Of a stretch of 64,000 nt of DNA, positions 1-64,000 are shown one piece after another; positions within the stretch are counted from its first letter, which is position 1, and each line of letters starts with the position of its first letter. The stretch lies in assembly GCA_022821385.1 (NCBI GenBank), contig JAJEDR010000077.1:62001-126000 (forward strand), written 5' to 3'. The position numbers were made by a program, and so were the translations under genes. This stretch comes from Rhodothermales bacterium (GTDB lineage Bacteria; Bacteroidota; Rhodothermia; Rhodothermales; Bin80). The notes beneath the pieces are model-generated. The model ran no database searches, had not been told where the DNA came from, and saw only the letters and a list, made by a program, of their open reading frames with translations.

Positions 1-642
1 ATGGACGGAGTTCTTGTTAATTCCGAACCATTGCATGAAAAGGCACAGGACATTGTCTGTCGGCGATTCGATCTGGATGTGCCAACATCGATCTCTCCTA
101 TTTTCAAGGGCTGGACGGAAGATCGTGTGTATGCATATATTGCTGAGCATTTTGGCACGGGTTCAGCTACGGTCGAGACGCTTATACGAGCCAAACATGC
201 TGTTTTTGCGAGTCTTTCCGATGAGCTTGAACTCATATCAGGTGCCGCAGAACTGGTGCATGCATTACATAACCTGGACATCCCCCTAGGTCTGGTTACT
301 TCTGCTACTCGTGCTGACCAGGAAAGAGCATTTGCCAAGTTTGGCTTCTTCCCCTATTTCTCCTCAGTCACAACAGTTGAAGATGTTACCGAGGCAAAGC
401 CTCATCCACAACCATACTTGACTGGCTCTGAACGCTTGGGAATGAGGCCTGAAGAATGCATCGTTGTTGAGGACTCCAAGTACGGAGTAATCAGTGCCTT
501 ACGTGCGGGATGTCATGTTTTGGGACTAGCGACAACATTTTCATGTGGTGCATTAGATGATGCAGGTGCACATGCTGTTTTTGATTCAATTGAGGCAATT
601 GAACCGCACATAAAGGAGCTCCTGAAACTGACAGTTGTATAG
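1..642 (+). CDS. HAD-superfamily hydrolase, beta-phosphoglucomutase-like (5' truncated)
   Basis: The frame is already open at base 1. The first visible residues, MDGVLVNSEP, are the middle of HAD motif I (usually FDxDGVLxDS), so the ATG at base 1 is internal and the nucleophilic Asp lies outside the window. Motif II is the LVTSA segment near residue 98, motif III is the Lys in EAKPHP near residue 131, and motif IV is IVVEDS near residue 151. The cap between motifs I and II is a small helical subclass-I cap, as in phosphoglycolate phosphatases and beta-phosphoglucomutases. These enzymes hydrolyse or transfer phosphate from small phosphosugars in the cytoplasm. The substrate cannot be read from sequence. 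No neighbour upstream is visible; the next gene starts 57 bases downstream on the same strand. Confidence 0.85.
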   Translation: MDGVLVNSEPLHEKAQDIVCRRFDLDVPTSISPIFKGWTEDRVYAYIAEHFGTGSATVETLIRAKHAVFASLSDELELISGAAELVHALHNLDIPLGLVTSATRADQERAFAKFGFFPYFSSVTTVEDVTEAKPHPQPYLTGSERLGMRPEECIVVEDSKYGVISALRAGCHVLGLATTFSCGALDDAGAHAVFDSIEAIEPHIKELLKLTVV

Positions 643-699
643 ATTCTCGGTGTTTAGGCCAGCTACCCCCTGTCTTCCATAATCTTAGACAAACAAATA

Positions 700-2853
700 A
701 TGTCAATGAGGCGTGCGACGGTTTTGCTGACTGTTATGACTATATGCAGTTGTACAGCAGATCAATACTCAACAAACACCAGTGATCCATATACTGATTG
801 GGCTGTCTATCTGGGGGACGCGACGAGTAGTCACTACAGTACTCTTGATCAGATTAATCGAAGTAATGTGGCGGATCTGGCGTTAGCCTGGACCTATAAT
901 TCCGGCGATGCTGACAGTACCGGCCGTACTCAGATGCAGTGTAATCCAATTATCATAGATTCCATTTTGTATGCCACGTCACCGGGGTTAAAAGCCATTG
1001 CCCTGAATGCAACCACTGGAAAGGAGATATGGCGCTTTGACCCGTTTGAGGCCGGAGCCGTAGATGAAGGGCGCGGGATCAACCGAGGAGTAAGCTACTG
1101 GGCCGGTAATGATCAGCACAAGGCACGTATCATTTATTCGGCAGGATCCAGGCTATTTGCCTTGGATGCGTCAACCGGAAAACCGATCAGCACATTTGGT
1201 GAAGAAGGGTCTGTTAATTTGCGGGAAGGTATGGATCGCGACGTTACGGGTTTATCTGTAGCAGCCCGCACGCCAGGTATCATCTATAGACATCTACTGA
1301 TCCAAGGCACATCTTTGTCTGAGGGCATTCGCTCTGCACCTGGTCATATCCGGGCTTACGATGTGCGCACAGGAGAGCTTGCCTGGATCTTTCATACAAT
1401 CCCTCACCCTGATGAATTTGGATATGATACATGGCCTCCCAATGCCTATTTATACAGTGGGGGCGCTAATGCGTGGAGTGGATTAAGCCTGGATGAAGAA
1501 CGTGGGATAGTCTTCCTCCCCACGGGATCGGCAGCTTTTGATTTTTGGGGAGGTAATCGAATTGGTGAAAATCTATTTGCCAATTCTGTACTTGCACTTG
1601 ATGCCCTGACAGGTGAGCGCAAATGGCACTTCCAGACGGTACATCATGATATTTGGGATCGTGACATCCCAGCTGCCCCCAACCTTGTCACAGTGGTGCA
1701 TGATGGTCACCGCATTGATGCAGTCGCACAGGTCACAAAAAGTGGGTATGTATTTCTTCTTGATCGGGACACTGGAACTCCTCTTTTCCCCGTGGAAGAG
1801 CGTCCGTTCCCAGCCTCTGACCTGAAGGGCGAAGAAGCCTGGCCAACTCAACCGATCCCACTGAAACCTCCCCCCTTCGCACGTCAGAGGTTTGATGAGG
1901 AGGATGTAACCAACATCTCACAGGAATCTCGCGACTATGTGTTGGAGCGTCTCAGGCAAGTTCGTTCCGACGGCCAGTTTGTACCACCAAGCGTACAGGG
2001 GACTATCATTTACCCGGGTTTTGATGGGGGAGCTGAATGGGGTGGTGCCGGCTATGATCCAACCACGGGAATGCTGTATGTCAATAGTAACGAAATGGCC
2101 TGGATTCTCACGATGGTCCCGTTAAACCCGGATGGAGCAACTACAGGAGAAGGTCTTTATGCTCGCTATTGTGCAGGCTGCCACGGTGCCGGGCTTGAGG
2201 GTTCTCCCACTGGCGATATGCCTGCCTTGACCGGATTGGAGTCCCGGATGACAAGAGATGCTGTAGGTGAACAGATTGCCCGGGGGGTTGGCTTTATGCC
2301 ATCCTTTGGTTTTCTGGAATCAGGTGAAGTATCTGCAATTGTAGACTTTCTTTTTGGGGAGGACGCGGAATCCTCAATTGAACTGGAAGAAGCCGATGCC
2401 GAACTCAGCGCGTTTTTTGCTGGCTCTCCATATGGGCATACCGGATACAATAGGTTTTTTGATCAGGACGGATACCCGGCGGTTAAACCTCCTTGGGGTA
2501 CGCTAAATGCGATAGACCTGAATACTGGTACGATTGAATGGTCCGTACCACTGGGGGAATTCCCGGAGTTGACAGCTCGGGGGATTCCACAAACCGGCAC
2601 AGAAAACTACGGCGGACCTGTGGTTACTTCCGGTGGCCTGCTATTTATTGCCGCCAGTAAGGACGAGCGTTTTCGGGCTTTCGACAAGGATAACGGAGCT
2701 GTTCTTTGGGAAACACAGCTGCCTGCAGGTGGCTATGCAACTCCTGCAACCTATGAAGTTGGGGGAAAGCAGTACGTGGTTATTGCCGCAGGAGGAGGCA
2801 AAATGGGTACAAAGTCTGGAGATGCTTACTTGGCGTTTGCGCTGCCTGAATAA
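700..2853 (+). CDS. PQQ-dependent dehydrogenase with internal cytochrome c domain (lipoprotein)
   Basis: This 717-residue protein begins with a short hydrophobic segment followed by Cys (ICSC near residue 18), a plausible lipobox, so it is probably periplasmic and lipid-anchored. The N-terminal ~470 residues and the last ~130 carry PQQ-type propeller repeats of the form AxDxxTGxxxW (for example near residues 105, 162, 299 and 668). Between them lies a compact cytochrome c domain with CAGCH at residues 491-495 and a likely axial Met in GFMPSFG near 530. This arrangement belongs to the quinoprotein alcohol/glucose dehydrogenase-like family, which oxidises alcohols or sugars and passes electrons through the haem to the respiratory chain. 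The substrate is unknown. The ATG at 700 is used; one at 706 is an alternative. DUF1080 and MFS sugar-type genes follow on the opposite strand. Confidence 0.88.
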   Translation: MSMRRATVLLTVMTICSCTADQYSTNTSDPYTDWAVYLGDATSSHYSTLDQINRSNVADLALAWTYNSGDADSTGRTQMQCNPIIIDSILYATSPGLKAIALNATTGKEIWRFDPFEAGAVDEGRGINRGVSYWAGNDQHKARIIYSAGSRLFALDASTGKPISTFGEEGSVNLREGMDRDVTGLSVAARTPGIIYRHLLIQGTSLSEGIRSAPGHIRAYDVRTGELAWIFHTIPHPDEFGYDTWPPNAYLYSGGANAWSGLSLDEERGIVFLPTGSAAFDFWGGNRIGENLFANSVLALDALTGERKWHFQTVHHDIWDRDIPAAPNLVTVVHDGHRIDAVAQVTKSGYVFLLDRDTGTPLFPVEERPFPASDLKGEEAWPTQPIPLKPPPFARQRFDEEDVTNISQESRDYVLERLRQVRSDGQFVPPSVQGTIIYPGFDGGAEWGGAGYDPTTGMLYVNSNEMAWILTMVPLNPDGATTGEGLYARYCAGCHGAGLEGSPTGDMPALTGLESRMTRDAVGEQIARGVGFMPSFGFLESGEVSAIVDFLFGEDAESSIELEEADAELSAFFAGSPYGHTGYNRFFDQDGYPAVKPPWGTLNAIDLNTGTIEWSVPLGEFPELTARGIPQTGTENYGGPVVTSGGLLFIAASKDERFRAFDKDNGAVLWETQLPAGGYATPATYEVGGKQYVVIAAGGGKMGTKSGDAYLAFALPE

Positions 2854-3217
2854 AAATCACCAAATGGTAGATATTGATTCCAGATTCTCCAGGTGCGTAG
2901 CTTCTTCTGTAATCGATACTCTGTCGGACGAATGATAAAGAAAGGTCAATACCATGGCGGAACATCAGATATCATGCCGTCTTGGTGGAAAATCATCCCT
3001 ATTCGAGAGGAATGACCGAAACATTCCGCCATCATATTGAATGCAATAGACACTCATTGAACCACTGTCTGTCCCTGTAGTGGCCACGCTCCGGCATCAG
3101 AGGCACAAAGATTATCCCTGATTCTGATCACAATCCGATAAAGCTACGCTGGACTATGGCAGCCAATCGCTGTGAACGGTCCGTTAAACGCCAATGTGCC
3201 CTTTACGGGCCTACTAC
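2854..3217. other. Intergenic region between convergent genes
   Basis: This gap of 364 bases lies between two convergent genes. I see no convincing ORF, RNA gene or T-tract terminator. The only structure noted is a perfect 9-base inverted repeat, ATGGCGGAA at 2954-2962 and TTCCGCCAT at 3024-3032, 61 bases apart, and a weak GCCC/GGGC hairpin near 3198. Confidence 0.5.
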
Positions 3218-3958
3218 CTAACTTTGTTTCGGCTCAGTTACCAGTTGCGGCAGGCGGCGAATACGGATATTTCTGAACCAGACCGGATCACTATGGTCCT
3301 GGAGGCAGATATGCCCGGTCCTACTCATTCCATAATCCGGCATATCAATCCATTTGCTTTCTGCTATCAAGGCTTTCCAGTCCTCATTCCACAATTCGTA
3401 GGAAACAATTCTTTCTCCGTTTAGCCAATGCTCAACATGCGCACCGTTAACAACAATGCGGGTCATGTTCCATTCTCCAACTGGGCTTACCACGTTAACG
3501 GAGGGCGGGTGCATATCATAATTTGCACCCGCATGGCGGTCTTCACCCTCCTGCGCATCTGGATGTAAATCATTGTCTAATATCTGGTACTCCGGTCCTG
3601 TACGCCAGGGATAGTCATGGTCTTCGGATACGCGGAACATGATCCCACTATTCCCCGCAGGAGATATTTTCCACTCAAGCTCGAGCTCAAAGTGATCATA
3701 TTGTTCGACGGTTATAATATCACCGCCCTCCCCTTCGCCAGTAAAGTGCAAGACACCGTCATCACTTATGTGCCATGCTTCAGGGATCCCCTCACCTCCA
3801 TATCTTCTCCACTGGTCAGCCCCAAGTGTTTGCCAAGGAATCTCTACGCGTATGGCTAGTTCCTCGTCATCCATTTCCGCGGGGGTCGTATTCTCCGAGG
3901 CAGATTGGCAACCTACCAAGGTCGCTGCAGCAAATGTAGCCGCTTGTAATAATCGCAT
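3218..3958 (-). CDS. DUF1080 family lipoprotein (3-keto-disaccharide hydrolase-like)
   Basis: A 246-residue protein with a lipoprotein signal peptide (lipobox LVGC near residue 17), so it is anchored in the periplasm or on the surface. The mature part is a single DUF1080 jelly-roll domain. Diagnostic segments are WHISDDGVLHF, the ELELEWKISPAGNSG strand pair, GPEYQILDN, and the C-terminal GHICLQDHSDPVWFRNI. Members of this family have been linked to hydrolysis of 3-keto-glycosides or bind glycans, and are very common in Bacteroidota, Planctomycetota and Verrucomicrobiota. It lies 52 bases after an NupG-like MFS gene on the same strand, a pairing that recurs in 3-keto-sugar loci. A role in sugar catabolism is therefore inferred; the actual substrate is not visible. 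Confidence 0.87.
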   Translation of the reverse strand: MRLLQAATFAAATLVGCQSASENTTPAEMDDEELAIRVEIPWQTLGADQWRRYGGEGIPEAWHISDDGVLHFTGEGEGGDIITVEQYDHFELELEWKISPAGNSGIMFRVSEDHDYPWRTGPEYQILDNDLHPDAQEGEDRHAGANYDMHPPSVNVVSPVGEWNMTRIVVNGAHVEHWLNGERIVSYELWNEDWKALIAESKWIDMPDYGMSRTGHICLQDHSDPVWFRNIRIRRLPQLVTEPKQS

Positions 3959-4010
3959 AACTATGGGATTCTATTTCTGTCAAATTGCACAAGTGAAAGC
4001 TTTCGTTCTG

Positions 4011-5252
4011 TTAGGTCTCAGCAGGTTCACCGTTATCTGCAACTCGGTCGTTAAAAAGCATCACGAATGCGACCGAGAACAAGAATGTAGCTCCGGCAAA
4101 AATATACCAAAAAGTGGCCCAACCCCCAAGATCCAATTGTCCTCCCGTTCCATAGGTGTTCACAAAAAGTCCACTTAATTGGGTGCCTAGGAAAAACCCG
4201 ATTCCTTGAGTCAAGAGCACCAGCAAGCCTTGCACTTGGCCTCTGATCTCCGGCGCAGTCTTCTTGTCAATGTAGATCTGCCCTGTAACGAAAAAGAAAT
4301 CGTAGCAGATACCGTGAATGAGAATACCAATCAGTATGAAATAGTACATCCCTACACTTGCCCCCACCGCAAAAATCGCGAAGCGGGCAACCCATGCGAG
4401 CATTCCAAGAAGCAGCATCCACTTTACCCCCAATCTTCGGAAAAAGAAAGGGATCAAGAGCATGAAGAATATTTCACTCACCTGACCGAAAGCCATCTCC
4501 CCGCTAGGATTGGCAAAAAGGCTTGTCCCGTCAAAGAAATTCTCATGAATGGCTGTGAAGTATAGCGGGGCGTACGGGAAATAGGTCCCAAAGGCGATAA
4601 AGATCAGCATCGCCGCCGCCAGGAAAACCACAAAAGATTTACTCTTCAAAGCATTGAAGGCATCAATGCCCGCAATCTGCTTCCATGTAGTTGATTGTCC
4701 CTTTGATGGCGGAGGAGTATAGGGTAACGTGAAGCTGTACAGGCCAAGGAACAATGCAGCCCCTCCACCAATGTATAGCGGGGTCGCGGTATTATCTGCC
4801 TGAAGAACATAGCCCATAAACAGACCGATTGTAGCCCAGCCAATAGTCCCGAAGACACGGACCACTGGAAACTCTTTTTCCTGATTTTTCAGGTGATGGA
4901 ACGCCAGTGAGGCGGTCAAGCCAAGTGTCGGGAAATAGCATAAAGCATGCAGCCCTAATAGGGGCAAAAACATGTCTGTGTCGGCTGCAAATGGCATGGC
5001 ACACATCGCTGCTCCAGCGATTAGCATGAGTACTCCCAGCAGCTTTTCTGAATCGAAAAAGCGATCAGCTACCATGCCAAGGAAAAATGGTCCAATCATG
5101 CAAGCTATTGGTCCAAGCGCATAGGCTAGGGGAATCCACTCTCCTGCACCAATAAGGCTCATATAATTGCCCAGTGTGGGTGCCCAAGCCCCCCAAATGA
5201 AGTACTGGACAAACATCATTAAGCTTAGGCGGGCAACAAGTCCTACATTCAT
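4011..5252 (-). CDS. MFS permease, nucleoside:H+ symporter (NupG/YegT-like)
   Basis: A 413-residue inner-membrane protein with about 12 predicted hydrophobic helices. The start MNVGLVARLSLMMF, followed by QYFIWGAW, is the hallmark N-terminus of the nucleoside:proton symporter branch of the major facilitator superfamily. I use the ATG at 5252. A longer frame reaches 5294, but that start falls inside the terminator hairpin at 5283-5317, and the extra 14 residues do not fit the family. A GGAA sequence lies about 7 bases before the chosen ATG. In Bacteroidota these permeases often sit with DUF1080 and Gfo/Idh genes, so a sugar or keto-sugar substrate is as likely as a nucleoside. It is probably cotranscribed with the DUF1080 gene downstream. 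Confidence 0.85.
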   Translation of the reverse strand: MNVGLVARLSLMMFVQYFIWGAWAPTLGNYMSLIGAGEWIPLAYALGPIACMIGPFFLGMVADRFFDSEKLLGVLMLIAGAAMCAMPFAADTDMFLPLLGLHALCYFPTLGLTASLAFHHLKNQEKEFPVVRVFGTIGWATIGLFMGYVLQADNTATPLYIGGGAALFLGLYSFTLPYTPPPSKGQSTTWKQIAGIDAFNALKSKSFVVFLAAAMLIFIAFGTYFPYAPLYFTAIHENFFDGTSLFANPSGEMAFGQVSEIFFMLLIPFFFRRLGVKWMLLLGMLAWVARFAIFAVGASVGMYYFILIGILIHGICYDFFFVTGQIYIDKKTAPEIRGQVQGLLVLLTQGIGFFLGTQLSGLFVNTYGTGGQLDLGGWATFWYIFAGATFLFSVAFVMLFNDRVADNGEPAET

Positions 5253-5276
5253 GTTAAATTCCAATCGATTAGTTAT

Positions 5277-5317
5277 AAAGAAAACGCCGTGCAAGTGGTT
5301 ACTGATCGCACGGCGTT
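5277..5317 (-). terminator. Intrinsic terminator after the LVIVD gene
   Basis: On the minus strand a perfect 10-base stem (arms 5308-5317 and 5283-5292, AACGCCGTGC and its complement) encloses a 15-base loop and runs directly into TTTTCTTTAT. It lies 89 bases after the stop of the LVIVD-repeat gene and just before the MFS start. It should end the long minus-strand unit that begins at HU, and it argues against the upstream MFS start at 5294. Confidence 0.85.
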
Positions 5318-5405
5318 CAAGTAAATACCATTAACTATGTCCTGCAAATACGGACATCAACTGATCCACTTGATCGAAAACCAAAAATAAATTTTTCGTC
5401 CCCGA

Positions 5406-7274
5406 CTAGTTTGAGGCATCCATCCTGCTTTTCAGGCGATCAATAATTGCTTGGCTACTTTCTCGCTCTGCTTGATCTATCCCTGCACGCACTCTAGCTA
5501 TCTGTTCTGCAGTTGCCCCCTGGTTACGCTCCAATTGATCAACATGTGCACGGGCAAGAGCAAAGGACGGCGGCCACTTGTATGTCGGCTGTCCCTGAGC
5601 ATTCTTGTACTCCAATTTTACAGTATTCGCTGCAGCAATTTCATTAGCGGTCAGAAACTCGCTGGGAACAAGCTCAAATACATCCAGGCCACGTGCAATC
5701 TCACTGCTGTAAATGTAGCCGTTGTACCAGTAGACAGACCAGCTTCCTCCCATCTCCATCTGCTCAGCACTCACAGGACCACGGTCATGGTATGCAATCT
5801 CTATCACATTGGACGGATCTGTCCAGTCGGTAATTGAAATACCTCCCTGATACCAGGATTGGACAAATATATCCCGACCGGGCACAGGGATCTGGGACCC
5901 GTTATGTGCTACGCAATTTTCCTCGTCCGTCTGTGGTACGGGCAACTTGTAATAGCCCTTGAAATGCATCTTCTTCTCTTCATCAATCGTGAAGTATGCA
6001 TTTGCTCCCCACTCCATTGGATCTGTGTCACGGCACTTGGGTCCTCCACCTCCACCCCATTCATCCGTGAATAGGATTGTTGATCCGTCATTATTAAACG
6101 TTGCCGAGTGCCAGTAAGAGAAGTTGCTGTCTGCAACCGCATCAAGGCGATATGGATTGGCCGGATCAGAAATATCAAGGAGGAGGCCGTATCCTTCACA
6201 CGCACCACCTGCTAAGCCGATCTCAGGGTATAGCGTGATGTCATGACACTGATTGGGACCTCGATCTTCATCAGCTCCATCACCCCCACCGATCATCTGA
6301 GCAATGATATCTGGTAGCGCCTCGCGAAATGCCACCGTATCCTCGGCAGTCGGTTCCGTGATGCCCTCTTCGCTAAAGTAGGCCGCAGCCATTGGGGCTA
6401 CGTAGTTTTCTGGCAGTATAAAAGAAGAACCACCAATTGAAACCACAAACTCTCCCCGTGCCTTTGCCGCTTCAAACTCGGCTCTCTCTGCGTCTGTAGG
6501 ACCATGTACCGGCGGGGCGGTCAGGTCCTCAAAGATTCTTGGTGAACTCACGATTGCTGCCTCTTGGGGGTTATCCAGAGGAACCTGGATGACTTCAATC
6601 CGGAAGAGTGCAGACTCGGGGTCCTCACTGGGAGACATGCTTGAGCATCCCGGCAATTCTTCCGCGGGTCTCACTGGGGCTGATCCAGAAACATAAATGT
6701 AGACGTTTTCGTCGTCATCGGGATCTTTGAGAAGCGAGTGCGTATGTGAGCCTCGACAGGTCTGAACATTATGGATGTACTGCGGGTCACGTACATCGGT
6801 AATATCGAAGATCCGGATTCCCCGCAGCCGGTCGTGACTGATACTCTCTTGTACACCCTCAGTACCGCAATCAAGTCGACCGCCCGTACCTTCACCTGAA
6901 ACAAAAAGCAGGTTCCCGTACACTGAAACGTCACTCTGCGAGGCTGGACACAGGTAATCTTTTGCCAGCACGGGATTGCTGGGATTTGATACATCCCAGA
7001 TCAAAATACCGTTATAGTTGCCCTGGAACACATATTGATCCTTGAAGGCCAAGTCACTGTTGGTGACACCAACAAAGGTTTCCGGGGGCAAAACGGTTGC
7101 GACTTTGCGCAAATTCCAGATGGCTTCCTCCGCATCAAAAAGCCCGGCTTCAAGACCAATGCGGGGATCCTCCATGACCATCTCTTGGGGGGTGAAATCT
7201 TGCGCTGTACTCACCGCAGGTCTGATTATAACAGACGTCAGGAATGCGGCAATCAACAGGTATTGTAGTTTCAT
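5406..7274 (-). CDS. Secreted LVIVD-repeat seven-bladed beta-propeller protein
   Basis: A 622-residue protein from the ATG at 7274. A Sec signal peptide (MKLQYLLIAAFLTS..., ending near AQD at 25-27) puts it in the periplasm or outside. The frame continues upstream to 7331, but that would add 19 residues before the signal and run into the preceding gene. Repeats ending in IxDxSxPxxP or a variant mark about seven propeller blades of the LVIVD type. Four blades carry His at the matching first-strand position: HTH at 177-179, CHD at 343-345, WHS at 388-390 and AHN at 456-458. That pattern suggests a metal or cofactor site at the central pore. A helical insertion sits at about 255-330. No enzymatic function is established for this family. 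It follows the DUF305 gene by 31 bases. Confidence 0.8.
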   Translation of the reverse strand: MKLQYLLIAAFLTSVIIRPAVSTAQDFTPQEMVMEDPRIGLEAGLFDAEEAIWNLRKVATVLPPETFVGVTNSDLAFKDQYVFQGNYNGILIWDVSNPSNPVLAKDYLCPASQSDVSVYGNLLFVSGEGTGGRLDCGTEGVQESISHDRLRGIRIFDITDVRDPQYIHNVQTCRGSHTHSLLKDPDDDENVYIYVSGSAPVRPAEELPGCSSMSPSEDPESALFRIEVIQVPLDNPQEAAIVSSPRIFEDLTAPPVHGPTDAERAEFEAAKARGEFVVSIGGSSFILPENYVAPMAAAYFSEEGITEPTAEDTVAFREALPDIIAQMIGGGDGADEDRGPNQCHDITLYPEIGLAGGACEGYGLLLDISDPANPYRLDAVADSNFSYWHSATFNNDGSTILFTDEWGGGGGPKCRDTDPMEWGANAYFTIDEEKKMHFKGYYKLPVPQTDEENCVAHNGSQIPVPGRDIFVQSWYQGGISITDWTDPSNVIEIAYHDRGPVSAEQMEMGGSWSVYWYNGYIYSSEIARGLDVFELVPSEFLTANEIAAANTVKLEYKNAQGQPTYKWPPSFALARAHVDQLERNQGATAEQIARVRAGIDQAERESSQAIIDRLKSRMDASN

Positions 7275-7305
7275 CGTGTTGGGGTTGGGGGTGAAAATGT
7301 AATTG

Positions 7306-7950
7306 CTAGTGCGCACCTTTGAGGCGACCAAGCATCATGCGCATGCGGTCAATCTCTGTGACTTGGTCAACATGTATATCCGTGGCCAGCTTGTAGGTAT
7401 CGTCGCCTGTGACCGCTCCGTCTACCTTCAGGAGCTCTCTAACCATAAAAACGGCCCCTTCGTGGTGCATTATCATGTACTCAAGGAATAATCGATCAAA
7501 ATCGACTCCCTTGGCAGTTTCAAGTTCGTCAAGTTGTTCTTTGGAAAGCATGCCCGGCATATGTAACGCATGATGGTCATCGACGCCATGAATCATAAGA
7601 GAACTGCCTTCTATCATCACGTGAGGAACTGGCTGACCACGCTTGCGCAACCAGCTCTGCATGATGCGTATCTCGTCATTCTGTGCGTTAATAATCCGGG
7701 CTGCCAAGGTTTGAATTGCGGGGCTTGCGTTATTACTTTCGGCAAAGGCTGACATAATCAGGGCCTGAGCATGATGTCCGATCATGCCGGTCATAAAATC
7801 AACATCTGCCTGGGAAAAGCGTGCGAGCGCACTATCCTTGCGTGCCCAGTAGAGTGCTTCCAGGTCTTCGGTATCCTGAGATATCACCGGGCCCACGGTG
7901 CACATGCCGATCAACAGAACGCAAATGAACCCGATCGGGCGCTCAGCCAT
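7306..7950 (-). CDS. DUF305 domain protein, secreted
   Basis: A 214-residue protein with a signal peptide (MAERPIGFICVLLIGMC..., ending near ISQD). I chose the ATG at 7950; the open frame reaches 8130 but would overlap the end of the upstream gene by over 100 bases. The DUF305 (ferritin-like four-helix) signatures are clear: DFMTGMIGHHAQALIMS in the first half and FLEYMIMHHEGAVFM in the second, with His-His pairs that could bind metal. DUF305 proteins are periplasmic and are often found near copper or other metal-handling genes, but their activity is not established. The gene sits 53 bases after the large outer-membrane protein and 31 bases before the LVIVD propeller gene, so these are probably coexpressed. 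Confidence 0.87.
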   Translation of the reverse strand: MAERPIGFICVLLIGMCTVGPVISQDTEDLEALYWARKDSALARFSQADVDFMTGMIGHHAQALIMSAFAESNNASPAIQTLAARIINAQNDEIRIMQSWLRKRGQPVPHVMIEGSSLMIHGVDDHHALHMPGMLSKEQLDELETAKGVDFDRLFLEYMIMHHEGAVFMVRELLKVDGAVTGDDTYKLATDIHVDQVTEIDRMRMMLGRLKGAH

Positions 7951-8003
7951 GCATAATTGGTTTTTGAAGACTTTGAAGATACAAAAAATCATGTTACCGT
8001 TGC

Positions 8004-11000
8004 TCAAAAGGTTGCTGACAATTGCATTCGCACAGTATGAATCTGGGGGGCATCTTGTGGACTCCGCCCTGTATAGGACACGGTCGCACGCAGAACGCTG
8101 TTTAACTGAATCCATCCACTTAGGCGCCACAAGAGGGAACTTCCCTTACCTCTGCCGTCCGTAAGCTCAAACAAGGCAAGCCCGGCTGAACCCTTGCTGT
8201 CTTTCAGGTTCACATTTGCAAGTTCAAGAGTAGCATTAACATTTGCTCGCCGCGCCCTACTCCATGAGCCTTTTATAGGGAGTTTTACAATTGTAGCTGA
8301 AACTCCCGTTTCACCATCCTTCCGTGAATAATCCGGGCTTACAGATAACCTCAGATCCTGCGTTATCCCTAACTGGATTTCCTGCGTAAACGATCGTGTT
8401 TGAATATCGAATTCCCTTGACTTGAAAGTGTCACTCCTGTTAATTTTGCTTGAAGAGCTACCCCCGGACTTAAAGGCCCACATCTCTCCGAGCCTCCATC
8501 GTATCTGAATACGGAAATCATCAATGCTTCTCATCTCTGCACCGGCAGCAAGCTTGCTGGCTGAACGAATTCTTCGCCAGGAAGCCTCAAGACCATACCG
8601 AGGGTTATTGCGAAACAACCACAAGTCCTGCGTAAGGTTGAGCACTCCACGGATAGAGTACTGCGGATGCCGGAAGTTCCGCTGTCGCAGAAGGTAGATA
8701 TCTGCCGGGTCGGGTGCTTCATTCTTTTCATTTACCTCCACCGCGGTCCGCAGCGCAACCTGACTCAACCATCTTTTCCATTTTTCCGGTGCATCCTGCC
8801 AACGCTGTCCATTATCAAATTGGATATTGAAACGGGCCTTTAGGCCAGTCACCGACTGCAGCGAATCCGATGGTATGAGCGTACGTGCATAGTTTCCTTC
8901 GTCCTGCGTTACTTCGGGAATGAATTCATCAATTTCACGAATTCCATTACCGTTGGAATCTACCCAGGTATATTCACCAAGTTCGGGACCAGTGCGAATA
9001 TAGATTTCCTGCTGTACGGGCGTTTGTTCGGAGAGCGCTTCATAGAACCAGTTCAGTCTGAACAATCGCTTCCATGGCTGTAGGCGTCCATTCCAACGGA
9101 GAACCAGTGATCGCTCGTTCGTTAGCCCTTGGGTAGTTTGAAAAAATTTCGAGTACTTCGTGTGTTGCCAACCTAATCGCCCCTCACTTCGGAAGGAACG
9201 CCTACTGTTCGCGGTGTATTGCAGGCTGGTTGTAGCTCGCCGTCTGCCAGGCAGCAGTTGATGATCGGTCCATAAATGCTCATCACGCCAATCAAAACTT
9301 GATGATAGTGTCCCCCAATTACCGGTCCACTCGGCGGTAGGAGATACTTGCCAGTACTCTCGCGAATCCTGTCGCAGCCCTTGGGGTACAAGTTGTCGGC
9401 GGTTACTGGCTTTGAATCGCGTAGTCAAGGCGACACGTCCATCAATCAGCGACTTCTGAAGTTGTGCATTGTGGCGAACCCAGTTACCCTGGATTAACTC
9501 TGATTCGCTCTCAATAACTGTAAAAAAGTAGTTTAGGCTGGGTAAGCGCCGCTCATTAATCGTTAGTTCCAGTACCCGTCTGTTACCACTAAATACCCCT
9601 GACTGACGAAGGCGGCCAAGTGTGCCGGTTACCGAAGATTCGTCAGAGAATTTCCAGGCAATAGTTGCCTCATCAATGGATTCTTGATGTGCCCTTACAA
9701 GATTACGATCAAGCGGGAGATTCCAGGAACGCACAAACTCAATCGGCTGAACACTGTCAAATGTGGCAAAGTTTTCACCTGTGAGCCGTCGCTCAAGAAC
9801 AACCATGGCTGTGCCTACCCCGACCGGTAAATCCATGACTTGCAGCCGGCCGTGATAACTATGGGCCCGATCGTCTGCCGCATCAAGGGAGGAGAATCGG
9901 TTTTCGTCGCGGAACGACTGCGCCCATTCGCCAGATAGTTTGACATAACGTATTGGTGCAAAGCTTCCGCGCAAATCAAGCATACGCTGTTGCCTGGGCT
10001 TCGGCAAGATGCGAATAGGCAAATACTCGCCTTGCCCTGGTCCCCGATAACTGTATGTGATTCCATTCGTGGTCTGTCCTTGCCGGACGTAGTCTCCCGC
10101 CCCGGGGCCTACCCGAGTGAATTCAACCCTGAACACCTGCCCCTGTGATGCCCGTGTGATCGGAGTGTAGATACGATACAGATTGCCCGATACTGTGGTG
10201 TCCCGAAGTTCATAGTGGACCCATGGCGCGTCAGGGTCATACGTCACGGATGTTGCACCGCTGCGTGATGCCTCCTGATCCCCCAGTGTTGTTAGAAGAT
10301 CCCTGTCAGCGGTCGTAAGTCCAAACTCCTGATCAAATGATTTGCCGTCAGCTTCCCTGATGAATGTAACTCCGAATGTAGCAAAGGACGGCCCCAACTC
10401 ACGCTCTCCCGCTGAAAAATCTGCTTCAGAGGCTATAAGCGTACGGGTGAATTCTGTGGTTCTATACTGAAATTCCACTGCGACGCGGTGATGGGATTTC
10501 ATCAACCGGTTCGTAGTAAAGGATACTTCGCCAGTGGCATAGTCAATCACATAGTCCTGTGATTCTCCACGGGTTAAAAGATTGCCATCCAAATAAACAG
10601 ATTCAGATCCTGGGATTACTAGAATAAATGGTTCATTGGCGTTTCCTTGCAGCCGGTAGGGACCCTGGACGCCGTCCTTGATTTTGATATCCTGCGTTTT
10701 GAACAGTCCGCGGGATGTAGCCGCAGCCATACGCATTATTCCCCCCAGTCTCCCGGACGGAGAAGGTGTTGTGATTCCAACACCTTGAATCTTCCGATTT
10801 AGCTGTGCGAAGGTGCCGCTGTTGAGTTGCAATCCGAAATCGCCCAGTTGGGCTGAACTGAATGGCGTGTCAATTTCAATAAACACACGATCAAGCTCGC
10901 TGAGTCGCTGTGTTGTGCCTTCGGGGAGAATAGGGGTATTCTCGTCCGTTAAGACTGCCCGCAGGTTTATATCCGGTGCCAGTGCCCCCGACATTTGCAG

Positions 11001-11498
11001 GCGCAGCCCTGACTCAATAGTTGCATCGCGATTGTTACCGGCAATTATCCCTCGTGTAATGGATCCACTCCGCCTTATTTGGAGCGGAGCCTGCACGGTC
11101 TCTGGTTTGTCTGGCTCAGCCACAATCGATGAGTCTGTCTCTATCGGAGGCTCAAGAATTCTTGTGTATCGGTCCGGCAGACCCAAATCCCAAATTTGAT
11201 AGACTGCGATTGCCGTATCGCTTGGGGCGATGGACGGTATCCACAGACGGCCAAACCGGGCATCCAGACGGTAATCACTGGAGTCCAGTGCAGCACCTTG
11301 CACTTCGACTATTAACGTGCCGGGTACAATGAATGGACGCAGTATGAAGGGCTGTTCCCCCGTCAAGATGTCTGCCCGGGCCTGCGAATTTTGCGCAAAC
11401 GCGTGTGATGACCATAGCGGCGCGCACAGGCAGCATATGGATAGTAATCTACTGAGGTGAGTACTCCAGGGGCGTTTCTGATCCTGCCTAACTGCCAA
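8004..11498 (-). CDS. Very large outer-membrane beta-barrel protein (uncharacterised)
   Basis: A 1164-residue protein with an N-terminal signal peptide (hydrophobic core LLSICCLCAPLW, cleavage near AFAQ at 33-36). The N-terminal ~400 residues look like small beta domains. A conserved-looking core around residues 145-245 contains GIIAGNNRDATIESGL, DENTPILPEGTTQ and QLGDFGLQLNSG, a pattern I associate with uncharacterised surface proteins of Bacteroidota, Ignavibacteria and relatives. The C-terminal ~600 residues alternate polar and hydrophobic or aromatic residues, and the last residues, VRMQLSATF, end in Phe as BAM substrates do. The frame opens at TTG 11498 only two codons after an in-frame stop, and no ATG precedes the signal peptide, so TTG is the only credible start. 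It overlaps the TPM gene by 11 bases. Function unknown; a secretion or surface-assembly role is possible. Confidence 0.75.
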   Translation of the reverse strand: MAVRQDQKRPWSTHLSRLLSICCLCAPLWSSHAFAQNSQARADILTGEQPFILRPFIVPGTLIVEVQGAALDSSDYRLDARFGRLWIPSIAPSDTAIAVYQIWDLGLPDRYTRILEPPIETDSSIVAEPDKPETVQAPLQIRRSGSITRGIIAGNNRDATIESGLRLQMSGALAPDINLRAVLTDENTPILPEGTTQRLSELDRVFIEIDTPFSSAQLGDFGLQLNSGTFAQLNRKIQGVGITTPSPSGRLGGIMRMAAATSRGLFKTQDIKIKDGVQGPYRLQGNANEPFILVIPGSESVYLDGNLLTRGESQDYVIDYATGEVSFTTNRLMKSHHRVAVEFQYRTTEFTRTLIASEADFSAGERELGPSFATFGVTFIREADGKSFDQEFGLTTADRDLLTTLGDQEASRSGATSVTYDPDAPWVHYELRDTTVSGNLYRIYTPITRASQGQVFRVEFTRVGPGAGDYVRQGQTTNGITYSYRGPGQGEYLPIRILPKPRQQRMLDLRGSFAPIRYVKLSGEWAQSFRDENRFSSLDAADDRAHSYHGRLQVMDLPVGVGTAMVVLERRLTGENFATFDSVQPIEFVRSWNLPLDRNLVRAHQESIDEATIAWKFSDESSVTGTLGRLRQSGVFSGNRRVLELTINERRLPSLNYFFTVIESESELIQGNWVRHNAQLQKSLIDGRVALTTRFKASNRRQLVPQGLRQDSREYWQVSPTAEWTGNWGTLSSSFDWRDEHLWTDHQLLPGRRRATTSLQYTANSRRSFRSEGRLGWQHTKYSKFFQTTQGLTNERSLVLRWNGRLQPWKRLFRLNWFYEALSEQTPVQQEIYIRTGPELGEYTWVDSNGNGIREIDEFIPEVTQDEGNYARTLIPSDSLQSVTGLKARFNIQFDNGQRWQDAPEKWKRWLSQVALRTAVEVNEKNEAPDPADIYLLRQRNFRHPQYSIRGVLNLTQDLWLFRNNPRYGLEASWRRIRSASKLAAGAEMRSIDDFRIQIRWRLGEMWAFKSGGSSSSKINRSDTFKSREFDIQTRSFTQEIQLGITQDLRLSVSPDYSRKDGETGVSATIVKLPIKGSWSRARRANVNATLELANVNLKDSKGSAGLALFELTDGRGKGSSLLWRLSGWIQLNSVLRATVSYTGRSPQDAPQIHTVRMQLSATF

Positions 11499-12141
11499 AA
11501 GTCACGTCGTCCGCTAGTTCATTGGTGTCATCTGATCTAATCGCAACTCCGGCCCTCTCAAGGAGAAAACCACATTCCGTGATTCCTTCTACGAGTCCAT
11601 CCGCCAATTTTCCCATTTTGATATTCTTTTGGATCGAGGCTACGACCTTCGCCCAGTCATCTGCCTCTACTTTCGCATTGATGCCCGCGTCGCCAATAAC
11701 TTCTATTCTATGTTCAAGTAGTGACACAAACAAGAGAATACCCGTACGCTCCCGGGTTAAAAACACCTCCTGCTCCAAAAAGGCCTGTACCGCTCGTCGA
11801 TGGGTTGTAACTATGAGTCGGCGGCGCCCCGCCAGACGGCGTTTTAATGCCGGTATCAACAAGGTGAGAACCGCTCCGATTCCACCCGTCACTGCAATTA
11901 GAAGGACTGGGGTAATTCCTTCAAGCCATTGTGGGGCTCCCCAGCCGGGAAGCCAGCGAATCCCCAGAATCACAGCGTAGGCAAGAAGAGCAGAAAGACC
12001 GGCTCCGCGCCAAAGAGCCACTTCATGCTTATCACTCTGTGCCACGATGTAGGGAACGATTTCCCCCGAGGTACGTGTTTCAGCTGTGGATATTGCTTCC
12101 TTGATACGTGCGAGTTCAGACTCAGTCAGGATTGCATTCAT
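11488..12141 (-). CDS. TPM-domain membrane protein
   Basis: A 217-residue protein from the ATG at 12141 (MNAILTESEL). A longer frame begins at 12168 but would overlap modB. The N-terminal helix and TSGEIVPYIVAQS strand (about residues 18-40) and the later RTGILLFVSLLEHRIEVIGDAGI segment are typical of the TPM (TLP18.3/Psb32/MOLO-1) fold. Two hydrophobic segments lie between them (about 50-70 and 78-100). TPM proteins are membrane-associated; some show phosphatase activity or act in repair or quality control of membrane complexes, but many are uncharacterised. It lies directly downstream of modB and overlaps the start of the large outer-membrane protein gene by 11 bases, so it is translated from the same transcript. 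Confidence 0.8.
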   Translation of the reverse strand: MNAILTESELARIKEAISTAETRTSGEIVPYIVAQSDKHEVALWRGAGLSALLAYAVILGIRWLPGWGAPQWLEGITPVLLIAVTGGIGAVLTLLIPALKRRLAGRRRLIVTTHRRAVQAFLEQEVFLTRERTGILLFVSLLEHRIEVIGDAGINAKVEADDWAKVVASIQKNIKMGKLADGLVEGITECGFLLERAGVAIRSDDTNELADDVTFGS

Positions 12142-12154
12142 GAGGTCACATATG

Positions 12155-12841
12155 TTAGGTTTGGACACGTATTAGACGTGTTGATAAATAAGCATGGATA
12201 GATAAACTAAGTACACTCAAACCCACGGCTACAAGCACTAATTTTATCAGCGATGCCTCCCCACCAACCTGCCCCAGTCTTGTAAATACGGCAAGAGGGA
12301 TTGTTTGGGTTCGACCGGGTATGTTACCCGCAAAAACGATTGTTGCCCCAAATTCACCAACAGCCCTTGCAAAACCAAGTACAATACCGGCGATCACACC
12401 TCTTGCAGCCAGGGGCAGCGTGACCCATCGAAAAGCTGCCCAGCGTCCTCCCCCATATACGGAAACCGCCTCTTCCCATTCCGGGTCGATTTGCTCTATA
12501 GCCACACGAAAGGTTTGCACGAGTAAAGGGAAAGCCATGATCCCGGCGGCCAGAGCTGCCCCCCAAGCAGTGAATGCCAGGTCTATGCCTAAGAGTTTAT
12601 CCAGAATGCGCCCCCCTACTCCATTTGGTCCCAGAAATGTTAACAACAGTAATCCGGTAACTACAGGGGGAAGAACCAGGGGAAGTTGAACTAGATTCTC
12701 AACTGCAAAAGTTATTGGGGATTTTCGTCGAGCCAGATACCACGCAGTCAGAATCCCCGGAATCAACATTAACGCAACTGCCGCCGCGGCAACACGAGCC
12801 GATAATCCGATAATCGCCCATTCCTCTGGCAGGATAGACAT
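12155..12841 (-). CDS. modB: Molybdate ABC transporter permease ModB
   Basis: A 228-residue inner-membrane protein that forms the channel of the molybdate importer. The ATG at 12841 (MSILPEEWAIIGLSARVA) is typical; the open frame extends to 12946 but would overlap modA. The segments VENLVQLPLVLPPVVTGLLLL and the EEAVSVYGGGRWAAFRWVTLPLAARG cytoplasmic EAA-type loop (contact to the ATPase), followed by FARAVGEFGATIVFAGNIPG, are diagnostic for ModB. It starts 7 bases after the modA stop. No modC ATPase gene is present in the window and the protein has no fused ATPase domain, so the ATPase must be encoded elsewhere, or another ATPase is shared. Confidence 0.93.
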   Translation of the reverse strand: MSILPEEWAIIGLSARVAAAAVALMLIPGILTAWYLARRKSPITFAVENLVQLPLVLPPVVTGLLLLTFLGPNGVGGRILDKLLGIDLAFTAWGAALAAGIMAFPLLVQTFRVAIEQIDPEWEEAVSVYGGGRWAAFRWVTLPLAARGVIAGIVLGFARAVGEFGATIVFAGNIPGRTQTIPLAVFTRLGQVGGEASLIKLVLVAVGLSVLSLSIHAYLSTRLIRVQT

Positions 12842-12848
12842 GACGAGT

Positions 12849-13589
12849 TTAAGAATTAAATCCAAATCCGGTCCACAGTGCCAACTGTGTAGAATCTCCG
12901 ACAAAAGCAACAAAAGCTGCAGCCATCTCTGGATTAGTTGCTTCACTTAAAGCAGTTGCCACATACCTGATATCTGGAGTACAGGAACGCGGGAATTGAA
13001 ACATGGGTCGTAATCCTTTTACTAATGCAGCATCGGAGCGATATACTACGGCTACCTCAGCTGCGCCGCTCGATACTGCAGTAAGTGCTGCCCGAACATC
13101 CAGCGTTGGTACCACCAAAGGTTCCACAACATCCCAAACTTCCGCGCACTGCAATGCCTGTTTACCATAAACTCCAGCCGGTACATGCGAAGGATCAGCC
13201 ATTGCAAGGCGACGCACGTTTATGAGTCCTGAGGGACTATCTATTGGATTCGCTGCATGCGAGCCAATAACGACCAGAGTATTCTCCGCAAACGTAATCT
13301 CCGGCCCCCTGGTCAGTGAATGTTCCCGCAGGTAGTCAATCCAGTCTGGACTCGCAGCCATAAACACATCAGCAGGAGCTCCCTGTTGAATTTGCCTTGC
13401 AAGTAGCGAGGTCGGTCCTACATGTGTATGGACAGTAATTTCCGGATACTGTGATTCAAACAACATGACTATTTCATTGAGGGCATCTGTGAGAGAGGCC
13501 GCTGCAAAGACAGTCATTGAAGCCTTGTGCGAATCGGAGCTTGAATTGCACCCTACCGCCAGGAATACTGCGACTATGACCAGCCGCAT
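12849..13589 (-). CDS. modA: Molybdate-binding lipoprotein ModA
   Basis: A 246-residue substrate-binding protein, made as a lipoprotein (lipobox AVGC near residue 14). The start of the mature domain, TVFAAASLTDALNEI, and the segments QQGAPADVFMAAS and GAAEVAVVYRSDA are the standard ModA signature with the oxyanion-binding Ser residues in the AASL and ADVF(M)AAS loops. It captures molybdate (or tungstate) in the periplasm and delivers it to ModB. The ATG at 13589 overlaps the stop codon of the preceding zinc-ribbon/TPR gene (TGATG), and a GTG at 13592 is equally possible. Together with moaA at 18.7-19.8 kb this points to molybdoenzyme use. Confidence 0.93.
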   Translation of the reverse strand: MRLVIVAVFLAVGCNSSSDSHKASMTVFAAASLTDALNEIVMLFESQYPEITVHTHVGPTSLLARQIQQGAPADVFMAASPDWIDYLREHSLTRGPEITFAENTLVVIGSHAANPIDSPSGLINVRRLAMADPSHVPAGVYGKQALQCAEVWDVVEPLVVPTLDVRAALTAVSSGAAEVAVVYRSDAALVKGLRPMFQFPRSCTPDIRYVATALSEATNPEMAAAFVAFVGDSTQLALWTGFGFNS

Positions 13590-14593
13590 CACAAGTTGAT
13601 CTGTTCGCGGATAGAGGCAATTAATGCGGATGCGCGTTGATAGTGCACCGAAGTAGAATCAGGTGCCAAGGTGCGTACCCGTTCCAGTTGTGCAATCGCC
13701 TCTTCCGTCCGATTGATCCGGGCCAGCATCAATCCGTAGTTAAAATTGGCATTTAAATGGTCAGGATCCACCTCAAGTACTTTTTTGATTTCGGTGACGC
13801 CCAGCATAGGACTACCGGTGTTCAGGTATGCTGTTGCCATATCTGTGCGCACATCAAGGTTGTCGGGATCCAATGCAAGTGTTGCTTGATAGGCATTTAC
13901 AGCCGACGCGGCCGCCCTACTACGCTCAGGAGGCTGTGTCTCATTTGCCATCCACTCATAGTACAGATCCCCGGCTGTTTTCCAATCTTCGGCGAGGCCG
14001 GTCTGCTCAGCTATTGCTGATTGAACATCGCCTGCCACATCCAGCCGTCCACCCTCTGCCAGCACGTACATCTTTTCACGCATAAGAACGAGAGCGACAG
14101 CACTTGTATCACTCATGATCGCTGCATCCAACTCAGCAATTCGATCCGCCAATTCACCGGACAGTGGAGTCCGTAGTGAAACGTCATCCATTGAAGCTGT
14201 TGTCGGAAGCACAGGTTCGGGGGAGGATACCCGCTTACTGACTGTAGTTGCAACAAACAATGCGATTACCAACAACACGCCCAATCCGAAAAGCACGAAG
14301 ACCTGCTGGCCTACACCACGCTCAATGTTCGCTGGACGTTTTCTGGGATTCGCCAACTGCTCTCGAGGTTTGGTAACTACGCGTTGCAACTTCTCTCCAC
14401 ATTGAGAGCAGAATTTGGAACCGGCTGGGTTTTTCCAACCGCACGTGTTACAATAACTGCCCCCTGTAATCCTCTCTTTCGGTACGGTTTGAATTTCTTC
14501 AACTGTCTTTGCCTCCACTGGCCATCCACATAAGCCGCACCGTTCCTCATCTTTAACGAGTCGCGCCCCACACTCAGCACAAGTCTGCATCAT
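13589..14593 (-). CDS. Double zinc-ribbon, single-TM, TPR-repeat protein
   Basis: A 334-residue protein with two treble-Cys zinc ribbons at the N-terminus: Cys5/8/19/22 and Cys48/51/62/65. A basic linker leads into one transmembrane helix at about residues 96-117. The C-terminal ~200 residues, presumably periplasmic, contain about three TPR repeats (for example AVNAYQATLALDPDNLDVRT and the two that follow). The ribbons would lie in the cytoplasm. Such zinc-ribbon/TPR membrane proteins are frequent in Rhodothermota and Bacteroidota, and their function is not known; a scaffolding role is likely. It overlaps HU by 4 bases at its start (ATGA) and modA at its end, so translational coupling is likely. 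Confidence 0.8.
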   Translation of the reverse strand: MMQTCAECGARLVKDEERCGLCGWPVEAKTVEEIQTVPKERITGGSYCNTCGWKNPAGSKFCSQCGEKLQRVVTKPREQLANPRKRPANIERGVGQQVFVLFGLGVLLVIALFVATTVSKRVSSPEPVLPTTASMDDVSLRTPLSGELADRIAELDAAIMSDTSAVALVLMREKMYVLAEGGRLDVAGDVQSAIAEQTGLAEDWKTAGDLYYEWMANETQPPERSRAAASAVNAYQATLALDPDNLDVRTDMATAYLNTGSPMLGVTEIKKVLEVDPDHLNANFNYGLMLARINRTEEAIAQLERVRTLAPDSTSVHYQRASALIASIREQINL

Positions 14594-14877
14594 TCACGGT
14601 CCCGAGTTAGAACACGGTCTTTGAATTCCCGTGAAGGCTTGAAGACAGGGACTTTCTTTGCTTCTACACGCATGATTTCTCCGGTTGCGAGGTTACGTGC
14701 ATTACGGGCAGCCCGCTCCTGGATGCGGAACGATCCAAAGCCCCGAATATCTACTGGTTCACTTCTGGACAAAGCTTCCTTGACTGTTTCCGTAAATCCA
14801 GACAATACTGCCCCGGTCTCCTGTTTGGTTAGACCCGTTCCACGGGCAATTATTTCAATCAGTTCGGTTTTGGTCAT
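14590..14877 (-). CDS. HU/IHF-family DNA-binding protein
   Basis: A 95-residue nucleoid protein from the ATG at 14877 (MTKTELIEIIARGTGL). The open frame extends to 14946, but the 23 extra residues have no counterpart in HU. The two-helix dimerisation part is followed by VDIRGFGSFRIQERAARNARNLATGE, the beta-arm signature, and by VPVFKPSREFKDRV at the C-terminus. Dimers bend DNA and compact the nucleoid. HU and IHF subunits cannot be told apart safely here. It is the first gene of the long minus-strand unit and is divergent from ppc. Its stop overlaps the next gene by 4 bases. Confidence 0.92.
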   Translation of the reverse strand: MTKTELIEIIARGTGLTKQETGAVLSGFTETVKEALSRSEPVDIRGFGSFRIQERAARNARNLATGEIMRVEAKKVPVFKPSREFKDRVLTRDRE

Positions 14878-14956
14878 GAAGCTATGGGTATGAACGATAA
14901 TGCGGACAAGTCGGTCGAAAAAAGGCCGTCTCTTCCAAGCCTGCAACAGGTTTGAC

Positions 14957-15030
14957 GCACAACTCGCACAATTGTGCCCCCTGGTGTAGTGGAAATATTA
15001 CACAACGAGAAAGGCATCGCCTGATTGTGC
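14957..15030. promoter_or_regulatory. Repeated GCACAA/TTGTGC half-sites between hup and ppc
   Basis: The 215-base divergent region between HU and ppc contains GCACAA at 14957-14962 and 14966-14971, then its complement TTGTGC at 14972-14977 (together a perfect 12-base palindrome, GCACAATTGTGC, at 14966-14977) and again at 15025-15030. Four copies of one hexamer in 74 bases of intergenic DNA look like an operator for a dimeric regulator acting on one or both genes. The regulator is not known. Confidence 0.4.
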
Positions 15031-15092
15031 CACGAAGTGTGATTTGGCGAGTATACCTCCTCCAAAATTCGATCCATCAAAGTTCAATTGTC

Positions 15093-17843
15093 ATGAGTTC
15101 CTGGCAGGAATTGCGATTTGAGGCGCAGGGTACAGGCATTTCTGTTCCCCTGAGTGAGCAGATCAATCTTTTGGGCGGCATGCTGGGCCATGTAATACAG
15201 ACACAGGCCAGCCCAGAGATGCTGGACATGGTTGAGAAGTTGCGCCATTTGACGAAGCAGGCTATCTCTGAGCAGGATGCCGTTCTGCGTCGTGAAGCAG
15301 TAGCGCAAATCAAAGAGTTGGAGCTCCAAGATATTGAATGGCTGCTGCGTGCATTTACAACATTCTTTTACCTGGTTAATCAGAGTGAGCAACAGGAGAT
15401 CATTCGGATCAATCGTGACCGTGCACGGCTACTTCCTGAAATGGGACGGGCAGACTCGATTGACGAGGCCGTGGGAATTCTGCTTAGAGCGAATTACCCG
15501 CTGGATGAAGTCATTAAGTTGGTCGCACGACTCGATATCCAGCCCACACTGACTGCACACCCAACGGAAGCGCGCCGCCGAACAATTTTGTACAAGCAGG
15601 AGCACCTGGCATCACTTATTGACAAGCTTAGGCACAGCAAACCGACTCCCGACGAGCGAAATGCACTGCTCTATCAAATACAGAACCAGGTTGGTCTTCT
15701 TGTTGCTTCTGACAAGGTTCGTGCAAGCAAGCCAACAGTAATTGATGAGGTGGCAAACGGACTGCATTATCTACGGAACGCGATCTGGGAAGCAATCCCA
15801 CGTATTCATACCGATGTGATCACTGCGATTGAGCGCCATTACGGTGAACGTGTGGAGGTACCGATCTTCCTGCAGTTTCGGTCATGGATTGGAGGTGACA
15901 GAGACGGCAACCCAAATGTGACATCTGCGATCACACGAGAAACCTTCTCAATGCACCGCAGAACAGTGTTATCCCGGTACCTGAACGACCTTCGTGAACT
16001 GCGACGGGATCTCAGTATATCTGAATTACACTTGACTGCCCCTGATATACTGCACGAATCCATCCAGGTAGACGAGGCGGAGGTGACGCTCGCCGCACAC
16101 GAAAATCGTCTTTACATCCGGGAACCGTTCCGTCGGAAGCTCAGCTTCATGATGCAGCGTATCGAGTTGGCGAGAGAAGGAGATAATAATGTTTACGACA
16201 GCAATCGATTTCTTGCAGATTTGCAAATCCTTGCGGATACCCTTGAAGAAAACGGGTATGGAGATCTGGTCGTTCATGGACGCCTAAATAAGATTCTCTT
16301 GCAGGCACAGGTCTTTGGATTTCATATGGCTGCGCTGGATATCCGACAGCACAGCCGAGTCCACACTCATGCAGTGGGTACCCTGTTCAGGGTTAGTCGA
16401 GTCTGCGAAGATTACGCAGCTTTGACAGAAGAGGCCAAGCTAGAGCTTTTATCAGAAGAGCTCAGCAATCCAAGGCCTCTCCTGCCTCGAGGCAATCAGG
16501 TTGAGGAGGATCTACAGGAGGTACTCGACACGTTTGTCGTAATCCGGGATATTATAAAGTCATCTCCTCGTGCACTGGGGAGTTATGTGGTAAGTATGAC
16601 CCACGCCGTGAGTCATATTCTGGAAGTCCTGTTACTTGCAAAAGAAGTTGGCCTTTGGCATACAGAGGGGGAAACCGTGTTTTTCCCCCTTGATGTCGTA
16701 CCGCTCTTTGAAACTATAGAAGATCTGGACCTCGCAGGTGTCCTGCTGACCAAACTCTTTGAACACCCAATCTATCGCCAGCATCTTGCGCATCGGGACG
16801 ACATGCAGGAAATCATGTTAGGCTACTCAGACAGCAACAAGGATGGCGGTTACTGGATGGCAAACTGGGCGTTGCATAAAGCACAAAAATGTATTGGCGA
16901 TATCTGCAAGGATTTCGGGGTTGATCTGCGGCTATTTCACGGACGTGGAGGAACCGTTGGTCGTGGTGGCGGCCGCGCCGGTCAGGCAATCATTGCGATG
17001 CCACGGATCATACATAATGGCCGGATCCGGTTCACTGAACAGGGTGAAGTAATTTCTTTCAGGTATGCGCTGCCTGCAATAGCGCACCGCCATCTAGAGC
17101 AGATTGTGAGGGCTATGCTGATAGCCCCGCTTCATGCGGCAGATGAAGCAGGAGATGCTGAAATCATGGAACGTCTCTCTGCAGTGTCAATGAAGAGCTA
17201 TCGCGCACTTATTGATGATCCTGACTTCTGGGCATGGTATGTTTCGTGTACGCCAATTGAGCAGATCAGCCGATTACCCATTGCTTCACGGCCGGTTTCT
17301 CGCGGCTCGGTAAATATGGTGGATTTCGACGATCTACGGGCAATTCCCTGGGGGTTTGCCTGGACGCAGACGCGTTACGTAGTACCGGGATGGTATGGAG
17401 CAGGGAATGGGCTTACAGCACTTGTTCAAGATCACGCGTCTGCCCTGAAGCGTATGTACAAGGAATGGCCCTTCTTCCAAGCAGTGCTGGACAGTGCTCA
17501 ACTTGAGATGGCGCGCGCCAGACTGGATATTGCGTCAGAATATGTTTCGCTTGCCGCTGACCCAGTAATTGGAAAACGTATACATGACCAGATTGTGGGA
17601 GACTTTAAAATGGGTAAAGCAGCCATCTTGGAGATTACCGGATTCGACCGACTCTGTGGACATGTTCCCGTTTTCAGAAAATCTGTCAAACTTCGTAATC
17701 CCTACTCTGACGTACTGAACCTCTTACAAATTGAGTTGATCAGACGAAGCCGCAGCAAGCTGGAAGCAGACGAAAAGCGGTTGACGCATGCACTGCTTCT
17801 GAGTGTCAATGGGATCGCCGCGGCAATGCAAAGCACAGGATAA
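15093..17843 (+). CDS. ppc: Phosphoenolpyruvate carboxylase
   Basis: A 916-residue cytoplasmic enzyme that carboxylates PEP with bicarbonate to oxaloacetate, feeding the TCA cycle. The ATG at 15093 (MSSWQELRFEAQG) is preferred; the frame is open from 14952 (TTG) but the extra 47 residues do not resemble the family. Catalytic motifs are complete: TAHPTE with His156, SWIGGDRDGNP, the glycine-rich GYSDSNKDGG, and LFHGRGGTVGRGGG. The C-terminus ends in STG, close to the nearly invariant NTG that reaches the active site. It is divergent from HU and convergent with the EEP gene, 4 bases away. Confidence 0.96.
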   Translation: MSSWQELRFEAQGTGISVPLSEQINLLGGMLGHVIQTQASPEMLDMVEKLRHLTKQAISEQDAVLRREAVAQIKELELQDIEWLLRAFTTFFYLVNQSEQQEIIRINRDRARLLPEMGRADSIDEAVGILLRANYPLDEVIKLVARLDIQPTLTAHPTEARRRTILYKQEHLASLIDKLRHSKPTPDERNALLYQIQNQVGLLVASDKVRASKPTVIDEVANGLHYLRNAIWEAIPRIHTDVITAIERHYGERVEVPIFLQFRSWIGGDRDGNPNVTSAITRETFSMHRRTVLSRYLNDLRELRRDLSISELHLTAPDILHESIQVDEAEVTLAAHENRLYIREPFRRKLSFMMQRIELAREGDNNVYDSNRFLADLQILADTLEENGYGDLVVHGRLNKILLQAQVFGFHMAALDIRQHSRVHTHAVGTLFRVSRVCEDYAALTEEAKLELLSEELSNPRPLLPRGNQVEEDLQEVLDTFVVIRDIIKSSPRALGSYVVSMTHAVSHILEVLLLAKEVGLWHTEGETVFFPLDVVPLFETIEDLDLAGVLLTKLFEHPIYRQHLAHRDDMQEIMLGYSDSNKDGGYWMANWALHKAQKCIGDICKDFGVDLRLFHGRGGTVGRGGGRAGQAIIAMPRIIHNGRIRFTEQGEVISFRYALPAIAHRHLEQIVRAMLIAPLHAADEAGDAEIMERLSAVSMKSYRALIDDPDFWAWYVSCTPIEQISRLPIASRPVSRGSVNMVDFDDLRAIPWGFAWTQTRYVVPGWYGAGNGLTALVQDHASALKRMYKEWPFFQAVLDSAQLEMARARLDIASEYVSLAADPVIGKRIHDQIVGDFKMGKAAILEITGFDRLCGHVPVFRKSVKLRNPYSDVLNLLQIELIRRSRSKLEADEKRLTHALLLSVNGIAAAMQSTG

Positions 17844-17847
17844 CCAG

Positions 17848-18672
17848 CTATTGGCTCAAACGGACGAGCGCCTTTACGGGCACGTGATCCGACACATACC
17901 TGCCTTCGCTGACTGCCACAACGGCTTCATAGCTTTGTACAGTCCAGGCGGACGAAACAAAAATATAGTCAATTCGCGCTTCGGGCAGCGACTCCCTTTC
18001 TAGAAACCCGCTGAAGGTACCTACGGGCCCTTCGGGCGGACTTTTACTGACCGTTCGCGCGTCTTGTAGCAGATCCACTGTCAACGCTGCGTAAGCCTCA
18101 GTTTCCGGGGTTGTATTGAAGTCTCCAAGCATCAGCACCGGTGCATCCTCAGCGAACATCCGTGCGTAACTGCTTAGAAGTTTAGCACTTTCCAACCGCG
18201 CTTGATTGCCCCGGTGATCAAAGTGGGTATTGATTGCCCAAAAGCGAATGTCTGTATCTCGCACACTCAGATAAGCCGCAGTGGCTATTCTTGGGAGTGC
18301 TGCATCCCAGCCCCGACTACCCGGTACATCGGGAGTCTCTGAGAGCCAGAAGGTGACCACATCCAGTAGCTCAAAAGTCTCCGCTTTATAGAAGATTGGG
18401 GCAAATTCACCTGCATCCTTGCCATCATCTCTTCCTACCCCTACCCATTCATAGCCCGAGAGCTGGGCTGCCAGTTGATCCACCTGGTGGGCAAGAGCTT
18501 CCTGGACACCGATAAGGTCTGATTTGGTCATCTCGTTTGCCACCCATTCCGCCCTATGCGGCCACGCGCTGGGACCATCATCGGGATTATCATAGCGAAT
18601 ATTGAAGGACATCGCCGTAAAGTCTATCGAGGCAGACTGTAACATAAATGTCAAAACAATCAGACTGAACAT
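17848..18672 (-). CDS. Secreted endonuclease/exonuclease/phosphatase (EEP) family protein
   Basis: A 274-residue protein. The first 15 residues are hydrophobic (MFSLIVLTFMLQSAS), a short possible signal peptide, so it may be periplasmic. The EEP fold is complete: MSFNIRYDN, the metal-binding Glu in IGVQEA, INTHFDHRG with catalytic His, LGDFNTTP, RIDYIFVS, and the SDHVPV Asp-His pair at the C-terminus. Family members cleave phosphodiesters in DNA, RNA, inositol phosphates or sphingolipids. Compact bacterial ones with the NIRYD/SDHVPV pattern are annotated only as EEP family, so the substrate is open. It lies 2 bases after moaA on the same strand and is presumably cotranscribed, though a functional link to molybdopterin is not evident. 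Confidence 0.88.
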   Translation of the reverse strand: MFSLIVLTFMLQSASIDFTAMSFNIRYDNPDDGPSAWPHRAEWVANEMTKSDLIGVQEALAHQVDQLAAQLSGYEWVGVGRDDGKDAGEFAPIFYKAETFELLDVVTFWLSETPDVPGSRGWDAALPRIATAAYLSVRDTDIRFWAINTHFDHRGNQARLESAKLLSSYARMFAEDAPVLMLGDFNTTPETEAYAALTVDLLQDARTVSKSPPEGPVGTFSGFLERESLPEARIDYIFVSSAWTVQSYEAVVAVSEGRYVSDHVPVKALVRLSQ

Positions 18673-18674
18673 GA

Positions 18675-19772
18675 CTATCCACCTATTGTGATCATTGGGC
18701 GGTTCTTGGACGCTGCGATTGCATGCATGCCTGCGTGTCTGGCATGTTTTCCACCCACCGCGGTACTTATTAACCCGAGGAGTTCCTGGTCACTAGCACC
18801 ACTCCGCATCGCATGTCGCAGGCTGACTTCTGCCCGTCCAAACAAACATACTTTCAGATTACCGTCTGCGGTGATTCGGAGACGATCGCAACCTTCGCAA
18901 AAATCTTCTGTCATGGACGTAATAAATCCTACCCGGCCACGAAAACCGGGGACTCTATACAACTTTGCAGTTGACTCAGGACCGCATGCAATTGGTTCAA
19001 GTGGATACACTTGCTGGATGACTTGGAGCATTTCGTCATAGGGGACCAACTTCTCTCCACTCCATCGATTGTCGTCAAAGGGCATAAACTCTATAAAGCG
19101 GACTTCAATTGACTTTTCGCGCGTGAGGCCAACAAAGTCTACCAATTCATCTTCATTCACATCCCGCATTACCACACAGTTGATTTTAACCGGGTCATAT
19201 CCGGAGTTAAGCATCACATCAATTGCTTCCAAAACTAGATCAAGCCCATCTCGCCGTGTGATCGCCTCAAACCGGTCAGGCTGCAATGTATCCAGGCTCA
19301 GGTTTATTAGGTTGAGTCCCGCTGCTCGGAGCTTAGGGAGCTTACGCTTTATTAATAGGCCGTTCGTGGTAATAGCAAGCGTTTTAAGTCCCGGTAAAGA
19401 AGCCAGCGCTTCGGCAATTTTTTCAATTCCGGGTCTTAGCAGCGGCTCTCCACCGGTAAGGCGAATTTTGGTTACTCCCTGTTCGACGAAGAGTCGTGCC
19501 AAATGGATGATTTCGTCGTCTGTCAGCAATTCATCTGTTGGCGTCCAGTCGAGTCCTCCTTCCGGCATGCAGTAGCTGCATCGCAAATTGCAACGCTCTA
19601 CCAACGAAATCCTCAGATACTTGTGTACCCTCCCAAAGCTGTCAGACAAGACATGCGCCCGACTTTTGGCGGGTGCGTACGGAAGAGAGAAATCTCTGGG
19701 CGCCTGTGATACAGATGCCATGCCGAAATCCAGTCTTTCAGCTTCCGGGAGAAGCTCAAGTTCATAAATCAT
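18675..19772 (-). CDS. moaA: GTP 3',8-cyclase MoaA
   Basis: A 365-residue radical-SAM enzyme that catalyses the first step of molybdenum cofactor synthesis, converting GTP to 3',8-cyclo-GTP with MoaC. The radical-SAM cluster is in ERCNLRCSYC (Cys61, 65, 68), followed by RLTGGEPLLRPG. The second 4Fe-4S cluster, which binds GTP, is in FCEGCDRLRIT...KVCLF near residues 289-306. The protein ends in GG, the required double-glycine tail. The ATG at 19772 is chosen; an in-frame TTG exists at 19814 and an ATG at 19721. About 45 residues before the core are longer than usual. The leader region contains several perfect dyads. No moaC, moaD or moaE is adjacent. Confidence 0.95.
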   Translation of the reverse strand: MIYELELLPEAERLDFGMASVSQAPRDFSLPYAPAKSRAHVLSDSFGRVHKYLRISLVERCNLRCSYCMPEGGLDWTPTDELLTDDEIIHLARLFVEQGVTKIRLTGGEPLLRPGIEKIAEALASLPGLKTLAITTNGLLIKRKLPKLRAAGLNLINLSLDTLQPDRFEAITRRDGLDLVLEAIDVMLNSGYDPVKINCVVMRDVNEDELVDFVGLTREKSIEVRFIEFMPFDDNRWSGEKLVPYDEMLQVIQQVYPLEPIACGPESTAKLYRVPGFRGRVGFITSMTEDFCEGCDRLRITADGNLKVCLFGRAEVSLRHAMRSGASDQELLGLISTAVGGKHARHAGMHAIAASKNRPMITIGG

Positions 19773-19837
19773 CGTGCATCCACCAATATGCCTCTGTGCT
19801 CTTATGTGAACCAACGCTTAATGAATAAGCCAGAATA

Positions 19838-19926
19838 CAAGATATCTTGGCCTTGATAGATCAAGTTTAGAATTTACTCTAAATAGGGCCTGAGAGTTCA
19901 ATGGAGCGAAACAGATTAATCTGTTT
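19838..19926 (-). promoter_or_regulatory. Cluster of perfect dyads upstream of moaA
   Basis: Within 89 bases, 66-154 bases before the moaA ATG, there are four perfect dyads: CAAGATATCTTG (19838-19849), CTTGAT-AG-ATCAAG (19852-19865), TTTAGA-N6-TCTAAA (19866-19883) and AAACAGATTAATCTGTTT (19909-19926). They could be operators, or successive hairpins in a structured leader RNA. I do not recognise the molybdenum-cofactor riboswitch consensus here, so the type of control remains open. Confidence 0.4.
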
Positions 19927-20049
19927 TCAAGGTCTGCTGTGCGGAAAAAGGTGTTGACCGAAAACACAGGGAAAATGATCGGCGAACTCTGGGCATGAAA
20001 GCATATCCTCAACAACTCGAAATTTCGGCAATATAGGTTCGCATCTCCA

Positions 20050-20427
20050 TTACCAAAAACTCTTGTCTTCGCGCCTACTAACATATTCGACGCAGTATAT
20101 GGCCATCCTACGGATCAGATCCTCCATGAGAGGCTCTTGATAAGGAATCAGTAGGCAGTACTTGGTTGTTCTGTACTTTTCTAATTCCTCATGAAATGGT
20201 GCCAGCGATGCCCTGTGCGGAGCAAAGTTGAGGTGGGCCTTGTGCGCAGAATAGGCAAATAGAAAGCGAGGCTCCACGAAGAAAGGATTTCCCCATTTGA
20301 TAACTTCCTGGGCCTCAGGCGCAACACTCCGAAGGATCGCACGAAGCTTGTGCAGATGTGGGAGTGCCTCATCCGGGGCGGCCATGATATACTCTTCAAC
20401 CGTGGTCGGTCGCTGTTTGTCAGCCAT
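20050..20427 (-). CDS. DUF1801 (YdhG/frataxin-like) protein
   Basis: A 125-residue cytoplasmic protein with a single DUF1801 domain: the N-terminal TVEEYIMAAPDE helix, LHKLRAILRSVAPEAQEVIKWGNPFF, and the LNFAPHRASLAPF segment are typical. The fold resembles frataxin, and the Bacillus homologue YdhG has been proposed as an iron chaperone, though most members are uncharacterised. Length is normal. It stands alone, with a 277-base gap to moaA and a 351-base divergent gap to the oxidoreductase gene. A CCATCG-GTA-CGATGG dyad at 20503-20517 lies 76 bases before its start. Confidence 0.85.
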   Translation of the reverse strand: MADKQRPTTVEEYIMAAPDEALPHLHKLRAILRSVAPEAQEVIKWGNPFFVEPRFLFAYSAHKAHLNFAPHRASLAPFHEELEKYRTTKYCLLIPYQEPLMEDLIRRMAIYCVEYVSRREDKSFW

Positions 20428-20778
20428 GTGATTAACTCGAGGGATGCTATGATCGACTGATCACCAGTGCCTGTGGATTACACATCTCGTGCATACAGGT
20501 TTCCATCGGTACGATGGTCATGGGGCATTTCTTCTGATGGTTCTGGTATATGCGGGAAACTGCGAGTATATATCCGCTGAAAACCCAAGAGCTACACAAG
20601 CCCATAAGGGAATGTAATCTTCATGGTTATCCTGACTAGCAGTCTCAATTTCCTTCAAGAGATATCCGCCGCGTGCTTTGTATATAATCTAATGAGACGT
20701 TCTGCTGTCTGAACATCCGTGTAGAACCTGTGATTATGGCAATCCGTAAGAGTACCCACGAACAAAACTCTTGGACTA
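20428..20778. promoter_or_regulatory. Divergent intergenic region, possible promoters
   Basis: A 351-base gap between the DUF1801 gene (minus) and the Gfo/Idh gene (plus). It holds a perfect dyad, CCATCG-GTA-CGATGG, at 20503-20517, and a TATAAT at 20683-20688 about 90 bases before the plus-strand start, with no good -35 at the usual spacing. I see no gene or RNA in it. Confidence 0.3.
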
Positions 20779-21846
20779 GTGGCAGCACAAAAACTGAAAG
20801 TACTTGTGGCCGGGTGCGGCCATATGGGCACATCACATGCACGGGCCTACCATGCCATGGATGCCTTTGAAATCGTTGGATTGGTAAGTCGTACACCCGG
20901 CTCCCGTGATCGGCTCAGTGCTGAATTGGGCGGACTCCCTACATTTTCTTCATTTGAACATGCTCTGCGTGTAACAGCACCGGATGTTGTTTCGGTTAAT
21001 ACGTATCCAGATACACACGCTGAATACGTCCGTATCAGTCTGGAAGCGAATTGTCACGTGTTTGTGGAAAAGCCCTTGGCTACAACCGCGGAGGAAGCAC
21101 AAACACTAGTTGACTTGGCACAAAAAGCAAACCGGAAGCTTGTTATAGGTTACATCCTGCGTGTACACCCAGCCTGGAAAAAATTCACCTCCCTGGCACG
21201 CGAACTGGGAAAACCACTCGTGATGCGCATGAACCTGAACCAGCAAAGCAGTGAAGGACAATGGCGAACCCATCGGAAGCTCATGGACTCAATGTCTCCG
21301 ATCGTTGATTGTGGTGTCCACTATGTAGATGTTATGTGTCAAATGACACGCGCCCGTCCAGTGACTGTAAGTGCAATCGGAGCACGGCTCTCTGATGAAA
21401 TAGCAGAGGACATGTACAATTATGGTCACTTGCAGGTAACGTTTGATGATGGATCTGTAGGTTGGTATGAAGCTGGCTGGGGTCCCATGATGAGCGAAAC
21501 AGCTTCGTTTGTCAAGGATGTAGTTGGACCGTTGGGGTCGGTTAGTATCGTTGATGAAGTGAAGGATCAAACGGATGATATAGAAGGACACACGCAAACT
21601 GGTGGACTAAAGGTGCACTCCAGCAGCCGTGATGCGACAGGGTGTTTTAATCGACCCGACAAAGTGATTGACACCTCTGACGAGCCGTCGCACGATGAAT
21701 TGTGTGCGCTTGAACAGGAGTTCCTGCTCCAAGCCATTCTGGAGGATCTGGACTTGACCGATCATATGCAGGATGCAGTCAGCAGTCTGCAAATTGTACT
21801 TGCCGCTGATCAGGCAGCACGTGAACGTCGCACAATCACTCTTTGA
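20779..21846 (+). CDS. Gfo/Idh/MocA-family oxidoreductase
   Basis: A 355-residue NAD(P)-dependent oxidoreductase starting with GTG at 20779; no in-frame ATG exists before the Rossmann motif. The N-terminal dinucleotide-binding fold is visible as KVLVAGCGHMGTSHARAY (GxGxxG), and the family's EKP motif appears as VFVEKPLATTAEEA near residue 94. The C-terminal alpha/beta domain contains DCGVHYVDVMCQM, with the catalytic-type Asp and His near residues 177-181. Members oxidise or reduce sugars, inositols and sugar acids; this subset often makes or uses 3-keto sugars. The substrate is unknown. It is convergent with guaB. Confidence 0.88.
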   Translation: MAAQKLKVLVAGCGHMGTSHARAYHAMDAFEIVGLVSRTPGSRDRLSAELGGLPTFSSFEHALRVTAPDVVSVNTYPDTHAEYVRISLEANCHVFVEKPLATTAEEAQTLVDLAQKANRKLVIGYILRVHPAWKKFTSLARELGKPLVMRMNLNQQSSEGQWRTHRKLMDSMSPIVDCGVHYVDVMCQMTRARPVTVSAIGARLSDEIAEDMYNYGHLQVTFDDGSVGWYEAGWGPMMSETASFVKDVVGPLGSVSIVDEVKDQTDDIEGHTQTGGLKVHSSSRDATGCFNRPDKVIDTSDEPSHDELCALEQEFLLQAILEDLDLTDHMQDAVSSLQIVLAADQAARERRTITL

Positions 21847-21909
21847 GTTGCTACAAGGGCAGCCTGCTAACACCATACGAGCTCGGATAGTTAGGCGCTG
21901 TGCAGCGGG

Positions 21910-23409
21910 CTATCTGCGATAGCTGTAATTTGGAGATTCTTTAGTGATATGTACGCTGTGCGGATGACTCTCACGAATTCCGCTGGATGTAATTTTCACG
22001 AACTCAGCCCTTTCCCTGAAATCCTCCAGATCCTTGCACCCGCAATATCCCATAGCAGCTCTTAATCCTCCCATCATCTGGTAGACCACTTCATTCAAGT
22101 GGCCACTATAGGGGACCCTACCTTCGATGCCTTCCGGTACTAGTTTTTTGATATCATCCTCCGCATCCTGAAAATACCTGTCCTTACTCCCCTCTTTCAT
22201 TGCCCCCAGAGAGCCCATACCTCTATAAGACTTGAACTTACGCCCCTCATAGATGATAGTCTCGCCGGGACTTTCGTCAACGGCTGCAAAAAGGCTTCCA
22301 ATCATAACGCTATGTGCACCTGCTGCTAACGCCTTGGGAATGTCTCCGGTCTGCTTTATGCCCCCATCCGCCACTATTGGAATACCATGTGGCTTCGCGG
22401 CTGCAACACACTCAAGCACTGCCGTAAACTGAGGTACGCCTACGCCTGCAACCACTCTGGTTGTGCAGATTGAACCTGGACCTATACCTGTCTTAATACC
22501 GTCTGCTCCCGCTGCTATCAAGTCCTCAGTACCCTCTTTCGTAGCGACATTCCCAGCAAGAATCTGTAGATCGCTGTGATTCGATTTCAAGGTCTCTACT
22601 GCATTAAGTACACCCTCGGAATGTCCATGGGCCGTATCTACAACGATAAAATCGACTTCTGATCCTGCTAGTGCACTCACACGCTCATGCAAATCCCCTG
22701 AAACGCCTACTGCGGCTCCCACACGCAGACGCCCGTGGGAATCCTTGCACGCAAAGGGATGGCGTCTTTTCTTTTCTATGTCCTTGAAAGTGATCAGACC
22801 TTTGAGGTAACCTCCCTCATCCACTACGGGCAGCTTCTCAATTTTGTATTTCTGGAGGATTGCCTCGGCTTGTTCAAGCGTTGTACCTACTGGTGCAGTG
22901 TGAAGTGGAGTAGGTGTCATAACATTCTTGACCGGCTTCTGGTTATTCTCTTGGAATCGCAGGTCCCGATTCGTAATTATGCCCACCAAACGTTGTGCGC
23001 TATCCACAACGGGAATACCTCCAATAGAATAGCGTGCCATGAGTGCGCGCGCATCGCCTACTGTGCAACTCACTTCAAGTGTAATTGGATCAAGAATCAT
23101 TCCACTCTCGGAACGCTTGACTCTTCGTGCCTGTGCAGCCTGATCTTCCACGGACATATTCTTGTGCAAGACGCCAACCCCTCCCTCACGCGCCATCGCG
23201 ATTGCAAGCCGTGCTTCCGTTACCGTATCCATGGCTGCCGAAAGCAATGGGATGTTCAGCTTTATTTTCCGGGTCAATCGTGTTTCAATGCTGACATCCC
23301 GGGGCATGACACTGGACCGTCCTGGCACAAGCAGTACGTCATCGTACGTTAGCCCTTCACGCTTGACTTTATCTGCAAGAATGCGGTTCAATCCAAGTGA
23401 ATTTTTCAT
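21910..23409 (-). CDS. guaB: Inosine-5'-monophosphate dehydrogenase
   Basis: A 499-residue cytoplasmic enzyme that oxidises IMP to XMP with NAD, the committed step of GTP synthesis. The (beta/alpha)8 barrel starts with [11 protein letters not shown]. Two CBS domains are inserted at about residues 105-215 (for example [21 protein letters not shown]). The catalytic loop [11 protein letters not shown] carries Cys315, and the mobile flap with GSLGAM, YRGMGS and the Arg-containing [11 protein letters not shown] segment is complete. Length is normal. It lies 22 bases after the pseudouridine synthase gene on the same strand, so the two are probably cotranscribed. Confidence 0.97.
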
Positions 23410-23431
23410 CTGGGGATTGTCTTATGGCTGA

Positions 23432-24205
23432 TTATTGACGTCCAATCAGGCGGTGTAGTTTGCGAATTTCTTTTTTATTAAGCTGGCGCCATCTCCCCCG
23501 CCGCAACCGACGGGTGGTTAACCCGGCGTATGATATGCGTTCCAAAGCGACAATCTTGTGGTCGAGTGCAGCAAACATTCGCCGAATCTGCCGATTTCGC
23601 CCCTCGTGAAGCTCAATACCTATTTCAAAGGGATTATTTGGCTGTGTATATATGATACGATCAAAAGCAGCTGGTCCATCCTCCAGCATGATTCCACGTC
23701 GGAGCTGATCAAGTTGGTCTGGTCGAACCGGTTCCTTGGTGCGCGCAGTGTACTGCTTGGGGATCTGGAAACTTGGATGCATCAGTCGATGACCTAAATC
23801 GCCGTCCGTCGTTAAGAACAGCACTCCAGTCGTATTTCGATCAAGCCTCCCCACAGGGAATAAACCCTTAGTCCCTCCATCCATCTTTACCAGATCCAGC
23901 ACCGTTTTGCGCCCCCGCTCATCTTTCGCCGTAGTGATCGTATCCTTTGGCTTGTTTAGTAACACATACAGGAATTCTCGCGGCGAAATGATTTTTCCGT
24001 TAACGCGAACTTCATCCCCCTTATCAACTTGGTACCAGAATTCGTAGATTTTCTGTCCATTTACCTGAACCTGGCCGTTTTCAATCAGGTGATCTGCCTT
24101 TCTGCGTGAACAGACCCCTGCACGCGCGATGTAGCGATTAAGTCGTCCAGACTCCAGTCTCTCCATTGGAGGCTTGGTCGCTCGGGGGCGTGCCATTGGC
24201 TTCAT
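23432..24205 (-). CDS. Pseudouridine synthase, RsuA/RluB family
   Basis: A 257-residue RNA-modifying enzyme from ATG 24205 (MKPMARPRA). An N-terminal S4 RNA-binding domain covers RLNRYIARAGVCSRRKADHLI. The catalytic domain has GRLDRNTTGVLFLTTDG with the catalytic Asp, PKQYTA, and the GRNRQIRRMFAALDH motif III. RluB/RsuA members isomerise uridine in 23S (2605) or 16S (516) rRNA; RluB is more likely from the basic N-terminus but this is not certain. An alternative in-frame ATG at 24226 lies in the loop of the hairpin that overlaps the scpB stop codon, and the frame is open to 24280. Its expression therefore depends on read-through of that hairpin or on a promoter of its own. Confidence 0.9.
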   Translation of the reverse strand: MKPMARPRATKPPMERLESGRLNRYIARAGVCSRRKADHLIENGQVQVNGQKIYEFWYQVDKGDEVRVNGKIISPREFLYVLLNKPKDTITTAKDERGRKTVLDLVKMDGGTKGLFPVGRLDRNTTGVLFLTTDGDLGHRLMHPSFQIPKQYTARTKEPVRPDQLDQLRRGIMLEDGPAAFDRIIYTQPNNPFEIGIELHEGRNRQIRRMFAALDHKIVALERISYAGLTTRRLRRGRWRQLNKKEIRKLHRLIGRQ

Positions 24206-24236
24206 AACAAAAAGGCACAGCTGCATGCTGTGCCTA
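24206..24236 (-). terminator. Terminator-like hairpin between scpB and the pseudouridine synthase gene
   Basis: On the minus strand AGGCACAGC (24227-24235) and GCTGTGCCT (24213-24221) form a perfect 9-base stem with a 5-base loop, followed at once by TTTTGTT and the ATG at 24205. The scpB stop codon (24234-24236) forms the outer edge of the stem. This is a textbook intrinsic terminator in form, yet it sits only 8 bases before the next start codon. Confidence 0.75.
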
Positions 24237-24908
24237 GGATTTAGACTTTGATTCGGATGTAGCGCTGGGAGGGTCGCCATCGCCCATGTCGAGGCCCTTT
24301 GCCATTAAAAGACGTGTTCGTTCCTCATTGAATGCAGCATCCCCTAGTAACTCTTCTGCCTGACGCAAGTTCGGCAGTTCATCCAAATTCTTCAGTCCGA
24401 ATTCCTCTAAGAACCGTTCAGTCGTTGCATACAGCATAGGGCGTCCAATAATATCTGCACGCCCAAAGATCGCCAAGAGATTGAGTTCAAGTAATTTTCG
24501 AAGCGCATATCCTGAATCCACGCCGCGCACAGCATCAATTTCGGCTTTTGTTGCCGGCTGCTTGTATGCGACAATCGCCAGCGTTTCCATTAATGGCTTT
24601 GTCAAGTGACGCCTCCGCTCGCGACGAAAAAAAGCCTCGAGGAATGGGGCGACTGATTCCGTGGTGGTCATGCGTAGTCCACCAGCCCAATACTGGATTC
24701 TCATCGTGTGCCCCCCAATTTCGTAGGAGTCATTCAGCTCCCTGAATGCTTCATCAATGGCAGCTTCGCTCGGCTGAGATGCTTCACCAACCACCTCAGC
24801 ATACACGCGGCAAACCTCCTTTGCACTAACAGGGACATCTGTAGCAAACGCCAGGGCTTCCAAGACCATTTGCAGAGTAACAGAGTTGTCGAATCTTTCT
24901 TGTTTCAT
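24234..24908 (-). CDS. scpB: Segregation and condensation protein B
   Basis: A 224-residue kleisin-associated winged-helix protein that joins ScpA and Smc in chromosome condensation. Two winged-helix domains are visible, with the strongly conserved RRRHLTKPLMETLAIVAYKQP helix, AEIDAVRGVDSG, and the GRADIIGRPMLYATTERFLEEFGL segment. The C-terminal tail is short and Ser/Lys-rich. Its start overlaps the scpA stop by 4 bases (ATGA), which fits translational coupling. The stop codon is inside the following terminator-like hairpin. Confidence 0.96.
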   Translation of the reverse strand: MKQERFDNSVTLQMVLEALAFATDVPVSAKEVCRVYAEVVGEASQPSEAAIDEAFRELNDSYEIGGHTMRIQYWAGGLRMTTTESVAPFLEAFFRRERRRHLTKPLMETLAIVAYKQPATKAEIDAVRGVDSGYALRKLLELNLLAIFGRADIIGRPMLYATTERFLEEFGLKNLDELPNLRQAEELLGDAAFNEERTRLLMAKGLDMGDGDPPSATSESKSKS

Positions 24909-25636
24909 CCCATAAAGGCTTGACCTGCTGCTCGCTCAATCACAAAATCCTCCCCATCAGGAGCACTTGACACAAAGACCTCCCCCGAATATGCCATTTC
25001 CAGCGCAGCCAAAAAGGTTACAACTATAAAATATCTCGTTTTTCCCATGACCATACTACTGAAACTGATCTGCTCCTGTGCAAACACGGCATTACGTATG
25101 TACTCGCACTGTTCTGCAATTGAATGTTTTTGTGGTGCAATCGAGATAGTAGGTTCTTCTGGCGCATTCTCGAGTACATCCCTCAGCGTATCAATCAGGT
25201 CAAATACCGTTCTTTTGACGAGGATATCCTGCTCAGGCATCATTGATTGAACAGGTGTAGATGCCTGTCCTCTGGTAAATAACAATGAGCGTTGCTTGAA
25301 CTGTTCATCAAGCGTTTCCGCGGCATTTTTGTACTGCACATACTCCAATAATCGCTCGACAATCTCTTGGCGTGGGTCAATTGGGTCTCCTTCTTCATCT
25401 TCCTCCGGGCTCGGAAGAAGCATGCGAGCCTTGACGCTGATGAGCAATGCGGCGAAATAAATGAACTCTGCTACACCGTCCAGATCAATAGCTTCTATAA
25501 GCTCCACGTAGGATAGATACTCATTCGTGATCTGAGCAATAGGGATATCAAAAATGTCAATTTCATTCCTGTTAATCAGGAGCAAAAGTAGATCCAGCGG
25601 GCCCTCAAAATCCTGAAGCTGTACCCTATACATCAT
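24905..25636 (-). CDS. scpA: Segregation and condensation protein A
   Basis: A 243-residue kleisin that bridges Smc heads. The N-terminus YRVQLQDFEGPLDLLL is the family signature, followed by IDIFDIPIAQITNEYL and by EFIYFAALLISVKARMLLP. The middle is acidic and variable, and the C-terminal winged-helix region (VVTFLAALEMAYSGEV) contacts the Smc head. Its ATG overlaps the stop of the upstream epimerase gene by 4 bases and its stop overlaps scpB by 4 bases, so epimerase, scpA and scpB form one coupled unit. Confidence 0.96.
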   Translation of the reverse strand: MMYRVQLQDFEGPLDLLLLLINRNEIDIFDIPIAQITNEYLSYVELIEAIDLDGVAEFIYFAALLISVKARMLLPSPEEDEEGDPIDPRQEIVERLLEYVQYKNAAETLDEQFKQRSLLFTRGQASTPVQSMMPEQDILVKRTVFDLIDTLRDVLENAPEEPTISIAPQKHSIAEQCEYIRNAVFAQEQISFSSMVMGKTRYFIVVTFLAALEMAYSGEVFVSSAPDGEDFVIERAAGQAFMG

Positions 25637-26565
25637 TCTGCCATCCTCGAGGAAGCAAACCAGTCAACGGTTCTTCCGAGACCATCGTCCATACTAACTT
25701 CCGGTTTCCAGACAAGCTCATGCAAAGCCTTGCTGCAATCCAGCACGCTTCGACGCTGCTCCCCAGATTTTCCAGGACCGTGTATTGCAGGCCGTCCAAT
25801 CCCCATGGCTTGCATTAGCTTTTGATGGAGGGTAACAACATCGGTTTCGACGCCGGTCCCAATATTGAATGCCGAAGGGGCACCCGTGAAATTAAGCGAA
25901 GCGATATTCGCGCGGGCTACATCACCAACGTAGACATAATCACGGGTCTGGAGCCCATCGCCATGGATAGTAACTCGATGCCCTGCCAATAATTTCTGAG
26001 TGAAAATTGCGATCACGCCTGCCTCACCATGTGCATTCTGACGAGGACCATAAACATTTCCGTATCTGAGTGCGACATACGGTATTCCATATTCACAAAA
26101 ATAGAAATGCAACAACTTTTCGCAAGTCAGTTTGCTTATGCCATATGGGGAAACCGGCTGCTGCGTATGTGTTTCTTTTTGGGGGCCGGCCTCCGGTTCA
26201 CCATAGATTGCTCCACCAGTGGAGGCAAACACAACTTTCTTCAGCCCGCTGTCTTTGGCTGCCTCCATAAGGTTGATGAGGCCCAAGACATTGACCCCGA
26301 CGTCAAATGCGGGATCAGCAACACTCCGGCGCACATCCATTTGTGCAGCATGATGAACCAGTATAGCGTACTGACCTTCCCTGATGAGAGAAGCCGCCTC
26401 TTTCGATCGAACGTCTAACGTATGCAGCCTTACATGATGGGGCACGTTCTCCCGAAATCCACCTGAAAGGTCGTCCAGTACTTCAACGGTATGTCCTTCA
26501 AGGATCAAGGCATCAACAACATGAGAGCCAATGAATCCCGCACCGCCTGTCACTAGTACCTTCAT
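25633..26565 (-). CDS. NAD-dependent sugar-nucleotide epimerase/dehydratase (GalE-like)
   Basis: A 310-residue extended short-chain dehydrogenase. The NAD motif VTGGAGFIGSHVVD opens the protein, the catalytic Ser/Thr lies in FASTGGAIYG, and the catalytic YxxxK pair is SPYGISKL near residue 147. LRYGNVYGPRQ and TRDYVYVGDVARA complete the UDP-sugar type signature. Such enzymes epimerise UDP-glucose or UDP-GlcNAc, or dehydrate NDP-sugars, for envelope glycans; the subtype cannot be fixed by eye. It is the first gene of a unit with scpA and scpB (4-base overlap), and is divergent from the GWxTD-like gene across 105 bases. Confidence 0.9.
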   Translation of the reverse strand: MKVLVTGGAGFIGSHVVDALILEGHTVEVLDDLSGGFRENVPHHVRLHTLDVRSKEAASLIREGQYAILVHHAAQMDVRRSVADPAFDVGVNVLGLINLMEAAKDSGLKKVVFASTGGAIYGEPEAGPQKETHTQQPVSPYGISKLTCEKLLHFYFCEYGIPYVALRYGNVYGPRQNAHGEAGVIAIFTQKLLAGHRVTIHGDGLQTRDYVYVGDVARANIASLNFTGAPSAFNIGTGVETDVVTLHQKLMQAMGIGRPAIHGPGKSGEQRRSVLDCSKALHELVWKPEVSMDDGLGRTVDWFASSRMAE

Positions 26566-26670
26566 AAAAACTTTAAACTAGAATCCTATTAAATTGATGT
26601 CCCACCCCATGACAATATCCGAACTATCGAGTCTAAAGTGATCCTCTCGAACTGACAGAGATAACCACGA

Positions 26671-28482
26671 ATGTTGAAAACACGATTCACTGGACTCCGT
26701 CATAGCTATTCCGGAAGCAGTGATACCCACAAGTACCGGAATCTTTCCTTAGCAGCCTCAATGGTGCTTTCTGTGGTTTTCATTGCAAATGCTGCGGCAC
26801 AACCTTCATCGGAGCTCAAGCGCATCTTTGATGATAAAGACGCGTCCCGTTACGCGGATGCTACTGAGATGTACATCAGCTTACTCAAGCAGGCTTCGGA
26901 GCAACAACTATCGGAAGAGCTTGTGTGGCATTTGCACTTACTTGACCTCATTGTGCCCCCGACCGGTCCAGTACGAACAGCTCTAAGTGCACTCCAAGGA
27001 GATACGGGTAGACTTGCTGATGTAGCAACATTGGTGCAGTGGTGGCATCAGCAAGACCCGATTCCGGCCACCTTTGTGAATGAACGCGTGGTCGAACATC
27101 TCTCGCGTGCCTACCATGCCCTCAACAACTTTGCCCTTAAACACAGCCCACTGAGAGTTGATGATCGTGGAGAAATCTTTATAAGATTGGGAATACCGGG
27201 GCAACGTACGGAAGTAAAACTAAGAAATGCGGGTTTTCATCTGCGTCCGGTTCGTCATACGCTGGCGCGAAACGAATTTTGGGTATATCGCCACATAAAC
27301 GAGAATGCTCACTACTTTTTCGTCAAAAAGTCGAACCGTCTAGGGTACAAAATAGCCGCAGTGGTTGACCTGCTGCCAACCCAAGTCCGTACCCGTCAGG
27401 AAGAGGCCTCCATACTTCTGATATGGCTAGAAGATATTTACCGACAGCTTTCGGCAGATCATGAGCATTACGGCCCTCTGTATGATACCGTGAGCAACTA
27501 TGCTTCTATTGCCTCCTCTGAAGGGGCCAGCCCATACTCCTTCACCAAGCAGCTTCTGCAGGACGGAAATGTGTTGCATAACTTTCACCAGGAATCCCGA
27601 AGTAGGGAGGTTCCAATATCTGCTACGCAGGTCTTGGGATCAGCAATCTCGCTTCATCCATGCTTACGATGGGCACGTTTTCTTGAACCCGAAGGGACTA
27701 CGCGTTTGAATGTGTCGTGGACACTAAATTCAAAATCTCTACAGCCGGATCGTCAAAAAATTCGATCGCTGCAACGAAAGGGAGCAGAACCATCGGAAAA
27801 CTTTCTACTGACTGCCTATCTGATAACGCGAAAACCCAACTACACTCCGGCAAGTCTAAGGCTTCGTCAATACTATTTACCGAACGGGGTAAATTCAGCA
27901 CTTCCCGTGCATACCTGGGTCACGAGAGGAATCCAGGGTAGCATTAATCTTGCATTGCAATGGAATCACTCCTGGGCTCAACCTGATGCTTCCGGACAGC
28001 CCCAACCCTCTGCGATGCTTGGGATTGGCGTACAAACACTTGACTCAATTCCTGCGCTTAACAGCTCAGGGCAGGTTTTGGAAATGAGTGACATTCTCCT
28101 GACCGCACTCAATAACGAAGGCTTGCCTGACGAAAAGATGCCCGTTGTCGCAACGCATTGGGCCCCGGAAACCCCCCTTGGGATTTATTTTGAAGCCTAT
28201 TTCCTTCGATTCAACGAGGATGACCGCACAAGCTATACCGTCAGTTACGAAGTTCAAAATATGGGTGACTCACGGGAAGCAGCAATCGGTACTTCTACCA
28301 CGCATGAGTCGGAGTCCAGTAACGTGCGTGAACACATAGTTCTTGATGTTTCAGACTTGCAGGCCTCTCACCAAGTATCCATTACCGTACGGGTAATGGA
28401 TAATACGTCGGGGGACACAGTCAAGCGCTCGGTTGTATTAGATCTGAACCCGCAATCAAGAATTTGCAACAGCGCATCCTAA
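26671..28482 (+). CDS. Secreted GWxTD-related protein
   Basis: A 603-residue protein with a hydrophobic signal segment at about residues 27-44 (SLAASMVLSVVFIANAAAQ) after a polar N-terminus; the ATG at 26671 is used but the signal would also fit a later Met. Residues ~100-190 resemble the GWxTD domain of Bacteroidota: WWHQQDPIPATFVNERVVEHLSRA followed by DDRGEIFIRLGIPG. The eponymous GWxTD tetrad itself is missing (the matching place reads SPLRVDDRG). The C-terminal half is beta-rich with several YxVSYE-like strands and a final QVSITVRVMD segment, like the C-terminal domains of that family. Function is unknown. It stands alone between a divergent epimerase gene and a convergent sulfatase gene. 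Confidence 0.65.
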   Translation: MLKTRFTGLRHSYSGSSDTHKYRNLSLAASMVLSVVFIANAAAQPSSELKRIFDDKDASRYADATEMYISLLKQASEQQLSEELVWHLHLLDLIVPPTGPVRTALSALQGDTGRLADVATLVQWWHQQDPIPATFVNERVVEHLSRAYHALNNFALKHSPLRVDDRGEIFIRLGIPGQRTEVKLRNAGFHLRPVRHTLARNEFWVYRHINENAHYFFVKKSNRLGYKIAAVVDLLPTQVRTRQEEASILLIWLEDIYRQLSADHEHYGPLYDTVSNYASIASSEGASPYSFTKQLLQDGNVLHNFHQESRSREVPISATQVLGSAISLHPCLRWARFLEPEGTTRLNVSWTLNSKSLQPDRQKIRSLQRKGAEPSENFLLTAYLITRKPNYTPASLRLRQYYLPNGVNSALPVHTWVTRGIQGSINLALQWNHSWAQPDASGQPQPSAMLGIGVQTLDSIPALNSSGQVLEMSDILLTALNNEGLPDEKMPVVATHWAPETPLGIYFEAYFLRFNEDDRTSYTVSYEVQNMGDSREAAIGTSTTHESESSNVREHIVLDVSDLQASHQVSITVRVMDNTSGDTVKRSVVLDLNPQSRICNSAS

Positions 28483-28773
28483 TTGGATTGACCATGTTGC
28501 GGATGCTGTTCGGTATCTGAATCTGGTCAAGCAGATATCGCTTGCGACTCCGTCTGCCAGCTATGTTGTGATCTGATATAATTGGAGCAGCCAAAACGTC
28601 CCCTCTTTACGATAATTTTCACTGAGGGCGTTGCTATGATAAACGGATCAGGAAGTCGTTCGCAAATATGGATTTGACTCTTCAACTTTAATCTCTGGCG
28701 TGATAAGTGATTCTGGCAAATCCCTCTCTATCTCATGTGGCGATTGCCAACCAGCTTAACCAGCGGGTCAAAG
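28483..28773. other. Intergenic region between convergent genes
   Basis: About 290 bases between the GWxTD-like gene and the sulfatase gene, which converge here. I see no ORF, RNA gene or convincing terminator hairpin with a T-run on either strand. Confidence 0.4.
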
Positions 28774-30237
28774 TTAATTTGACTTGGCCCAACTCGGGGT
28801 GCCGAACCATGCATCCATTTCCTCAATAAACGGAGCTACCACAGAATCTGGCTCCATGATTCGTCCTAAATCGTTCGTTTCGATGATCCAGGCCTCAAGT
28901 GCCTCCCGCATTTCTGTCAACTGTGCCTCATAAGCAGGGTCACCTGCCAGATTGTTGATTTCATGAGGATCTGCCTCTGTATCGTAGAGTTCTTCTTCAG
29001 GAAGCGGGGACATCAACATCGCAGCCGCACCGGTAAGCGCTCCCTGCTCATGCATACTGCGCATCAGAGGTTTCACCAGGAAGCACTTTTCTTTATAACG
29101 ATTCAACGTCGGGAACCCGTCCTTTGCATCAAAATTCCTCAAATAATGAAACCGTTTGCCGCGAACAGAACGAATGCGCAGTACGGTTTCATCAATTCGG
29201 TCTCTCGCGCTGAACGAATAAGTACGGGGCGAATCAGCCCCCTCCCCCAGAAATACTTGGCTCTGCATATCCGGTATCGGATCAACGCCGGCCATCTGAA
29301 GTGTTGTCGCTGTGAGGTCCAGCAGGCTAATAACTTCATCATTGACGCCCCCACGTTCGTACTGCGGAGGTGCTTGGACACCGTCGGGGTAGTGTATGAT
29401 CATTGGCACATGCAAACCCATGTCCCAGGCCCAGTGGATACCGCGAGCTTCCAGTCTCCCGTTGTCGGAAAAGAATACAACGATGGTATTTTCCGCCAGG
29501 CCATCGCGGCGCAACTGCTCCAGAATCCAGCCAATGCGAACATCCATACCACTCACCGAATTCAGATATCGTGCCCACTCTTCGCGTGTTATCTGGTGAT
29601 CTGGATAGTATGGCGGAGGGGACACATTCTCGGGAGTAGCAATTTGTGGATGCCAATCTTCTCCAACCCACAGTACACGTTCCTTTTCGGCCGACTTGCG
29701 GTCATAAATGTCGTATTCCGCCTCGGGCGTATTGATCTGGGCAAAGAACGGTTGATTGTCCTTCAACGATGCCCAGTCGCTGCCCTCATAGATCGGTCCT
29801 TCGTTGACAAAATTAAGGTCCAGCTTGCCTGTACCCACTTCCAAATCACCAATATGCGTAATGTTGGCAGTGTGATAGCCGGCATCCTCCAGTCGATGGG
29901 TTAAGGGACGAACTCCATCAGGTAGACGATAGTCATCATCTCGGTGCGAACGCATATTATGGGTATCGGTGGAAGTCTGGTACATTCCCGTCATGAATGC
30001 TGACCGACTGGGCGCGCAAACGGGAGACGTCGCAAATACATTCGTAAACAGCAGTCCCGCACGTGCAAGCGAATCCAGATTGGGAGTGTGCACATTTTCC
30101 GCGCCATAAATCCCAAGATCCAAAGCGAAATTCTCCCCAACGATCCACAAAATATTTGGTTGAACGCTTTGGGCTGGCTGCTCGTCAGCGCAGGCGGGAA
30201 GACAAAAAAGTACAAGCAGAAGAATTAGGTAGCGCAT
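28774..30237 (-). CDS. Sulfatase, SGSH-like (lipoprotein)
   Basis: A 487-residue protein with a lipoprotein signal (lipobox LPAC near residue 16), so it works in the periplasm or at the surface. The formylglycine motif is CAPSR at residues 74-78 followed by SAFMTG, so Cys74 would be converted to formylglycine. TPNLDSLARAGLLFTNVFA precedes it. VVFFSDNGRLE near residue 256 provides the later metal Asp/Asn pair and HVPMIIHYPDG follows. The first metal-binding segment reads GENFALD rather than the common DD, which matches the heparan N-sulfatase (SGSH)-like branch better than arylsulfatases. It hydrolyses sulfate esters or N-sulfate from glycans. No maturase or polysaccharide-utilisation SusCD pair is nearby. 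Confidence 0.87.
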   Translation of the reverse strand: MRYLILLLVLFCLPACADEQPAQSVQPNILWIVGENFALDLGIYGAENVHTPNLDSLARAGLLFTNVFATSPVCAPSRSAFMTGMYQTSTDTHNMRSHRDDDYRLPDGVRPLTHRLEDAGYHTANITHIGDLEVGTGKLDLNFVNEGPIYEGSDWASLKDNQPFFAQINTPEAEYDIYDRKSAEKERVLWVGEDWHPQIATPENVSPPPYYPDHQITREEWARYLNSVSGMDVRIGWILEQLRRDGLAENTIVVFFSDNGRLEARGIHWAWDMGLHVPMIIHYPDGVQAPPQYERGGVNDEVISLLDLTATTLQMAGVDPIPDMQSQVFLGEGADSPRTYSFSARDRIDETVLRIRSVRGKRFHYLRNFDAKDGFPTLNRYKEKCFLVKPLMRSMHEQGALTGAAAMLMSPLPEEELYDTEADPHEINNLAGDPAYEAQLTEMREALEAWIIETNDLGRIMEPDSVVAPFIEEMDAWFGTPSWAKSN

Positions 30238-30276
30238 GGTTAATGTATAGGTTTAACTAGTTCTGTATAGGCCAAT

Positions 30277-31506
30277 TTACTCAGAGGGGACGAGCATTAC
30301 CCTGGAGAATTTTTCAGGACGAAGAAACTCGGCCGCAAATGTTTGAACCTCGTCCGCAGTGACTGCCTCCAGTTCTGCGATGATTTCATCCATTGATGCG
30401 ACCCTCCCAAAATAAAGCTCCTGTTTCCCCAAACGTGCCATTCGATTGGACATGCTCTCTAATCCAAGTGCAATCCCACCACGGGCTTGCCCTTTTGCTC
30501 GGTTCAATACTTGGTTACTCACAGGTGTCTGTGCCAAACGGTCAAACTCGCGAAAAATCAACGTGATGCTCCGCTCAATTCTGGATGCGTCTAAACCCAC
30601 GTAGACACCGAAGTCACCACAATCAGAGTACATATTAAGAAACGAATAGACACTATAGCAGAATCCATAACGCTCTCTAATACGCTGATTCAGTCGACTT
30701 GAGCTGCCCCCTCCTAGGATAGTATTTATTATATCCAGGACCGCCCTTTGTTTGGAGTGTATCGTGATTCCACGCCGTCCTAATATCAGATGCCCTTGCT
30801 GTATGGGGCGCGTCACAGATAACTCTGTAGGTTTGTACGGAGGAATCTCGGGTTTTTCTATGTCCCTGAAACTGGTGGGCCGCAGGCCCTGAAAAGCTAT
30901 TTCTACACTCTTCAGCAGTGATTTATGGCACAGATTGCCTGCCGCGGCTACGACGATCTGATCCGGTGTGTATTGTCTGTCCACATATTCACACAGATCC
31001 TCGCGTCTCAATCGAGAAACCGTCTTGGGATAACCGATAATTGGTCGTCCGATGGATTGGGCGGGATAGATTACCGATTCAAAACGATCAGCGATATACT
31101 CATCGGGAGTATCCTCGTACATCTTTATTTCTTCAAGTACAACTCCCTTCTCCTTTTCAATCTCTCGTTCCGGAAATACTGGCGAGGCCACCAAATCACA
31201 CGTTGAATCCACACCCCGAGCCAAGTAACTATCCAGCGCTCGGGCGAAGTAGCACGTATGTTCTTTAGATGTGAATGCATTCATGTAACCGCCAACCGAC
31301 TCCATCCGGTTAGCTATTTGATGCATTCTGCGCTTGGCGGTCCCCTTGAAGACTGTATGTTCAACAAAGTGACTAATGCCGGCCAGACGCTCTGGGTCGT
31401 TACGACTACCGGAATCAATCCAGACACCGATAGCTATTGAGCGCACGGACGAAACCGCCTCGCTAAGGACGCGGACCCCATTCTCAAGCGTCGTCTTCGT
31501 GATCAC
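30277..31506 (-). CDS. M16 family zinc metallopeptidase (processing-peptidase-like)
   Basis: A 409-residue protease of the insulinase/pitrilysin M16 clan, compact like the M16B mitochondrial-processing-peptidase type. The inverted zinc motif HxxEH is present as HFVEH (residues 46-50), with the third ligand Glu at 125/126 in VVLEEIKMYED. The C-terminal half keeps the GGGSSSRLNQRIRERYGFCYS segment of the second domain. No signal peptide is visible, so it is cytoplasmic or peripheral. It starts 18 bases after the pnp stop. This rpsO-pnp-M16 order is conserved in many bacteria, where the protease is cotranscribed with pnp but its substrates are not clear. Confidence 0.93.
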   Translation of the reverse strand: MITKTTLENGVRVLSEAVSSVRSIAIGVWIDSGSRNDPERLAGISHFVEHTVFKGTAKRRMHQIANRMESVGGYMNAFTSKEHTCYFARALDSYLARGVDSTCDLVASPVFPEREIEKEKGVVLEEIKMYEDTPDEYIADRFESVIYPAQSIGRPIIGYPKTVSRLRREDLCEYVDRQYTPDQIVVAAAGNLCHKSLLKSVEIAFQGLRPTSFRDIEKPEIPPYKPTELSVTRPIQQGHLILGRRGITIHSKQRAVLDIINTILGGGSSSRLNQRIRERYGFCYSVYSFLNMYSDCGDFGVYVGLDASRIERSITLIFREFDRLAQTPVSNQVLNRAKGQARGGIALGLESMSNRMARLGKQELYFGRVASMDEIIAELEAVTADEVQTFAAEFLRPEKFSRVMLVPSE

Positions 31507-31524
31507 GCTACCAAACGTCCAAAT

Positions 31525-33750
31525 CTAGTGGCGACGGCGTCCCCGAGGCTTGGGACCTCTGGGGTGACGGTTCCCCCTTGGTGAACTCTTTTGACGTGAA
31601 TTATCCCGAAACTCGACATTTTTCGGACGCGGTTGTGTGATCTTATGGCTAAGCTGCAGACGTCCACGGTCGTTAATCTGCATGAGGCGCACCTTCATTT
31701 TGTCCCCAACCTGGACTACATCACGCGGATGTTCAACCCACTCCCAGGAAAGCTGACTCTTGTGCACCAAGCCATCCTTACCCGGAAGTATTTCCACGAC
31801 AGCACCAACATCAAGAACGCTGCGTACGATACCCTCGTATTCCTCTCCAACCTCTGGCGAAACAACCAGTGAGCGGATAATTGCTACGGCCTCATTCACT
31901 GAACTTTCGTTTTTCCCTGCGATAGTCACATAGCCGAGATTATCCTTCTCCTCAATTTCGATTACTACCCCTGTGTCTGCCTGGATGCTCCGAACGATTT
32001 TTCCTCCAGGTCCAATAACCGCACCAATTGAGTCAGTATCGATCGTAATTTGTGTGAGTTTTGGAGCATGGGGCGACATGCTTTCTCGAGTATGTGCCAG
32101 TGTTGCATCCATCAGGTCGAGAATATGCAATCTGGCTTCGCGGGCCTGTTCAAGTGCCTGCAGCATGAGATCGCTAGAGAGCCCTCCAATCTTGATGTCC
32201 ATCTGACACGCCGTAATACCATCAAGTGTACCGGTCACCTTGAAATCCATATCTCCCAGGTGATCCTCCGTACCGAGGATATCTGTAAGTACGACATGAC
32301 GTGTTTCGTCAGCTATCATACCCATTGCGACACCTGCAACAGCTTTGCGAACTGGTACCCCTGCATCCATGAGTGCAAGACTACCTGAACATACACTGGC
32401 CATAGAGGAAGATCCGTTAGATTCCAGAACATCTGCATTAACTCGAATCGTATACGGGAATTCTTCTACATCGGGAATCATCTGGCGCAACGCACGTTCA
32501 GCCAGGTAACCATGCCCAACCTCGCGCCTGCTTGCACCGCGGAGGAATTTGACCTCTCCCGTCGAAAACGGCGGGAATTCATAGTGGAGAAAGAAGTGCT
32601 TATCCTCTTGGTCAAAGACCTGATCTACGGCCTGTTGGTCGCGTGCGGTCCCCAGGGTGACGGATGCCATCACCTGAGTTTCACCCCTTGTGAAGATTGA
32701 CGACCCATGTACGCGCGGCAGGTAGCCTACCTCGCACCAAATTGGACGCACGGACTGTGGATCACGACCATCGATCCGTTTGTGCTCTGCCAGGACCATT
32801 TCACGCATAACTTCACGGGATACAATCCTTGCCGCAGCAAGGGCTTCAGACGCAAGCTCCTCGGGGTCTTCTTTCTCAGAAATAACAGCTTCAACAGCTT
32901 CCTCTTCCAAGGAATTAAGTCCACCGTAAAAGCTTTTTTTCTCGTACGGGGCACGAACATGTGCCTCAAGTTTTTCCTGTATGGCTTCCCGTGCTTTGTC
33001 TATGATAGCCGGATCGGGAGTATTTGTCTCATAAGACTGAGCCTCAACTGTCCCGTGCACCTCTTCAAATGCCGCACGCAAGTCCAGTTGCACTTGGCAA
33101 ACCTTGATAATTGCTTCATGTGCAACGCCTAGGGCTTCAACCATATCTTCTTCGGAGACCTCACTCATCTCGCCCTCCACCATGACAATGGAGTCCAGCT
33201 TGCCTGCCACTACCAGGTTAAAGTCACTGGATTCCAGCTCTTCCAGGGTAGGATTTACGATAAAACTTCCCTCAACACGTCCGATACGAACCTCCGCTAT
33301 TGGACCATCGAAAGGGGCGCCTGACAGCAAGAGTGCTGCAGAAGCCCCGAGGCCAAACAGCATATCGCCATCATGCTCGTCATCTGCAGATATCACCGAA
33401 CCAATGACCTGCACCTCATTGAGGTAGCCATCGGGAAAAAGTGGTCGAATTGCTCGATCAACAAGTCTGGACGTGAGGATTTCTTTATCATTAAGCCGTC
33501 CTTCCCGCTTAATGAATCCACCAGGAATTTTTCCACCAGAGGAGAATTTTTCACGGTAATCCACCATGAGCGGAAAAAAACCTTGACCAGGACGTACGGA
33601 ATCAGATACTACGGTGGTAGCCATTACCATGGTATCACCCATGCGTACGACCACCGCTCCACCTGCTTGTTTGGCCAATCGGCCGGTCTCTATTGATACT
33701 ACTTTTCCGGGTGCGCACTCTACCTGCGCGGTTATTGCTTTAGGGGTCAT
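31525..33750 (-). CDS. pnp: Polyribonucleotide nucleotidyltransferase (PNPase)
   Basis: A 741-residue phosphorolytic 3'-5' exoribonuclease. Two RNase PH-like domains are clear (first: SSGGKIPGGFIKREGRLNDKE and SRLVDRAIRPLFP; second: SSIFTRGETQVMASVTLG and the active-site EDHLGDMDFKVTGT). A KH domain (IGAVIGPGGKIVRSIQADTG) and an S1 domain (EYEGIVRSVLDVGAVVEILPGKDGLVHKSQL) follow. The tail is short, basic and Pro/Arg/Gly-rich. It degrades mRNA in the cytoplasm, often with the degradosome. It lies 63 bases after rpsO, with a hairpin in the gap, as in the rpsO-pnp operon of other bacteria. Confidence 0.97.
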   Translation of the reverse strand: MTPKAITAQVECAPGKVVSIETGRLAKQAGGAVVVRMGDTMVMATTVVSDSVRPGQGFFPLMVDYREKFSSGGKIPGGFIKREGRLNDKEILTSRLVDRAIRPLFPDGYLNEVQVIGSVISADDEHDGDMLFGLGASAALLLSGAPFDGPIAEVRIGRVEGSFIVNPTLEELESSDFNLVVAGKLDSIVMVEGEMSEVSEEDMVEALGVAHEAIIKVCQVQLDLRAAFEEVHGTVEAQSYETNTPDPAIIDKAREAIQEKLEAHVRAPYEKKSFYGGLNSLEEEAVEAVISEKEDPEELASEALAAARIVSREVMREMVLAEHKRIDGRDPQSVRPIWCEVGYLPRVHGSSIFTRGETQVMASVTLGTARDQQAVDQVFDQEDKHFFLHYEFPPFSTGEVKFLRGASRREVGHGYLAERALRQMIPDVEEFPYTIRVNADVLESNGSSSMASVCSGSLALMDAGVPVRKAVAGVAMGMIADETRHVVLTDILGTEDHLGDMDFKVTGTLDGITACQMDIKIGGLSSDLMLQALEQAREARLHILDLMDATLAHTRESMSPHAPKLTQITIDTDSIGAVIGPGGKIVRSIQADTGVVIEIEEKDNLGYVTIAGKNESSVNEAVAIIRSLVVSPEVGEEYEGIVRSVLDVGAVVEILPGKDGLVHKSQLSWEWVEHPRDVVQVGDKMKVRLMQINDRGRLQLSHKITQPRPKNVEFRDNSRQKSSPRGNRHPRGPKPRGRRRH

Positions 33751-33760
33751 TTAATTTCGT

Positions 33761-33801
33761 TATAAAAAGCGTGCCCGAACGATTCATGTATTTGGTTCGG
33801 G
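33761..33801 (-). terminator. Hairpin between rpsO and pnp, possible terminator or processing site
   Basis: On the minus strand CCCGAAC (33795-33801) and GTTCGGG (33774-33780) form a perfect 7-base stem with a 14-base loop, followed five bases later by a run of five T residues. It fills the rpsO-pnp gap. In Escherichia coli the same gap holds a partial terminator and an RNase III site, so a similar role is possible. Confidence 0.5.
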
Positions 33802-33813
33802 GACTTCACTGCC

Positions 33814-34080
33814 TTACTTACGCAGGCCCAACGCTTTGGTGATACTCCGATAGCGTTCAATGTCTTTGTCTATCAGATAATTGAGCATCCTGCGACGTTT
33901 CCCGACCAGTTTTAATAGGCCGCGTCGAGTTGCGTGATCTTTTTTGTGGTTCCTCAAATGTTGTGTCAGGTGGTTAATTCGGTGAGAAAAGACTGCAATC
34001 TGTACCTCAGCTCTACCTGTATCTTGGGAATTTTTGCCGAATTTCTCGGCTAAATGTTGAGTTTGCTCCTTTGTTATCAT
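33814..34080 (-). CDS. rpsO: 30S ribosomal protein S15
   Basis: An 88-residue ribosomal protein of normal length. The sequence begins [29 protein letters not shown] and contains the [25 protein letters not shown] signature; the ends and helix pattern are standard for S15. It binds the central domain of 16S rRNA early in small-subunit assembly. The one slightly unusual point is [21 protein letters not shown], which is within normal variation. It follows ribF by 102 bases and is followed by pnp. Confidence 0.98.
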
Positions 34081-34182
34081 TTAGTTTACAGTGACAAGTT
34101 GGTCTCGGGTTCGATATCGCTCCCGCAAAGTGACCATCACGCAAGACCAAGCCGCGATTTGCTTTTGGTCAGCCGAAGCGAA

Positions 34183-35139
34183 TCAGCCCGGTGGTACGGT
34201 ATGCCTGTGTGTCTGTTCCAAAACCTGTTTGCATATAATCTCATCCTCTCGCATCGCCGCCTGTAACATCGCCATTGATGGATAATATCGCTCCTCACGT
34301 ATGCGCTGTAAAAAGTGTACGGTCAATTCCTCACCGTAGATGCTGTCATTGAAGTCAAACAAATGCACTTCCAGGTGTACGCCTGTACTTTCTTTGACTG
34401 CCGGGCGTGTGCCTATACTCATCATGCCTCCTTTACGGGCATCGGATGTCTGAACACTAACGGCATAGATGCCGTGGGCAGGAACGACTTTCTGCGGATC
34501 TAGCAAAGCAAGGTTTGCTGTGGGATAGCCGAGCCCCTGACCACGGGCATCTCCACGAATAACAGTTCCCGTCAGACAATAGGGACGATCAAGAAATTGT
34601 GCAGCAAGTGAAACATCTCCTTTTTCCTGCAAGGCATGACGCACTTTTCTGGAGGATACAACTACACCGCCCTCTGTCTGAGGGCCGACAACGTTCACAT
34701 CAAACCCATACTGTTCTCCCATGGAGGCGAGCAACTCAATATTACCTTTGCGTCCCTTCCCGAACCTATGATCGTGCCCTACAACGACGGACTGTAAGCC
34801 TATACGTTTGACAAGCAACTCGGTGACAAACTCCTCTGCACTCATTTCCGAAAACTTCTCGGTAAACGGCAAGACAATCATCCGTCCAAGCCCCAGGCTC
34901 GCCAACACATCGGCGCGTTCTTCCACAGTCGTTAACCTTGGAAGCAGCTGGTTCAGTAGAACTTCGCGCGGATGCGGATCGAATGTGACTAGGGTACTTA
35001 ATCCATTTGAGTTATTGGCCCGCTGAATAATATCCGAGAGAATCACTCTGTGTCCTAGGTGCACACCGTCAAAGGTACCTACGGTCAGTACACTCTCGGG
35101 CCGACAGGTTAGCCCTTCCAGGCCTCGTTCAAATATCAT
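34183..35139 (-). CDS. ribF: Bifunctional riboflavin kinase/FAD synthetase
   Basis: A 318-residue enzyme that phosphorylates riboflavin to FMN and adenylates FMN to FAD. The N-terminal nucleotidyltransferase domain has VLTVGTFDGVHLGH, TFDPHPREVL, and VVGHDHRFGKGRKGN. The C-terminal kinase domain has the GQGLGYPTANLAL (metal/ATP-binding PTAN) motif, HGIYAV, and the terminal LTVHFLQRIREERYY segment with its catalytic Glu region. Length is normal. The ATG overlaps the truB stop by 4 bases, so the two are translationally coupled. Confidence 0.96.
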   Translation of the reverse strand: MIFERGLEGLTCRPESVLTVGTFDGVHLGHRVILSDIIQRANNSNGLSTLVTFDPHPREVLLNQLLPRLTTVEERADVLASLGLGRMIVLPFTEKFSEMSAEEFVTELLVKRIGLQSVVVGHDHRFGKGRKGNIELLASMGEQYGFDVNVVGPQTEGGVVVSSRKVRHALQEKGDVSLAAQFLDRPYCLTGTVIRGDARGQGLGYPTANLALLDPQKVVPAHGIYAVSVQTSDARKGGMMSIGTRPAVKESTGVHLEVHLFDFNDSIYGEELTVHFLQRIREERYYPSMAMLQAAMREDEIICKQVLEQTHRHTVPPG

Positions 35140-35810
35140 CTATTCTCCAATACAGATATCAGTTGCTGCATGTCCCATGCCTCCTGAACTTGATATGCTC
35201 CGATGGCAGTGCGTCGCAGCTTCGTGAGATGCGCCCCTACCCCCAAACTTTGACCGACATCGTGTGCTAACACCCGTATGTAGGTACCTTTGCCACATCG
35301 TACTCGGAATTGCACATCAGTCCCATCTACATTAAGCAAGTCAAAAGCAGATACCTTAACTGTATTCGGTTTACGCAGAACCGATTCTCCTCGCCGAGCT
35401 TTTTTGTAAAGCCGTTCTCCACCAACCTTGACAGCAGAATACATAGGAGGAATTTGTTCTATTGTTCCGGTATGAGCGACACAGGCCGACGCTATTTGCG
35501 GGGGCGTAACCATAGTAATATCTCTGCGCTCAATTACCTCGGTCTCTGCGTCCATTGAGGGAGTTACCTCTCCCAAGCGCATTGTACCATAATAAACCTT
35601 CGGAAGGGCAAGAAAGGCTTGCTGTGTCTTGGTTGCCTTGCCAAATAACAGGATCAACAGCCCGGTGGCCAGTGGATCAAGTGTACCTGCGTGTCCAATT
35701 TTGACAGACTTAGGAAAGTACCGTTTAAGGCGCCTTATTATGTCGTAGGATGTCCAACCCTCAGGTTTGTCTATAAGAAATGCTGAGCCTGGAATATCCC
35801 CCAATACCAT
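35136..35810 (-). CDS. truB: tRNA pseudouridine-55 synthase
   Basis: A 224-residue enzyme from ATG 35810 (MVLGDIPGSAFLIDKPEGWTS). The frame is open from a TTG at 35867 but the extra 19 residues do not match the family. The catalytic Asp is in KIGHAGTLDPLATGLL, followed by PPMYSAVKVGGERLYKKARRGE and the CGKGTYIRVLAHDVGQSLG motif. It isomerises U55 in the T-loop of tRNAs. It overlaps ribF by 4 bases. In many genomes truB follows rbfA directly; here a lipoprotein gene with about 300 bases of flanking DNA on each side stands between them. Confidence 0.95.
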   Translation of the reverse strand: MVLGDIPGSAFLIDKPEGWTSYDIIRRLKRYFPKSVKIGHAGTLDPLATGLLILLFGKATKTQQAFLALPKVYYGTMRLGEVTPSMDAETEVIERRDITMVTPPQIASACVAHTGTIEQIPPMYSAVKVGGERLYKKARRGESVLRKPNTVKVSAFDLLNVDGTDVQFRVRCGKGTYIRVLAHDVGQSLGVGAHLTKLRRTAIGAYQVQEAWDMQQLISVLENR

Positions 35811-36176
35811 TCCAGCGGAATAAACGGGTACGTCTAGTACAGTCTCTGATCCGTGAAGCTGTCCCAAAATCCCGTCAATTTGTTCTTCTTAGATTGTCAG
35901 CATTCTCTACATGCCCAACACCAGCCATAGGAGATACCTTACCGCAAAACAACTGCACTAACGTGGACAATTGAGATGTGTTACAATGCTGGCGAATACA
36001 CGATTTTACGAGGATCTGCCAAGATAGTGACGTAAACTGCCCAATGCCTGTCATGTATGGCGTGACGTGCGTTTCAATTGGCCCACTCCAACACCCTTCC
36101 CATATCTCTTGGCCTGATACAGGGATTCGCATGACTCCTCCTAACAGCTTCCGATACCTTTAATCAGTTCGATGAA
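35811..36176. other. Gap before truB with a possible small ORF
   Basis: A 366-base gap between the lipoprotein gene and truB (both minus). It contains one minus-strand ORF of 85 codons (35875-36132) preceded by a strong Shine-Dalgarno-like GGAGGAG two bases before its ATG at 36132. The putative peptide has several Cys and no motif I recognise, and it looks unlike a conserved protein. No hairpin terminator or RNA gene was seen. The truB promoter may lie here. Confidence 0.3.
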
Positions 36177-37361
36177 TTAGCGGCTCCAATCAATTTCGCC
36201 AAGATCGTACCAATCAATTGCCCGCTCGGCAATATCGTCCTTATCGGGTGCGCGTTCCACAAGAGTCACAAGAGTTGATTCGAAAATATCAAAACCCATG
36301 AGCCGATCTTTGACGCGCACTGCGCCAACATATGTAGTGTCAGTCCAAATATCAAAGTAGGAGAAGGCGTCACGGTCACGAGTAGTAGCCACCCACAGAC
36401 GGTTCTGACTATCAAAGCTGAATGTACTCGGCTTGAGAAGCCATTCCTTGGGTTTTGCTAGAAACTCTGCTGCAATGGCGTCCTCCTCCGACTCAGTAAT
36501 CGGTCCTGCAAGAGAGCGGAGAGAAAGCATAACATCCATATGAGCGGCAAGGTCGCGTTCATTGGGCAGGGCTTCAACGTAGCTGGGAGACACGACCACG
36601 GTAGCGGTTGGAGCATCCTTGTGAGAAAAGAATGCCAATTCATACTCGCAGACCTGAAATACAAGTCCCCCGCCTGGCGTTGAGACACCCACCGCCGGAT
36701 TAAAACAATTACGATCCACAGCATCGCCTAGGTCCGTGCGCTTCCACAGAACTTCGCCGGAAGATACATCAACTTCCATAGGAACATAGCTAGGCAGGAA
36801 TTCTGTCTCAAAATCCGGCATTACCAATTCAAATCCGTACAAACGATCATCACGAAGTGAGGTGGGAGAGAAACTTTGCGGCAAACGTGTCTCCGACACA
36901 AGCGTGCCATTCGGACTGAAGAACGTCAGACGATCTTCCCCAATATCCATAGCCACTACATGACCATCACGACCGCGCCCAATGCCGGGAGGAGCTGCGA
37001 ATTCCCCAGGCCCTCTACCTTCGCCCCCAATTACGGTTGTATTGCCATTAACCCTATCCACACAATGAATGTGAAACTCATAGGAGTTAATTACGCACGC
37101 AACCTCTTCAGATAAGATTGACACATCGTTTGAGGTGCTGATCGGAGCACCATGAGAGGCGTCGGGAGAAAGTGCTATGGTCTCAGATAAATCAGACCGC
37201 TCAGATGTGCATCCCGACAAACAAAGCAAGGCAACCACAGGTGCATACGACAACAAGACAACTCTCAACGTGACCGACTTAATTTGGGAGTTAAGCCCCC
37301 AACTGTACGAGCCTCTTGACGGATCATTTTTTGAGGTTGAATTCAAGTAGCTTGCCTGCAT
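36177..37361 (-). CDS. Lipoprotein with 6-bladed beta-propeller fold (hypothetical)
   Basis: A 394-residue protein. A lipobox (CLSGC near residue 51) follows the hydrophobic stretch VVLLSYAPVVALLCL; the ~30 residues before it are polar, so the true start may be an in-frame TTG nearer the signal. The ORF start at 37361 is kept for lack of a better Met. The mature part resembles NHL-like/6-bladed beta-propeller lipoproteins common in Rhodothermota and Gemmatimonadota: GGEGRGPGEFAAPPGIGRG followed by strands such as VVAMDIGEDRLTFFSPNGTLV. These are secreted proteins without known activity. It interrupts the rbfA-truB succession, with about 300-base gaps on both sides, suggesting a separate transcription unit inserted there. 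Confidence 0.75.
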   Translation of the reverse strand: MQASYLNSTSKNDPSRGSYSWGLNSQIKSVTLRVVLLSYAPVVALLCLSGCTSERSDLSETIALSPDASHGAPISTSNDVSILSEEVACVINSYEFHIHCVDRVNGNTTVIGGEGRGPGEFAAPPGIGRGRDGHVVAMDIGEDRLTFFSPNGTLVSETRLPQSFSPTSLRDDRLYGFELVMPDFETEFLPSYVPMEVDVSSGEVLWKRTDLGDAVDRNCFNPAVGVSTPGGGLVFQVCEYELAFFSHKDAPTATVVVSPSYVEALPNERDLAAHMDVMLSLRSLAGPITESEEDAIAAEFLAKPKEWLLKPSTFSFDSQNRLWVATTRDRDAFSYFDIWTDTTYVGAVRVKDRLMGFDIFESTLVTLVERAPDKDDIAERAIDWYDLGEIDWSR

Positions 37362-37660
37362 GATTTGGGGAGTGTTATTGAATTTCGCGGGGCAACAATT
37401 TAGGGGTTTCGCAAGAGACTTTTACGAATGTATTTTCTACGGTCCTTGATTGATGACTCTATCCACGGAAAAAAGGCTATTACTGCGATCCAATCTCTGA
37501 ATTTCAATCTGATTGATAGCTGATGTCAACCATAAAGCGTTGCATTAACAGAGTATTGTATAGGCACAACGCGACATCACCGCAACAAGCCCCGAGTCCA
37601 GCGTTATATCAAACCTAATGATTACGCTAACCTGACCAAGACCCGACTCCTTAAGCAGCG
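37362..37660. other. Gap between the lipoprotein gene and rbfA
   Basis: About 300 bases, AT-richer than the genes around it. I see no ORF, RNA gene or clear terminator. It should hold the end of the infB-rbfA transcript and the promoter of the lipoprotein gene. Confidence 0.35.
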
Positions 37661-38017
37661 CTATTTATTGCTTTGCTGCTCCTTTATCCGATCAAAAAGT
37701 AGATCTATTTTGCGAGCCGCTTCCTGTGAGTTATCCAGAGAAAATCGGATACTAGGAACAGCACGCATCTGATGTCGGATACGTTGCGCAAGAAGTTTGC
37801 GAATTGTAGATGAATGCCCTACCAAGGTGTCAAATATATTTTGACGCTCCTCCGCTGAGTCCACCAAAATGCTGATGTCAACGTGCGCTATTGACAAATC
37901 GCGTGTGACACGGGCCCCTATCACCGTCACCATGGATTTATCGGGGAATTCGTGCGCGAGGATGCCAGCAATCTCGCGATGCATCAATTTGGCCACGCGC
38001 TGTGTTCGCACGCTCAT
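37661..38017 (-). CDS. rbfA: Ribosome-binding factor A
   Basis: A 118-residue KH-like protein that assists late 16S rRNA maturation. The start MSVRTQRVAKLMHREIAGILAHE and the later VTRDLSIAHVDISIL segment match RbfA, as does the helix LLAQRIRHQMRAVPSIRFSLDNS. Length is normal. It lies 8 bases after the infB stop, with infB, nusA and rimP upstream in the classical order. Confidence 0.95.
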   Translation of the reverse strand: MSVRTQRVAKLMHREIAGILAHEFPDKSMVTVIGARVTRDLSIAHVDISILVDSAEERQNIFDTLVGHSSTIRKLLAQRIRHQMRAVPSIRFSLDNSQEAARKIDLLFDRIKEQQSNK

Positions 38018-38025
38018 ATTTTCGG

Positions 38026-40965
38026 CTACAAGTCAAGCGTACGCTTAGTCTGGACCATTTCGAAGGCCTCAATCTGGTCACCAACTTTGATATCGTTGTA
38101 GTTCTCGACGCCAATCCCGCACTCATATCCGGAAACCACCTCACGGACATCATCCTTAAAACGACGAAGCGACGCGAGCCGCCCTTCGTAGATAACCACG
38201 CCTTCTCGTAGAAGATGGACGGTGTCACTGCGACGGATACGTCCTTCGGATATATAGCAACCGGCTACAGTCCCGGCTTTGGGTACCTTGAAGATGTCAC
38301 GTACTTCCGCCACGCCGGTGATTTTTTCAGTTTCCTCCGGCGTCAACAAGCCCTCCAGTGCATCCCGAATGTCTTCTATGGCATCGTAGATGATGGAGTA
38401 GGTGTGGATATCAATCTCTTCGCGCTCCGATGCTATACGCGCGCCTGATGTCGGACGCACCTGGAATCCAATGATCACCGCATCAGATGCCGAGGCCAAC
38501 ATAACATCGCTTTCGGTAATTGCACCTACTCCCGCGTGTATGATGCTGACGGCCACTTCATCAGTTGACAGCTTATGGAGTGAATCACTGATGGCCTCAA
38601 CGGAACCTCCAACATCGGCTTTAATAATGAGATTAAGCTCGCTAAAATCTCCCAGCGCCATCCTGCGCCCGATGTCTTCAAGCCGCACGTGCTTGAACTG
38701 ACGCATTTTCTGTTCGCGCCATATTTGTTGACGTCTCTGCGAAATGTCACGTGCTTCTGACTCATTCTCCACTCCAGCCAATCGGTCGCCAACCATTGGT
38801 TGTCCAGGCAATCCCAACACCAGAGCCGGTTCGCTTGGACCGGCAGCCTTTATGCGATTATCACGCTCGTCAAACATGGCACGGACCCGCCCACCGTAAA
38901 TGCCTGCTACAAACGGGTCTCCTACCCTAAGCGTACCATTCTGGACAAGAACCGTAGCAATATTACCGCGCCCACGATCCAGTCTGCTCTCAATTACAAT
39001 ACCTTGGGCGGAACGTAGGACATTGCCTTTCAGCTCCAGGATGTCTGCTTCCAGAAGCACCTTTTCCAAGAGATCCTCAATGCCTTCGCCCGTTTTTGCT
39101 GAGACAAATGCACACTGTACCTTTCCACCGTATTGTTCAACCAGAACCCCGTAATCCGCGAGCTCTTTCATGACCCGCTGCACATCGGCCTGCTCCAGGT
39201 CAATCTTGTTGACTGCAACGATCAGGGCAACACCGGCGGCCTTCGCGTGATTGATCGCCTCAATAGTCTGAGGCATGACGGAATCGTTAGCCGCTACAAC
39301 CAAGATGACTACATCGGTGACCTTTGCACCACGAGCACGCATTGCGGTGAATGCTTCGTGGCCCGGCGTGTCCAGGAAGGTTACCATACGATCATCGTCG
39401 AGTCTGACCTTATAGGCACCTATATGCTGCGTGATTCCTCCAGACTCGCCTGCGACAACACTTGCGTTACGGATGTAATCAAGCAATGAGGTCTTCCCAT
39501 GATCCACGTGCCCCATCACGGTTACCACAGGGGCTCTAGGACTCAAATCTTCTGGTTCATCCTCCGCCTCGTCAATATCATCCTCTCCAAACTCGGTAAT
39601 GAATTCCACCTTGCAGTCGAACTCATCGGCTACATAGGCTATGGTATCCGCATCCAGTCTCTGATTAATGGAAACCATCATGCCAGAACTCAGCAGCATA
39701 CTGATGATTTCCGTAACAGGGACTCCCATCAGATCTGCAAGTTCGCCGGTTGACACAAATTCGGTGACGCGAATCTCGTGCTCCCTCTGCTCCTGCTCAA
39801 TCTGTACATTAAGACGTTTTTCCGCCCGTTCCTGGCGACGAGCTCTCCGCCTCCGTTGGCGCACCCGCGCTGTGCCTTGCTCTAACGAGCGGAGCGTCTC
39901 CTGAACTGACTGTCCAACCTCAGCTGAATCTACCTTGCTCTTACGTTTGCGCTTACGCTTTTTAGGTTTGCTGGCCGCCGGCTTGTCTGCTGTTTTTTTA
40001 GTTGTTTCTGCAGGGCTAGGTGCAGCCGCGACAGACTTCTTACGTTTGCGTTTCTTCCGTTTGGTACGGGGAGGCTTGGTCTCCTTGACCTTCTCGAGAT
40101 CTATTTTGCCAATGATCTTCGTGCCTTGCAACTTGTACCTGTCGGCCACAATAACATCCTCCGCTTCATCGTGAGGCTCGGTCTTTTCGGGTTCAGTTAC
40201 TTCCAGGGTAGCCTCCGTCGCTTCAGTCGTCTCGGTTAGTACGGGAGTTTCTTCTTCACTGATCTCGGGCTTGATTTCTTCCTCAGGCTGTACATCAACC
40301 ACTTCTTCGTTGACTTCAGGAAGCACGTCCGGCTTTTCGGCCACGGTGACTTCACGAACCTCCTCCTGAACCTCGGATTCTTCTGGATCGACAGGTATTT
40401 CTTCCTCTTGCACGTCTACTGCCCCTTCCTGTATAGTTGACTCCTCCTCTACATCCAATGCCGTTCTCTCAGCCTCAGGTTTTTCGACTACAACAGTTTC
40501 TGGCACATCGTCTGAAGTAGTCAATTCGTCCTGTAATTCCTCCTCTGGAGACACAGCTTGCTCCGCTTCGTCTACAGGAGCTGGTTCAAATTCATCGACG
40601 GGGGCGTCCTCAACGGTCGACTCGGGCTCATCTTGTTTCGGCTGTGCCACCGTTGGAACTGTTTTTTGCGCACTGCTGGGTGCCGAGTCCCCACTTGATG
40701 CAGCCAACTCTGCCTCACGTATAGCACGCAGCTCCTCTACACGAGCACGCATTTCGCGGTCTTCCGCAAAATTATCTAGAAGATCCAGGTAGGCATCTTG
40801 ATCGGTGATAGCCGCATTAATACCATTTCCCTTTAGCGCACTTGCATACCCTCGCTCAGTCAGGTGACCGACAATAGTGTCCGTAGTCAGGTTAAGCTCC
40901 TTAACTACTTTATGTAGTCGGACCTTTTTGAACTTCTTCGGTTTTTTGGTGGCGGTAGTCGCCAT
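38026..40965 (-). CDS. infB: Translation initiation factor IF-2
   Basis: A 979-residue GTPase that recruits fMet-tRNA to the 30S subunit. The first ~75 residues form the IF2 N-terminal domain ([21 protein letters not shown]). Residues ~80-290 are an acidic low-complexity region rich in Glu, Val and Pro, and residues ~300-400 are strongly basic ([10 protein letters not shown]). The G domain begins at about residue 485 with [11 protein letters not shown], then [16 protein letters not shown] and [10 protein letters not shown]. Domains II, III and the C-terminal fMet-binding C2 ([20 protein letters not shown]-like) are complete. The N-terminal expansion is longer than in many bacteria. The gene lies 41 bases after nusA and 8 bases before rbfA. 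Confidence 0.97.
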
Positions 40966-41006
40966 GTGCGCTGTCTGAGTCGGTTTCTTATACTAACACA
41001 ATACGA

Positions 41007-42287
41007 TTAAAACTCAAATTCTTCTTCCAACTCCTCCCCTTCCTCGTCATCAAACTCCGACTTAATAGCTTCCATGACACGCGTAGCTACTTCAACATCA
41101 AGTTGACTCCTACGAACGAGCTCTTCAACGGAAAGCTGGAGCACTGCCTTGGCGGAATCACATCCAATGCTTCGTAATCGCTGGATGATTTCGTCATCAA
41201 ATTCATCGGAGAATTCTTCGATTTCTACATCCTCTTCATCCGCCGGTATCTCCCGGAAAATATCCAACTCAATACCTGTCATGCGTGATGCAAGGCGAAC
41301 ATTGATCGCCCCCTTGCCAATGGCCTGGCTGACCTCGTCTGCCTTAACGACTACCTTGGCCGTGGGTGGATCCAGTGAATCGTTGATCTTTACCTCGATC
41401 GGATTTGACGGGGAAAGCGTTCGCTTGATCAAGGTGTATGGATCATCTGTCCATTCCATTACATCAATATTCTCATTGCTGAGTTCACGCACGACGGCAT
41501 GTATGCGATTGCCTTTGAGCCCCACGCAGGCACCGACAGGATCTATGCGCTCATCATAGCTGATAACGGCCACTTTGGCCCGGTCTCCCGGCTCACGCAC
41601 AACCGCCCTAATCTCGACAATACCTTCGTCAATCTCCGGCACTTCAAGCTCAAATAGACGCTCCATAAGCTGAGGCGCGGCGCGACTAATGATCACTTGT
41701 GGATTGCTGCCTGCATCTCGGCGCACCTCTTTGACAACTGCCCGCAGCATATCTCCTTTGCGATAGCGGTCACGCGGGATCTGCTCCTCCCGAGGCATAA
41801 TTAATTCGACCCTGTTATGCAGGACGAGTACTTCCCTGCGTCGCACCTGATAAATTTCACCCACCACTAACTCACCTACAAGGTCAGAATATTCCGCGAA
41901 AATATTCTGTTTCTCTATATCCCTGATCCGGTTGCGAAAAGTATACCGGGCCGTCTGTACTGCACGACGGCCAAATTCTGAAATAGATACTTCTTCTGCA
42001 ACTTCATCTTCCACCTCAAAGTCATCTTCAATCTTGAGCGCGTCCTTGAGCTCAATCTGTGTAACCGGGTCGGACAGGTCATAGTCTTCTACAACTTCCC
42101 GAATATGCAAAACCTGAACATCCCCATAATCCGGATTCAGAATAATCTCGAAGGCTTCGTCTGAACCGAATCGAATCCGGATCATCGATCTGATTACATC
42201 TTCCACGATCAATTGAAGTGTATCCCGATCTATATCCTTCTCGCGAGCAATCTCGGCGAATGACGAAACAAGATCTCTACTTTGCAT
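41007..42287 (-). CDS. nusA: Transcription termination/antitermination factor NusA
   Basis: A 426-residue RNA polymerase-associated factor. The N-terminal domain (MQSRDLVSSFAEIAREKDIDRDTL) is followed by an S1 domain (ELVVGEIYQVRRREVLVLHNRVELIMPREEQIPRDRY) and two KH domains (VGACVGLKGNRIHAVVRELSNENIDV and KADEVSQAIGKGAINVRLASRMTG). The C-terminal ~80 residues are acidic, ending in EEEFEF, rather than having the two extra repeats of Escherichia coli NusA. It modulates pausing, termination and antitermination, and lies 21 bases after rimP. Confidence 0.97.
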   Translation of the reverse strand: MQSRDLVSSFAEIAREKDIDRDTLQLIVEDVIRSMIRIRFGSDEAFEIILNPDYGDVQVLHIREVVEDYDLSDPVTQIELKDALKIEDDFEVEDEVAEEVSISEFGRRAVQTARYTFRNRIRDIEKQNIFAEYSDLVGELVVGEIYQVRRREVLVLHNRVELIMPREEQIPRDRYRKGDMLRAVVKEVRRDAGSNPQVIISRAAPQLMERLFELEVPEIDEGIVEIRAVVREPGDRAKVAVISYDERIDPVGACVGLKGNRIHAVVRELSNENIDVMEWTDDPYTLIKRTLSPSNPIEVKINDSLDPPTAKVVVKADEVSQAIGKGAINVRLASRMTGIELDIFREIPADEEDVEIEEFSDEFDDEIIQRLRSIGCDSAKAVLQLSVEELVRRSQLDVEVATRVMEAIKSEFDDEEGEELEEEFEF

Positions 42288-42308
42288 TTCAGTTACCTAA
42301 TGTTATGT

Positions 42309-42779
42309 CTACCAAGGCAATTGTACCTTGGCCCACTGGATATCACTGTGCGGAATTTCTGCGGACTGGGTTCCGTTCTGAATCTGAATGTATGACTCCT
42401 CTACCGCCACCAGTTCCCCACAGGTTTCTGTAAAAGCATCGTTCTCTTTGCGATAGTGAACGCGCAGCTTACGCCCGAGATGTTTTCGGTACTGCCGGGG
42501 GAGGCGTAAAGGGCGCTTTGCCCCCGGGGTAGATACATTAAGCGTGTAACGCCCCGGCATAATCTCTTCTGTATCTAGGTTAAAGCCGATCTCCCGGCTC
42601 AATTCAGCAAGCTGATTAACACCAAGCGCATCGTCACTTTCAACAAAAATGTCAATTACATGAGAGCCTTGCGTGCCGCGCACGGAAAATTCAACCAGAA
42701 AGATTGGACCTCCTTTCAGCATATTTTCAACGAGCATGCAAACACGCTCTTCAAGTGCAACAGTACTCATAATTGCCAT
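42309..42779 (-). CDS. rimP: Ribosome maturation factor RimP
   Basis: A 156-residue protein needed for 30S maturation. The N-terminal alpha/beta domain contains VIDIFVESDDALGVNQLAELSREI, then the family motif LNVSTPGAKRPLRLPRQYRKHLGRKLRV (the usual SPGxxRPL becomes STPGAKRPL), and an Sm-like C-terminal domain. The start is ATG 42779; a second Met lies three codons later. It opens the rimP-nusA-infB-rbfA unit. Its start is 9 bases after the T-run of a terminator-like hairpin, suggesting control in the leader. Confidence 0.93.
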   Translation of the reverse strand: MAIMSTVALEERVCMLVENMLKGGPIFLVEFSVRGTQGSHVIDIFVESDDALGVNQLAELSREIGFNLDTEEIMPGRYTLNVSTPGAKRPLRLPRQYRKHLGRKLRVHYRKENDAFTETCGELVAVEESYIQIQNGTQSAEIPHSDIQWAKVQLPW

Positions 42780-42784
42780 ATGTC

Positions 42785-42809
42785 AAAAACGCCCAGTCTC
42801 GACGGGCGT
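42785..42809 (-). terminator. Terminator-like hairpin directly before rimP (possible attenuator)
   Basis: On the minus strand ACGCCC (42804-42809) and GGGCGT (42789-42794) form a perfect 6-base stem with a 9-base loop and run straight into TTTTG, ending six bases before the rimP ATG. If transcription of the rimP-nusA-infB unit starts upstream of it, it could act as an attenuator for that unit; it could also be a second terminator for nadB. Confidence 0.55.
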
Positions 42810-42839
42810 GACGGGCGCAGCTCACAACGTCAATACAAC

Positions 42840-42867
42840 AAAAAAGGGCGCCCGCAACCGAGCTCCC
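42840..42867 (-). terminator. Probable intrinsic terminator after nadB
   Basis: On the minus strand GGGAGC (42862-42867) pairs with GCGCCC (42846-42851) with one A-G mismatch and a 10-base loop, followed by six T residues at 42840-42845. It lies about 115 bases after the nadB stop and should end the prfB-nadB transcript. Confidence 0.6.
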
Positions 42868-42982
42868 ATCTGCCGCCAAACGATCATCACCAGAGACTGT
42901 ACAAGGGTTCAGCACCCGGATGCGCGACCGTAGCGTGGATAGTTACTGTCTTGGGTGTCTAGTGTTCCATTCTCAGTTAATT

Positions 42983-44584
42983 TTATACTAGGCTTGGGCG
43001 CCGTTCAGAGCTTACCTGCTCCGGGTAGTCCAATGTATAATGTAGGCCGCGGCTTTCACGCCGCATTTGTGCACTACGGATCACCAGGTAGGCAACTGCT
43101 ATAAGATTGCGCAACTCGCAGAGCCGACTAGAAATCCGCGTCCGATGATAGAACTCTTCGACCTCTTCGTAGAGCAGTCTTGTTCGGCGCAATGCCCGGG
43201 CAAGCCGTAAATTTGACCGAACAATCCCGACGTAATTCCACATCGTCCGCTGGAGCTCATCACGATTATGCGATATCAGCACCCACTCGCCTTGACGCTC
43301 CGTGCCTGAAGCGTCCCAATCGGGTACCTTCTCATTGAATGCACGCGTTCCTGCAATCTGTATTGCGATCTTGACGGCCCTCCGACTGAATACAAGGGCC
43401 TCCAGTAGTGAGTTGCTTGCCAATCTGTTCGCCCCATGCAATCCAGTACAGGCAACCTCTCCTATGGCCAGTAATCCAGAGATGCTGGTCCTTGCAAGTT
43501 CATCGGTCTGGACTCCACCACATTGATAATGTGCAGCCGGGACAACCGGGATGGGATCGTTTGTCGGATCTACGCCAAACTTGCGACATGAGCCTACGAT
43601 GTGCGGGAAATTCTCTTCAATCTCTTTTGCCTGGATGTGCGAAATATCCAGAAAAACATAGTTCTCCCCACGATGCTTGAGCTGATCGTCAATTGCACGG
43701 GCAACAATATCCCTAGGAGCCAACTCAGCCCGTGTATCATAACTTTTCATGAAGGCCTCTCCACTCTGATTTAAGAGAATGCCGCCATGTCCGCGAACGG
43801 CCTCAGATATCAGAAATGCCCGTCCTTTGTGCGCTCGTCCCCGATACAGCGCCGTTGGATGAAATTGTACGAACTCCATATTGGCTAAACGTGCTTTTGC
43901 ACGATATGCCATAGCAACCCCATCTCCAGTAGCAATGGATGGGTTCGTCGTATGTTGATATACCGCACATGACCCGCCTGTGGCCAGTAGCGTCACCCGG
44001 GCTAGAAAGGTATGTACAGTCTCATCCTTTTCATCCAATACATAAGCCCCAAAACAATTAATGTCCGGTCGTAGCCGGGTGACATGCTGTCCTAAATGAT
44101 GCTCCGTAATCAGGTCGACCGCGTAGTGAAAGTCAAAAACGGTAATATTGGGATGTGCAACAATTGCAGCCAGGAGTACCCGCTCAACTTCCTGTCCGGT
44201 CGCATCTTTCGCATGAATGATCCGGGGATGCGCGTGTCCGCCCTCACGTCCCAGATGCAGTTGTCCCCCTGCCTTTGTGAATGAGGCCCCTAAATCAATC
44301 AATGTCTGGATTTCACGGGGACCTTCAGTGATCACGCTTCTTACAATGTCCTCATCACAGAGGCCTGCACCAGCAATGAGCGTGTCATTAATATGACTTT
44401 CAAGCGAATCCCCCTTGTCCCAGACACTTGCAATACCTCCCTGCGCGTAATTGGTATTTGACTCGGCGGTCTCTTTTTTGGTAATGATAGCTACGCGGCC
44501 ATGGTCGGCTACGCCCAGTGAAAACCACAATCCAGCTATGCCGCTACCCAAGACGAGATAATCATACTGATGTTGATTTGCCAT
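42983..44584 (-). CDS. nadB: L-aspartate oxidase
   Basis: A 533-residue FAD enzyme that oxidises L-aspartate to iminoaspartate for NAD synthesis. The FAD-binding motif YLVLGSGIAGLWFSL opens it, then TNYAQGGIASVW, HPRIIHAKDATGQEVER, and the capping/catalytic regions EFVQFHPTALY and HYQCGGVQTDE. Its C-terminal helical domain is typical of NadB rather than of succinate dehydrogenase flavoproteins. No nadA or nadC is adjacent. It begins 2 bases after the prfB stop, so the two are surely cotranscribed. Confidence 0.95.
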   Translation of the reverse strand: MANQHQYDYLVLGSGIAGLWFSLGVADHGRVAIITKKETAESNTNYAQGGIASVWDKGDSLESHINDTLIAGAGLCDEDIVRSVITEGPREIQTLIDLGASFTKAGGQLHLGREGGHAHPRIIHAKDATGQEVERVLLAAIVAHPNITVFDFHYAVDLITEHHLGQHVTRLRPDINCFGAYVLDEKDETVHTFLARVTLLATGGSCAVYQHTTNPSIATGDGVAMAYRAKARLANMEFVQFHPTALYRGRAHKGRAFLISEAVRGHGGILLNQSGEAFMKSYDTRAELAPRDIVARAIDDQLKHRGENYVFLDISHIQAKEIEENFPHIVGSCRKFGVDPTNDPIPVVPAAHYQCGGVQTDELARTSISGLLAIGEVACTGLHGANRLASNSLLEALVFSRRAVKIAIQIAGTRAFNEKVPDWDASGTERQGEWVLISHNRDELQRTMWNYVGIVRSNLRLARALRRTRLLYEEVEEFYHRTRISSRLCELRNLIAVAYLVIRSAQMRRESRGLHYTLDYPEQVSSERRPSLV

Positions 44585-44586
44585 GA

Positions 44587-45688
44587 TTACTGCAGCAAGT
44601 AAGCCTTGATGAACGCATCCAGATCCCCATCCATCACTGCTTGAATATTGGTCATCTTGAGTTCTGTGCGGTGGTCATTCACCATTGTGTACGGCTGGAA
44701 CACATAGGAGCGAATCTGGCTGCCAAAATCAATCCGTTTCTTTTCCGCCGAACGTTTGTTTTTCTCCTCCTCCTGGATTGCCTGTTCTAGCCGATAGACG
44801 CGGCTTTTAAGCATGGTCATGGCGCGATCCCTGTTCTGGCGCTGGCTGCGCTCCTCAGTACATTCTGCCGCAACTCGCACCCGTTCCCCATCCGAAAGTG
44901 CCCCCGTCCATATCAGGCGTACTCCGGTCTCCAGTTTATTTACGTTTTGCCCACCTTTGCCACCGGAGCGAAAAGTTTGCAACTCAATATCGGCAGCACG
45001 CAAATCAATCTCAATGGTGTCATCAATCTCAGGATAGACAAATACACTCGCAAACGATGTATGGCGGCGCGCATTTGAATCAAACGGGGAAATGCGCACA
45101 AGCCTATGCACTCCAGATTCAGCCTTCAGGTATCCATACGCAAAATCCCCCTGAATCCCCAGCGAGGCGCTTTTGATGCCCGCTACATCGCCCTCTTGGT
45201 ATCCAAGCAATAGCACTTTGAAGCCTTGCTGTTCGGCATATCGAGTGTACATGCGCAGCAGCATTTCGGCCCAATCCTGGCTCTCCGTACCTCCTGCTCC
45301 CGGATTGATCGTCAGGATGGCGTTCCGCCGATCGTCTTCTCCCGCAAGCATGCTCCGCAGCTCCAGGGATTCGACGGATTCAAGTAGAGCCTTGAAGCTT
45401 GCCGCTATGTCCTGCTCAAGATCCTCCCCTTCTTCCTCCGCAATTTCTAACAATGTAGAAATATCCTCCGCATGCTCAGATACAACTTCGTATGCATCAA
45501 GCCACGTTTTTTCCGACGCAATCGCGCGCTCGGTGGCTTGTGCTGCCTCCGCATCGTCCCAGTAACCCGGCGCCAGGCGTTTCCTGTTTAGTTCTTCAAC
45601 ACGTTCTGACCGTTTGGCCAAGTCAAAGATAGCCCCCGAGCACGCGCGCACGCTCCAGTAAGCCTTCTAATTCAGGTCGGGGTATCAT
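44587..45688 (-). CDS. prfB: Peptide chain release factor 2, with programmed +1 frameshift
   Basis: The full product is 366 residues, made from two frames. Frame one begins at ATG 45688 and reads MIPRPELEGLLERARVLGGYL (45688-45626), then meets TGA at 45625-45623. A +1 slip on CTT lets the ribosome read GAC (45624-45622) and continue to 44587, giving DLAKRSERVEELN and the rest. Without the shift only a 21-residue peptide is made; the second frame alone can start only at a GTG at 45651. The body is standard RF2: the stop-codon tripeptide SPF in VRISPFDSNARRHTSF and the GGQ motif in SGGKGGQNVNKLETG. RF2 reads UGA and UAA, so the UGA in its own frame gives autoregulation. Cotranscribed with nadB. 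Confidence 0.96.
45622..45637 (-). promoter_or_regulatory. RF2 programmed frameshift site
   Basis: Reading on the minus strand: GGGGG at 45637-45633, then C TAT CTT TGA C, with CTT at 45628-45626 and TGA at 45625-45623. The G-run acts as the internal Shine-Dalgarno-like stimulator, and CTT-TGA-C is the conserved slippery site. The context matches the Escherichia coli site almost exactly (GGGGG-TAT-CTT-TGA-C there). Confidence 0.93.
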
Positions 45689-45934
45689 TGTCGGGTATGC
45701 TGTTGACTTCTTTGCTGGCCTTAAGCGTCAATGCCCCTCAACGCCAAGCACTCCAACAGCGGTATGATGAAATCACGGGAGGGTCTCACGCTTTTCTTAG
45801 TCGCATGTTCCTAGAGGCCTGTTATTTCAATTGACTCTCCTTCCAATCTTGAAACGCCTTTGGGCCTAACTTATCTTTAGCCATCGGTCCGCCACACCGT
45901 AGACCTTTTGCCCCATATTTCGACAGCGTTCATT

Positions 45935-46411
45935 ATGACTCGTTCAGTATCTGTTTCGCTACTCTTTGTCCTGTTGGCCATACCCGTGGCGGCGCAGGAT
46001 TCTGTTACAGACAGACTTCGGTTTAAGTTATGGACCGATTGCGCCCCCCTTCTCTTAGTCGTTGAAGATTTACCTCCCGATGCTGTGGATATTGGATTGA
46101 CGCGCCAATCCATTGAGACGCTTGTCGGCAGCAGACTCCGCGCTGCCCAGATATACTCCACGGAGGGAGGTACTCCCTATCTTCACGTCAATCTGAGTGT
46201 TAGAGGAGGGAATCACAGTATTGTTTTCAAGGTCGGCAAGAATGTCACTGACTCCAATTATTCGTTGCTCTCAGGTTACGCTACGACCTGGAGTCGTGAA
46301 AATGGAGGGACCTATGGGGAGAATATCGAACTCCTACAGCAGAGTATTTCAGAGTTCACTGATGAATTCGTAGAAGAATATTTACGTGTAAATGCAGATT
46401 CCTGTAAGTGA
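45935..46411 (+). CDS. Small secreted protein of unknown function
   Basis: A 158-residue protein from the ATG at 45935 (MTRSVSVSLLFVLLAIPVAAQDS), with a clear Sec signal peptide cleaved near AAQ-D. The frame is open from a TTG at 45908. The mature part is about 137 residues with one Cys near the start (WTDCAPL) and one next to the end (ADSCK), which could form a disulfide. It reads as an alpha/beta domain with a helix at SIETLVGSRLRAA and strands such as LHVNLSVRG and SIVFKVGKN. I do not recognise the family. It is divergent from prfB (246-base gap) and is followed by a converging membrane-protein gene. Confidence 0.65.
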   Translation: MTRSVSVSLLFVLLAIPVAAQDSVTDRLRFKLWTDCAPLLLVVEDLPPDAVDIGLTRQSIETLVGSRLRAAQIYSTEGGTPYLHVNLSVRGGNHSIVFKVGKNVTDSNYSLLSGYATTWSRENGGTYGENIELLQQSISEFTDEFVEEYLRVNADSCK

Positions 46412-46558
46412 GATACTCAGCATCAACTGGGCGCAACAACCGTAAGCCGGATATCTGAACTCCCTAGAAATTCACGTGGGTATTCCGCATTTCTTGTGAA
46501 TCACTTGTGCATTCTACAGCGATTCTTGAAGAATAAGCAGTCCGTGGCGGTCGCCTCA

Positions 46559-46969
46559 TCAGTTTCTCTCCTCTGGATTCTGAGGATCAAATAATCCAGA
46601 AAAAAAACGAAGCATAGATTTGGTTAGGGGTGGAGCAATCAAAGGGTGAATCGAGGAGCCTAATGCCCCTCCCGCTATCCCAAGCAACACACCAGGCAAC
46701 ACGGAAATGACAGGAATCAATATGCTCGGAATGCCTCCAAAAAGCCCCCCGATGATATCAAGAAGGCGTAGCGTTGGAGCCGATGCCACAATAAACGCAT
46801 GTACTACAAACAAACACCAGGACAGTCCAACAGCGATCCCCCCAGCAAGCCACCCTCTCTTACAACCAATAACCCCTGCCACAACACCTCCTGCAACACT
46901 CCAGGCCCATCCAAACATCAGGTGAAACGCTAGAGCCGTTACGGTACCCAGCAGAAGCCTTAAGGTCAT
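46559..46969 (-). CDS. Small membrane protein of unknown function
   Basis: A 136-residue protein made almost entirely of hydrophobic, Gly- and Ala-rich helices (about four: near residues 3-20, 24-42, 47-65 and 80-108), with a short polar C-terminal tail (FFSGLFDPQNPEERN). It is likely an inner-membrane protein. No known motif was recognised. Its start overlaps the aminotransferase stop by 4 bases (ATGA), so it is translated from the same transcript, as the last gene of the ALDH-aminotransferase unit. Confidence 0.6.
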   Translation of the reverse strand: MTLRLLLGTVTALAFHLMFGWAWSVAGGVVAGVIGCKRGWLAGGIAVGLSWCLFVVHAFIVASAPTLRLLDIIGGLFGGIPSILIPVISVLPGVLLGIAGGALGSSIHPLIAPPLTKSMLRFFSGLFDPQNPEERN

Positions 46970-48132
46970 GCGTTCCTACATTTTTGAGCATACCTCGCGA
47001 TGCGGCGACCTGCTTCAGCCACCTTGTCATCGGCTGTAGCATAAGAACATCGTACGAATCCTTCACCGCTTGGACCAAAAGCATCACCTGGTACCACAGC
47101 TACGGACTCCTCACGAATCAAACCCTGTGCAAAGTCCTCCGAATTCAGCCCCGTTGATCGGATATCAGGGAAACAGTAAAATGCCCCTTCCGGCTCAAAC
47201 GTACTGAGTCCAGCTGCCCGCAAGGCGTCCACAAGCACCCGCCTGCGGCCATCGTACGCTTGACGCATTCGTTCAACGTCCGGGGCGCATTCCTGGATTG
47301 CAGCAAGCGCACCGTACTGGGCCATGGTTGGTGCACTCATAACCATATACTGGTGCACCTTATAGAGTCCACTATAGATCGAATAGGGTGCAACGGCATA
47401 TCCTAGACGCCAGCCGGTCATGGCATACGCTTTCGAAAAGCCTCCCAAAATAATACTCCGCTCACGCAAGGACTCAACTGCCCATGCACTGGCATGACCT
47501 GTCGACTTTGCTTCACCGTAAATGAGCTGATCGTAGATCTCGTCCGAAAGCAGTATTAGATCGTGTGCTTCCGCCAGGGCAGCAATTTCTTCAAGTGTTT
47601 CCCGTTTCAGGACCGCCCCCGTAGGATTATTCGGATAACCTATAAAAATCATCCGGGTACGTGAGGTTATCCTGCTGGCAATATCTTCAGCTGTGACCTC
47701 AAAGTTTCTTTTTGCACTGGTCGGTACATGCACTACGTGGCCATGCGCAAACCTAGCAAGAGGGCCGTAAGACACGAAGCATGGCTCCGGTATCAGCACC
47801 TCATCTCCCGGATTAAGCAAAGCCAGCATGGCTAACTCCATAGCCTCACTGACACCAACCGTAATCAAAACCTGATCCGGTTCGACGGGATATCCGTACA
47901 GACCATTGAGATGCGCCGCAATTTCTTCACGAAGCTCAAGCAATCCGGCATTGGAGGTATAACCCGTCTTGCCTGCTGCCAGGGAAGCAACGGCCGCATC
48001 AATCACTGCATTGGGCGTTACAAAGTCGGGCTCACCGATCCCCAATGAAATCACATCGTCCATCGTGGCCGCTATATCAAAGAAGCGGCGAATCCCGCTC
48101 GGAGGAACAGACTGAATATGTTTTGCAAGCAT
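46966..48132 (-). CDS. PLP-dependent class I/II aminotransferase
   Basis: A 388-residue fold-type I aminotransferase from the ATG at 48132; an in-frame TTG at 48147 would overlap the upstream stop. The N-terminus (MLAKHIQSVPPSGIRRFFDIAA) matches the aspartate/aromatic aminotransferase family. The PLP Lys is in GGFSKAYAMTGWRLGY (Lys234), with IGYPNNPTGAVL, SDEIYDQLIY (Asp and Tyr contacts to PLP), and FVRCSYATADDKVAEAGRRI with the substrate-carboxylate Arg. The amino-acid substrate cannot be told. It is placed directly after an ALDH7-type gene, which suggests a role in amino-acid (possibly lysine/2-aminoadipate) catabolism. Confidence 0.92.
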   Translation of the reverse strand: MLAKHIQSVPPSGIRRFFDIAATMDDVISLGIGEPDFVTPNAVIDAAVASLAAGKTGYTSNAGLLELREEIAAHLNGLYGYPVEPDQVLITVGVSEAMELAMLALLNPGDEVLIPEPCFVSYGPLARFAHGHVVHVPTSAKRNFEVTAEDIASRITSRTRMIFIGYPNNPTGAVLKRETLEEIAALAEAHDLILLSDEIYDQLIYGEAKSTGHASAWAVESLRERSIILGGFSKAYAMTGWRLGYAVAPYSIYSGLYKVHQYMVMSAPTMAQYGALAAIQECAPDVERMRQAYDGRRRVLVDALRAAGLSTFEPEGAFYCFPDIRSTGLNSEDFAQGLIREESVAVVPGDAFGPSGEGFVRCSYATADDKVAEAGRRIARYAQKCRNA

Positions 48133-48143
48133 CTTTGAATAGG

Positions 48144-49673
48144 TCAAACAAATTCAACCCCTTGCGCCAGAGGAAGATTTTTGCCGTAATTAATAGTGTT
48201 CTTGGTACGGCGCATGTAATTCTTCCATGCATCTGAACCGCTTTCGCGTCCACCACCGGTTTCTTTCTCACCTCCGAATGCTCCACCGATTTCAGCACCG
48301 CTGGTACCGATGTTAACATTGGCTATACCGCAATCACTGCCGGTCGGGCCGCAGAAAATTTCTGCTTCTAGAACATTATCCGTAAATATCGAACTGGCAA
48401 GCCCTTGGGGTACACCATTCTGAATCTCAATTGCTTGATCCAACCGGTCGTACTCGTGTACATAGCAGATTGGAGCAAATGTTTCTGTCTGTACAATAGG
48501 AGCATCGGAAGAAATTTCAACTAGGGCGGGGTTCACGTATACTCCGTTTGCAGGTACCCCCGTGGTTACCCGTCCGCCGCCATGAACGCATCCCCCCTGT
48601 TCGGTAGCCAGCTCGAGTGCACTCTGCATCGCAATTGCGGCCTCCTTATCGATGAGCGGTCCAATCAATACTCCCGGGTCGCGTGGGTCACCAATGCGAA
48701 TTGATGCCCACGCACTAAGCAGGCGTGAAATTAACTCGGCCTTAATACTCTTGTGTACAATAAGGCGGCGCAGTGTAGTACAACGCTGCCCTGTCGTGCC
48801 AACAGCAGCAAAGGTAATGGCTTTTACAGCAAGGTCCAGGTCTGCACTGGGAGCAACGATCAGTGCATTATTACCCCCTAATTCCAACAATGACCGACCG
48901 AGGCGTTTGGCCACACGTTGACCAACTGCGCGCCCCATTGCTATTGATCCCGTTGCCGAAATGAGCGGCAACTTAGGGGAATCTACGAGGGCTTCACCCA
49001 CAATCCGACCACCGTTAATCACTACACTTAGTGCGTCTGGGGCATCTTCAAAGTCATGTATGACCCTTGTGAGCAGATTATGGCATGCCAGCGCGCAGAA
49101 TGGGGTTTTCTCGGAGGGTTTCCAAACGACTGGATCCCCGCAGACCAGTGCAAGCGCTGCATTCCATGACCACACAGCAACCGGAAAGTTAAATGCTGAG
49201 ATAACTCCCACCGCTCCCAATGGATGCCATTGCTCCATTAGCCGGTGCTGCGGACGTTCGCTTTGAATCGTCAGCCCGTAAAGCTGACGACTTAATCCAG
49301 TGGCAAAATCACAGACATCAATCATTTCCTGAACCTCTCCCTCTGCCTCCGACTGGATTTTACCTGCCTCCAAGGTGACCAGTGCCCCTAATTCTTCCTT
49401 GTATTCGCGCAGTAGTTGACCGAACTGTCGGACCAACTCTCCACGACGAGGACCCGGGACATTCCTCCAGGAAAGAAATGCCTCATGTGCAGCCCGACAA
49501 CCCGCTTCCACCTCTGCAGGCATTGCAGTGCCGACCTGCTGAATCAGACTCCCATCAATCGGGCTGTAAACATCTACGGGAGATGCACCACCAAGATGTG
49601 TAGACGCACCTATTGCCAATCCGGGCCCTCGGCCCGCTATTCCAAGAGAATCAAGTAGGGTGTATGTATTCAT
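48144..49673 (-). CDS. Aldehyde dehydrogenase, ALDH7-type (aminoadipate-semialdehyde dehydrogenase-like)
   Basis: A 509-residue NAD(P)-dependent aldehyde dehydrogenase. The general base Glu264 is in LELGGNNA and the catalytic Cys298 in GTTGQRCTT. The features that set apart ALDH7 (antiquitin; in bacteria the piperideine-6-carboxylate/aminoadipate-semialdehyde dehydrogenases) are present: RLMEQWHPLGAVGVISAFNFPVA, the early IQSERP segment, and the C-terminal GGEKETGGGRESGSDAWKNYMR. It converts aminoadipate semialdehyde to aminoadipate in lysine breakdown, or handles betaine or other aldehydes. It is followed by the aminotransferase, 11 bases before its ATG. Confidence 0.9.
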   Translation of the reverse strand: MNTYTLLDSLGIAGRGPGLAIGASTHLGGASPVDVYSPIDGSLIQQVGTAMPAEVEAGCRAAHEAFLSWRNVPGPRRGELVRQFGQLLREYKEELGALVTLEAGKIQSEAEGEVQEMIDVCDFATGLSRQLYGLTIQSERPQHRLMEQWHPLGAVGVISAFNFPVAVWSWNAALALVCGDPVVWKPSEKTPFCALACHNLLTRVIHDFEDAPDALSVVINGGRIVGEALVDSPKLPLISATGSIAMGRAVGQRVAKRLGRSLLELGGNNALIVAPSADLDLAVKAITFAAVGTTGQRCTTLRRLIVHKSIKAELISRLLSAWASIRIGDPRDPGVLIGPLIDKEAAIAMQSALELATEQGGCVHGGGRVTTGVPANGVYVNPALVEISSDAPIVQTETFAPICYVHEYDRLDQAIEIQNGVPQGLASSIFTDNVLEAEIFCGPTGSDCGIANVNIGTSGAEIGGAFGGEKETGGGRESGSDAWKNYMRRTKNTINYGKNLPLAQGVEFV

Positions 49674-49861
49674 CCCGGTGTGCTAGCACTTAAACAATAC
49701 TTTTGCAGGTGAAATACGAATTGCGGGAGTTTGGGCATTATTGCAGCACCGCTCGCCCTAATCTCAGGCCGCGGCCGGCAGAGCCAGGATGTCAAGTAGT
49801 TTCCTCTTCGATACTTGGCAGATCTGGTTCCTAACCATGATAAAGATTGCCAAAGTAGGAT

Positions 49862-50236
49862 TTACTGCCTTGCTCTGATAGGAGTAAGCTTTTTACCTCG
49901 TTTATGCTGCTGGTAATGGACGCCACAGAATCCCTTTGCACGGTGTTTGCGGTCACATTCCTCAAAATTGCATTTCCGCTTAGATCGTGCAAATAGTCCA
50001 CTCAGTGGCAGCCCCCTGCGGTACTGCGCATAATGTCCGCTACACATCGCACGGGACACAGCATAGATTTCACAATCTTCATACAGACATCTCTCCAACT
50101 TGAGACGGCACCGAAGAGGCTTCATTTCCCGGCCATTCATGTACTGCCGATAATGTCCCTGGCAGAAACCTCTTGCCCTAATAGGAACGTGACAATCCTC
50201 AAATTTGCATTTACGATTCCTTTTTCGCATGGTCAT
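49862..50236 (-). CDS. Small protein with three C-x4-C-x9-C-x2-H modules
   Basis: A 124-residue, strongly basic protein made of three tandem modules with the same spacing: Cys10/15/25-His28, Cys50/55/65-His68 and Cys89/94/104-His107, a period of about 39-40 residues. Each module reads roughly C-x-[FY]-E-[ED]-C ... R-[AG]-[FM]-C-x-[GV]-H-Y-x-Q, followed by a G/K-rich basic linker ending in L-x-P-[LI]-like. The arrangement suggests three zinc-binding treble-clef-like units, and the basic surface suggests nucleic-acid binding. Similar single ARG-C-x2-HY motifs appear near phage and HNH genes, but I do not know a name for this trimer. The start is the ATG at 50236 (a second Met two codons later). 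It follows rpsA by 112 bases. Confidence 0.7.
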   Translation of the reverse strand: MTMRKRNRKCKFEDCHVPIRARGFCQGHYRQYMNGREMKPLRCRLKLERCLYEDCEIYAVSRAMCSGHYAQYRRGLPLSGLFARSKRKCNFEECDRKHRAKGFCGVHYQQHKRGKKLTPIRARQ

Positions 50237-50348
50237 TCTATACCGCTGAGTATGAATACGTGTTCACATTTCTAATATTCATCGAAACAACAGCACTGTG
50301 ATATTGAGCAGTACCTCCTGCGATTATTACTCCCCAATTGGGGAAGTG

Positions 50349-52907
50349 TTAACTTGCTTCGTCATTAAGCTTTTTGAGTGATTCAAGTCCACTTAGCTCT
50401 CCAATTGTAGTTGGTCCACTTGTGGCCTTTTCACGCTTGGCATGCTGACGAACAGCTTTTGCCTCTTCGCGGCGTACTGCGCGCTTGGCCTCACGTTCAC
50501 TCTCTTCGATTTTAGCCTTTTCCTGCCGCTCCTTGGCAGTTTCGCTCATCACAATCTCTTTCTGGCCCGCATCCAATCTGATCACGCGCAGATCAATCTC
50601 ATCCCCCTCCCGGTACGGAGGGAAGCCAGTATCGGACTTGTTCTTGAGCTCACGGATAGGTACAAAAGCTTCAACCTCAAGGGGTAATTCCACAGTCAAT
50701 CCTTTCCGCTCAACCCGCACAACCTTGGCTTTATGGTCCGTACCCGCTTCATAGACTGTCGCGAGGTTTGTCCACGGATTCGTCTCGATCTGTTTATGAC
50801 CAAGTGCAATTCGTTGACGTTTCTCATCGACATCAAGCACGACGACCGAAAGTTCCTGTCTCTTCTTAACAATCTCACTGGGATGGCGAATCGTTTTGGT
50901 CCAGGACAGATCGGATACATGCACTAGACCGTCAATCCCTGGTTCGATCTCAACAAAAACGCCAAAGTGTGTAATGTTGCGCACACGGCCACGAAGAACC
51001 GTTCCCGGGGGGTAGCGCATCGAAATGCCCTCCCATGGGTTCGTCTCGAACTGCTTCATGCCGAGCGATATCTTTTTCGTGCCGTGATCAATACTCAGCA
51101 CGGACACTTTCACGACCTGGCCGAGCGAAACATGCTGCGATGGATGTCGGATATGGCCTGTCCAACTCATCTCTGAAACATGCACGAGTCCCTCAATACC
51201 CTGCTCAATCTCAAGGAATGCACCATAGTCTGTTATGGATACGACCTTGCCTTCCACGACATCCCCTGGTTTATACCGCTCCTCAATATTCTCCCAGGGA
51301 TGCGGCTGAAGCTGCTTCAGCCCCAGCGAGATGCGCTGCCGGTCTTTATCGTAGTCAAGTACGACGACTTTCAGGTTTTCATCAAGAGAAACTACCTCTG
51401 TCGGATGAGATACGCGTCCCCAGGTGAGATCTGTTATGTGGAGCAGACCATCTACGCCGCCAAGATCAACAAATACGCCAAAGTTCGTGATGTTTTTGGC
51501 AACCCCTTCCAGGACTTGTCCAGCTTCCATCGTGGAGAGAATACTCTCACGCTGTGAAGCAAGGTCGCGTTCAATGAGTGCCTTATGTGAAACAACTACG
51601 TTTTCGTTGTCCGCATTAATCTTGACGATCTTGAATTCCATTTTGCGATCGAGGTAGGAATCAAAATCACGTACAGGTCGCATATCGATCTGGGATCCCG
51701 GCAAAAATGCCTCTAAACCGTCAATGAGGTCAACAATCATTCCTCCCTTGATACGACGGGTTATCGTCCCTTCCAGTACCGTCCCATTCTCAAATGCATG
51801 TTCAATTCGTTCCCAACGACGGACTTTCTCTGCCCTCTCTTTGCTGAGCTGGAGTTGGCCGTGGTAGTTTTCGAGCCGTTCGACATACACTTCAAGCGTG
51901 TCTCCCGGATTGACTTCGCCCTCAAATTCATTCCTAGGGATGATGCCGTCACTCTTGAATCCGATATCAATAACGACATCCTTATCACTAACCGAAATAA
52001 TCTGTCCAGTGATTATCTCATCTTTCACAACGTCGCTGAGCGAGGCATCAATGAGCTGTGTCAATTCCTCAGCACGTATCTGCTCAGCTTCACTCGTCTC
52101 TTGTCGTTCATTAAGTTCAGATAGCGGGACGGTGTCTCCCAAAATATCACCGGTGTATCCAATCCGCTCCACGCCTTGATCGATATCCTCAGAGTCTTCT
52201 GATACCTGTGCTTCATCTTCTGTCTCCGATGCTTCCGGTTCAGCTGTTGCCTCCGGCGCCTGATCGGCTTCGGAATCTGTTGGATCAGCAGGGCTATCCT
52301 CACTCACCTCCGAAGCTTCCGGTTCAGCTGTTGCCTCCAGCGTCTGATCGGATTCAGAACCTGTTGGATCAGCAGGGCTATCCTCGCCCATCTCCGACGG
52401 CTCCAGTTCAGCCGTTGCCTCCGGCACCTGACCAGACTCAGTGGTTGCCGGATCGGAAGAGCTGTCCTCACTCACTTCCGGTACTTCTGGTTCAGTCGTT
52501 GCTTCCGGTGCCTGATCGGATTCAGAACCTGTTGGATCCGCAGGAATGTCCTCGCGCACCTCCGATGCTTCCGGTTCGACTGCTGCCTCCGGCACCTGAT
52601 CGGACTCGTAGGTTGCTGGATCGGCATTGCTGTCCTCGCTCGCCTCCGGTACTTCTGGTTCAGTTGTTGCTTCCGGTGCCAGATCGGATTCAGTGTTTGC
52701 TGAATCGGTAGAGCTGTCCTCGCTCACCTCCGATGCTTCTGGTTCAGTTGATGCTTCCGATGCCTGATCGGATTCAGAAGTTGGTAGATCGGCAGGAACA
52801 TCTTTGGTTACCCCAAGGGTATCATTCTCAGAGGCAACGGAGGTTTGAACAAGATTCTCCTGTGATTCTTCCGGTGGAGTTTCTGCTCCTAATTGTTCTT
52901 CAGACAT
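50349..52907 (-). CDS. rpsA: 30S ribosomal protein S1 with acidic repeat extension
   Basis: An 852-residue protein, much longer than the usual 550-650. The first ~260 residues are acidic, with seven 28-residue repeats (residues 45-240; unit ESDxxPEATxEPExxEVxEDSxxDPxxx). Six S1 domains follow: for example DEIITGQIISVSDKDVVIDIG (~300), VLEGTITRRIKGGMIVDL (~370), VLEGVAKNITNFGVFVDL (~460), VVEGKVVSITDYGAFLEI, VLRGRVRNITHFGVFVEI, and a last, divergent one. The tail is charged and Lys/Glu-rich. S1 unwinds and recruits mRNA to the 30S subunit. It lies 156 bases after cmk, the classical cmk-rpsA pair. Confidence 0.93.
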   Translation of the reverse strand: MSEEQLGAETPPEESQENLVQTSVASENDTLGVTKDVPADLPTSESDQASEASTEPEASEVSEDSSTDSANTESDLAPEATTEPEVPEASEDSNADPATYESDQVPEAAVEPEASEVREDIPADPTGSESDQAPEATTEPEVPEVSEDSSSDPATTESGQVPEATAELEPSEMGEDSPADPTGSESDQTLEATAEPEASEVSEDSPADPTDSEADQAPEATAEPEASETEDEAQVSEDSEDIDQGVERIGYTGDILGDTVPLSELNERQETSEAEQIRAEELTQLIDASLSDVVKDEIITGQIISVSDKDVVIDIGFKSDGIIPRNEFEGEVNPGDTLEVYVERLENYHGQLQLSKERAEKVRRWERIEHAFENGTVLEGTITRRIKGGMIVDLIDGLEAFLPGSQIDMRPVRDFDSYLDRKMEFKIVKINADNENVVVSHKALIERDLASQRESILSTMEAGQVLEGVAKNITNFGVFVDLGGVDGLLHITDLTWGRVSHPTEVVSLDENLKVVVLDYDKDRQRISLGLKQLQPHPWENIEERYKPGDVVEGKVVSITDYGAFLEIEQGIEGLVHVSEMSWTGHIRHPSQHVSLGQVVKVSVLSIDHGTKKISLGMKQFETNPWEGISMRYPPGTVLRGRVRNITHFGVFVEIEPGIDGLVHVSDLSWTKTIRHPSEIVKKRQELSVVVLDVDEKRQRIALGHKQIETNPWTNLATVYEAGTDHKAKVVRVERKGLTVELPLEVEAFVPIRELKNKSDTGFPPYREGDEIDLRVIRLDAGQKEIVMSETAKERQEKAKIEESEREAKRAVRREEAKAVRQHAKREKATSGPTTIGELSGLESLKKLNDEAS
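52188..52775 (-). repeat. Seven tandem 84-base repeats within rpsA
   Basis: Seven in-frame copies of an 84-base unit (28 codons) encode the acidic N-terminal extension of S1. For example the 24 bases starting at 52231 recur at 52315, exactly 84 bases later. Copies differ by scattered substitutions and no frame change, so the array is maintained under coding constraint. It could expand or contract by slippage or recombination. Confidence 0.85.
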
Positions 52908-53063
52908 ATACGTGCACTAAGTGCGCCTAGGCCCGATGTTAGATATGCTCTGCGGCTCCCCTACAGAAGACACCGGACGGGGGTTTGAAATTTGAGTGGG
53001 CACAACGTGCAGGGAATCAGACGCTAGGCGTAAACACGCGTACCATACCAGCCAAGTTTTTAT

Positions 53064-53741
53064 CTACTGCAAAGCTGATTGTTCCAGGACATGCCCGAGT
53101 ATCAGGTCAATCTGCTCTGCAAGCGTTAACTTGTCCGTTTCAATCATAACTGCATCCAAGGCTTTTTTCAGTGGAGCAACCTTTCGTTCTGAGTCTTGGC
53201 GGTCCCGTTCAGCTATCGCCCGAAGTACGGATTCAAATGAGGGGGTTTCCCCCACTTGATGGAATTCGATAAGCCGACGCTGCGCCCGCACTTCAAGTGA
53301 GGCAGTTATAAAGAATTTCAAATCAGCATGCGGAAAAACTACCGTGCCCATGTCACGACCTACCACCACAATGCCGGGGTTAACACCATAACGGTCACCA
53401 AACCCACGCTGAAGACCAAAAAGACGCCGCCGAACATTTTTAAGCGCGGCAACCTGACTGGCCATTTCGGTAATTTGGGGCGTATGTAATTCTGCCGTTA
53501 CATCTACTCCATCTATATGCACATGCATGTGACTATCGACGCAGGTGATATCAATCTGGAATCGCTGCAGGCTGATCTCGGCATCATCCTCGGTACTTTC
53601 CAGTCCAGTTTTCAGGAACCCCAATGCTACGGCCCGATAGATAAGGCCAGAGTCCATAAATACAAACCCCGCAGCCGCGGCAACGCCGCGTGCAGTGCTG
53701 CTCTTGCCAGACGCTGCTGGACCGTCAATGGCTATAATCAC
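53064..53741 (-). CDS. cmk: Cytidylate kinase
   Basis: A 225-residue kinase that phosphorylates CMP and dCMP. It starts with GTG at 53741 (reading MIIAIDGPAASGKSS); no other start would leave the P-loop (GPAASGKSST) intact. FMDSGLIYRAVALGFLK is the CMP-binding part, VVVGRDMGTVVFPHADLKFFITAS the core, and RDRQDSERKVAPLKKALDAVMIETD the lid region. It is followed by rpsA. Its start codon is only 10 bases from the divergent trmH ATG, so the two promoters must overlap or lie inside the coding sequences. Confidence 0.95.
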   Translation of the reverse strand: MIIAIDGPAASGKSSTARGVAAAAGFVFMDSGLIYRAVALGFLKTGLESTEDDAEISLQRFQIDITCVDSHMHVHIDGVDVTAELHTPQITEMASQVAALKNVRRRLFGLQRGFGDRYGVNPGIVVVGRDMGTVVFPHADLKFFITASLEVRAQRRLIEFHQVGETPSFESVLRAIAERDRQDSERKVAPLKKALDAVMIETDKLTLAEQIDLILGHVLEQSALQ

Positions 53742-53751
53742 TTAAACTTTG

Positions 53752-54285
53752 ATGCGAAAACTTCGTCATGAAGAAATTAGGCGGGTATCTGCCAGTACCG
53801 TTCGATTAGTGCCTCGCCACCCGATCACTGTTGTACTGGATAACGTGCGTTCGGTGCATAATGTGGGATCCATTTTTCGCACTTCCGACGCCGCGCTTAT
53901 TGAACGTATAATACTTTCTGGAATTACACCTACCCCAGAAAATCCACAAATTCACAAGGCAGCACTAGGGGCGCAGGATACTGTACCATGGGAATACAAA
54001 CAAAACGCCGCTAGCACAATCGACGACCTGCGTAAATCAGGATATACAGTTGCCGTCCTGGAGCTTACCGACACTCCGACTCCGACAACTGCCGTTACCC
54101 GGGAGAAATTTCCTCTTTGCCTGGTAGTGGGTAATGAACTCTCCGGCGTTGATGAAGAGCTAATTGCTAAAGCGGACTGCGCACTGGAGATTCAACAGTA
54201 CGGCGCAAAACAGTCCATGAACGTAGCCGTAGCGTATGGGATTGCCATCTTTGATCTGGTGAGACTTCATCGAGGCCTACTGTGA
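53752..54285 (+). CDS. TrmH/SpoU-family RNA methyltransferase
   Basis: A 177-residue SPOUT methyltransferase from ATG 53752 (a TTG lies one codon earlier). The trefoil-knot motifs are complete: motif I NVRSVHNVGSIFRTSDA, motif II VVGNELSGVDEEL, motif III KQSMNVAVAYGIAIFDL. It methylates the ribose 2'-OH of a tRNA (position 18 or 34) or rRNA nucleotide; the target cannot be fixed. The protein is short and lacks an extra RNA-binding domain, as TrmL-like enzymes do. It is the first gene of the unit trmH-mutA-mutB-meaB-glnS, 10 bases before mutA. Confidence 0.9.
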   Translation: MRKLRHEEIRRVSASTVRLVPRHPITVVLDNVRSVHNVGSIFRTSDAALIERIILSGITPTPENPQIHKAALGAQDTVPWEYKQNAASTIDDLRKSGYTVAVLELTDTPTPTTAVTREKFPLCLVVGNELSGVDEELIAKADCALEIQQYGAKQSMNVAVAYGIAIFDLVRLHRGLL

Positions 54286-54295
54286 TGCATCTGCA

Positions 54296-55717
54296 ATGAA
54301 AGAGCCCCTGGATTTACTGAGTCACTTCCCACCGGTTACCGATCAGGATTGGGACAAACTGATTCCGGAACACCTGAACTGGCATCCCATCGAAGAGATA
54401 ACCGTTCGTCCTTATTACCGACGCGGCAAGCCTCCGCCCGAACACATCTTTAATCACCGTGAATGGCTTATTCGGGCAGATGTGGAGATGAAGGATGCAG
54501 CGCGTGCGCAGCTTGCAGGCGCCGGGGCGCTGGGATTCAATCTGTCAGAGGAAAATGCCAAACTACCGGAAGATTTACCAATCGGTACAATCCCTCTTTT
54601 TTTTCGTGGCAGAGGCGCAACCCCCAAGTTGCTAGAAACGCTTCGCTTACGTGCAGCCAGTAGAGGATATGCGCCAGAGGAGCTCTTGGGTGCTGTTGAT
54701 ATCTCTTCTCAATACCCCGTTCGTCAAATCTTGGATATGGTGAAAGGCACTCGCCTATGGACGCTGCGGATAAGCCTAGAGCCTTGGCATGAAAAAGGTG
54801 CGACCCATGTTCAGGAGCTGGCTTGTGCGCTAGCACAGCTGTCGGATCTTATTGCAGAAGCTGGCTCAGGCTTTGCAACCGAACATTTGTACTTCTTTGT
54901 GCCTGTTGGTGAGCGTTATCTCCTGGATATTGCCCGCCTCCGTGCGTTGCGTGTGGGTGCTGCCGGGGTTCTAGATGCATACAAAATCCAGTCGCAGAAA
55001 ATAAACATAGTCGGAGTCCCCAGCCGACGTTACGAATCGGCACTGGACCCGGAAACACACCTTATCCGACAGACCTTGCAATGTGTTGCCGCTATACTGG
55101 GTGGGTGCGATGTGGTCGCAACTCTGGACACTGATCTCGGGCTCCAAATGCAGCAAATTATGCGCTGCGAGGGACGACTCGGAGTTGCCGCGGACGCTGC
55201 TGCAGGCGCTTGGATGATAGAACATCTGACGGATGCCCTAGGAGCCGCTTCATGGGAACTCTTCCAACAGATTGAACAAAGAGGCGGATTGGATCTGTCA
55301 TGGAATTGGATAGAAAAGCAAATCCAGCACGCACACAATCAGCGAAGTGCCGCAGTGCTTTCGGGAGCCGATGTGGTTGTAGGCGTTAATACTTACCTAT
55401 CTCCTGACATACCCGAGGCAGCCCTCCGCCCGAACAGCCTTGCTGCTCCCCTTGAAGCCATACGACTACGAGCAAAGGCACTCACGAAAAAACCGCGAAT
55501 TAAGATTCAGGGAGAACATGATCCATGGCTTCACCGACTATTGAGTTTGTGTACCTGTGATATTCAAAATCAACCAGCCGACATAGTCATAACGAAAACT
55601 CCAACGGGGTTCACAGCTCAGAATACCCGAGAGGAACAGATTTCGCTCACTTCGGGCGATCCACTGCATCTGGCGGCGGATCAACTATTACAATTATTCG
55701 ATAGTGATGCGGCCTGA
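54296..55717 (+). CDS. mutA: Methylmalonyl-CoA mutase small subunit (MutA), short form
   Basis: A 473-residue non-catalytic subunit of the heterodimeric methylmalonyl-CoA mutase. The start [23 protein letters not shown] and the barrel segments NREW-like [10 protein letters not shown] and [14 protein letters not shown] match MutA. It stops shortly after the TIM barrel ([15 protein letters not shown]...). Unlike the 600-plus-residue MutA of many bacteria it lacks a full C-terminal B12-like domain, having only ~90 further residues. This short form is known in some Bacteroidota. It lies between trmH and mutB, overlapping mutB by 11 bases. Confidence 0.9.
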
Positions 55718-57809
55718 CTTTTCCTCCATTCCGTACCGAAGATCCGGCGTCTCCTTTCCAGTTGATCGCAAGGATCAGGATCAAACCCGTACTTGCGATG
55801 CTGTTGATCTTGAAGCATGCGCGCATCTGGATTATGCGGCGGGTCTACCGCCGTTCCTGCGCGGGCCCTATGCGTCAATGTACGCTGGTCGTCCATGGAC
55901 GATTCGGCAATATGCCGGGTTTTCCACCGCAGAAGACTCAAACGCATTCTACAGAAAAGCACTTGCGTCCGGACAACGTGGTCTGTCGGTAGCTTTCGAC
56001 CTGCCAACACATAGAGGCTATGACTCCGATCATCCAATCGCTCGCGGGGACGTAGGACAGGCCGGCGTTGCGATTGACAGCGTGGAGGACATGAAAGTGC
56101 TCTTCGCAGGGATCCCCCTTTCGAAGATGAGTGTGTCTATGACCATGAATGGCGCTGTCCTGCCGGTCATGGCGTTTTTTATTGTCGCAGCAGAGTCGTC
56201 CCAAGTGAGCCCCCAGCAGCTCAGTGGCACCATTCAGAATGATATTCTGAAGGAGTTTATGGTACGTAATACATACATCTATCCCCCTGCCCCATCAATG
56301 CGCATTACAGGGGATATCATTGAATGGTGTGCCCAGAATATGCCTCGATTCAATACTGTGTCCGTTAGCGGCTATCATATGCACGAGGCAGGTGCCCCCG
56401 CTGATCTTGAGCTTGCTTATACACTTGCCAATGGCTTGGAATATGTGCGTACCGGCCTAAGCCGCGGCCTGGGCATTGATAACTTTGCACCGCGGCTTTC
56501 ATTCTTCTTTGGGATTGGCATGGATCACCTGGTCGAGATCGCCAAGCTCAGGGCAGCACGAGTACTATGGGCCCGGCTGATCAAGCCATTTGCTCCCAAG
56601 AATCCCAAGTCTATGGCCCTGCGCATGCATTGCCAGACGTCTGGATACAGTCTGACTGCACAGAAACCCTATAATAATGTGGCCCGCACGACACTGGAGG
56701 CATTATCTGCTGTATGTGGGCAAACACAATCTCTACACACTAATGCGCTGGATGAAGCACTTGCGCTTCCATCCGCAAATGCTGCCAGAATTGCACGAAA
56801 TACCCAACTCGTGCTTCGGGAAGAGTCACAATTGACGCATGCTATTGATCCATGGGGAGGCTCCTATGTAATTGAGCATCTAACACATACGTTAATTCAG
56901 AAGGTCTGGAAGCACATCCAGGAAATCGAATCCATGGGAGGAATGACCAAAGCCATCGCGAATGGGCTTCCCAAGATGCGAATTGAACAAGCCGCCGCCG
57001 TCAGACAGGCACGCATAGATAAGGGGGAAGAGATTATTGTGGGCGTGAATGCCTTCCAGTCAGAGTCTGCGAACAAAATATCACTCCTTAGAATAAACAA
57101 TGAAGAGGTGCGTCTGAATCAGTCCGCCCGACTCGACGAACTTAAAAATTCACGGGATGAACATCGTGTAAAACACTCCCTGGCAAGCCTGTGCACGGCA
57201 GCGCAAGAAGGATCCAATCTTCTTGAGGTTGCGCTGGAAGCCGCACGCGCACGCGCAACTCTAGGTGAGATTACCAGTGCATTGGAGACCGTCTTTGGTC
57301 GCCATACTGCCCGCAACGAGACCGCAACCGGTATTTACTCCGCTGTTATGCAAACTGACGAACCTACTAATCGTGCACGGTTGCTTTCAGACAAGTTTGC
57401 GCACCAGACCGGGCGCCGTCCACGGATTTTAGTGGCCAAACTCGGACTTGATGGCCATGACCGCGGCGCGCGCGTGATCGCAACCGCATTTGCAGACCTT
57501 GGATTTGATGTTGATATAGGTCCATTATTCCAGTCTCCTCAAGAGGTTGCCCGTCAGGCCCTCGAAAATGATGTCCATATTATTGGCATCTCCAGCCTTG
57601 CTGGCGCCCACCGAACTTTAGTACCAGAGCTTACAAAAGCTCTATCCCTTGATCAACGGGAAGACATACTGGTCGTTGTAGGTGGCATAATTCCATCAGA
57701 AGATTACGCATTGCTCAATGACGCAGGAGTTAAGGCTGTTTTCGGGCCTGGTACAGTCATTGCCGAAGCAGCCATATCGATTCTCCACGACCTCCTGGAC
57801 GATTCATGA
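55707..57809 (+). CDS. mutB: Methylmalonyl-CoA mutase large subunit (MutB)
   Basis: A 700-residue B12 enzyme that interconverts (R)-methylmalonyl-CoA and succinyl-CoA, in propionate and branched-chain breakdown. The barrel has [19 protein letters not shown] (substrate Tyr region), [36 protein letters not shown], and [14 protein letters not shown]. The C-terminal B12 domain has the base-off His in [12 protein letters not shown] (DxHxxG, His584), followed by the GISSLAGAH and VVVGGIIP segments. ATG 55707 is used (GTG 55704 is an alternative). The stop overlaps meaB by 4 bases. Confidence 0.96.
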
Positions 57810-58810
57810 GCCGAGTTCCCAGTGTGCAAGACATCCTCTCTGGTGATCGTAACAGCCTTAGTCGCGGGATCACGCTTGTAGAGAGTACACGGCTTTCTGC
57901 CATGAATGACGCCGAGCACCTGCTCAACGGAGTCCTTGCAAAGACTGGTAAAGCGTTGCGTGTAGCTGTTACTGGAGCTCCAGGTGTGGGCAAGAGCACA
58001 CTGATTGAGGCGCTTGGGATGCACCTTGTACAATCAGATTACCGCGTGGCCGTGCTGTCTGTGGATCCCTCGAGCCCCCACACGGGGGGAAGCATTATGG
58101 GGGACAAGACACGCATGCCTGAACTTGCAAAACATAAGAACGCGTTCATTCGTCCATCTCCCTCAGGAAACGTTCCCGGCGGCATTGCTAACACTACGCG
58201 TCGTGCAATGCTCCTGTGCGAGGCCGCCGGATATAATGTAATTCTGATCGAAACTGTCGGCACAGGCCAGGGAGACACCCTTGTTCGTCAAATCGTTGAT
58301 ATCGTTCTCCTTATGTTATTACCGCATGCGGGTGATGAGCTACAGGGAATCAAACGGGGTATCCTTGAAATTGCAGACCTGATTGCAGTTTCGAAAGCCG
58401 ATCGTGTTATGATAGACCAAGCGCGCCTCACGGCCAATGCATACAGGCGCGCGCTGCATCTCTATCCTGAACGCTCCCGGATCGTCAAGGTTAAGACAAT
58501 CAGCGCACTCGAAAAAACAGGAATCTCTGCAATCTGGGAAGCTATAAGGGATATCGAGCGCACAACGCGTGAAAATGGCCACTTCGAGACGCAGCGTAAT
58601 GCACAAATCAAGACTGCACTGCTTGAAACCGCAAAGACCTTCCTTCTGTCTGAATTTGGCAAATCGAGAATCATTGATGCAGCGGTGGATAATTTTCAAC
58701 AGCAGGTCACCGCAGGAACGTGCACCGTAACCGGTGCCGCACACGAACTCGTTCGCATCTACCGCACTATGGATTCAAAAACCGATCCGAACGTTGAAGG
58801 ATCTTCCTGA
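57806..58810 (+). CDS. meaB: Methylmalonyl-CoA mutase-associated GTPase MeaB
   Basis: A 334-residue G3E P-loop GTPase that chaperones and protects methylmalonyl-CoA mutase, gating delivery and removal of the B12 cofactor. The P-loop is [17 protein letters not shown], the switch region [22 protein letters not shown], then [11 protein letters not shown], and the base-specificity motif AVSKAD. The C-terminal helical dimerisation arm is complete. Some relatives were named ArgK/LAO kinase, an old misassignment. The 4-base overlap with mutB and the meaB-mutB order support the role here. Confidence 0.96.
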
Positions 58811-58822
58811 CCGATAAATCTA

Positions 58823-61147
58823 ATGGCACGGCAAGCAGCTGCGGCTGATTTTATAAGAAGTATTATTGATCAAGATCTTGCATCGGGGATGGCCGAACGT
58901 GTGATTGTCCGATTTCCGCCAGAGCCCAATGGGTTTCCGCATATTGGTCACGCCAAGAGCAGTACGCTCAATTTTGGGCTGGCGGCTGAATACAAAGGGC
59001 GATGCCATCTCCGATTTGATGACACCAACCCTGCCACGGAAGATCAGAGATACGTAGATGCCATCAAGCGCGATTTACAATGGATGGGATTTGACTGGGG
59101 TGAGCATGAATACTATGCTTCCGATTACTTCGAAACCTTGTTCAGGTGGGCATGCAAACTCATCCTTAAGGGTTTGGCCTATGTCGACGATTCCCCTGAG
59201 GAAGTAATTCGAGGAATGCGAGGTACGGTCACAACCCCGGGGAAAAAAAGTCCCTATCGTAACCGGGCACCGGAAGAAAACCTTGAATTGTTTGAAGCCA
59301 TGCGAGCGGGTGCGTTTGCAGATGGATCACGGGTACTTCGGGCCAAGATCGACATGGCGCATCCAAACATGAAGATGCGGGATCCACTCATGTATCGGAT
59401 TCGTCATGCCACGCACTACCGTCAAGGAGATGCATGGTGCATCTACCCCTTTTATGATTGGGCGCATGGGCAATCTGATGCCATTGAGGGGGTCACACAC
59501 TCAATCTGTACGCTCGAGTTCTCTACCAACAGGGTCTTGTATGACTGGTATCTTGATGCACTCGAGATTGCCCCTCGCCCATACCAGTACGAGTTTGCAA
59601 GATTAAATCTTGCGTACACAATCACATCCAAGCGAAAGCTGCTTCACCTGGTACGGGAAGGTATCGTGGACGGCTGGGACGATCCGCGGATGCCAACGCT
59701 CGCTGGCCTCAGACGCCGTGGCGTGCGGCCACAGGCAATCAAGACTTTCTGTAATTCCATTGGAACTACCAAGGTTGACAGTACCTCTGATTCCGGATTG
59801 CTTGAACATTGCATTAGGGATGACCTGAATCATCGTGCTCCTCGCATACTCTGTGTTCAGGATCCACTGCCAATAACCCTCACAAATTGGCCGGAGGACC
59901 GAACGGAGATCATATCCGCGCCGTACTGGCCTCACGATGTTCCGCGTGATGGTGTTCGCCCAGTTCCCTTTTCCAGGGAGTTGCTGATTGAGCGGAGTGA
60001 TTTTTCGGAAAAACCTCCAAAAGGATTCCGCAGATTAACACCTGGGGGAATCGTGCGCCTACGACATGCCTACATCATCCGCTGTAATCACGTTGAGAAG
60101 GATGAGACGGGCAAGGCGGTTCGATTGCATTGTGAATGGATTGAGGGCACACGCAGTGGATCCAAGACTACCCTCAAGCCTAAGGGCACTATTCATTGGG
60201 TGGAGGCAAAGCAGTCGCTGCCGGTTATCGTTCGGGCATATAACCGATTATTTAATCAGTCCGTACCAGGAGAGGAGTTTCTGGAAGCCCTCAATCCCTC
60301 ATCCCTCATTGAGTACAAGGATGCACGTATTGAGCCAAGTATTGCTGATGACCCTCGAGAGCAGCGGTATCAGTTTACCCGACTGGGATTCTACTGGCGC
60401 GATCCAGAGCATATAAACAGCGATCTCCCTGTATTTATTTGCATTGTTACTCTTCGCCAGGCTATTCACGATCACCCTGAACCTGCTCAGGTTGCGTCAA
60501 AAGTTGAGAAGCCCGACGGGGTTGCTCGCCCTCACGATGCCCAATTGGAACATCAATCCAAGACAGCCACTCCTGCAAAGAACAATTCCAAGAGCAAACA
60601 GCGTTCTCTGACTGCCGATGAAGAGCAGTGGCTGAAAGAAAGTGGATTGAGTGCTGCGACAGGCTTGGCTATTTATGGCGTACCTGCAGCGTCGGAGTTC
60701 CTTGAAGCCGCCTCAGAGCATGTTTCACGGGTATCGGTTGGGAACTGGATGGCGAACCAGCTTTTGCCTGCACTGAAAGGAGCACCTCTATCAAGTTTGC
60801 CATTTGGCCCCTCTGAGTTTGCAGAACTAGTCCAGTTAGCAGATAGCGGGAAAGCAAGTACTCACGAAGCCCGAGCCGTGCTAAAACTCATGTTGGCAAG
60901 CGAGGGGTCACCGACCAAGCTTTTAGCCGGTGTACAGTCCTCGACCGTTGGTGACTCCGAGATTCTCAGTGACATTGTTGGAAACGTACTGAGTGATCAT
61001 GAAGATCGTGTTGATGCATACCTTGCGGGAAAAACCGGTCTGCTTGGCTTCTTCGTGGGACAGGTTATGAGGCGGACCAATGGAAAAGCTGATCCTAGAC
61101 AGACCAAGGCCTTGATTGAGGAAGAACTCGCGGGCCGTGCTACGTGA
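58823..61147 (+). CDS. glnS: Glutaminyl-tRNA synthetase fused to a YqeY/GatB-like domain
   Basis: A 774-residue fusion. Residues ~1-560 are a class Ic GlnRS: PPEPNGFPHIGHAKS with HIGH-type His40/His43, RFDDTNP, the QSDAIEGVTHSICTLEF specificity loop, and a KMSKR-like ITSKRK near 267-272. The two anticodon-binding beta-barrels follow. After a charged linker (~575-600), residues ~605-774 form a YqeY/GatB-tail-type domain (VSVGNWMANQLLP, ADSGKASTHEARAVLKLML, LGFFVGQVMRRTNGKADPRQTKALIEEEL). Such fusions occur in Deinococcus and some Bacteroidota relatives; the added domain binds tRNA and raises its affinity. GlnRS with this domain means direct Gln-tRNA(Gln) charging is used. It follows meaB by 12 bases. 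Confidence 0.95.
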   Translation: MARQAAAADFIRSIIDQDLASGMAERVIVRFPPEPNGFPHIGHAKSSTLNFGLAAEYKGRCHLRFDDTNPATEDQRYVDAIKRDLQWMGFDWGEHEYYASDYFETLFRWACKLILKGLAYVDDSPEEVIRGMRGTVTTPGKKSPYRNRAPEENLELFEAMRAGAFADGSRVLRAKIDMAHPNMKMRDPLMYRIRHATHYRQGDAWCIYPFYDWAHGQSDAIEGVTHSICTLEFSTNRVLYDWYLDALEIAPRPYQYEFARLNLAYTITSKRKLLHLVREGIVDGWDDPRMPTLAGLRRRGVRPQAIKTFCNSIGTTKVDSTSDSGLLEHCIRDDLNHRAPRILCVQDPLPITLTNWPEDRTEIISAPYWPHDVPRDGVRPVPFSRELLIERSDFSEKPPKGFRRLTPGGIVRLRHAYIIRCNHVEKDETGKAVRLHCEWIEGTRSGSKTTLKPKGTIHWVEAKQSLPVIVRAYNRLFNQSVPGEEFLEALNPSSLIEYKDARIEPSIADDPREQRYQFTRLGFYWRDPEHINSDLPVFICIVTLRQAIHDHPEPAQVASKVEKPDGVARPHDAQLEHQSKTATPAKNNSKSKQRSLTADEEQWLKESGLSAATGLAIYGVPAASEFLEAASEHVSRVSVGNWMANQLLPALKGAPLSSLPFGPSEFAELVQLADSGKASTHEARAVLKLMLASEGSPTKLLAGVQSSTVGDSEILSDIVGNVLSDHEDRVDAYLAGKTGLLGFFVGQVMRRTNGKADPRQTKALIEEELAGRAT

Positions 61148-61393
61148 TGCGGTCCGACACCGGCTCACTCTGGAGCTACCCCTCGTCAGTCGCGGCCCAG
61201 AGCCTGTTATCGCCTGGATTACTTGACGCAAGTTTACATTCGGATAAAGCAGCGGTCGATTTATCGGGGCGTAGTACTAAAGTCAGTTTACAGGGCTGTA
61301 CTATTGGATATATTCAGACCCGCATTACTCATTCTGGGAGACTTAATCTTCGAGCCAAGATGGGCAAATTGACCTGAATACAACTTTAAGCGA

Positions 61394-63340
61394 ATGATTA
61401 TCCTCCGTTGTATGCTTCGTCACTACCAACCATTGACTGTGCTTATCATTGCGGCCGCGGCCTTCGGGTGCCGGTCAGAAAATGAACGCAACGCCGATTT
61501 GCTTCTCTCGGAAGCGATGGTAATGCTTGATCAAGCTAACGTAGTGATGTCGGCCGTGGAAGATGCAGAGGCTAACACCGCCCCGCTTGACGCATGGTTG
61601 CACCTGGCCGAGACCTATGATCTCATGACGGAGATCGTTGAACGATATCCAGATACACGCGCCGCTGCCGCCTTGGAGAGGTCAGACAGTGCGAATCGTG
61701 CCAACCCTACAACAACTGGTACCGACAGTATGTCCATGCGGGAAGAACTCCATGGACAGGCTCTTAGATTTCTGGTACTGGCAATAAATGATGGCGCCGA
61801 AGTTGATGTATGGGGAGACGCATGTGCAAGGGCTTCCTCAGACATCTGGACTCTGATGTGTATGGCGGGCTGGAATCTGGCTGTACAGACGGAGGCAACA
61901 TGTTATGGGTGTTTCCCTCCTGAGCTCTCGTCATTTGTTGCCCATGGACATGGTCGCAATGCTCTGAGACATATCCAGCAACTGGACTCCGAAGATGCTC
62001 GCCTCGCCGCATTGACCGGTCTGGCGATTGCGCTGGCCTGGGCCCGCGTCCCAGAACTCGCGCTGGAAGCCGCAGATGTGTTAGCTAAACTGGAAGTGCC
62101 TTCGGAGGAGGGGCCGGAGGAGATTGTCGAAGATCGAGCAACTGTTCAAAACCGCCGCCGCATCACCCCAGGATCTCGCGTTGCACGAGCTCGAGAGGGA
62201 ATTATTGAAGCGCAAGCGACAATTGGCGATATAGAGGGAGTCCTGGTCACGCTGGACCACCTAGGCCCGGGAGTGAGCAGGATGCAAACTCGGTCTGCGC
62301 TCGTTATGGCGATAATGGAATTGGAGAATGCTCATGAGCGACAACGCGTAGTGGGCCGAGTGCTGGCTTCCATTTCAACGGAAGATCGAAACGAGTTTCT
62401 CGGAGAAATAGCAGTAGCGATAGCTCAAACGGGTGACATCCAGGCAGCAAGAGAGATTATGGACCAAATCACGGAGCCGGATATTATCAAATTGGGAGTG
62501 CTGCAAGCGGAAATCTCCATCGCCCAGGCCGCCGCAGGTGACCACACAGGAGCCCTCCATGCATTGCAACCCATGACCGACCGGGTTACTGCCCTTCAGC
62601 CGACATCAGCATACGAGCAGTGGCAGAGAGCCTCTGTTCTCGGGGAGCTGGCTGCGGCTTATATCCGAGCGGGTAATCGCGAAACTGCGCTCACACTTGC
62701 CAGCGAGTTATCTGCCAAGGACAGTGTGGCTTTTCTCCGACCAGTCGCCAGGGCATTGGCCGCAGAAGGCGATTTAACCGAAGCTCTTGAGATTTTAGAG
62801 ACCGTATTGGAGTCTACACACGCGATGTATCAGCGTGAACGGGGATGGTGGGACAGCCTTATTGGAGCTCAAGGCTCATTCGTGAGTCTTGCGGAGGCTC
62901 GTATCGAAGCAGGCGATGTGGAGGGTGCTCTGACGGCTGCCAACCGCCTGGGCCCCGGAGGCTACTTCGGAGGTAGAGCGTTTACTCGCATCGTTGCGGA
63001 GCAAGTAAGGCTGGGAGACCTTTCAGGCGCCTTGGCAACTGCATTTAGAATTGCAGCTGCTGGAAAGGGATTAGTCAGCATCGAAGAATTGACCATCATC
63101 GCGTTTTCCTTCCCCGAGTCAGATGACGTGAGGCAAGCAATTGAGGAACATCAGCCGTCAGCCTACTTCATGGACACCATTGCCCTCACTATGGCATACG
63201 CCGCTCTTCGCGACTGGCATCGGTCGATGGCCTTCGCCGTGACCCTTGAAGAACGGTGGCGCCGGCAGGCGATGGATTGTATTCTCAAAATGTTTGGTTC
63301 AACTAGCGACCTGAATTGTCTGCAGCAAAGTGACCTTTGA
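61394..63340 (+). CDS. Helical-repeat (TPR-like) lipoprotein, hypothetical
   Basis: A 648-residue protein with a lipoprotein signal (lipobox AFGC near residue 26). After it, most of the sequence is made of paired helices of about 30-40 residues resembling TPR/Sel1-type solenoids, for example IDGVLVTL-type units such as IAQTGDIQAAREIMDQI, IRAGNRETALTLASEL, AAEGDLTEALEILETV, and IEAGDVEGALTAANRL, each with a Gly-Asp/Asn turn and an A-x2-A/L heptad. Several GD-x3-A turns recur. It should face the periplasm and act as a binding scaffold. I do not recognise the family. It follows glnS by 246 bases; the Met at residue 7 is an alternative start. Confidence 0.7.
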   Translation: MIILRCMLRHYQPLTVLIIAAAAFGCRSENERNADLLLSEAMVMLDQANVVMSAVEDAEANTAPLDAWLHLAETYDLMTEIVERYPDTRAAAALERSDSANRANPTTTGTDSMSMREELHGQALRFLVLAINDGAEVDVWGDACARASSDIWTLMCMAGWNLAVQTEATCYGCFPPELSSFVAHGHGRNALRHIQQLDSEDARLAALTGLAIALAWARVPELALEAADVLAKLEVPSEEGPEEIVEDRATVQNRRRITPGSRVARAREGIIEAQATIGDIEGVLVTLDHLGPGVSRMQTRSALVMAIMELENAHERQRVVGRVLASISTEDRNEFLGEIAVAIAQTGDIQAAREIMDQITEPDIIKLGVLQAEISIAQAAAGDHTGALHALQPMTDRVTALQPTSAYEQWQRASVLGELAAAYIRAGNRETALTLASELSAKDSVAFLRPVARALAAEGDLTEALEILETVLESTHAMYQRERGWWDSLIGAQGSFVSLAEARIEAGDVEGALTAANRLGPGGYFGGRAFTRIVAEQVRLGDLSGALATAFRIAAAGKGLVSIEELTIIAFSFPESDDVRQAIEEHQPSAYFMDTIALTMAYAALRDWHRSMAFAVTLEERWRRQAMDCILKMFGSTSDLNCLQQSDL

Positions 63341-63793
63341 TAAAGCGGGCATAGTCTTCGGCCCGTGCAGTCCCGCTGACATGGAATAACCCAAATGGAC
63401 GTGTCGCGCCCGTGATATTTATGTTACCCCCTGCTATCCTACACCGTGGGAAAGTTCTGTTATGCAAGTCAAGAAACAGAAGATTTGATTGATTTTAAAT
63501 TTATTTTTTGACCTGACTCAAGGTCATCATCTTTCTTCTACACCTGTGTGAATTTTCAGAGTTAATCTTCAGCGTTTTAGCCCAGCAACGGCATAGTACA
63601 GGTAGTGAGCTACCATAATTCGCCGATTCGATGAGGGCCGGCATCTCAGGTTTTATAGGAAATGGAGCAACGGTGGCCAGGTCAGCATGATGCTCCCGTT
63701 AACCGAGACGGTCCCAGTTTCAGCGGAACAAACTGTGGCCGTTTCCCAAAGATGGAATAGGCTTTATGCTGATTCGCGGACACATCCCGCCGC
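63341..63793. other. Long intergenic region before kbl
   Basis: A 453-base gap between the helical-repeat lipoprotein gene (plus) and the 3' end of kbl (minus). It is AT-rich in the middle (near 63480-63520). A short dyad TGACCT-N6-AGGTCA lies near 63509-63526. A reverse-strand reading frame of about 54 codons spans 63303-63467, but it overlaps the preceding gene and has only a TTG start. I see no clear terminator or structural RNA. Confidence 0.4.
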
Positions 63794-64000
63794 CTAGATG
63801 CCCAACTGATGTTTCACGTCACCAAAAGCGGTGATCGCCTGGTCCAGTTCTTCGCGGGTCAGGGAGGCTGACATCTGAGTGCGAATGCGGGCCTTACCGT
63901 TTGGAACTACGGGATAAGAGAAAGCAACCACATAGATGCCGCGCTTCAGCATCCCGTCAGCAAACTCGGCAGCCAACGCTGCATCATACAGCATCACTGG
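63794..64000 (-). CDS. kbl: 2-amino-3-ketobutyrate CoA ligase (glycine C-acetyltransferase), 3' end only
   Basis: Only the last 68 codons are in the window; the gene continues beyond base 64000 on the minus strand, and the GTG at 63997 is internal. The visible part reads PVMLYDAALAAEFADGML, then GIYVVAFSYPVVPNGKARIRTQMSAS and a final LDQAITAFGDVKHQLGI, which is the C-terminal domain of Kbl, a PLP enzyme of the alpha-oxoamine synthase family. It splits 2-amino-3-oxobutyrate into glycine and acetyl-CoA in threonine breakdown. A neighbouring threonine dehydrogenase would be expected outside the window. Confidence 0.9.
   Translation of the reverse strand, partial: PVMLYDAALAAEFADGMLKRGIYVVAFSYPVVPNGKARIRTQMSASLTREELDQAITAFGDVKHQLGI

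Follow-up and report, generated by a model that had tools for sequence, protein, structure and literature searches.

Sb-PTE is a phosphotriesterase with the fold of a seven-bladed propeller, in which Glu201, His389, Glu407 and His475 hold a binuclear metal centre. This protein, the haloalkylphosphorus hydrolase of Sphingobium sp. TCM1 (PDB 5HRM/5IOJ), is the nearest solved structure by sequence and fold to the propeller protein analysed here. Metal centres are also described in other propellers. In the SBP56 methanethiol oxidase (MtoX), copper is assigned to four His and the operon carries an SCO1 chaperone gene (PMC5739008), and mutants have been made in the SBP56/SELENBP1 family (PMC10362175); nitrous oxide reductase carries the CuZ centre in its propeller and has the chaperone NosL (PMC6530538). 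The carotenoid cleavage dioxygenases bind Fe(II) by four His in a propeller (PMC8191317), and AztD, a propeller of eight blades, holds zinc on three pore His and passes it to a partner (PMC6689063). As for DUF305 proteins, CopM of Synechocystis is a periplasmic copper-binding protein with two HH motifs (PMC4335983).

The window, namely the whole stretch of 64,000 nucleotides of Rhodothermales DNA that was analysed, carries a propeller gene and a DUF305 gene side by side:

5406..7274, minus strand: LVIVD-type seven-bladed propeller gene, 622 aa, with a Sec-type signal-like N-terminal segment and eight invariant Cys
7306..7950, minus strand: gene of a CopM-like DUF305 protein, 214 aa, with two HH motifs (Pfam, CopM structure match, neighbourhood counts)

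The propeller ORF reads from an ATG at 7274 to a stop at 5406, and the Pfam scan of its product found one above-threshold LVIVD repeat (PF08309, residues 73-107, 29.7 bits against a gathering threshold of 20.2, E 3.9e-7) and nothing else. Judged by its sequence, the propeller protein is secreted or extracytoplasmic.

AlphaFold2 reached a pLDDT of 36 from single-sequence input, which was replaced by a family alignment of 75 sequences, and the resulting model has seven blades with a pLDDT of 85.3 and a pTM of 0.85. The first strands of blades 1-7 lie in the model at residues 72-78, 116-119, 180-182, 344-349, 388-393, 456-462 and 511-517. Because these first-strand positions correspond when the blades are superimposed by the strand list, D74, D115, H179, H344, H389, H457 and W512 are considered equivalent and form the ring, the codons of which are located as follows, together with those of a conserved acidic pair:

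7053..7055, minus strand: D74, ring position of blade 1 (model, conservation)
6930..6932, minus strand: D115, ring position of blade 2 (model, conservation)
6738..6746, minus strand: H177-T178-H179, blade 3, with H179 as the ring residue (sequence, model, conservation)
6240..6248, minus strand: C343-H344-D345, blade 4 (sequence, model, conservation)
6105..6113, minus strand: W388-H389-S390, blade 5 (sequence, model, conservation)
6060..6065, minus strand: D404-E405, end of the second strand of blade 5, with E405 aligning to Sb-PTE E407 (alignment, conservation)
5901..5909, minus strand: A456-H457-N458, blade 6 (sequence, model, conservation)
5739..5741, minus strand: W512, ring position of blade 7 (model, conservation)

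The original prediction had described about seven blades, four of them with His at the same place of the inner strand and the others with Ser/Asp or Trp, and this arrangement is reproduced by the model: the motifs HTH 177-179, CHD 343-345, WHS 388-390 and AHN 456-458 are exactly at these residues, the His-bearing blades are 3-6, and the remaining ones present D74 (blade 1), D115 (blade 2) and W512 (blade 7). The possibility that the His would be placed on outer strands was also checked, and in the model H179, H344, H389 and H457 instead open the innermost strand of four consecutive blades, an assignment made by strand order and homology. Propeller geometry would bring the four His together at one point. 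With 11 His among the 622 residues, the chance of at least four His at seven chosen positions is about 2e-6, or about 2e-5 after correction for 12 registers. The model further shows a long insert with helices at about 203-340 in blade 3, after its second strand, and helices C-terminal to the propeller.

The four ring His are identical in all 142 relatives, down to 52% identity, so that the conservation expected of them across the family is borne out; the same invariance (142/142) holds for H177, D345, D404, E405, N458, D74, D115 and the eight Cys, while H147, H168, H437, H496 and H577 vary. Within the HTH motif, H179 is the ring residue and H177 is not common to the wider family. At 175 of the 622 positions conservation is at least 99%. 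The core is conserved far more strictly than a mere adhesion repeat would be, and this reading of LVIVD was ruled out. A second subfamily (L141:5129-6922, with matches in L142-L150), 54-58% identical, has no helical insert (about 217-300 in the profile) but still has every ring residue and a DUF305 neighbour. Some Bacteroidota and Gemmatimonadota records (L039, L044, L048 and L070) contain two to four propeller genes in tandem, and the copies possibly serve different substrates. Viral contigs yielded no propeller relatives, and the viral fold library returned general propellers as the sole matches.

The conserved core extends to the choice-of-anchor-B propellers (TIGR04312). The propeller scores 57.3 bits and its relatives 65-73 bits against TIGR04312, under the NCBIfam cut-off of 100, and the profile-profile match between the two families is strong (E 1.9e-20 and 2.2e-14); by these sequence comparisons, the LVIVD propeller family is a sister of choice-of-anchor-B and not a member of it. 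Among 40 choice-of-anchor-B proteins, H157, H204 and H258 are present in 40/40 and H312 in 39/40, with a gap in the remaining one, and D205, D273 and E274 are conserved too. These residues, as H157, H204-D205, H258, D273-E274 and H312-N313, align to H179, H344-D345, H389, D404-E405 and H457-N458 of the propeller, such that the core of four His with the HD, DE and HN pairs that characterizes choice-of-anchor-B is present in the propeller family, and 24 residues are conserved in both families, including the four ring His, D345, D404, E405, N458 and W512. Since the same residues align between the two families, the His core predates the LVIVD propeller family. Therefore the original prediction of a His ring as a feature of this family stands as to the presence of the ring, but the core is wider and older than the family; likewise the four His are part of the conserved core, but they are not the whole of it, as it also contains the acids D345, D404 and E405. 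While the propeller type and the His/HD/DE/HN core are shared, choice-of-anchor-B differs in its set of Cys and in its neighbourhood, with a DUF305 neighbour in 0/19 loci with enough room; therefore the site does not generally need DUF305. The source genome itself (G000, contigs C23, C36, C58, C68 and C92) encodes eight choice-of-anchor-B propellers with the same His core.

The link to Sb-PTE is more distant. It is the best fold match of the propeller (5hrm, E 8.9e-14, with WD40 propellers next at 1.5e-9), 5hrm and 5ioj are the only credible sequence relatives in the PDB, weak but at the top when searched from the propeller family, and the choice-of-anchor-B profile matched Sb-PTE alone in the PDB (E 5e-7). 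A global alignment of the propeller family with Sb-PTE failed, and a local low-threshold alignment and a bridge through choice-of-anchor-B worked. By direct local alignment, Sb-PTE H389 and E407 align to propeller H389 and E405, and through the bridge Sb-PTE H475 and H258 align to H457 and H179; because Sb-PTE H389 is shifted by four residues in one alignment of the bridge, the two H389 residues are paired on the strength of the direct alignment and of their location in the same blade. In a 583-aa orthologue on a Sphingobium plasmid, positions 201, 389, 407 and 475 are E, H, E and H. Thus three of the four presumed Sb-PTE ligands have aligned counterparts (H389, E405 and H457), whereas no Glu equivalent to E201 of blade 2 was found in the propeller family, and the propeller is therefore not assigned as a phosphotriesterase. 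The proposal that a metal site is plausible accordingly keeps its footing in the invariant ring and in the positions shared with Sb-PTE, but loses some of it at the Glu201 position. Other differences from Sb-PTE are an identity of 12% in the fold alignment, a score of its orthologue under the LVIVD threshold, and annotated neighbours of the plasmid orthologue that include no DUF305 gene. The orthologue lies on a conjugative Sphingobium plasmid near IS6100 and is annotated as hypothetical, and Novosphingobium RL4 has an unannotated relative 50% identical to it (L191:1766-3517 and L192).

The DUF305 gene lies directly upstream of the propeller gene on the same strand, with its likely start at 7950 and its end 31 bases before the propeller gene. 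The neighbour had been described as a His-rich DUF305 protein, and indeed its 214 aa include 11 His, and 16 Met as well. The protein scores 134 bits against Pfam DUF305, above the threshold, and matches CopM structures (E 7.6e-12); the two HH motifs in a Met-rich context, as in CopM, are present as H61H62 and H164H165 with M55, M58, M68, M161 and M171, conserved in 56-57 of 57 sequences (L001 numbering). Unlike CopM, it is tied to the propeller instead of copRS, and it reaches 82.9 bits against a NCBIfam CopM cut-off of 90; therefore its metal could differ. The pairing extends far beyond this locus: of the loci from public genomes that have enough upstream DNA, 60/68, 54/54 and 8/8 carry a DUF305 gene immediately upstream in the same orientation, the three sets overlapping partly because the two collections share some genomes. 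Of the eight strict misses, seven do have a DUF305 gene, overlapping an over-extended ORF or beside another copy, and the one miss with no DUF305 gene in its stretch is L025. Among 59 related genomes, 41 have both the propeller family and a full-length DUF305 protein and 18 have neither (41/41 vs 0/18; Fisher 1.5e-15, with shared ancestry ignored), two of the 18 containing short DUF305 pieces; the source genome has one propeller and one full-length DUF305 protein. The propeller and DUF305 genes are thus a near-universal two-gene unit, in which DUF305 is a fixed partner rather than a chance neighbour.

Compared with the copper propellers, SBP56/MtoX/SELENBP1 has the same seven blades, four His proposed for copper and an adjoining copper chaperone gene (PMC5739008, PMC10362175), but its chaperone is SCO1/SenC with MauG, not DUF305, and its His are in HH and HxxH motifs; the Pfam scan gave no SBP56 family match in the propeller, and SBP56 was not among the best 50 fold matches. 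Nitrous oxide reductase likewise has its copper centre in a propeller of seven blades and is served by a periplasmic chaperone of its own, NosL (PMC6530538), whereas no sequence match between it and the LVIVD propeller was found and the latter has no cupredoxin domain. AztD resembles the propeller in a pore metal site built of His (PMC6689063), but has eight blades, three pore His and zinc, and works with a zinc ABC transporter.

Based on these findings, we propose that the propeller is probably a metal-dependent, likely copper, enzyme, because four invariant pore His occur with a near-constant CopM-related neighbour. The fuller form of this proposal, which we consider probable, is a secreted metalloprotein binding metal by the four His and E405, most likely copper supplied by DUF305, and most likely catalytic. 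The propeller would be made together with its dedicated CopM-related DUF305 protein, which would bring the metal, most likely copper, to a site where the central channel opens on one side of the propeller; there H179, H344, H389 and H457, one from each of blades 3-6, would bind it and E405 and the nearby acids D345, D404 and D115 would assist. The metal-loaded site would then most likely catalyse a redox or hydrolytic reaction on an extracellular substrate. More tentatively, and with some doubt, the two genes may form an undescribed copper system, in which a CopM-like loader and a four-His(+Glu) centre serve a novel copper-enzyme reaction, in Rhodothermota/Balneolota-type Bacteroidota and Gemmatimonadota.

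Other functions could be proposed for the same residues. The site could be that of a Sb-PTE-like hydrolase with a binuclear centre of the Mn/Zn/Fe type, DUF305 being otherwise employed, e.g. in copper protection; the solved structure closest to the family is that of a phosphotriesterase with a propeller fold, and H389, E405 and H457 align to its presumed ligands, but the Glu201 equivalent is absent, four His are richer in N ligands than the two His and two Glu presumed for Sb-PTE, and copper is what the constant DUF305 partner suggests, which makes this reading unlikely in our estimate. That the pair would merely exchange metal, the propeller acting as a carrier or scavenger and not as an enzyme, has its precedent in AztD, which hands zinc from three pore His to a partner (PMC6689063), and DUF305/CopM handles metal itself (PMC4335983). 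However, no transporter gene is widely recurrent beside the pair, and conservation of at least 99% at 175/622 residues seems beyond the need of a simple carrier site, so that we regard a carrier as distinctly improbable. Finally, propellers often have conserved polar residues between blades, and Asp stands at the same place in blades 1 and 2, as would be seen if the ring His were metal-free hydrogen-bonding residues at blade starts; yet their conservation is asymmetric, is kept across about 25% identity with the HD, DE and HN partners, and coincides with positions where Sb-PTE presumably places its metal, and a purely structural role is very improbable.

Of the open-licence papers searched, 19 mention LVIVD, none with a title on a LVIVD metal site and several with the letters in another sense; none mentions 'choice-of-anchor B', and among those listed for pairs of the key terms there is no pairing of DUF305 with LVIVD. 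As judged from this literature, a propeller metal centre with a dedicated chaperone is a known principle, while the LVIVD propeller family, the ligands it uses and its association with DUF305 appear to be new. For the LVIVD and choice-of-anchor-B propellers, hitherto annotated by repeats or sorting tails alone, a metalloprotein function with specified ligands can now be predicted, and DUF305, so far associated chiefly with copper resistance, is given a constant client, such that a testable role is offered for two kinds of protein previously without one. If copper is confirmed, the protein would stand beside SBP56 and nitrous oxide reductase as a propeller that houses copper and has a chaperone dedicated to it, apparently of separate origin.

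Across 80 loci, DUF305 is found in 57, and apart from it neither a redox partner nor a pathway gene was found to be conserved beside the propeller; PQQ dehydrogenase, DUF1080 and a nucleoside symporter occur in 4-10 loci each, and because of this low recurrence a conserved role for them was ruled out. Upstream of the DUF305 gene, the window contains at 8004-11498 on the minus strand an ORF of 1164 aa with no Pfam match, which is seen again in about 10 loci. Elsewhere in the window, at 700-2853 on the plus strand, lies the gene of a PQQ-type alcohol dehydrogenase that has a cytochrome c domain inserted in it.

Follow-up and report, generated by a model that had tools for sequence, protein, structure and literature searches.

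A probable programmed +1 frameshift in a Rhodothermales prfB gene with a four-nucleotide stimulator spacing and an altered 16S rRNA tail

Introduction

Autoregulation of prfB through a programmed +1 frameshift is in itself a textbook mechanism: when release factor 2 (RF2) is plentiful, a ribosome arriving at CTT TGA C would terminate at TGA, and otherwise it would slip by one base, from CUU to UUU, and continue into the RF2 body. In the accepted picture, to which a 3-nt spacing is central, P-site pairing is destabilised by the strain that a nearby helix puts on the mRNA. Reporter work in Escherichia coli is said to have found frameshifting sensitive to spacing, and a 2024 study of prfB in Flavobacterium johnsoniae reportedly found frameshifting to be largely SD-independent (SD, Shine-Dalgarno). 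The prfB locus in our window, i.e. the whole 64,000-nucleotide stretch of Rhodothermales DNA that was analysed, raises the question of how this frameshift is organised and stimulated in a lineage in which the geometry is unusual and the rRNA partner weakened.

The 3-nt rule is explicit in the accessible text of two sources: a 2016 review gives 3 nt as the spacing for +1 frameshifting (PMC5009743), and a survey of 12,753 genomes places CTTT three nucleotides past the Shine-Dalgarno (SD)-like element and describes this spacing as almost universally conserved (PMC12421855). No statement on a natural 4-nt spacing was found in the literature searched, which excluded most subscription papers. The closest named loci to the window's prfB are Rhodothermaceae and Bacteroidota MAGs, in support of the lineage supposed in the preliminary description, and the name of the order (Rhodothermales) was assigned from named relatives.

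Results

Gene model of prfB

A mechanical, frame-blind call at this locus returns a 354-residue RF2 with a GTG start (44587-45651), just as the preliminary description had noted. That description proposed a different gene on the minus strand, with an ATG at 45688, 21 codons and CTT TGA C, followed by a +1 slip into a 366-residue RF2, and a reading of the minus strand bears out each of these elements: the early in-frame stop is the TGA at codon 22, and skipping its first T leads into the +1 frame, which holds the remaining gene and stays open to the TAA at 44589-44587. The features of the locus are as follows.

44587..45688, minus strand: prfB (RF2), complete frameshifted gene, 366 aa after the predicted +1 slip (TIGR00020, E. 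coli RF2 alignment)
45623..45688, minus strand: 0-frame leader ORF, 21 codons MIPRPELEGLLERARVLGGYL and TGA (frame-specific conservation)
45633..45637, minus strand: internal SD-like GGGGG, in codons 18-19 (GGG GGC) (GGRGG in all 89 order sites)
45629..45632, minus strand: spacer CTAT, four bases, from GGGGG to the P-site codon CTT (sequence read; relatives)
45625..45628, minus strand: slippery CTTT, with the P-site CTT at 45628-45626 (sequence read)
45622..45625, minus strand: premature stop TGA (45625-45623) and weak-context C (45622) (sequence read)
44587..45624, minus strand: +1-frame RF2 body, from GAC (Asp22) to TAA, with PCRF, RF-1, SPF and GGQ (domains, alignment)
44587..45651, minus strand: mechanical 354-aa GTG ORF of a frame-blind caller, probably not the real start (ORF list)

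The identity of the joined product as RF2 is carried by its profile score (TIGR00020 prfB, 462.9 bits against a cut-off of 370), by the PCRF and RF-1 domains found in a domain search, and by the alignment with E. coli K-12 RF2 that had been proposed as a check, which matches throughout and includes the SPF and GGQ motifs as well as the junction. Slippery CTTT and the C after the stop are both present, and so is an SD-like purine element, GGGGG at 45637-45633. This element had wrongly been placed three bases upstream of CTT; the four bases CTAT (45632-45629) intervene, and the spacing in the window is 4. In the window there is one copy of the entire cassette GGRGGNNNNCTTTGAC, and 100 shuffles gave none, while CTTTGAC on its own is at chance level (12 occurrences against 9.2 expected). 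A second in-frame CTTT is present further downstream in the joined prfB. As to whether an RNA structure further downstream might act as the stimulator instead, the fold at 45640-45560 is ordinary (z −1.09; 34 of 200 shuffles as stable).

Reading frame of the leader

Translation from the GTG at 45651 would yield the 354-residue RF2 without any frameshift, and it is in keeping with a frame that is open from this codon and with Pfam domains that lie wholly within the shorter ORF. The leader, however, is kept in the other frame. Across 9 complete rows of the 10 in the window's own genus (63 bases), the leader DNA is 81.5% identical, and the 0-frame peptide reaches 78% identity versus 60% for the +1-frame reading, which is broken by stops in most rows; the differences number 139, 77 and 203 at 0-frame codon positions 1, 2 and 3, respectively, and are thus concentrated at third positions. 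The residue series in frame one, whose conservation in relatives the preliminary description had named as a check, is indeed conserved. This frame-specific pattern indicates that the 0-frame is the coding frame of the leader; the GTG ORF most likely arises because the caller is blind to the change of frame. Considering also that the CTTTGAC cassette is common to 88 of 89 sites in the order and that the E. coli RF2 alignment crosses the junction, we regard a start at the GTG as extremely improbable.

Stimulator spacing within the order

Of the order's 114 genomes, 107 gave an RF2 match in a protein search and seven did not, and each of the 107 sites was read via a protein-anchored table; a looser two-part prfB pattern was dropped because it caught non-prfB sites. 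The shift cassette is present in 89 of the 107 genomes. All 89 sites carry CTTTGA, followed by C in 88 cases and in the form CTTTGAT in one, and all carry GGRGG, so that none falls into the class "other". As in the window, GGRGG stands at spacing 4 in 55 genomes from 25 genera and 11 families, compared with spacing 3 in 33 genomes from 16 genera and 5 families, and the GGGGGG of a single site (G201) fits both spacings alike. The 3-nt spacing, being published as "almost universal", ranks as a typical and not as a defining feature of the prfB frameshift. Among the 18 genomes without a usable site, two (G165, G171) have the 5' end cut by a contig end, the 5' part of G165 being located on a separate contig with GGAGGG at spacing 4, and in G223 and G227 the script anchors were false and the genes are in-frame.

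Placed on an RF2 tree with 57 rows, of which 53 were order members with long enough sequence and four were outgroup rows, the spacing and loss labels required 7 changes versus 17.9 in shuffles, so that the spacing is inherited yet has been switched several times. Most likely, GGRGG slid by one base via a six-G run, from GGG AGG through GGG GGG to GGG GGC or GGA GGC, and such a slide through GGG GGG, the form seen in G201, would retain pairing at every step.

Beside the former shift site, the in-frame prfB genes of genus g117 (G226, L069; G224, L066) contain GGGGGC or GGGAGG-like remnants, and the frameshift seems to have been lost there only recently. Contig C34 of G013 (family f3), a genome that also has a normal prfB, carries an additional RF2-like gene with 49% identity to the RF2 of the window.

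Occurrence beyond the order

A phylum-wide pattern search, which accepts both spacings equally and requires a CTN leucine codon and TAY and so misses some cassettes, matched 101 of 394 genomes. Every matching genome outside the order (68 of 68) has spacing 3; inside the order the same pattern gave 8 genomes with spacing 3 and 25 with spacing 4, one of the latter (G131; contig C117, identical in sequence to L238) being a chance match that was rejected as not prfB.

An exact scan of GTDB genome contigs for CTNGGRGGCTAYCTTTGAC returned 61 loci, 49 with RF2 downstream in the +1 frame and 12 without; four of these 12 (L229, L242, L247, L253), left out of the count, resemble prfB leaders truncated where the locus or contig ends. 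The titles of 36 of the 49 refer to Rhodothermales, Rhodothermaceae, Salinibacter, Salinivenus, Salinibacteraceae, Roseithermus or, in general, Bacteroidetes/Bacteroidota. A further 11 spacing-4 loci are found elsewhere, with RF2 31-52% identical to the window's: eight are titled Syntrophobacteraceae, Syntrophobacterales, Desulfarculales or Deltaproteobacteria (Desulfobacterota-type), two Gemmatimonadetes and one Methylomirabilis. As spacing 4 occurs in such unrelated records, it probably arose more than once. The RF2 sequences of L255 (Poribacteria SB0670_bin_34; 91.8% identical to the window's) and L244 (Wenzhouxiangellaceae; 67.7%) are of the Rhodothermaceae- and Salinibacteraceae-like form, and both loci are probably misbinned MAG contigs.

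Selection on the element at spacing 4

All 25 genera with Gly-Gly at the two codons concerned use GGA or GGG for the first Gly, and the GGR share of Gly codons amounts to 48.5%, 44.0%, 33.5% and 28.9% in four sampled genomes of the order. The chance of an all-GGR outcome would be about 1e-8 if the genera were independent (0.485 to the 25th power); relatedness raises this value, and the codon argument is weaker than the raw arithmetic because the genera are not independent. With the first codon always GGR against 29-49% genome-wide, the GGRGG element nevertheless looks to be under selection, and it is present in 10 of 10 genomes of the window's own genus, although codon context could be a partial cause of GGRGG in a Gly-Gly pair. 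In 48 of the 55 spacing-4 sites, GGC serves as the second Gly codon; this breaks a spacing-3 core, so that spacing 3 is not being kept. With GGAGGC and CCUCC, a five-pair helix is possible at spacing 4 only.

16S rRNA tails and Shine-Dalgarno use

The 16S tails were taken from loci found with RF00177, a plain tail pattern having mostly matched non-16S DNA; the tail of G239 comes from a pattern match and continues like the 16S tails of its relatives. The single 16S gene detected in the draft assembly of the window's genome (L139) ends, as assembled, in GGATCACCTCTTAAAG, with CACCTCT and not CACCTCC. Within the same genus, G148 (L177) ends in CACCTCATAAAG, with CCTCA, and G149 (L172) in CACCTCCTAAAG, with CCTCC. 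Given that the last base of the anti-SD core takes three forms in one genus, its decay seems to be under way in the window's Rhodothermaceae genus. Family f41 (L173, L175, L176, L178) has CCTCT in three of four available 16S tails and CCTCC in one, and the frameshift is lost in 8 of 8 f41 genomes examined. Further rows in the order, with CACCTCCTA, match a change described for Rhodothermus marinus and Salinibacter ruber, in which the last U of ACCUCCUU is replaced by A and which, in the accessible part of that report, are without SDs (PMC3155529). An archaeon with a CCUCU core is described in a paper whose available text counts 266 prokaryotes without CCUCC (PMC10783764). The 16S tail as a cause of spacing 4 was rejected, as the spacing-3 genome G239 has the same tail, CACCTCCTAAAG, as the spacing-4 genomes G179, G149 and G202.

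Altered tails could also stem from assembly or base-calling errors, in which case the anti-SD would really be CCUCC and the pairing normal; each genome contributes one 16S gene from a draft assembly, and G149, the third genus member with a readable tail, has CCUCC. We consider this explanation unlikely, as one and the same position of CCUCC is altered in the window's genome (G000) and in G148, to a different base in each, all three genus members share TAAAGAGAGCCTTGAG just downstream of the core, and CCTCT recurs in the three genomes of f41, the family in which the frameshift is absent.

SD use at starts was assessed in about 402 kb of the window's genome (the window and 20 further stretches), taking the first ATG of the longest ORF as the start. 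No enrichment was found in this sample (27 of 184 long ORFs versus 240 of 1546 internal Met codons; Fisher p 0.83), compared with 13 of 21 starts versus 13 of 260 internal positions in 45 kb of E. coli; the crude choice of starts would blur a weak signal, although that of E. coli is clear by the same method. Three further genomes of the order likewise gave no significant enrichment (9/50, 9/44, 12/54). The ribosomal protein bS21 is present in the window's genome, and TGA ends 72 of 200 of its ORFs, so that the demand for RF2 is not low.

Predicted pairing between the element and the 16S tail amounts to −10.7 kcal/mol for E. coli at spacing 3, −11.4 and −11.9 kcal/mol for spacing-3 members of the order, about −8.6 to −9.5 kcal/mol for spacing-4 members with CCUCC, for which spacing 4 is the best register, and −6.2 kcal/mol for G148. 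In the window, the CCUCU tail cuts the predicted value to −6.1 kcal/mol at spacing 4 (−5.8 kcal/mol one base further), with four or five pairs possible, and weak pairing may still occur. The altered core renders the usual explanation by SD pairing uncertain for the window's organism.

Discussion

The preliminary description's gene model, together with its programmed +1 frameshift, is backed by the conservation of the leader, by the cassette in 89 of 107 genomes, by TIGR00020 and by the E. coli alignment, and we consider it highly probable that the locus is a prfB gene with a programmed +1 frameshift and an element spaced by 4 nt. By homology, slippage would be expected to occur and to respond to RF2, which would also entail the control of RF2 levels that had been ascribed to this lineage. 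The stimulatory SD-like GGRGG would stand four bases, not three, upstream of CUU and would, at spacing 4, still act via the 16S tail, though with less strength in the window's genome; that GGGGG continues to pair with the tail there is a reading that we favour with some reserve. Against it count the published 3-nt rule (PMC5009743), the CCUCU tail with its −6.1 kcal/mol, and the accessible text of a Flavobacterium johnsoniae study, which describes no obvious fitness loss once the prfB frameshift control is removed (PMC8710568).

Alternatively, the frameshift may be in use while pairing between GGGGG and 16S rRNA is no longer needed in this sublineage, CTTT/TGAC and slow termination being sufficient and GGGGG being either a relic or kept for coding. 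The CCUCU tail and the CCUCA of the sister genome G148, the starts without SD enrichment and the weak predicted pairing in the window would all fit such a scenario, as would the partly available account of F. johnsoniae ribosomes, which generally miss SDs while the prfB site is retained (PMC8710568). In a relic, however, the third base of codon 18, which is free to vary, would be expected to change, whereas GGRGG is found in all ten genus members, and four or five pairs can still form; we therefore rate this possibility as rather doubtful.

Comparison with known systems places the window between several of them. Like E. coli prfB, its gene combines a short 0-frame leader, CTT TGA C, an upstream SD-like GGGGG and an RF2 product, with GYL followed by Asp in the +1 frame; in contrast, E. 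coli has AGGGGG 3 nt from CTT instead of GGGGG at 4 nt, a stronger predicted pairing and SD-enriched starts. F. johnsoniae, of the same phylum in the wide sense, likewise makes no use of SDs at starts and keeps the prfB cassette, but according to the consulted portion of the source its site, AGGAGGUAUCUUUGAC, has spacing 3 and its 16S rRNA keeps the conserved anti-SD (PMC8710568). The Weeksellaceae, SD-poor Bacteroidota for which the same text gives an altered anti-SD and no prfB frameshift (PMC8710568), share the altered anti-SD with the window's genome, which differs in having kept the frameshift. Family f41 repeats the Weeksellaceae pattern: of its four genomes for which a 16S tail is available, three combine CCTCT with the absence of a frameshift.

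Tentatively, we propose that the Rhodothermales stimulator slid to 4 nt and is still selected in ribosomes that start without SDs, and that the sponge-associated sublineage of the window keeps its frameshift despite a decayed anti-SD core (CCUCU, CCUCA), either via a weaker, shifted helix or by SD-independent +1 slippage. The sponge association is our assumption, presumed from the isolate and bin names of near relatives (SB0661, RHO1, CAR3, CAR4). If the proposal is true, the prfB frameshift would be the last SD-dependent step left to these cells, seen in the course of its loss, and prfB a case in which the frameshift mechanism and its rRNA partner may be separating. The large natural 4-nt group and its recurrence in other phyla suggest a geometry more tolerant than published surveys imply, and sister genomes with 3 or 4 nt, and with CCUCC or CCUCU, offer natural test pairs. 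For annotation, this means that prfB here may be overlooked, or given a wrong start, by tools that demand a 3-nt spacer.

Genomic neighbourhood

Promoter- and terminator-like matches near prfB either are no more frequent than chance would give or lie on the wrong strand. A FAD-binding protein (PF00890 and PF02910; 42983-44584, minus strand), which we take to be NadB-like, begins two bases past the prfB stop, and a class I/II aminotransferase (46966-48147, minus strand) lies upstream of prfB. Similar neighbours were observed at the prfB loci of several relatives.
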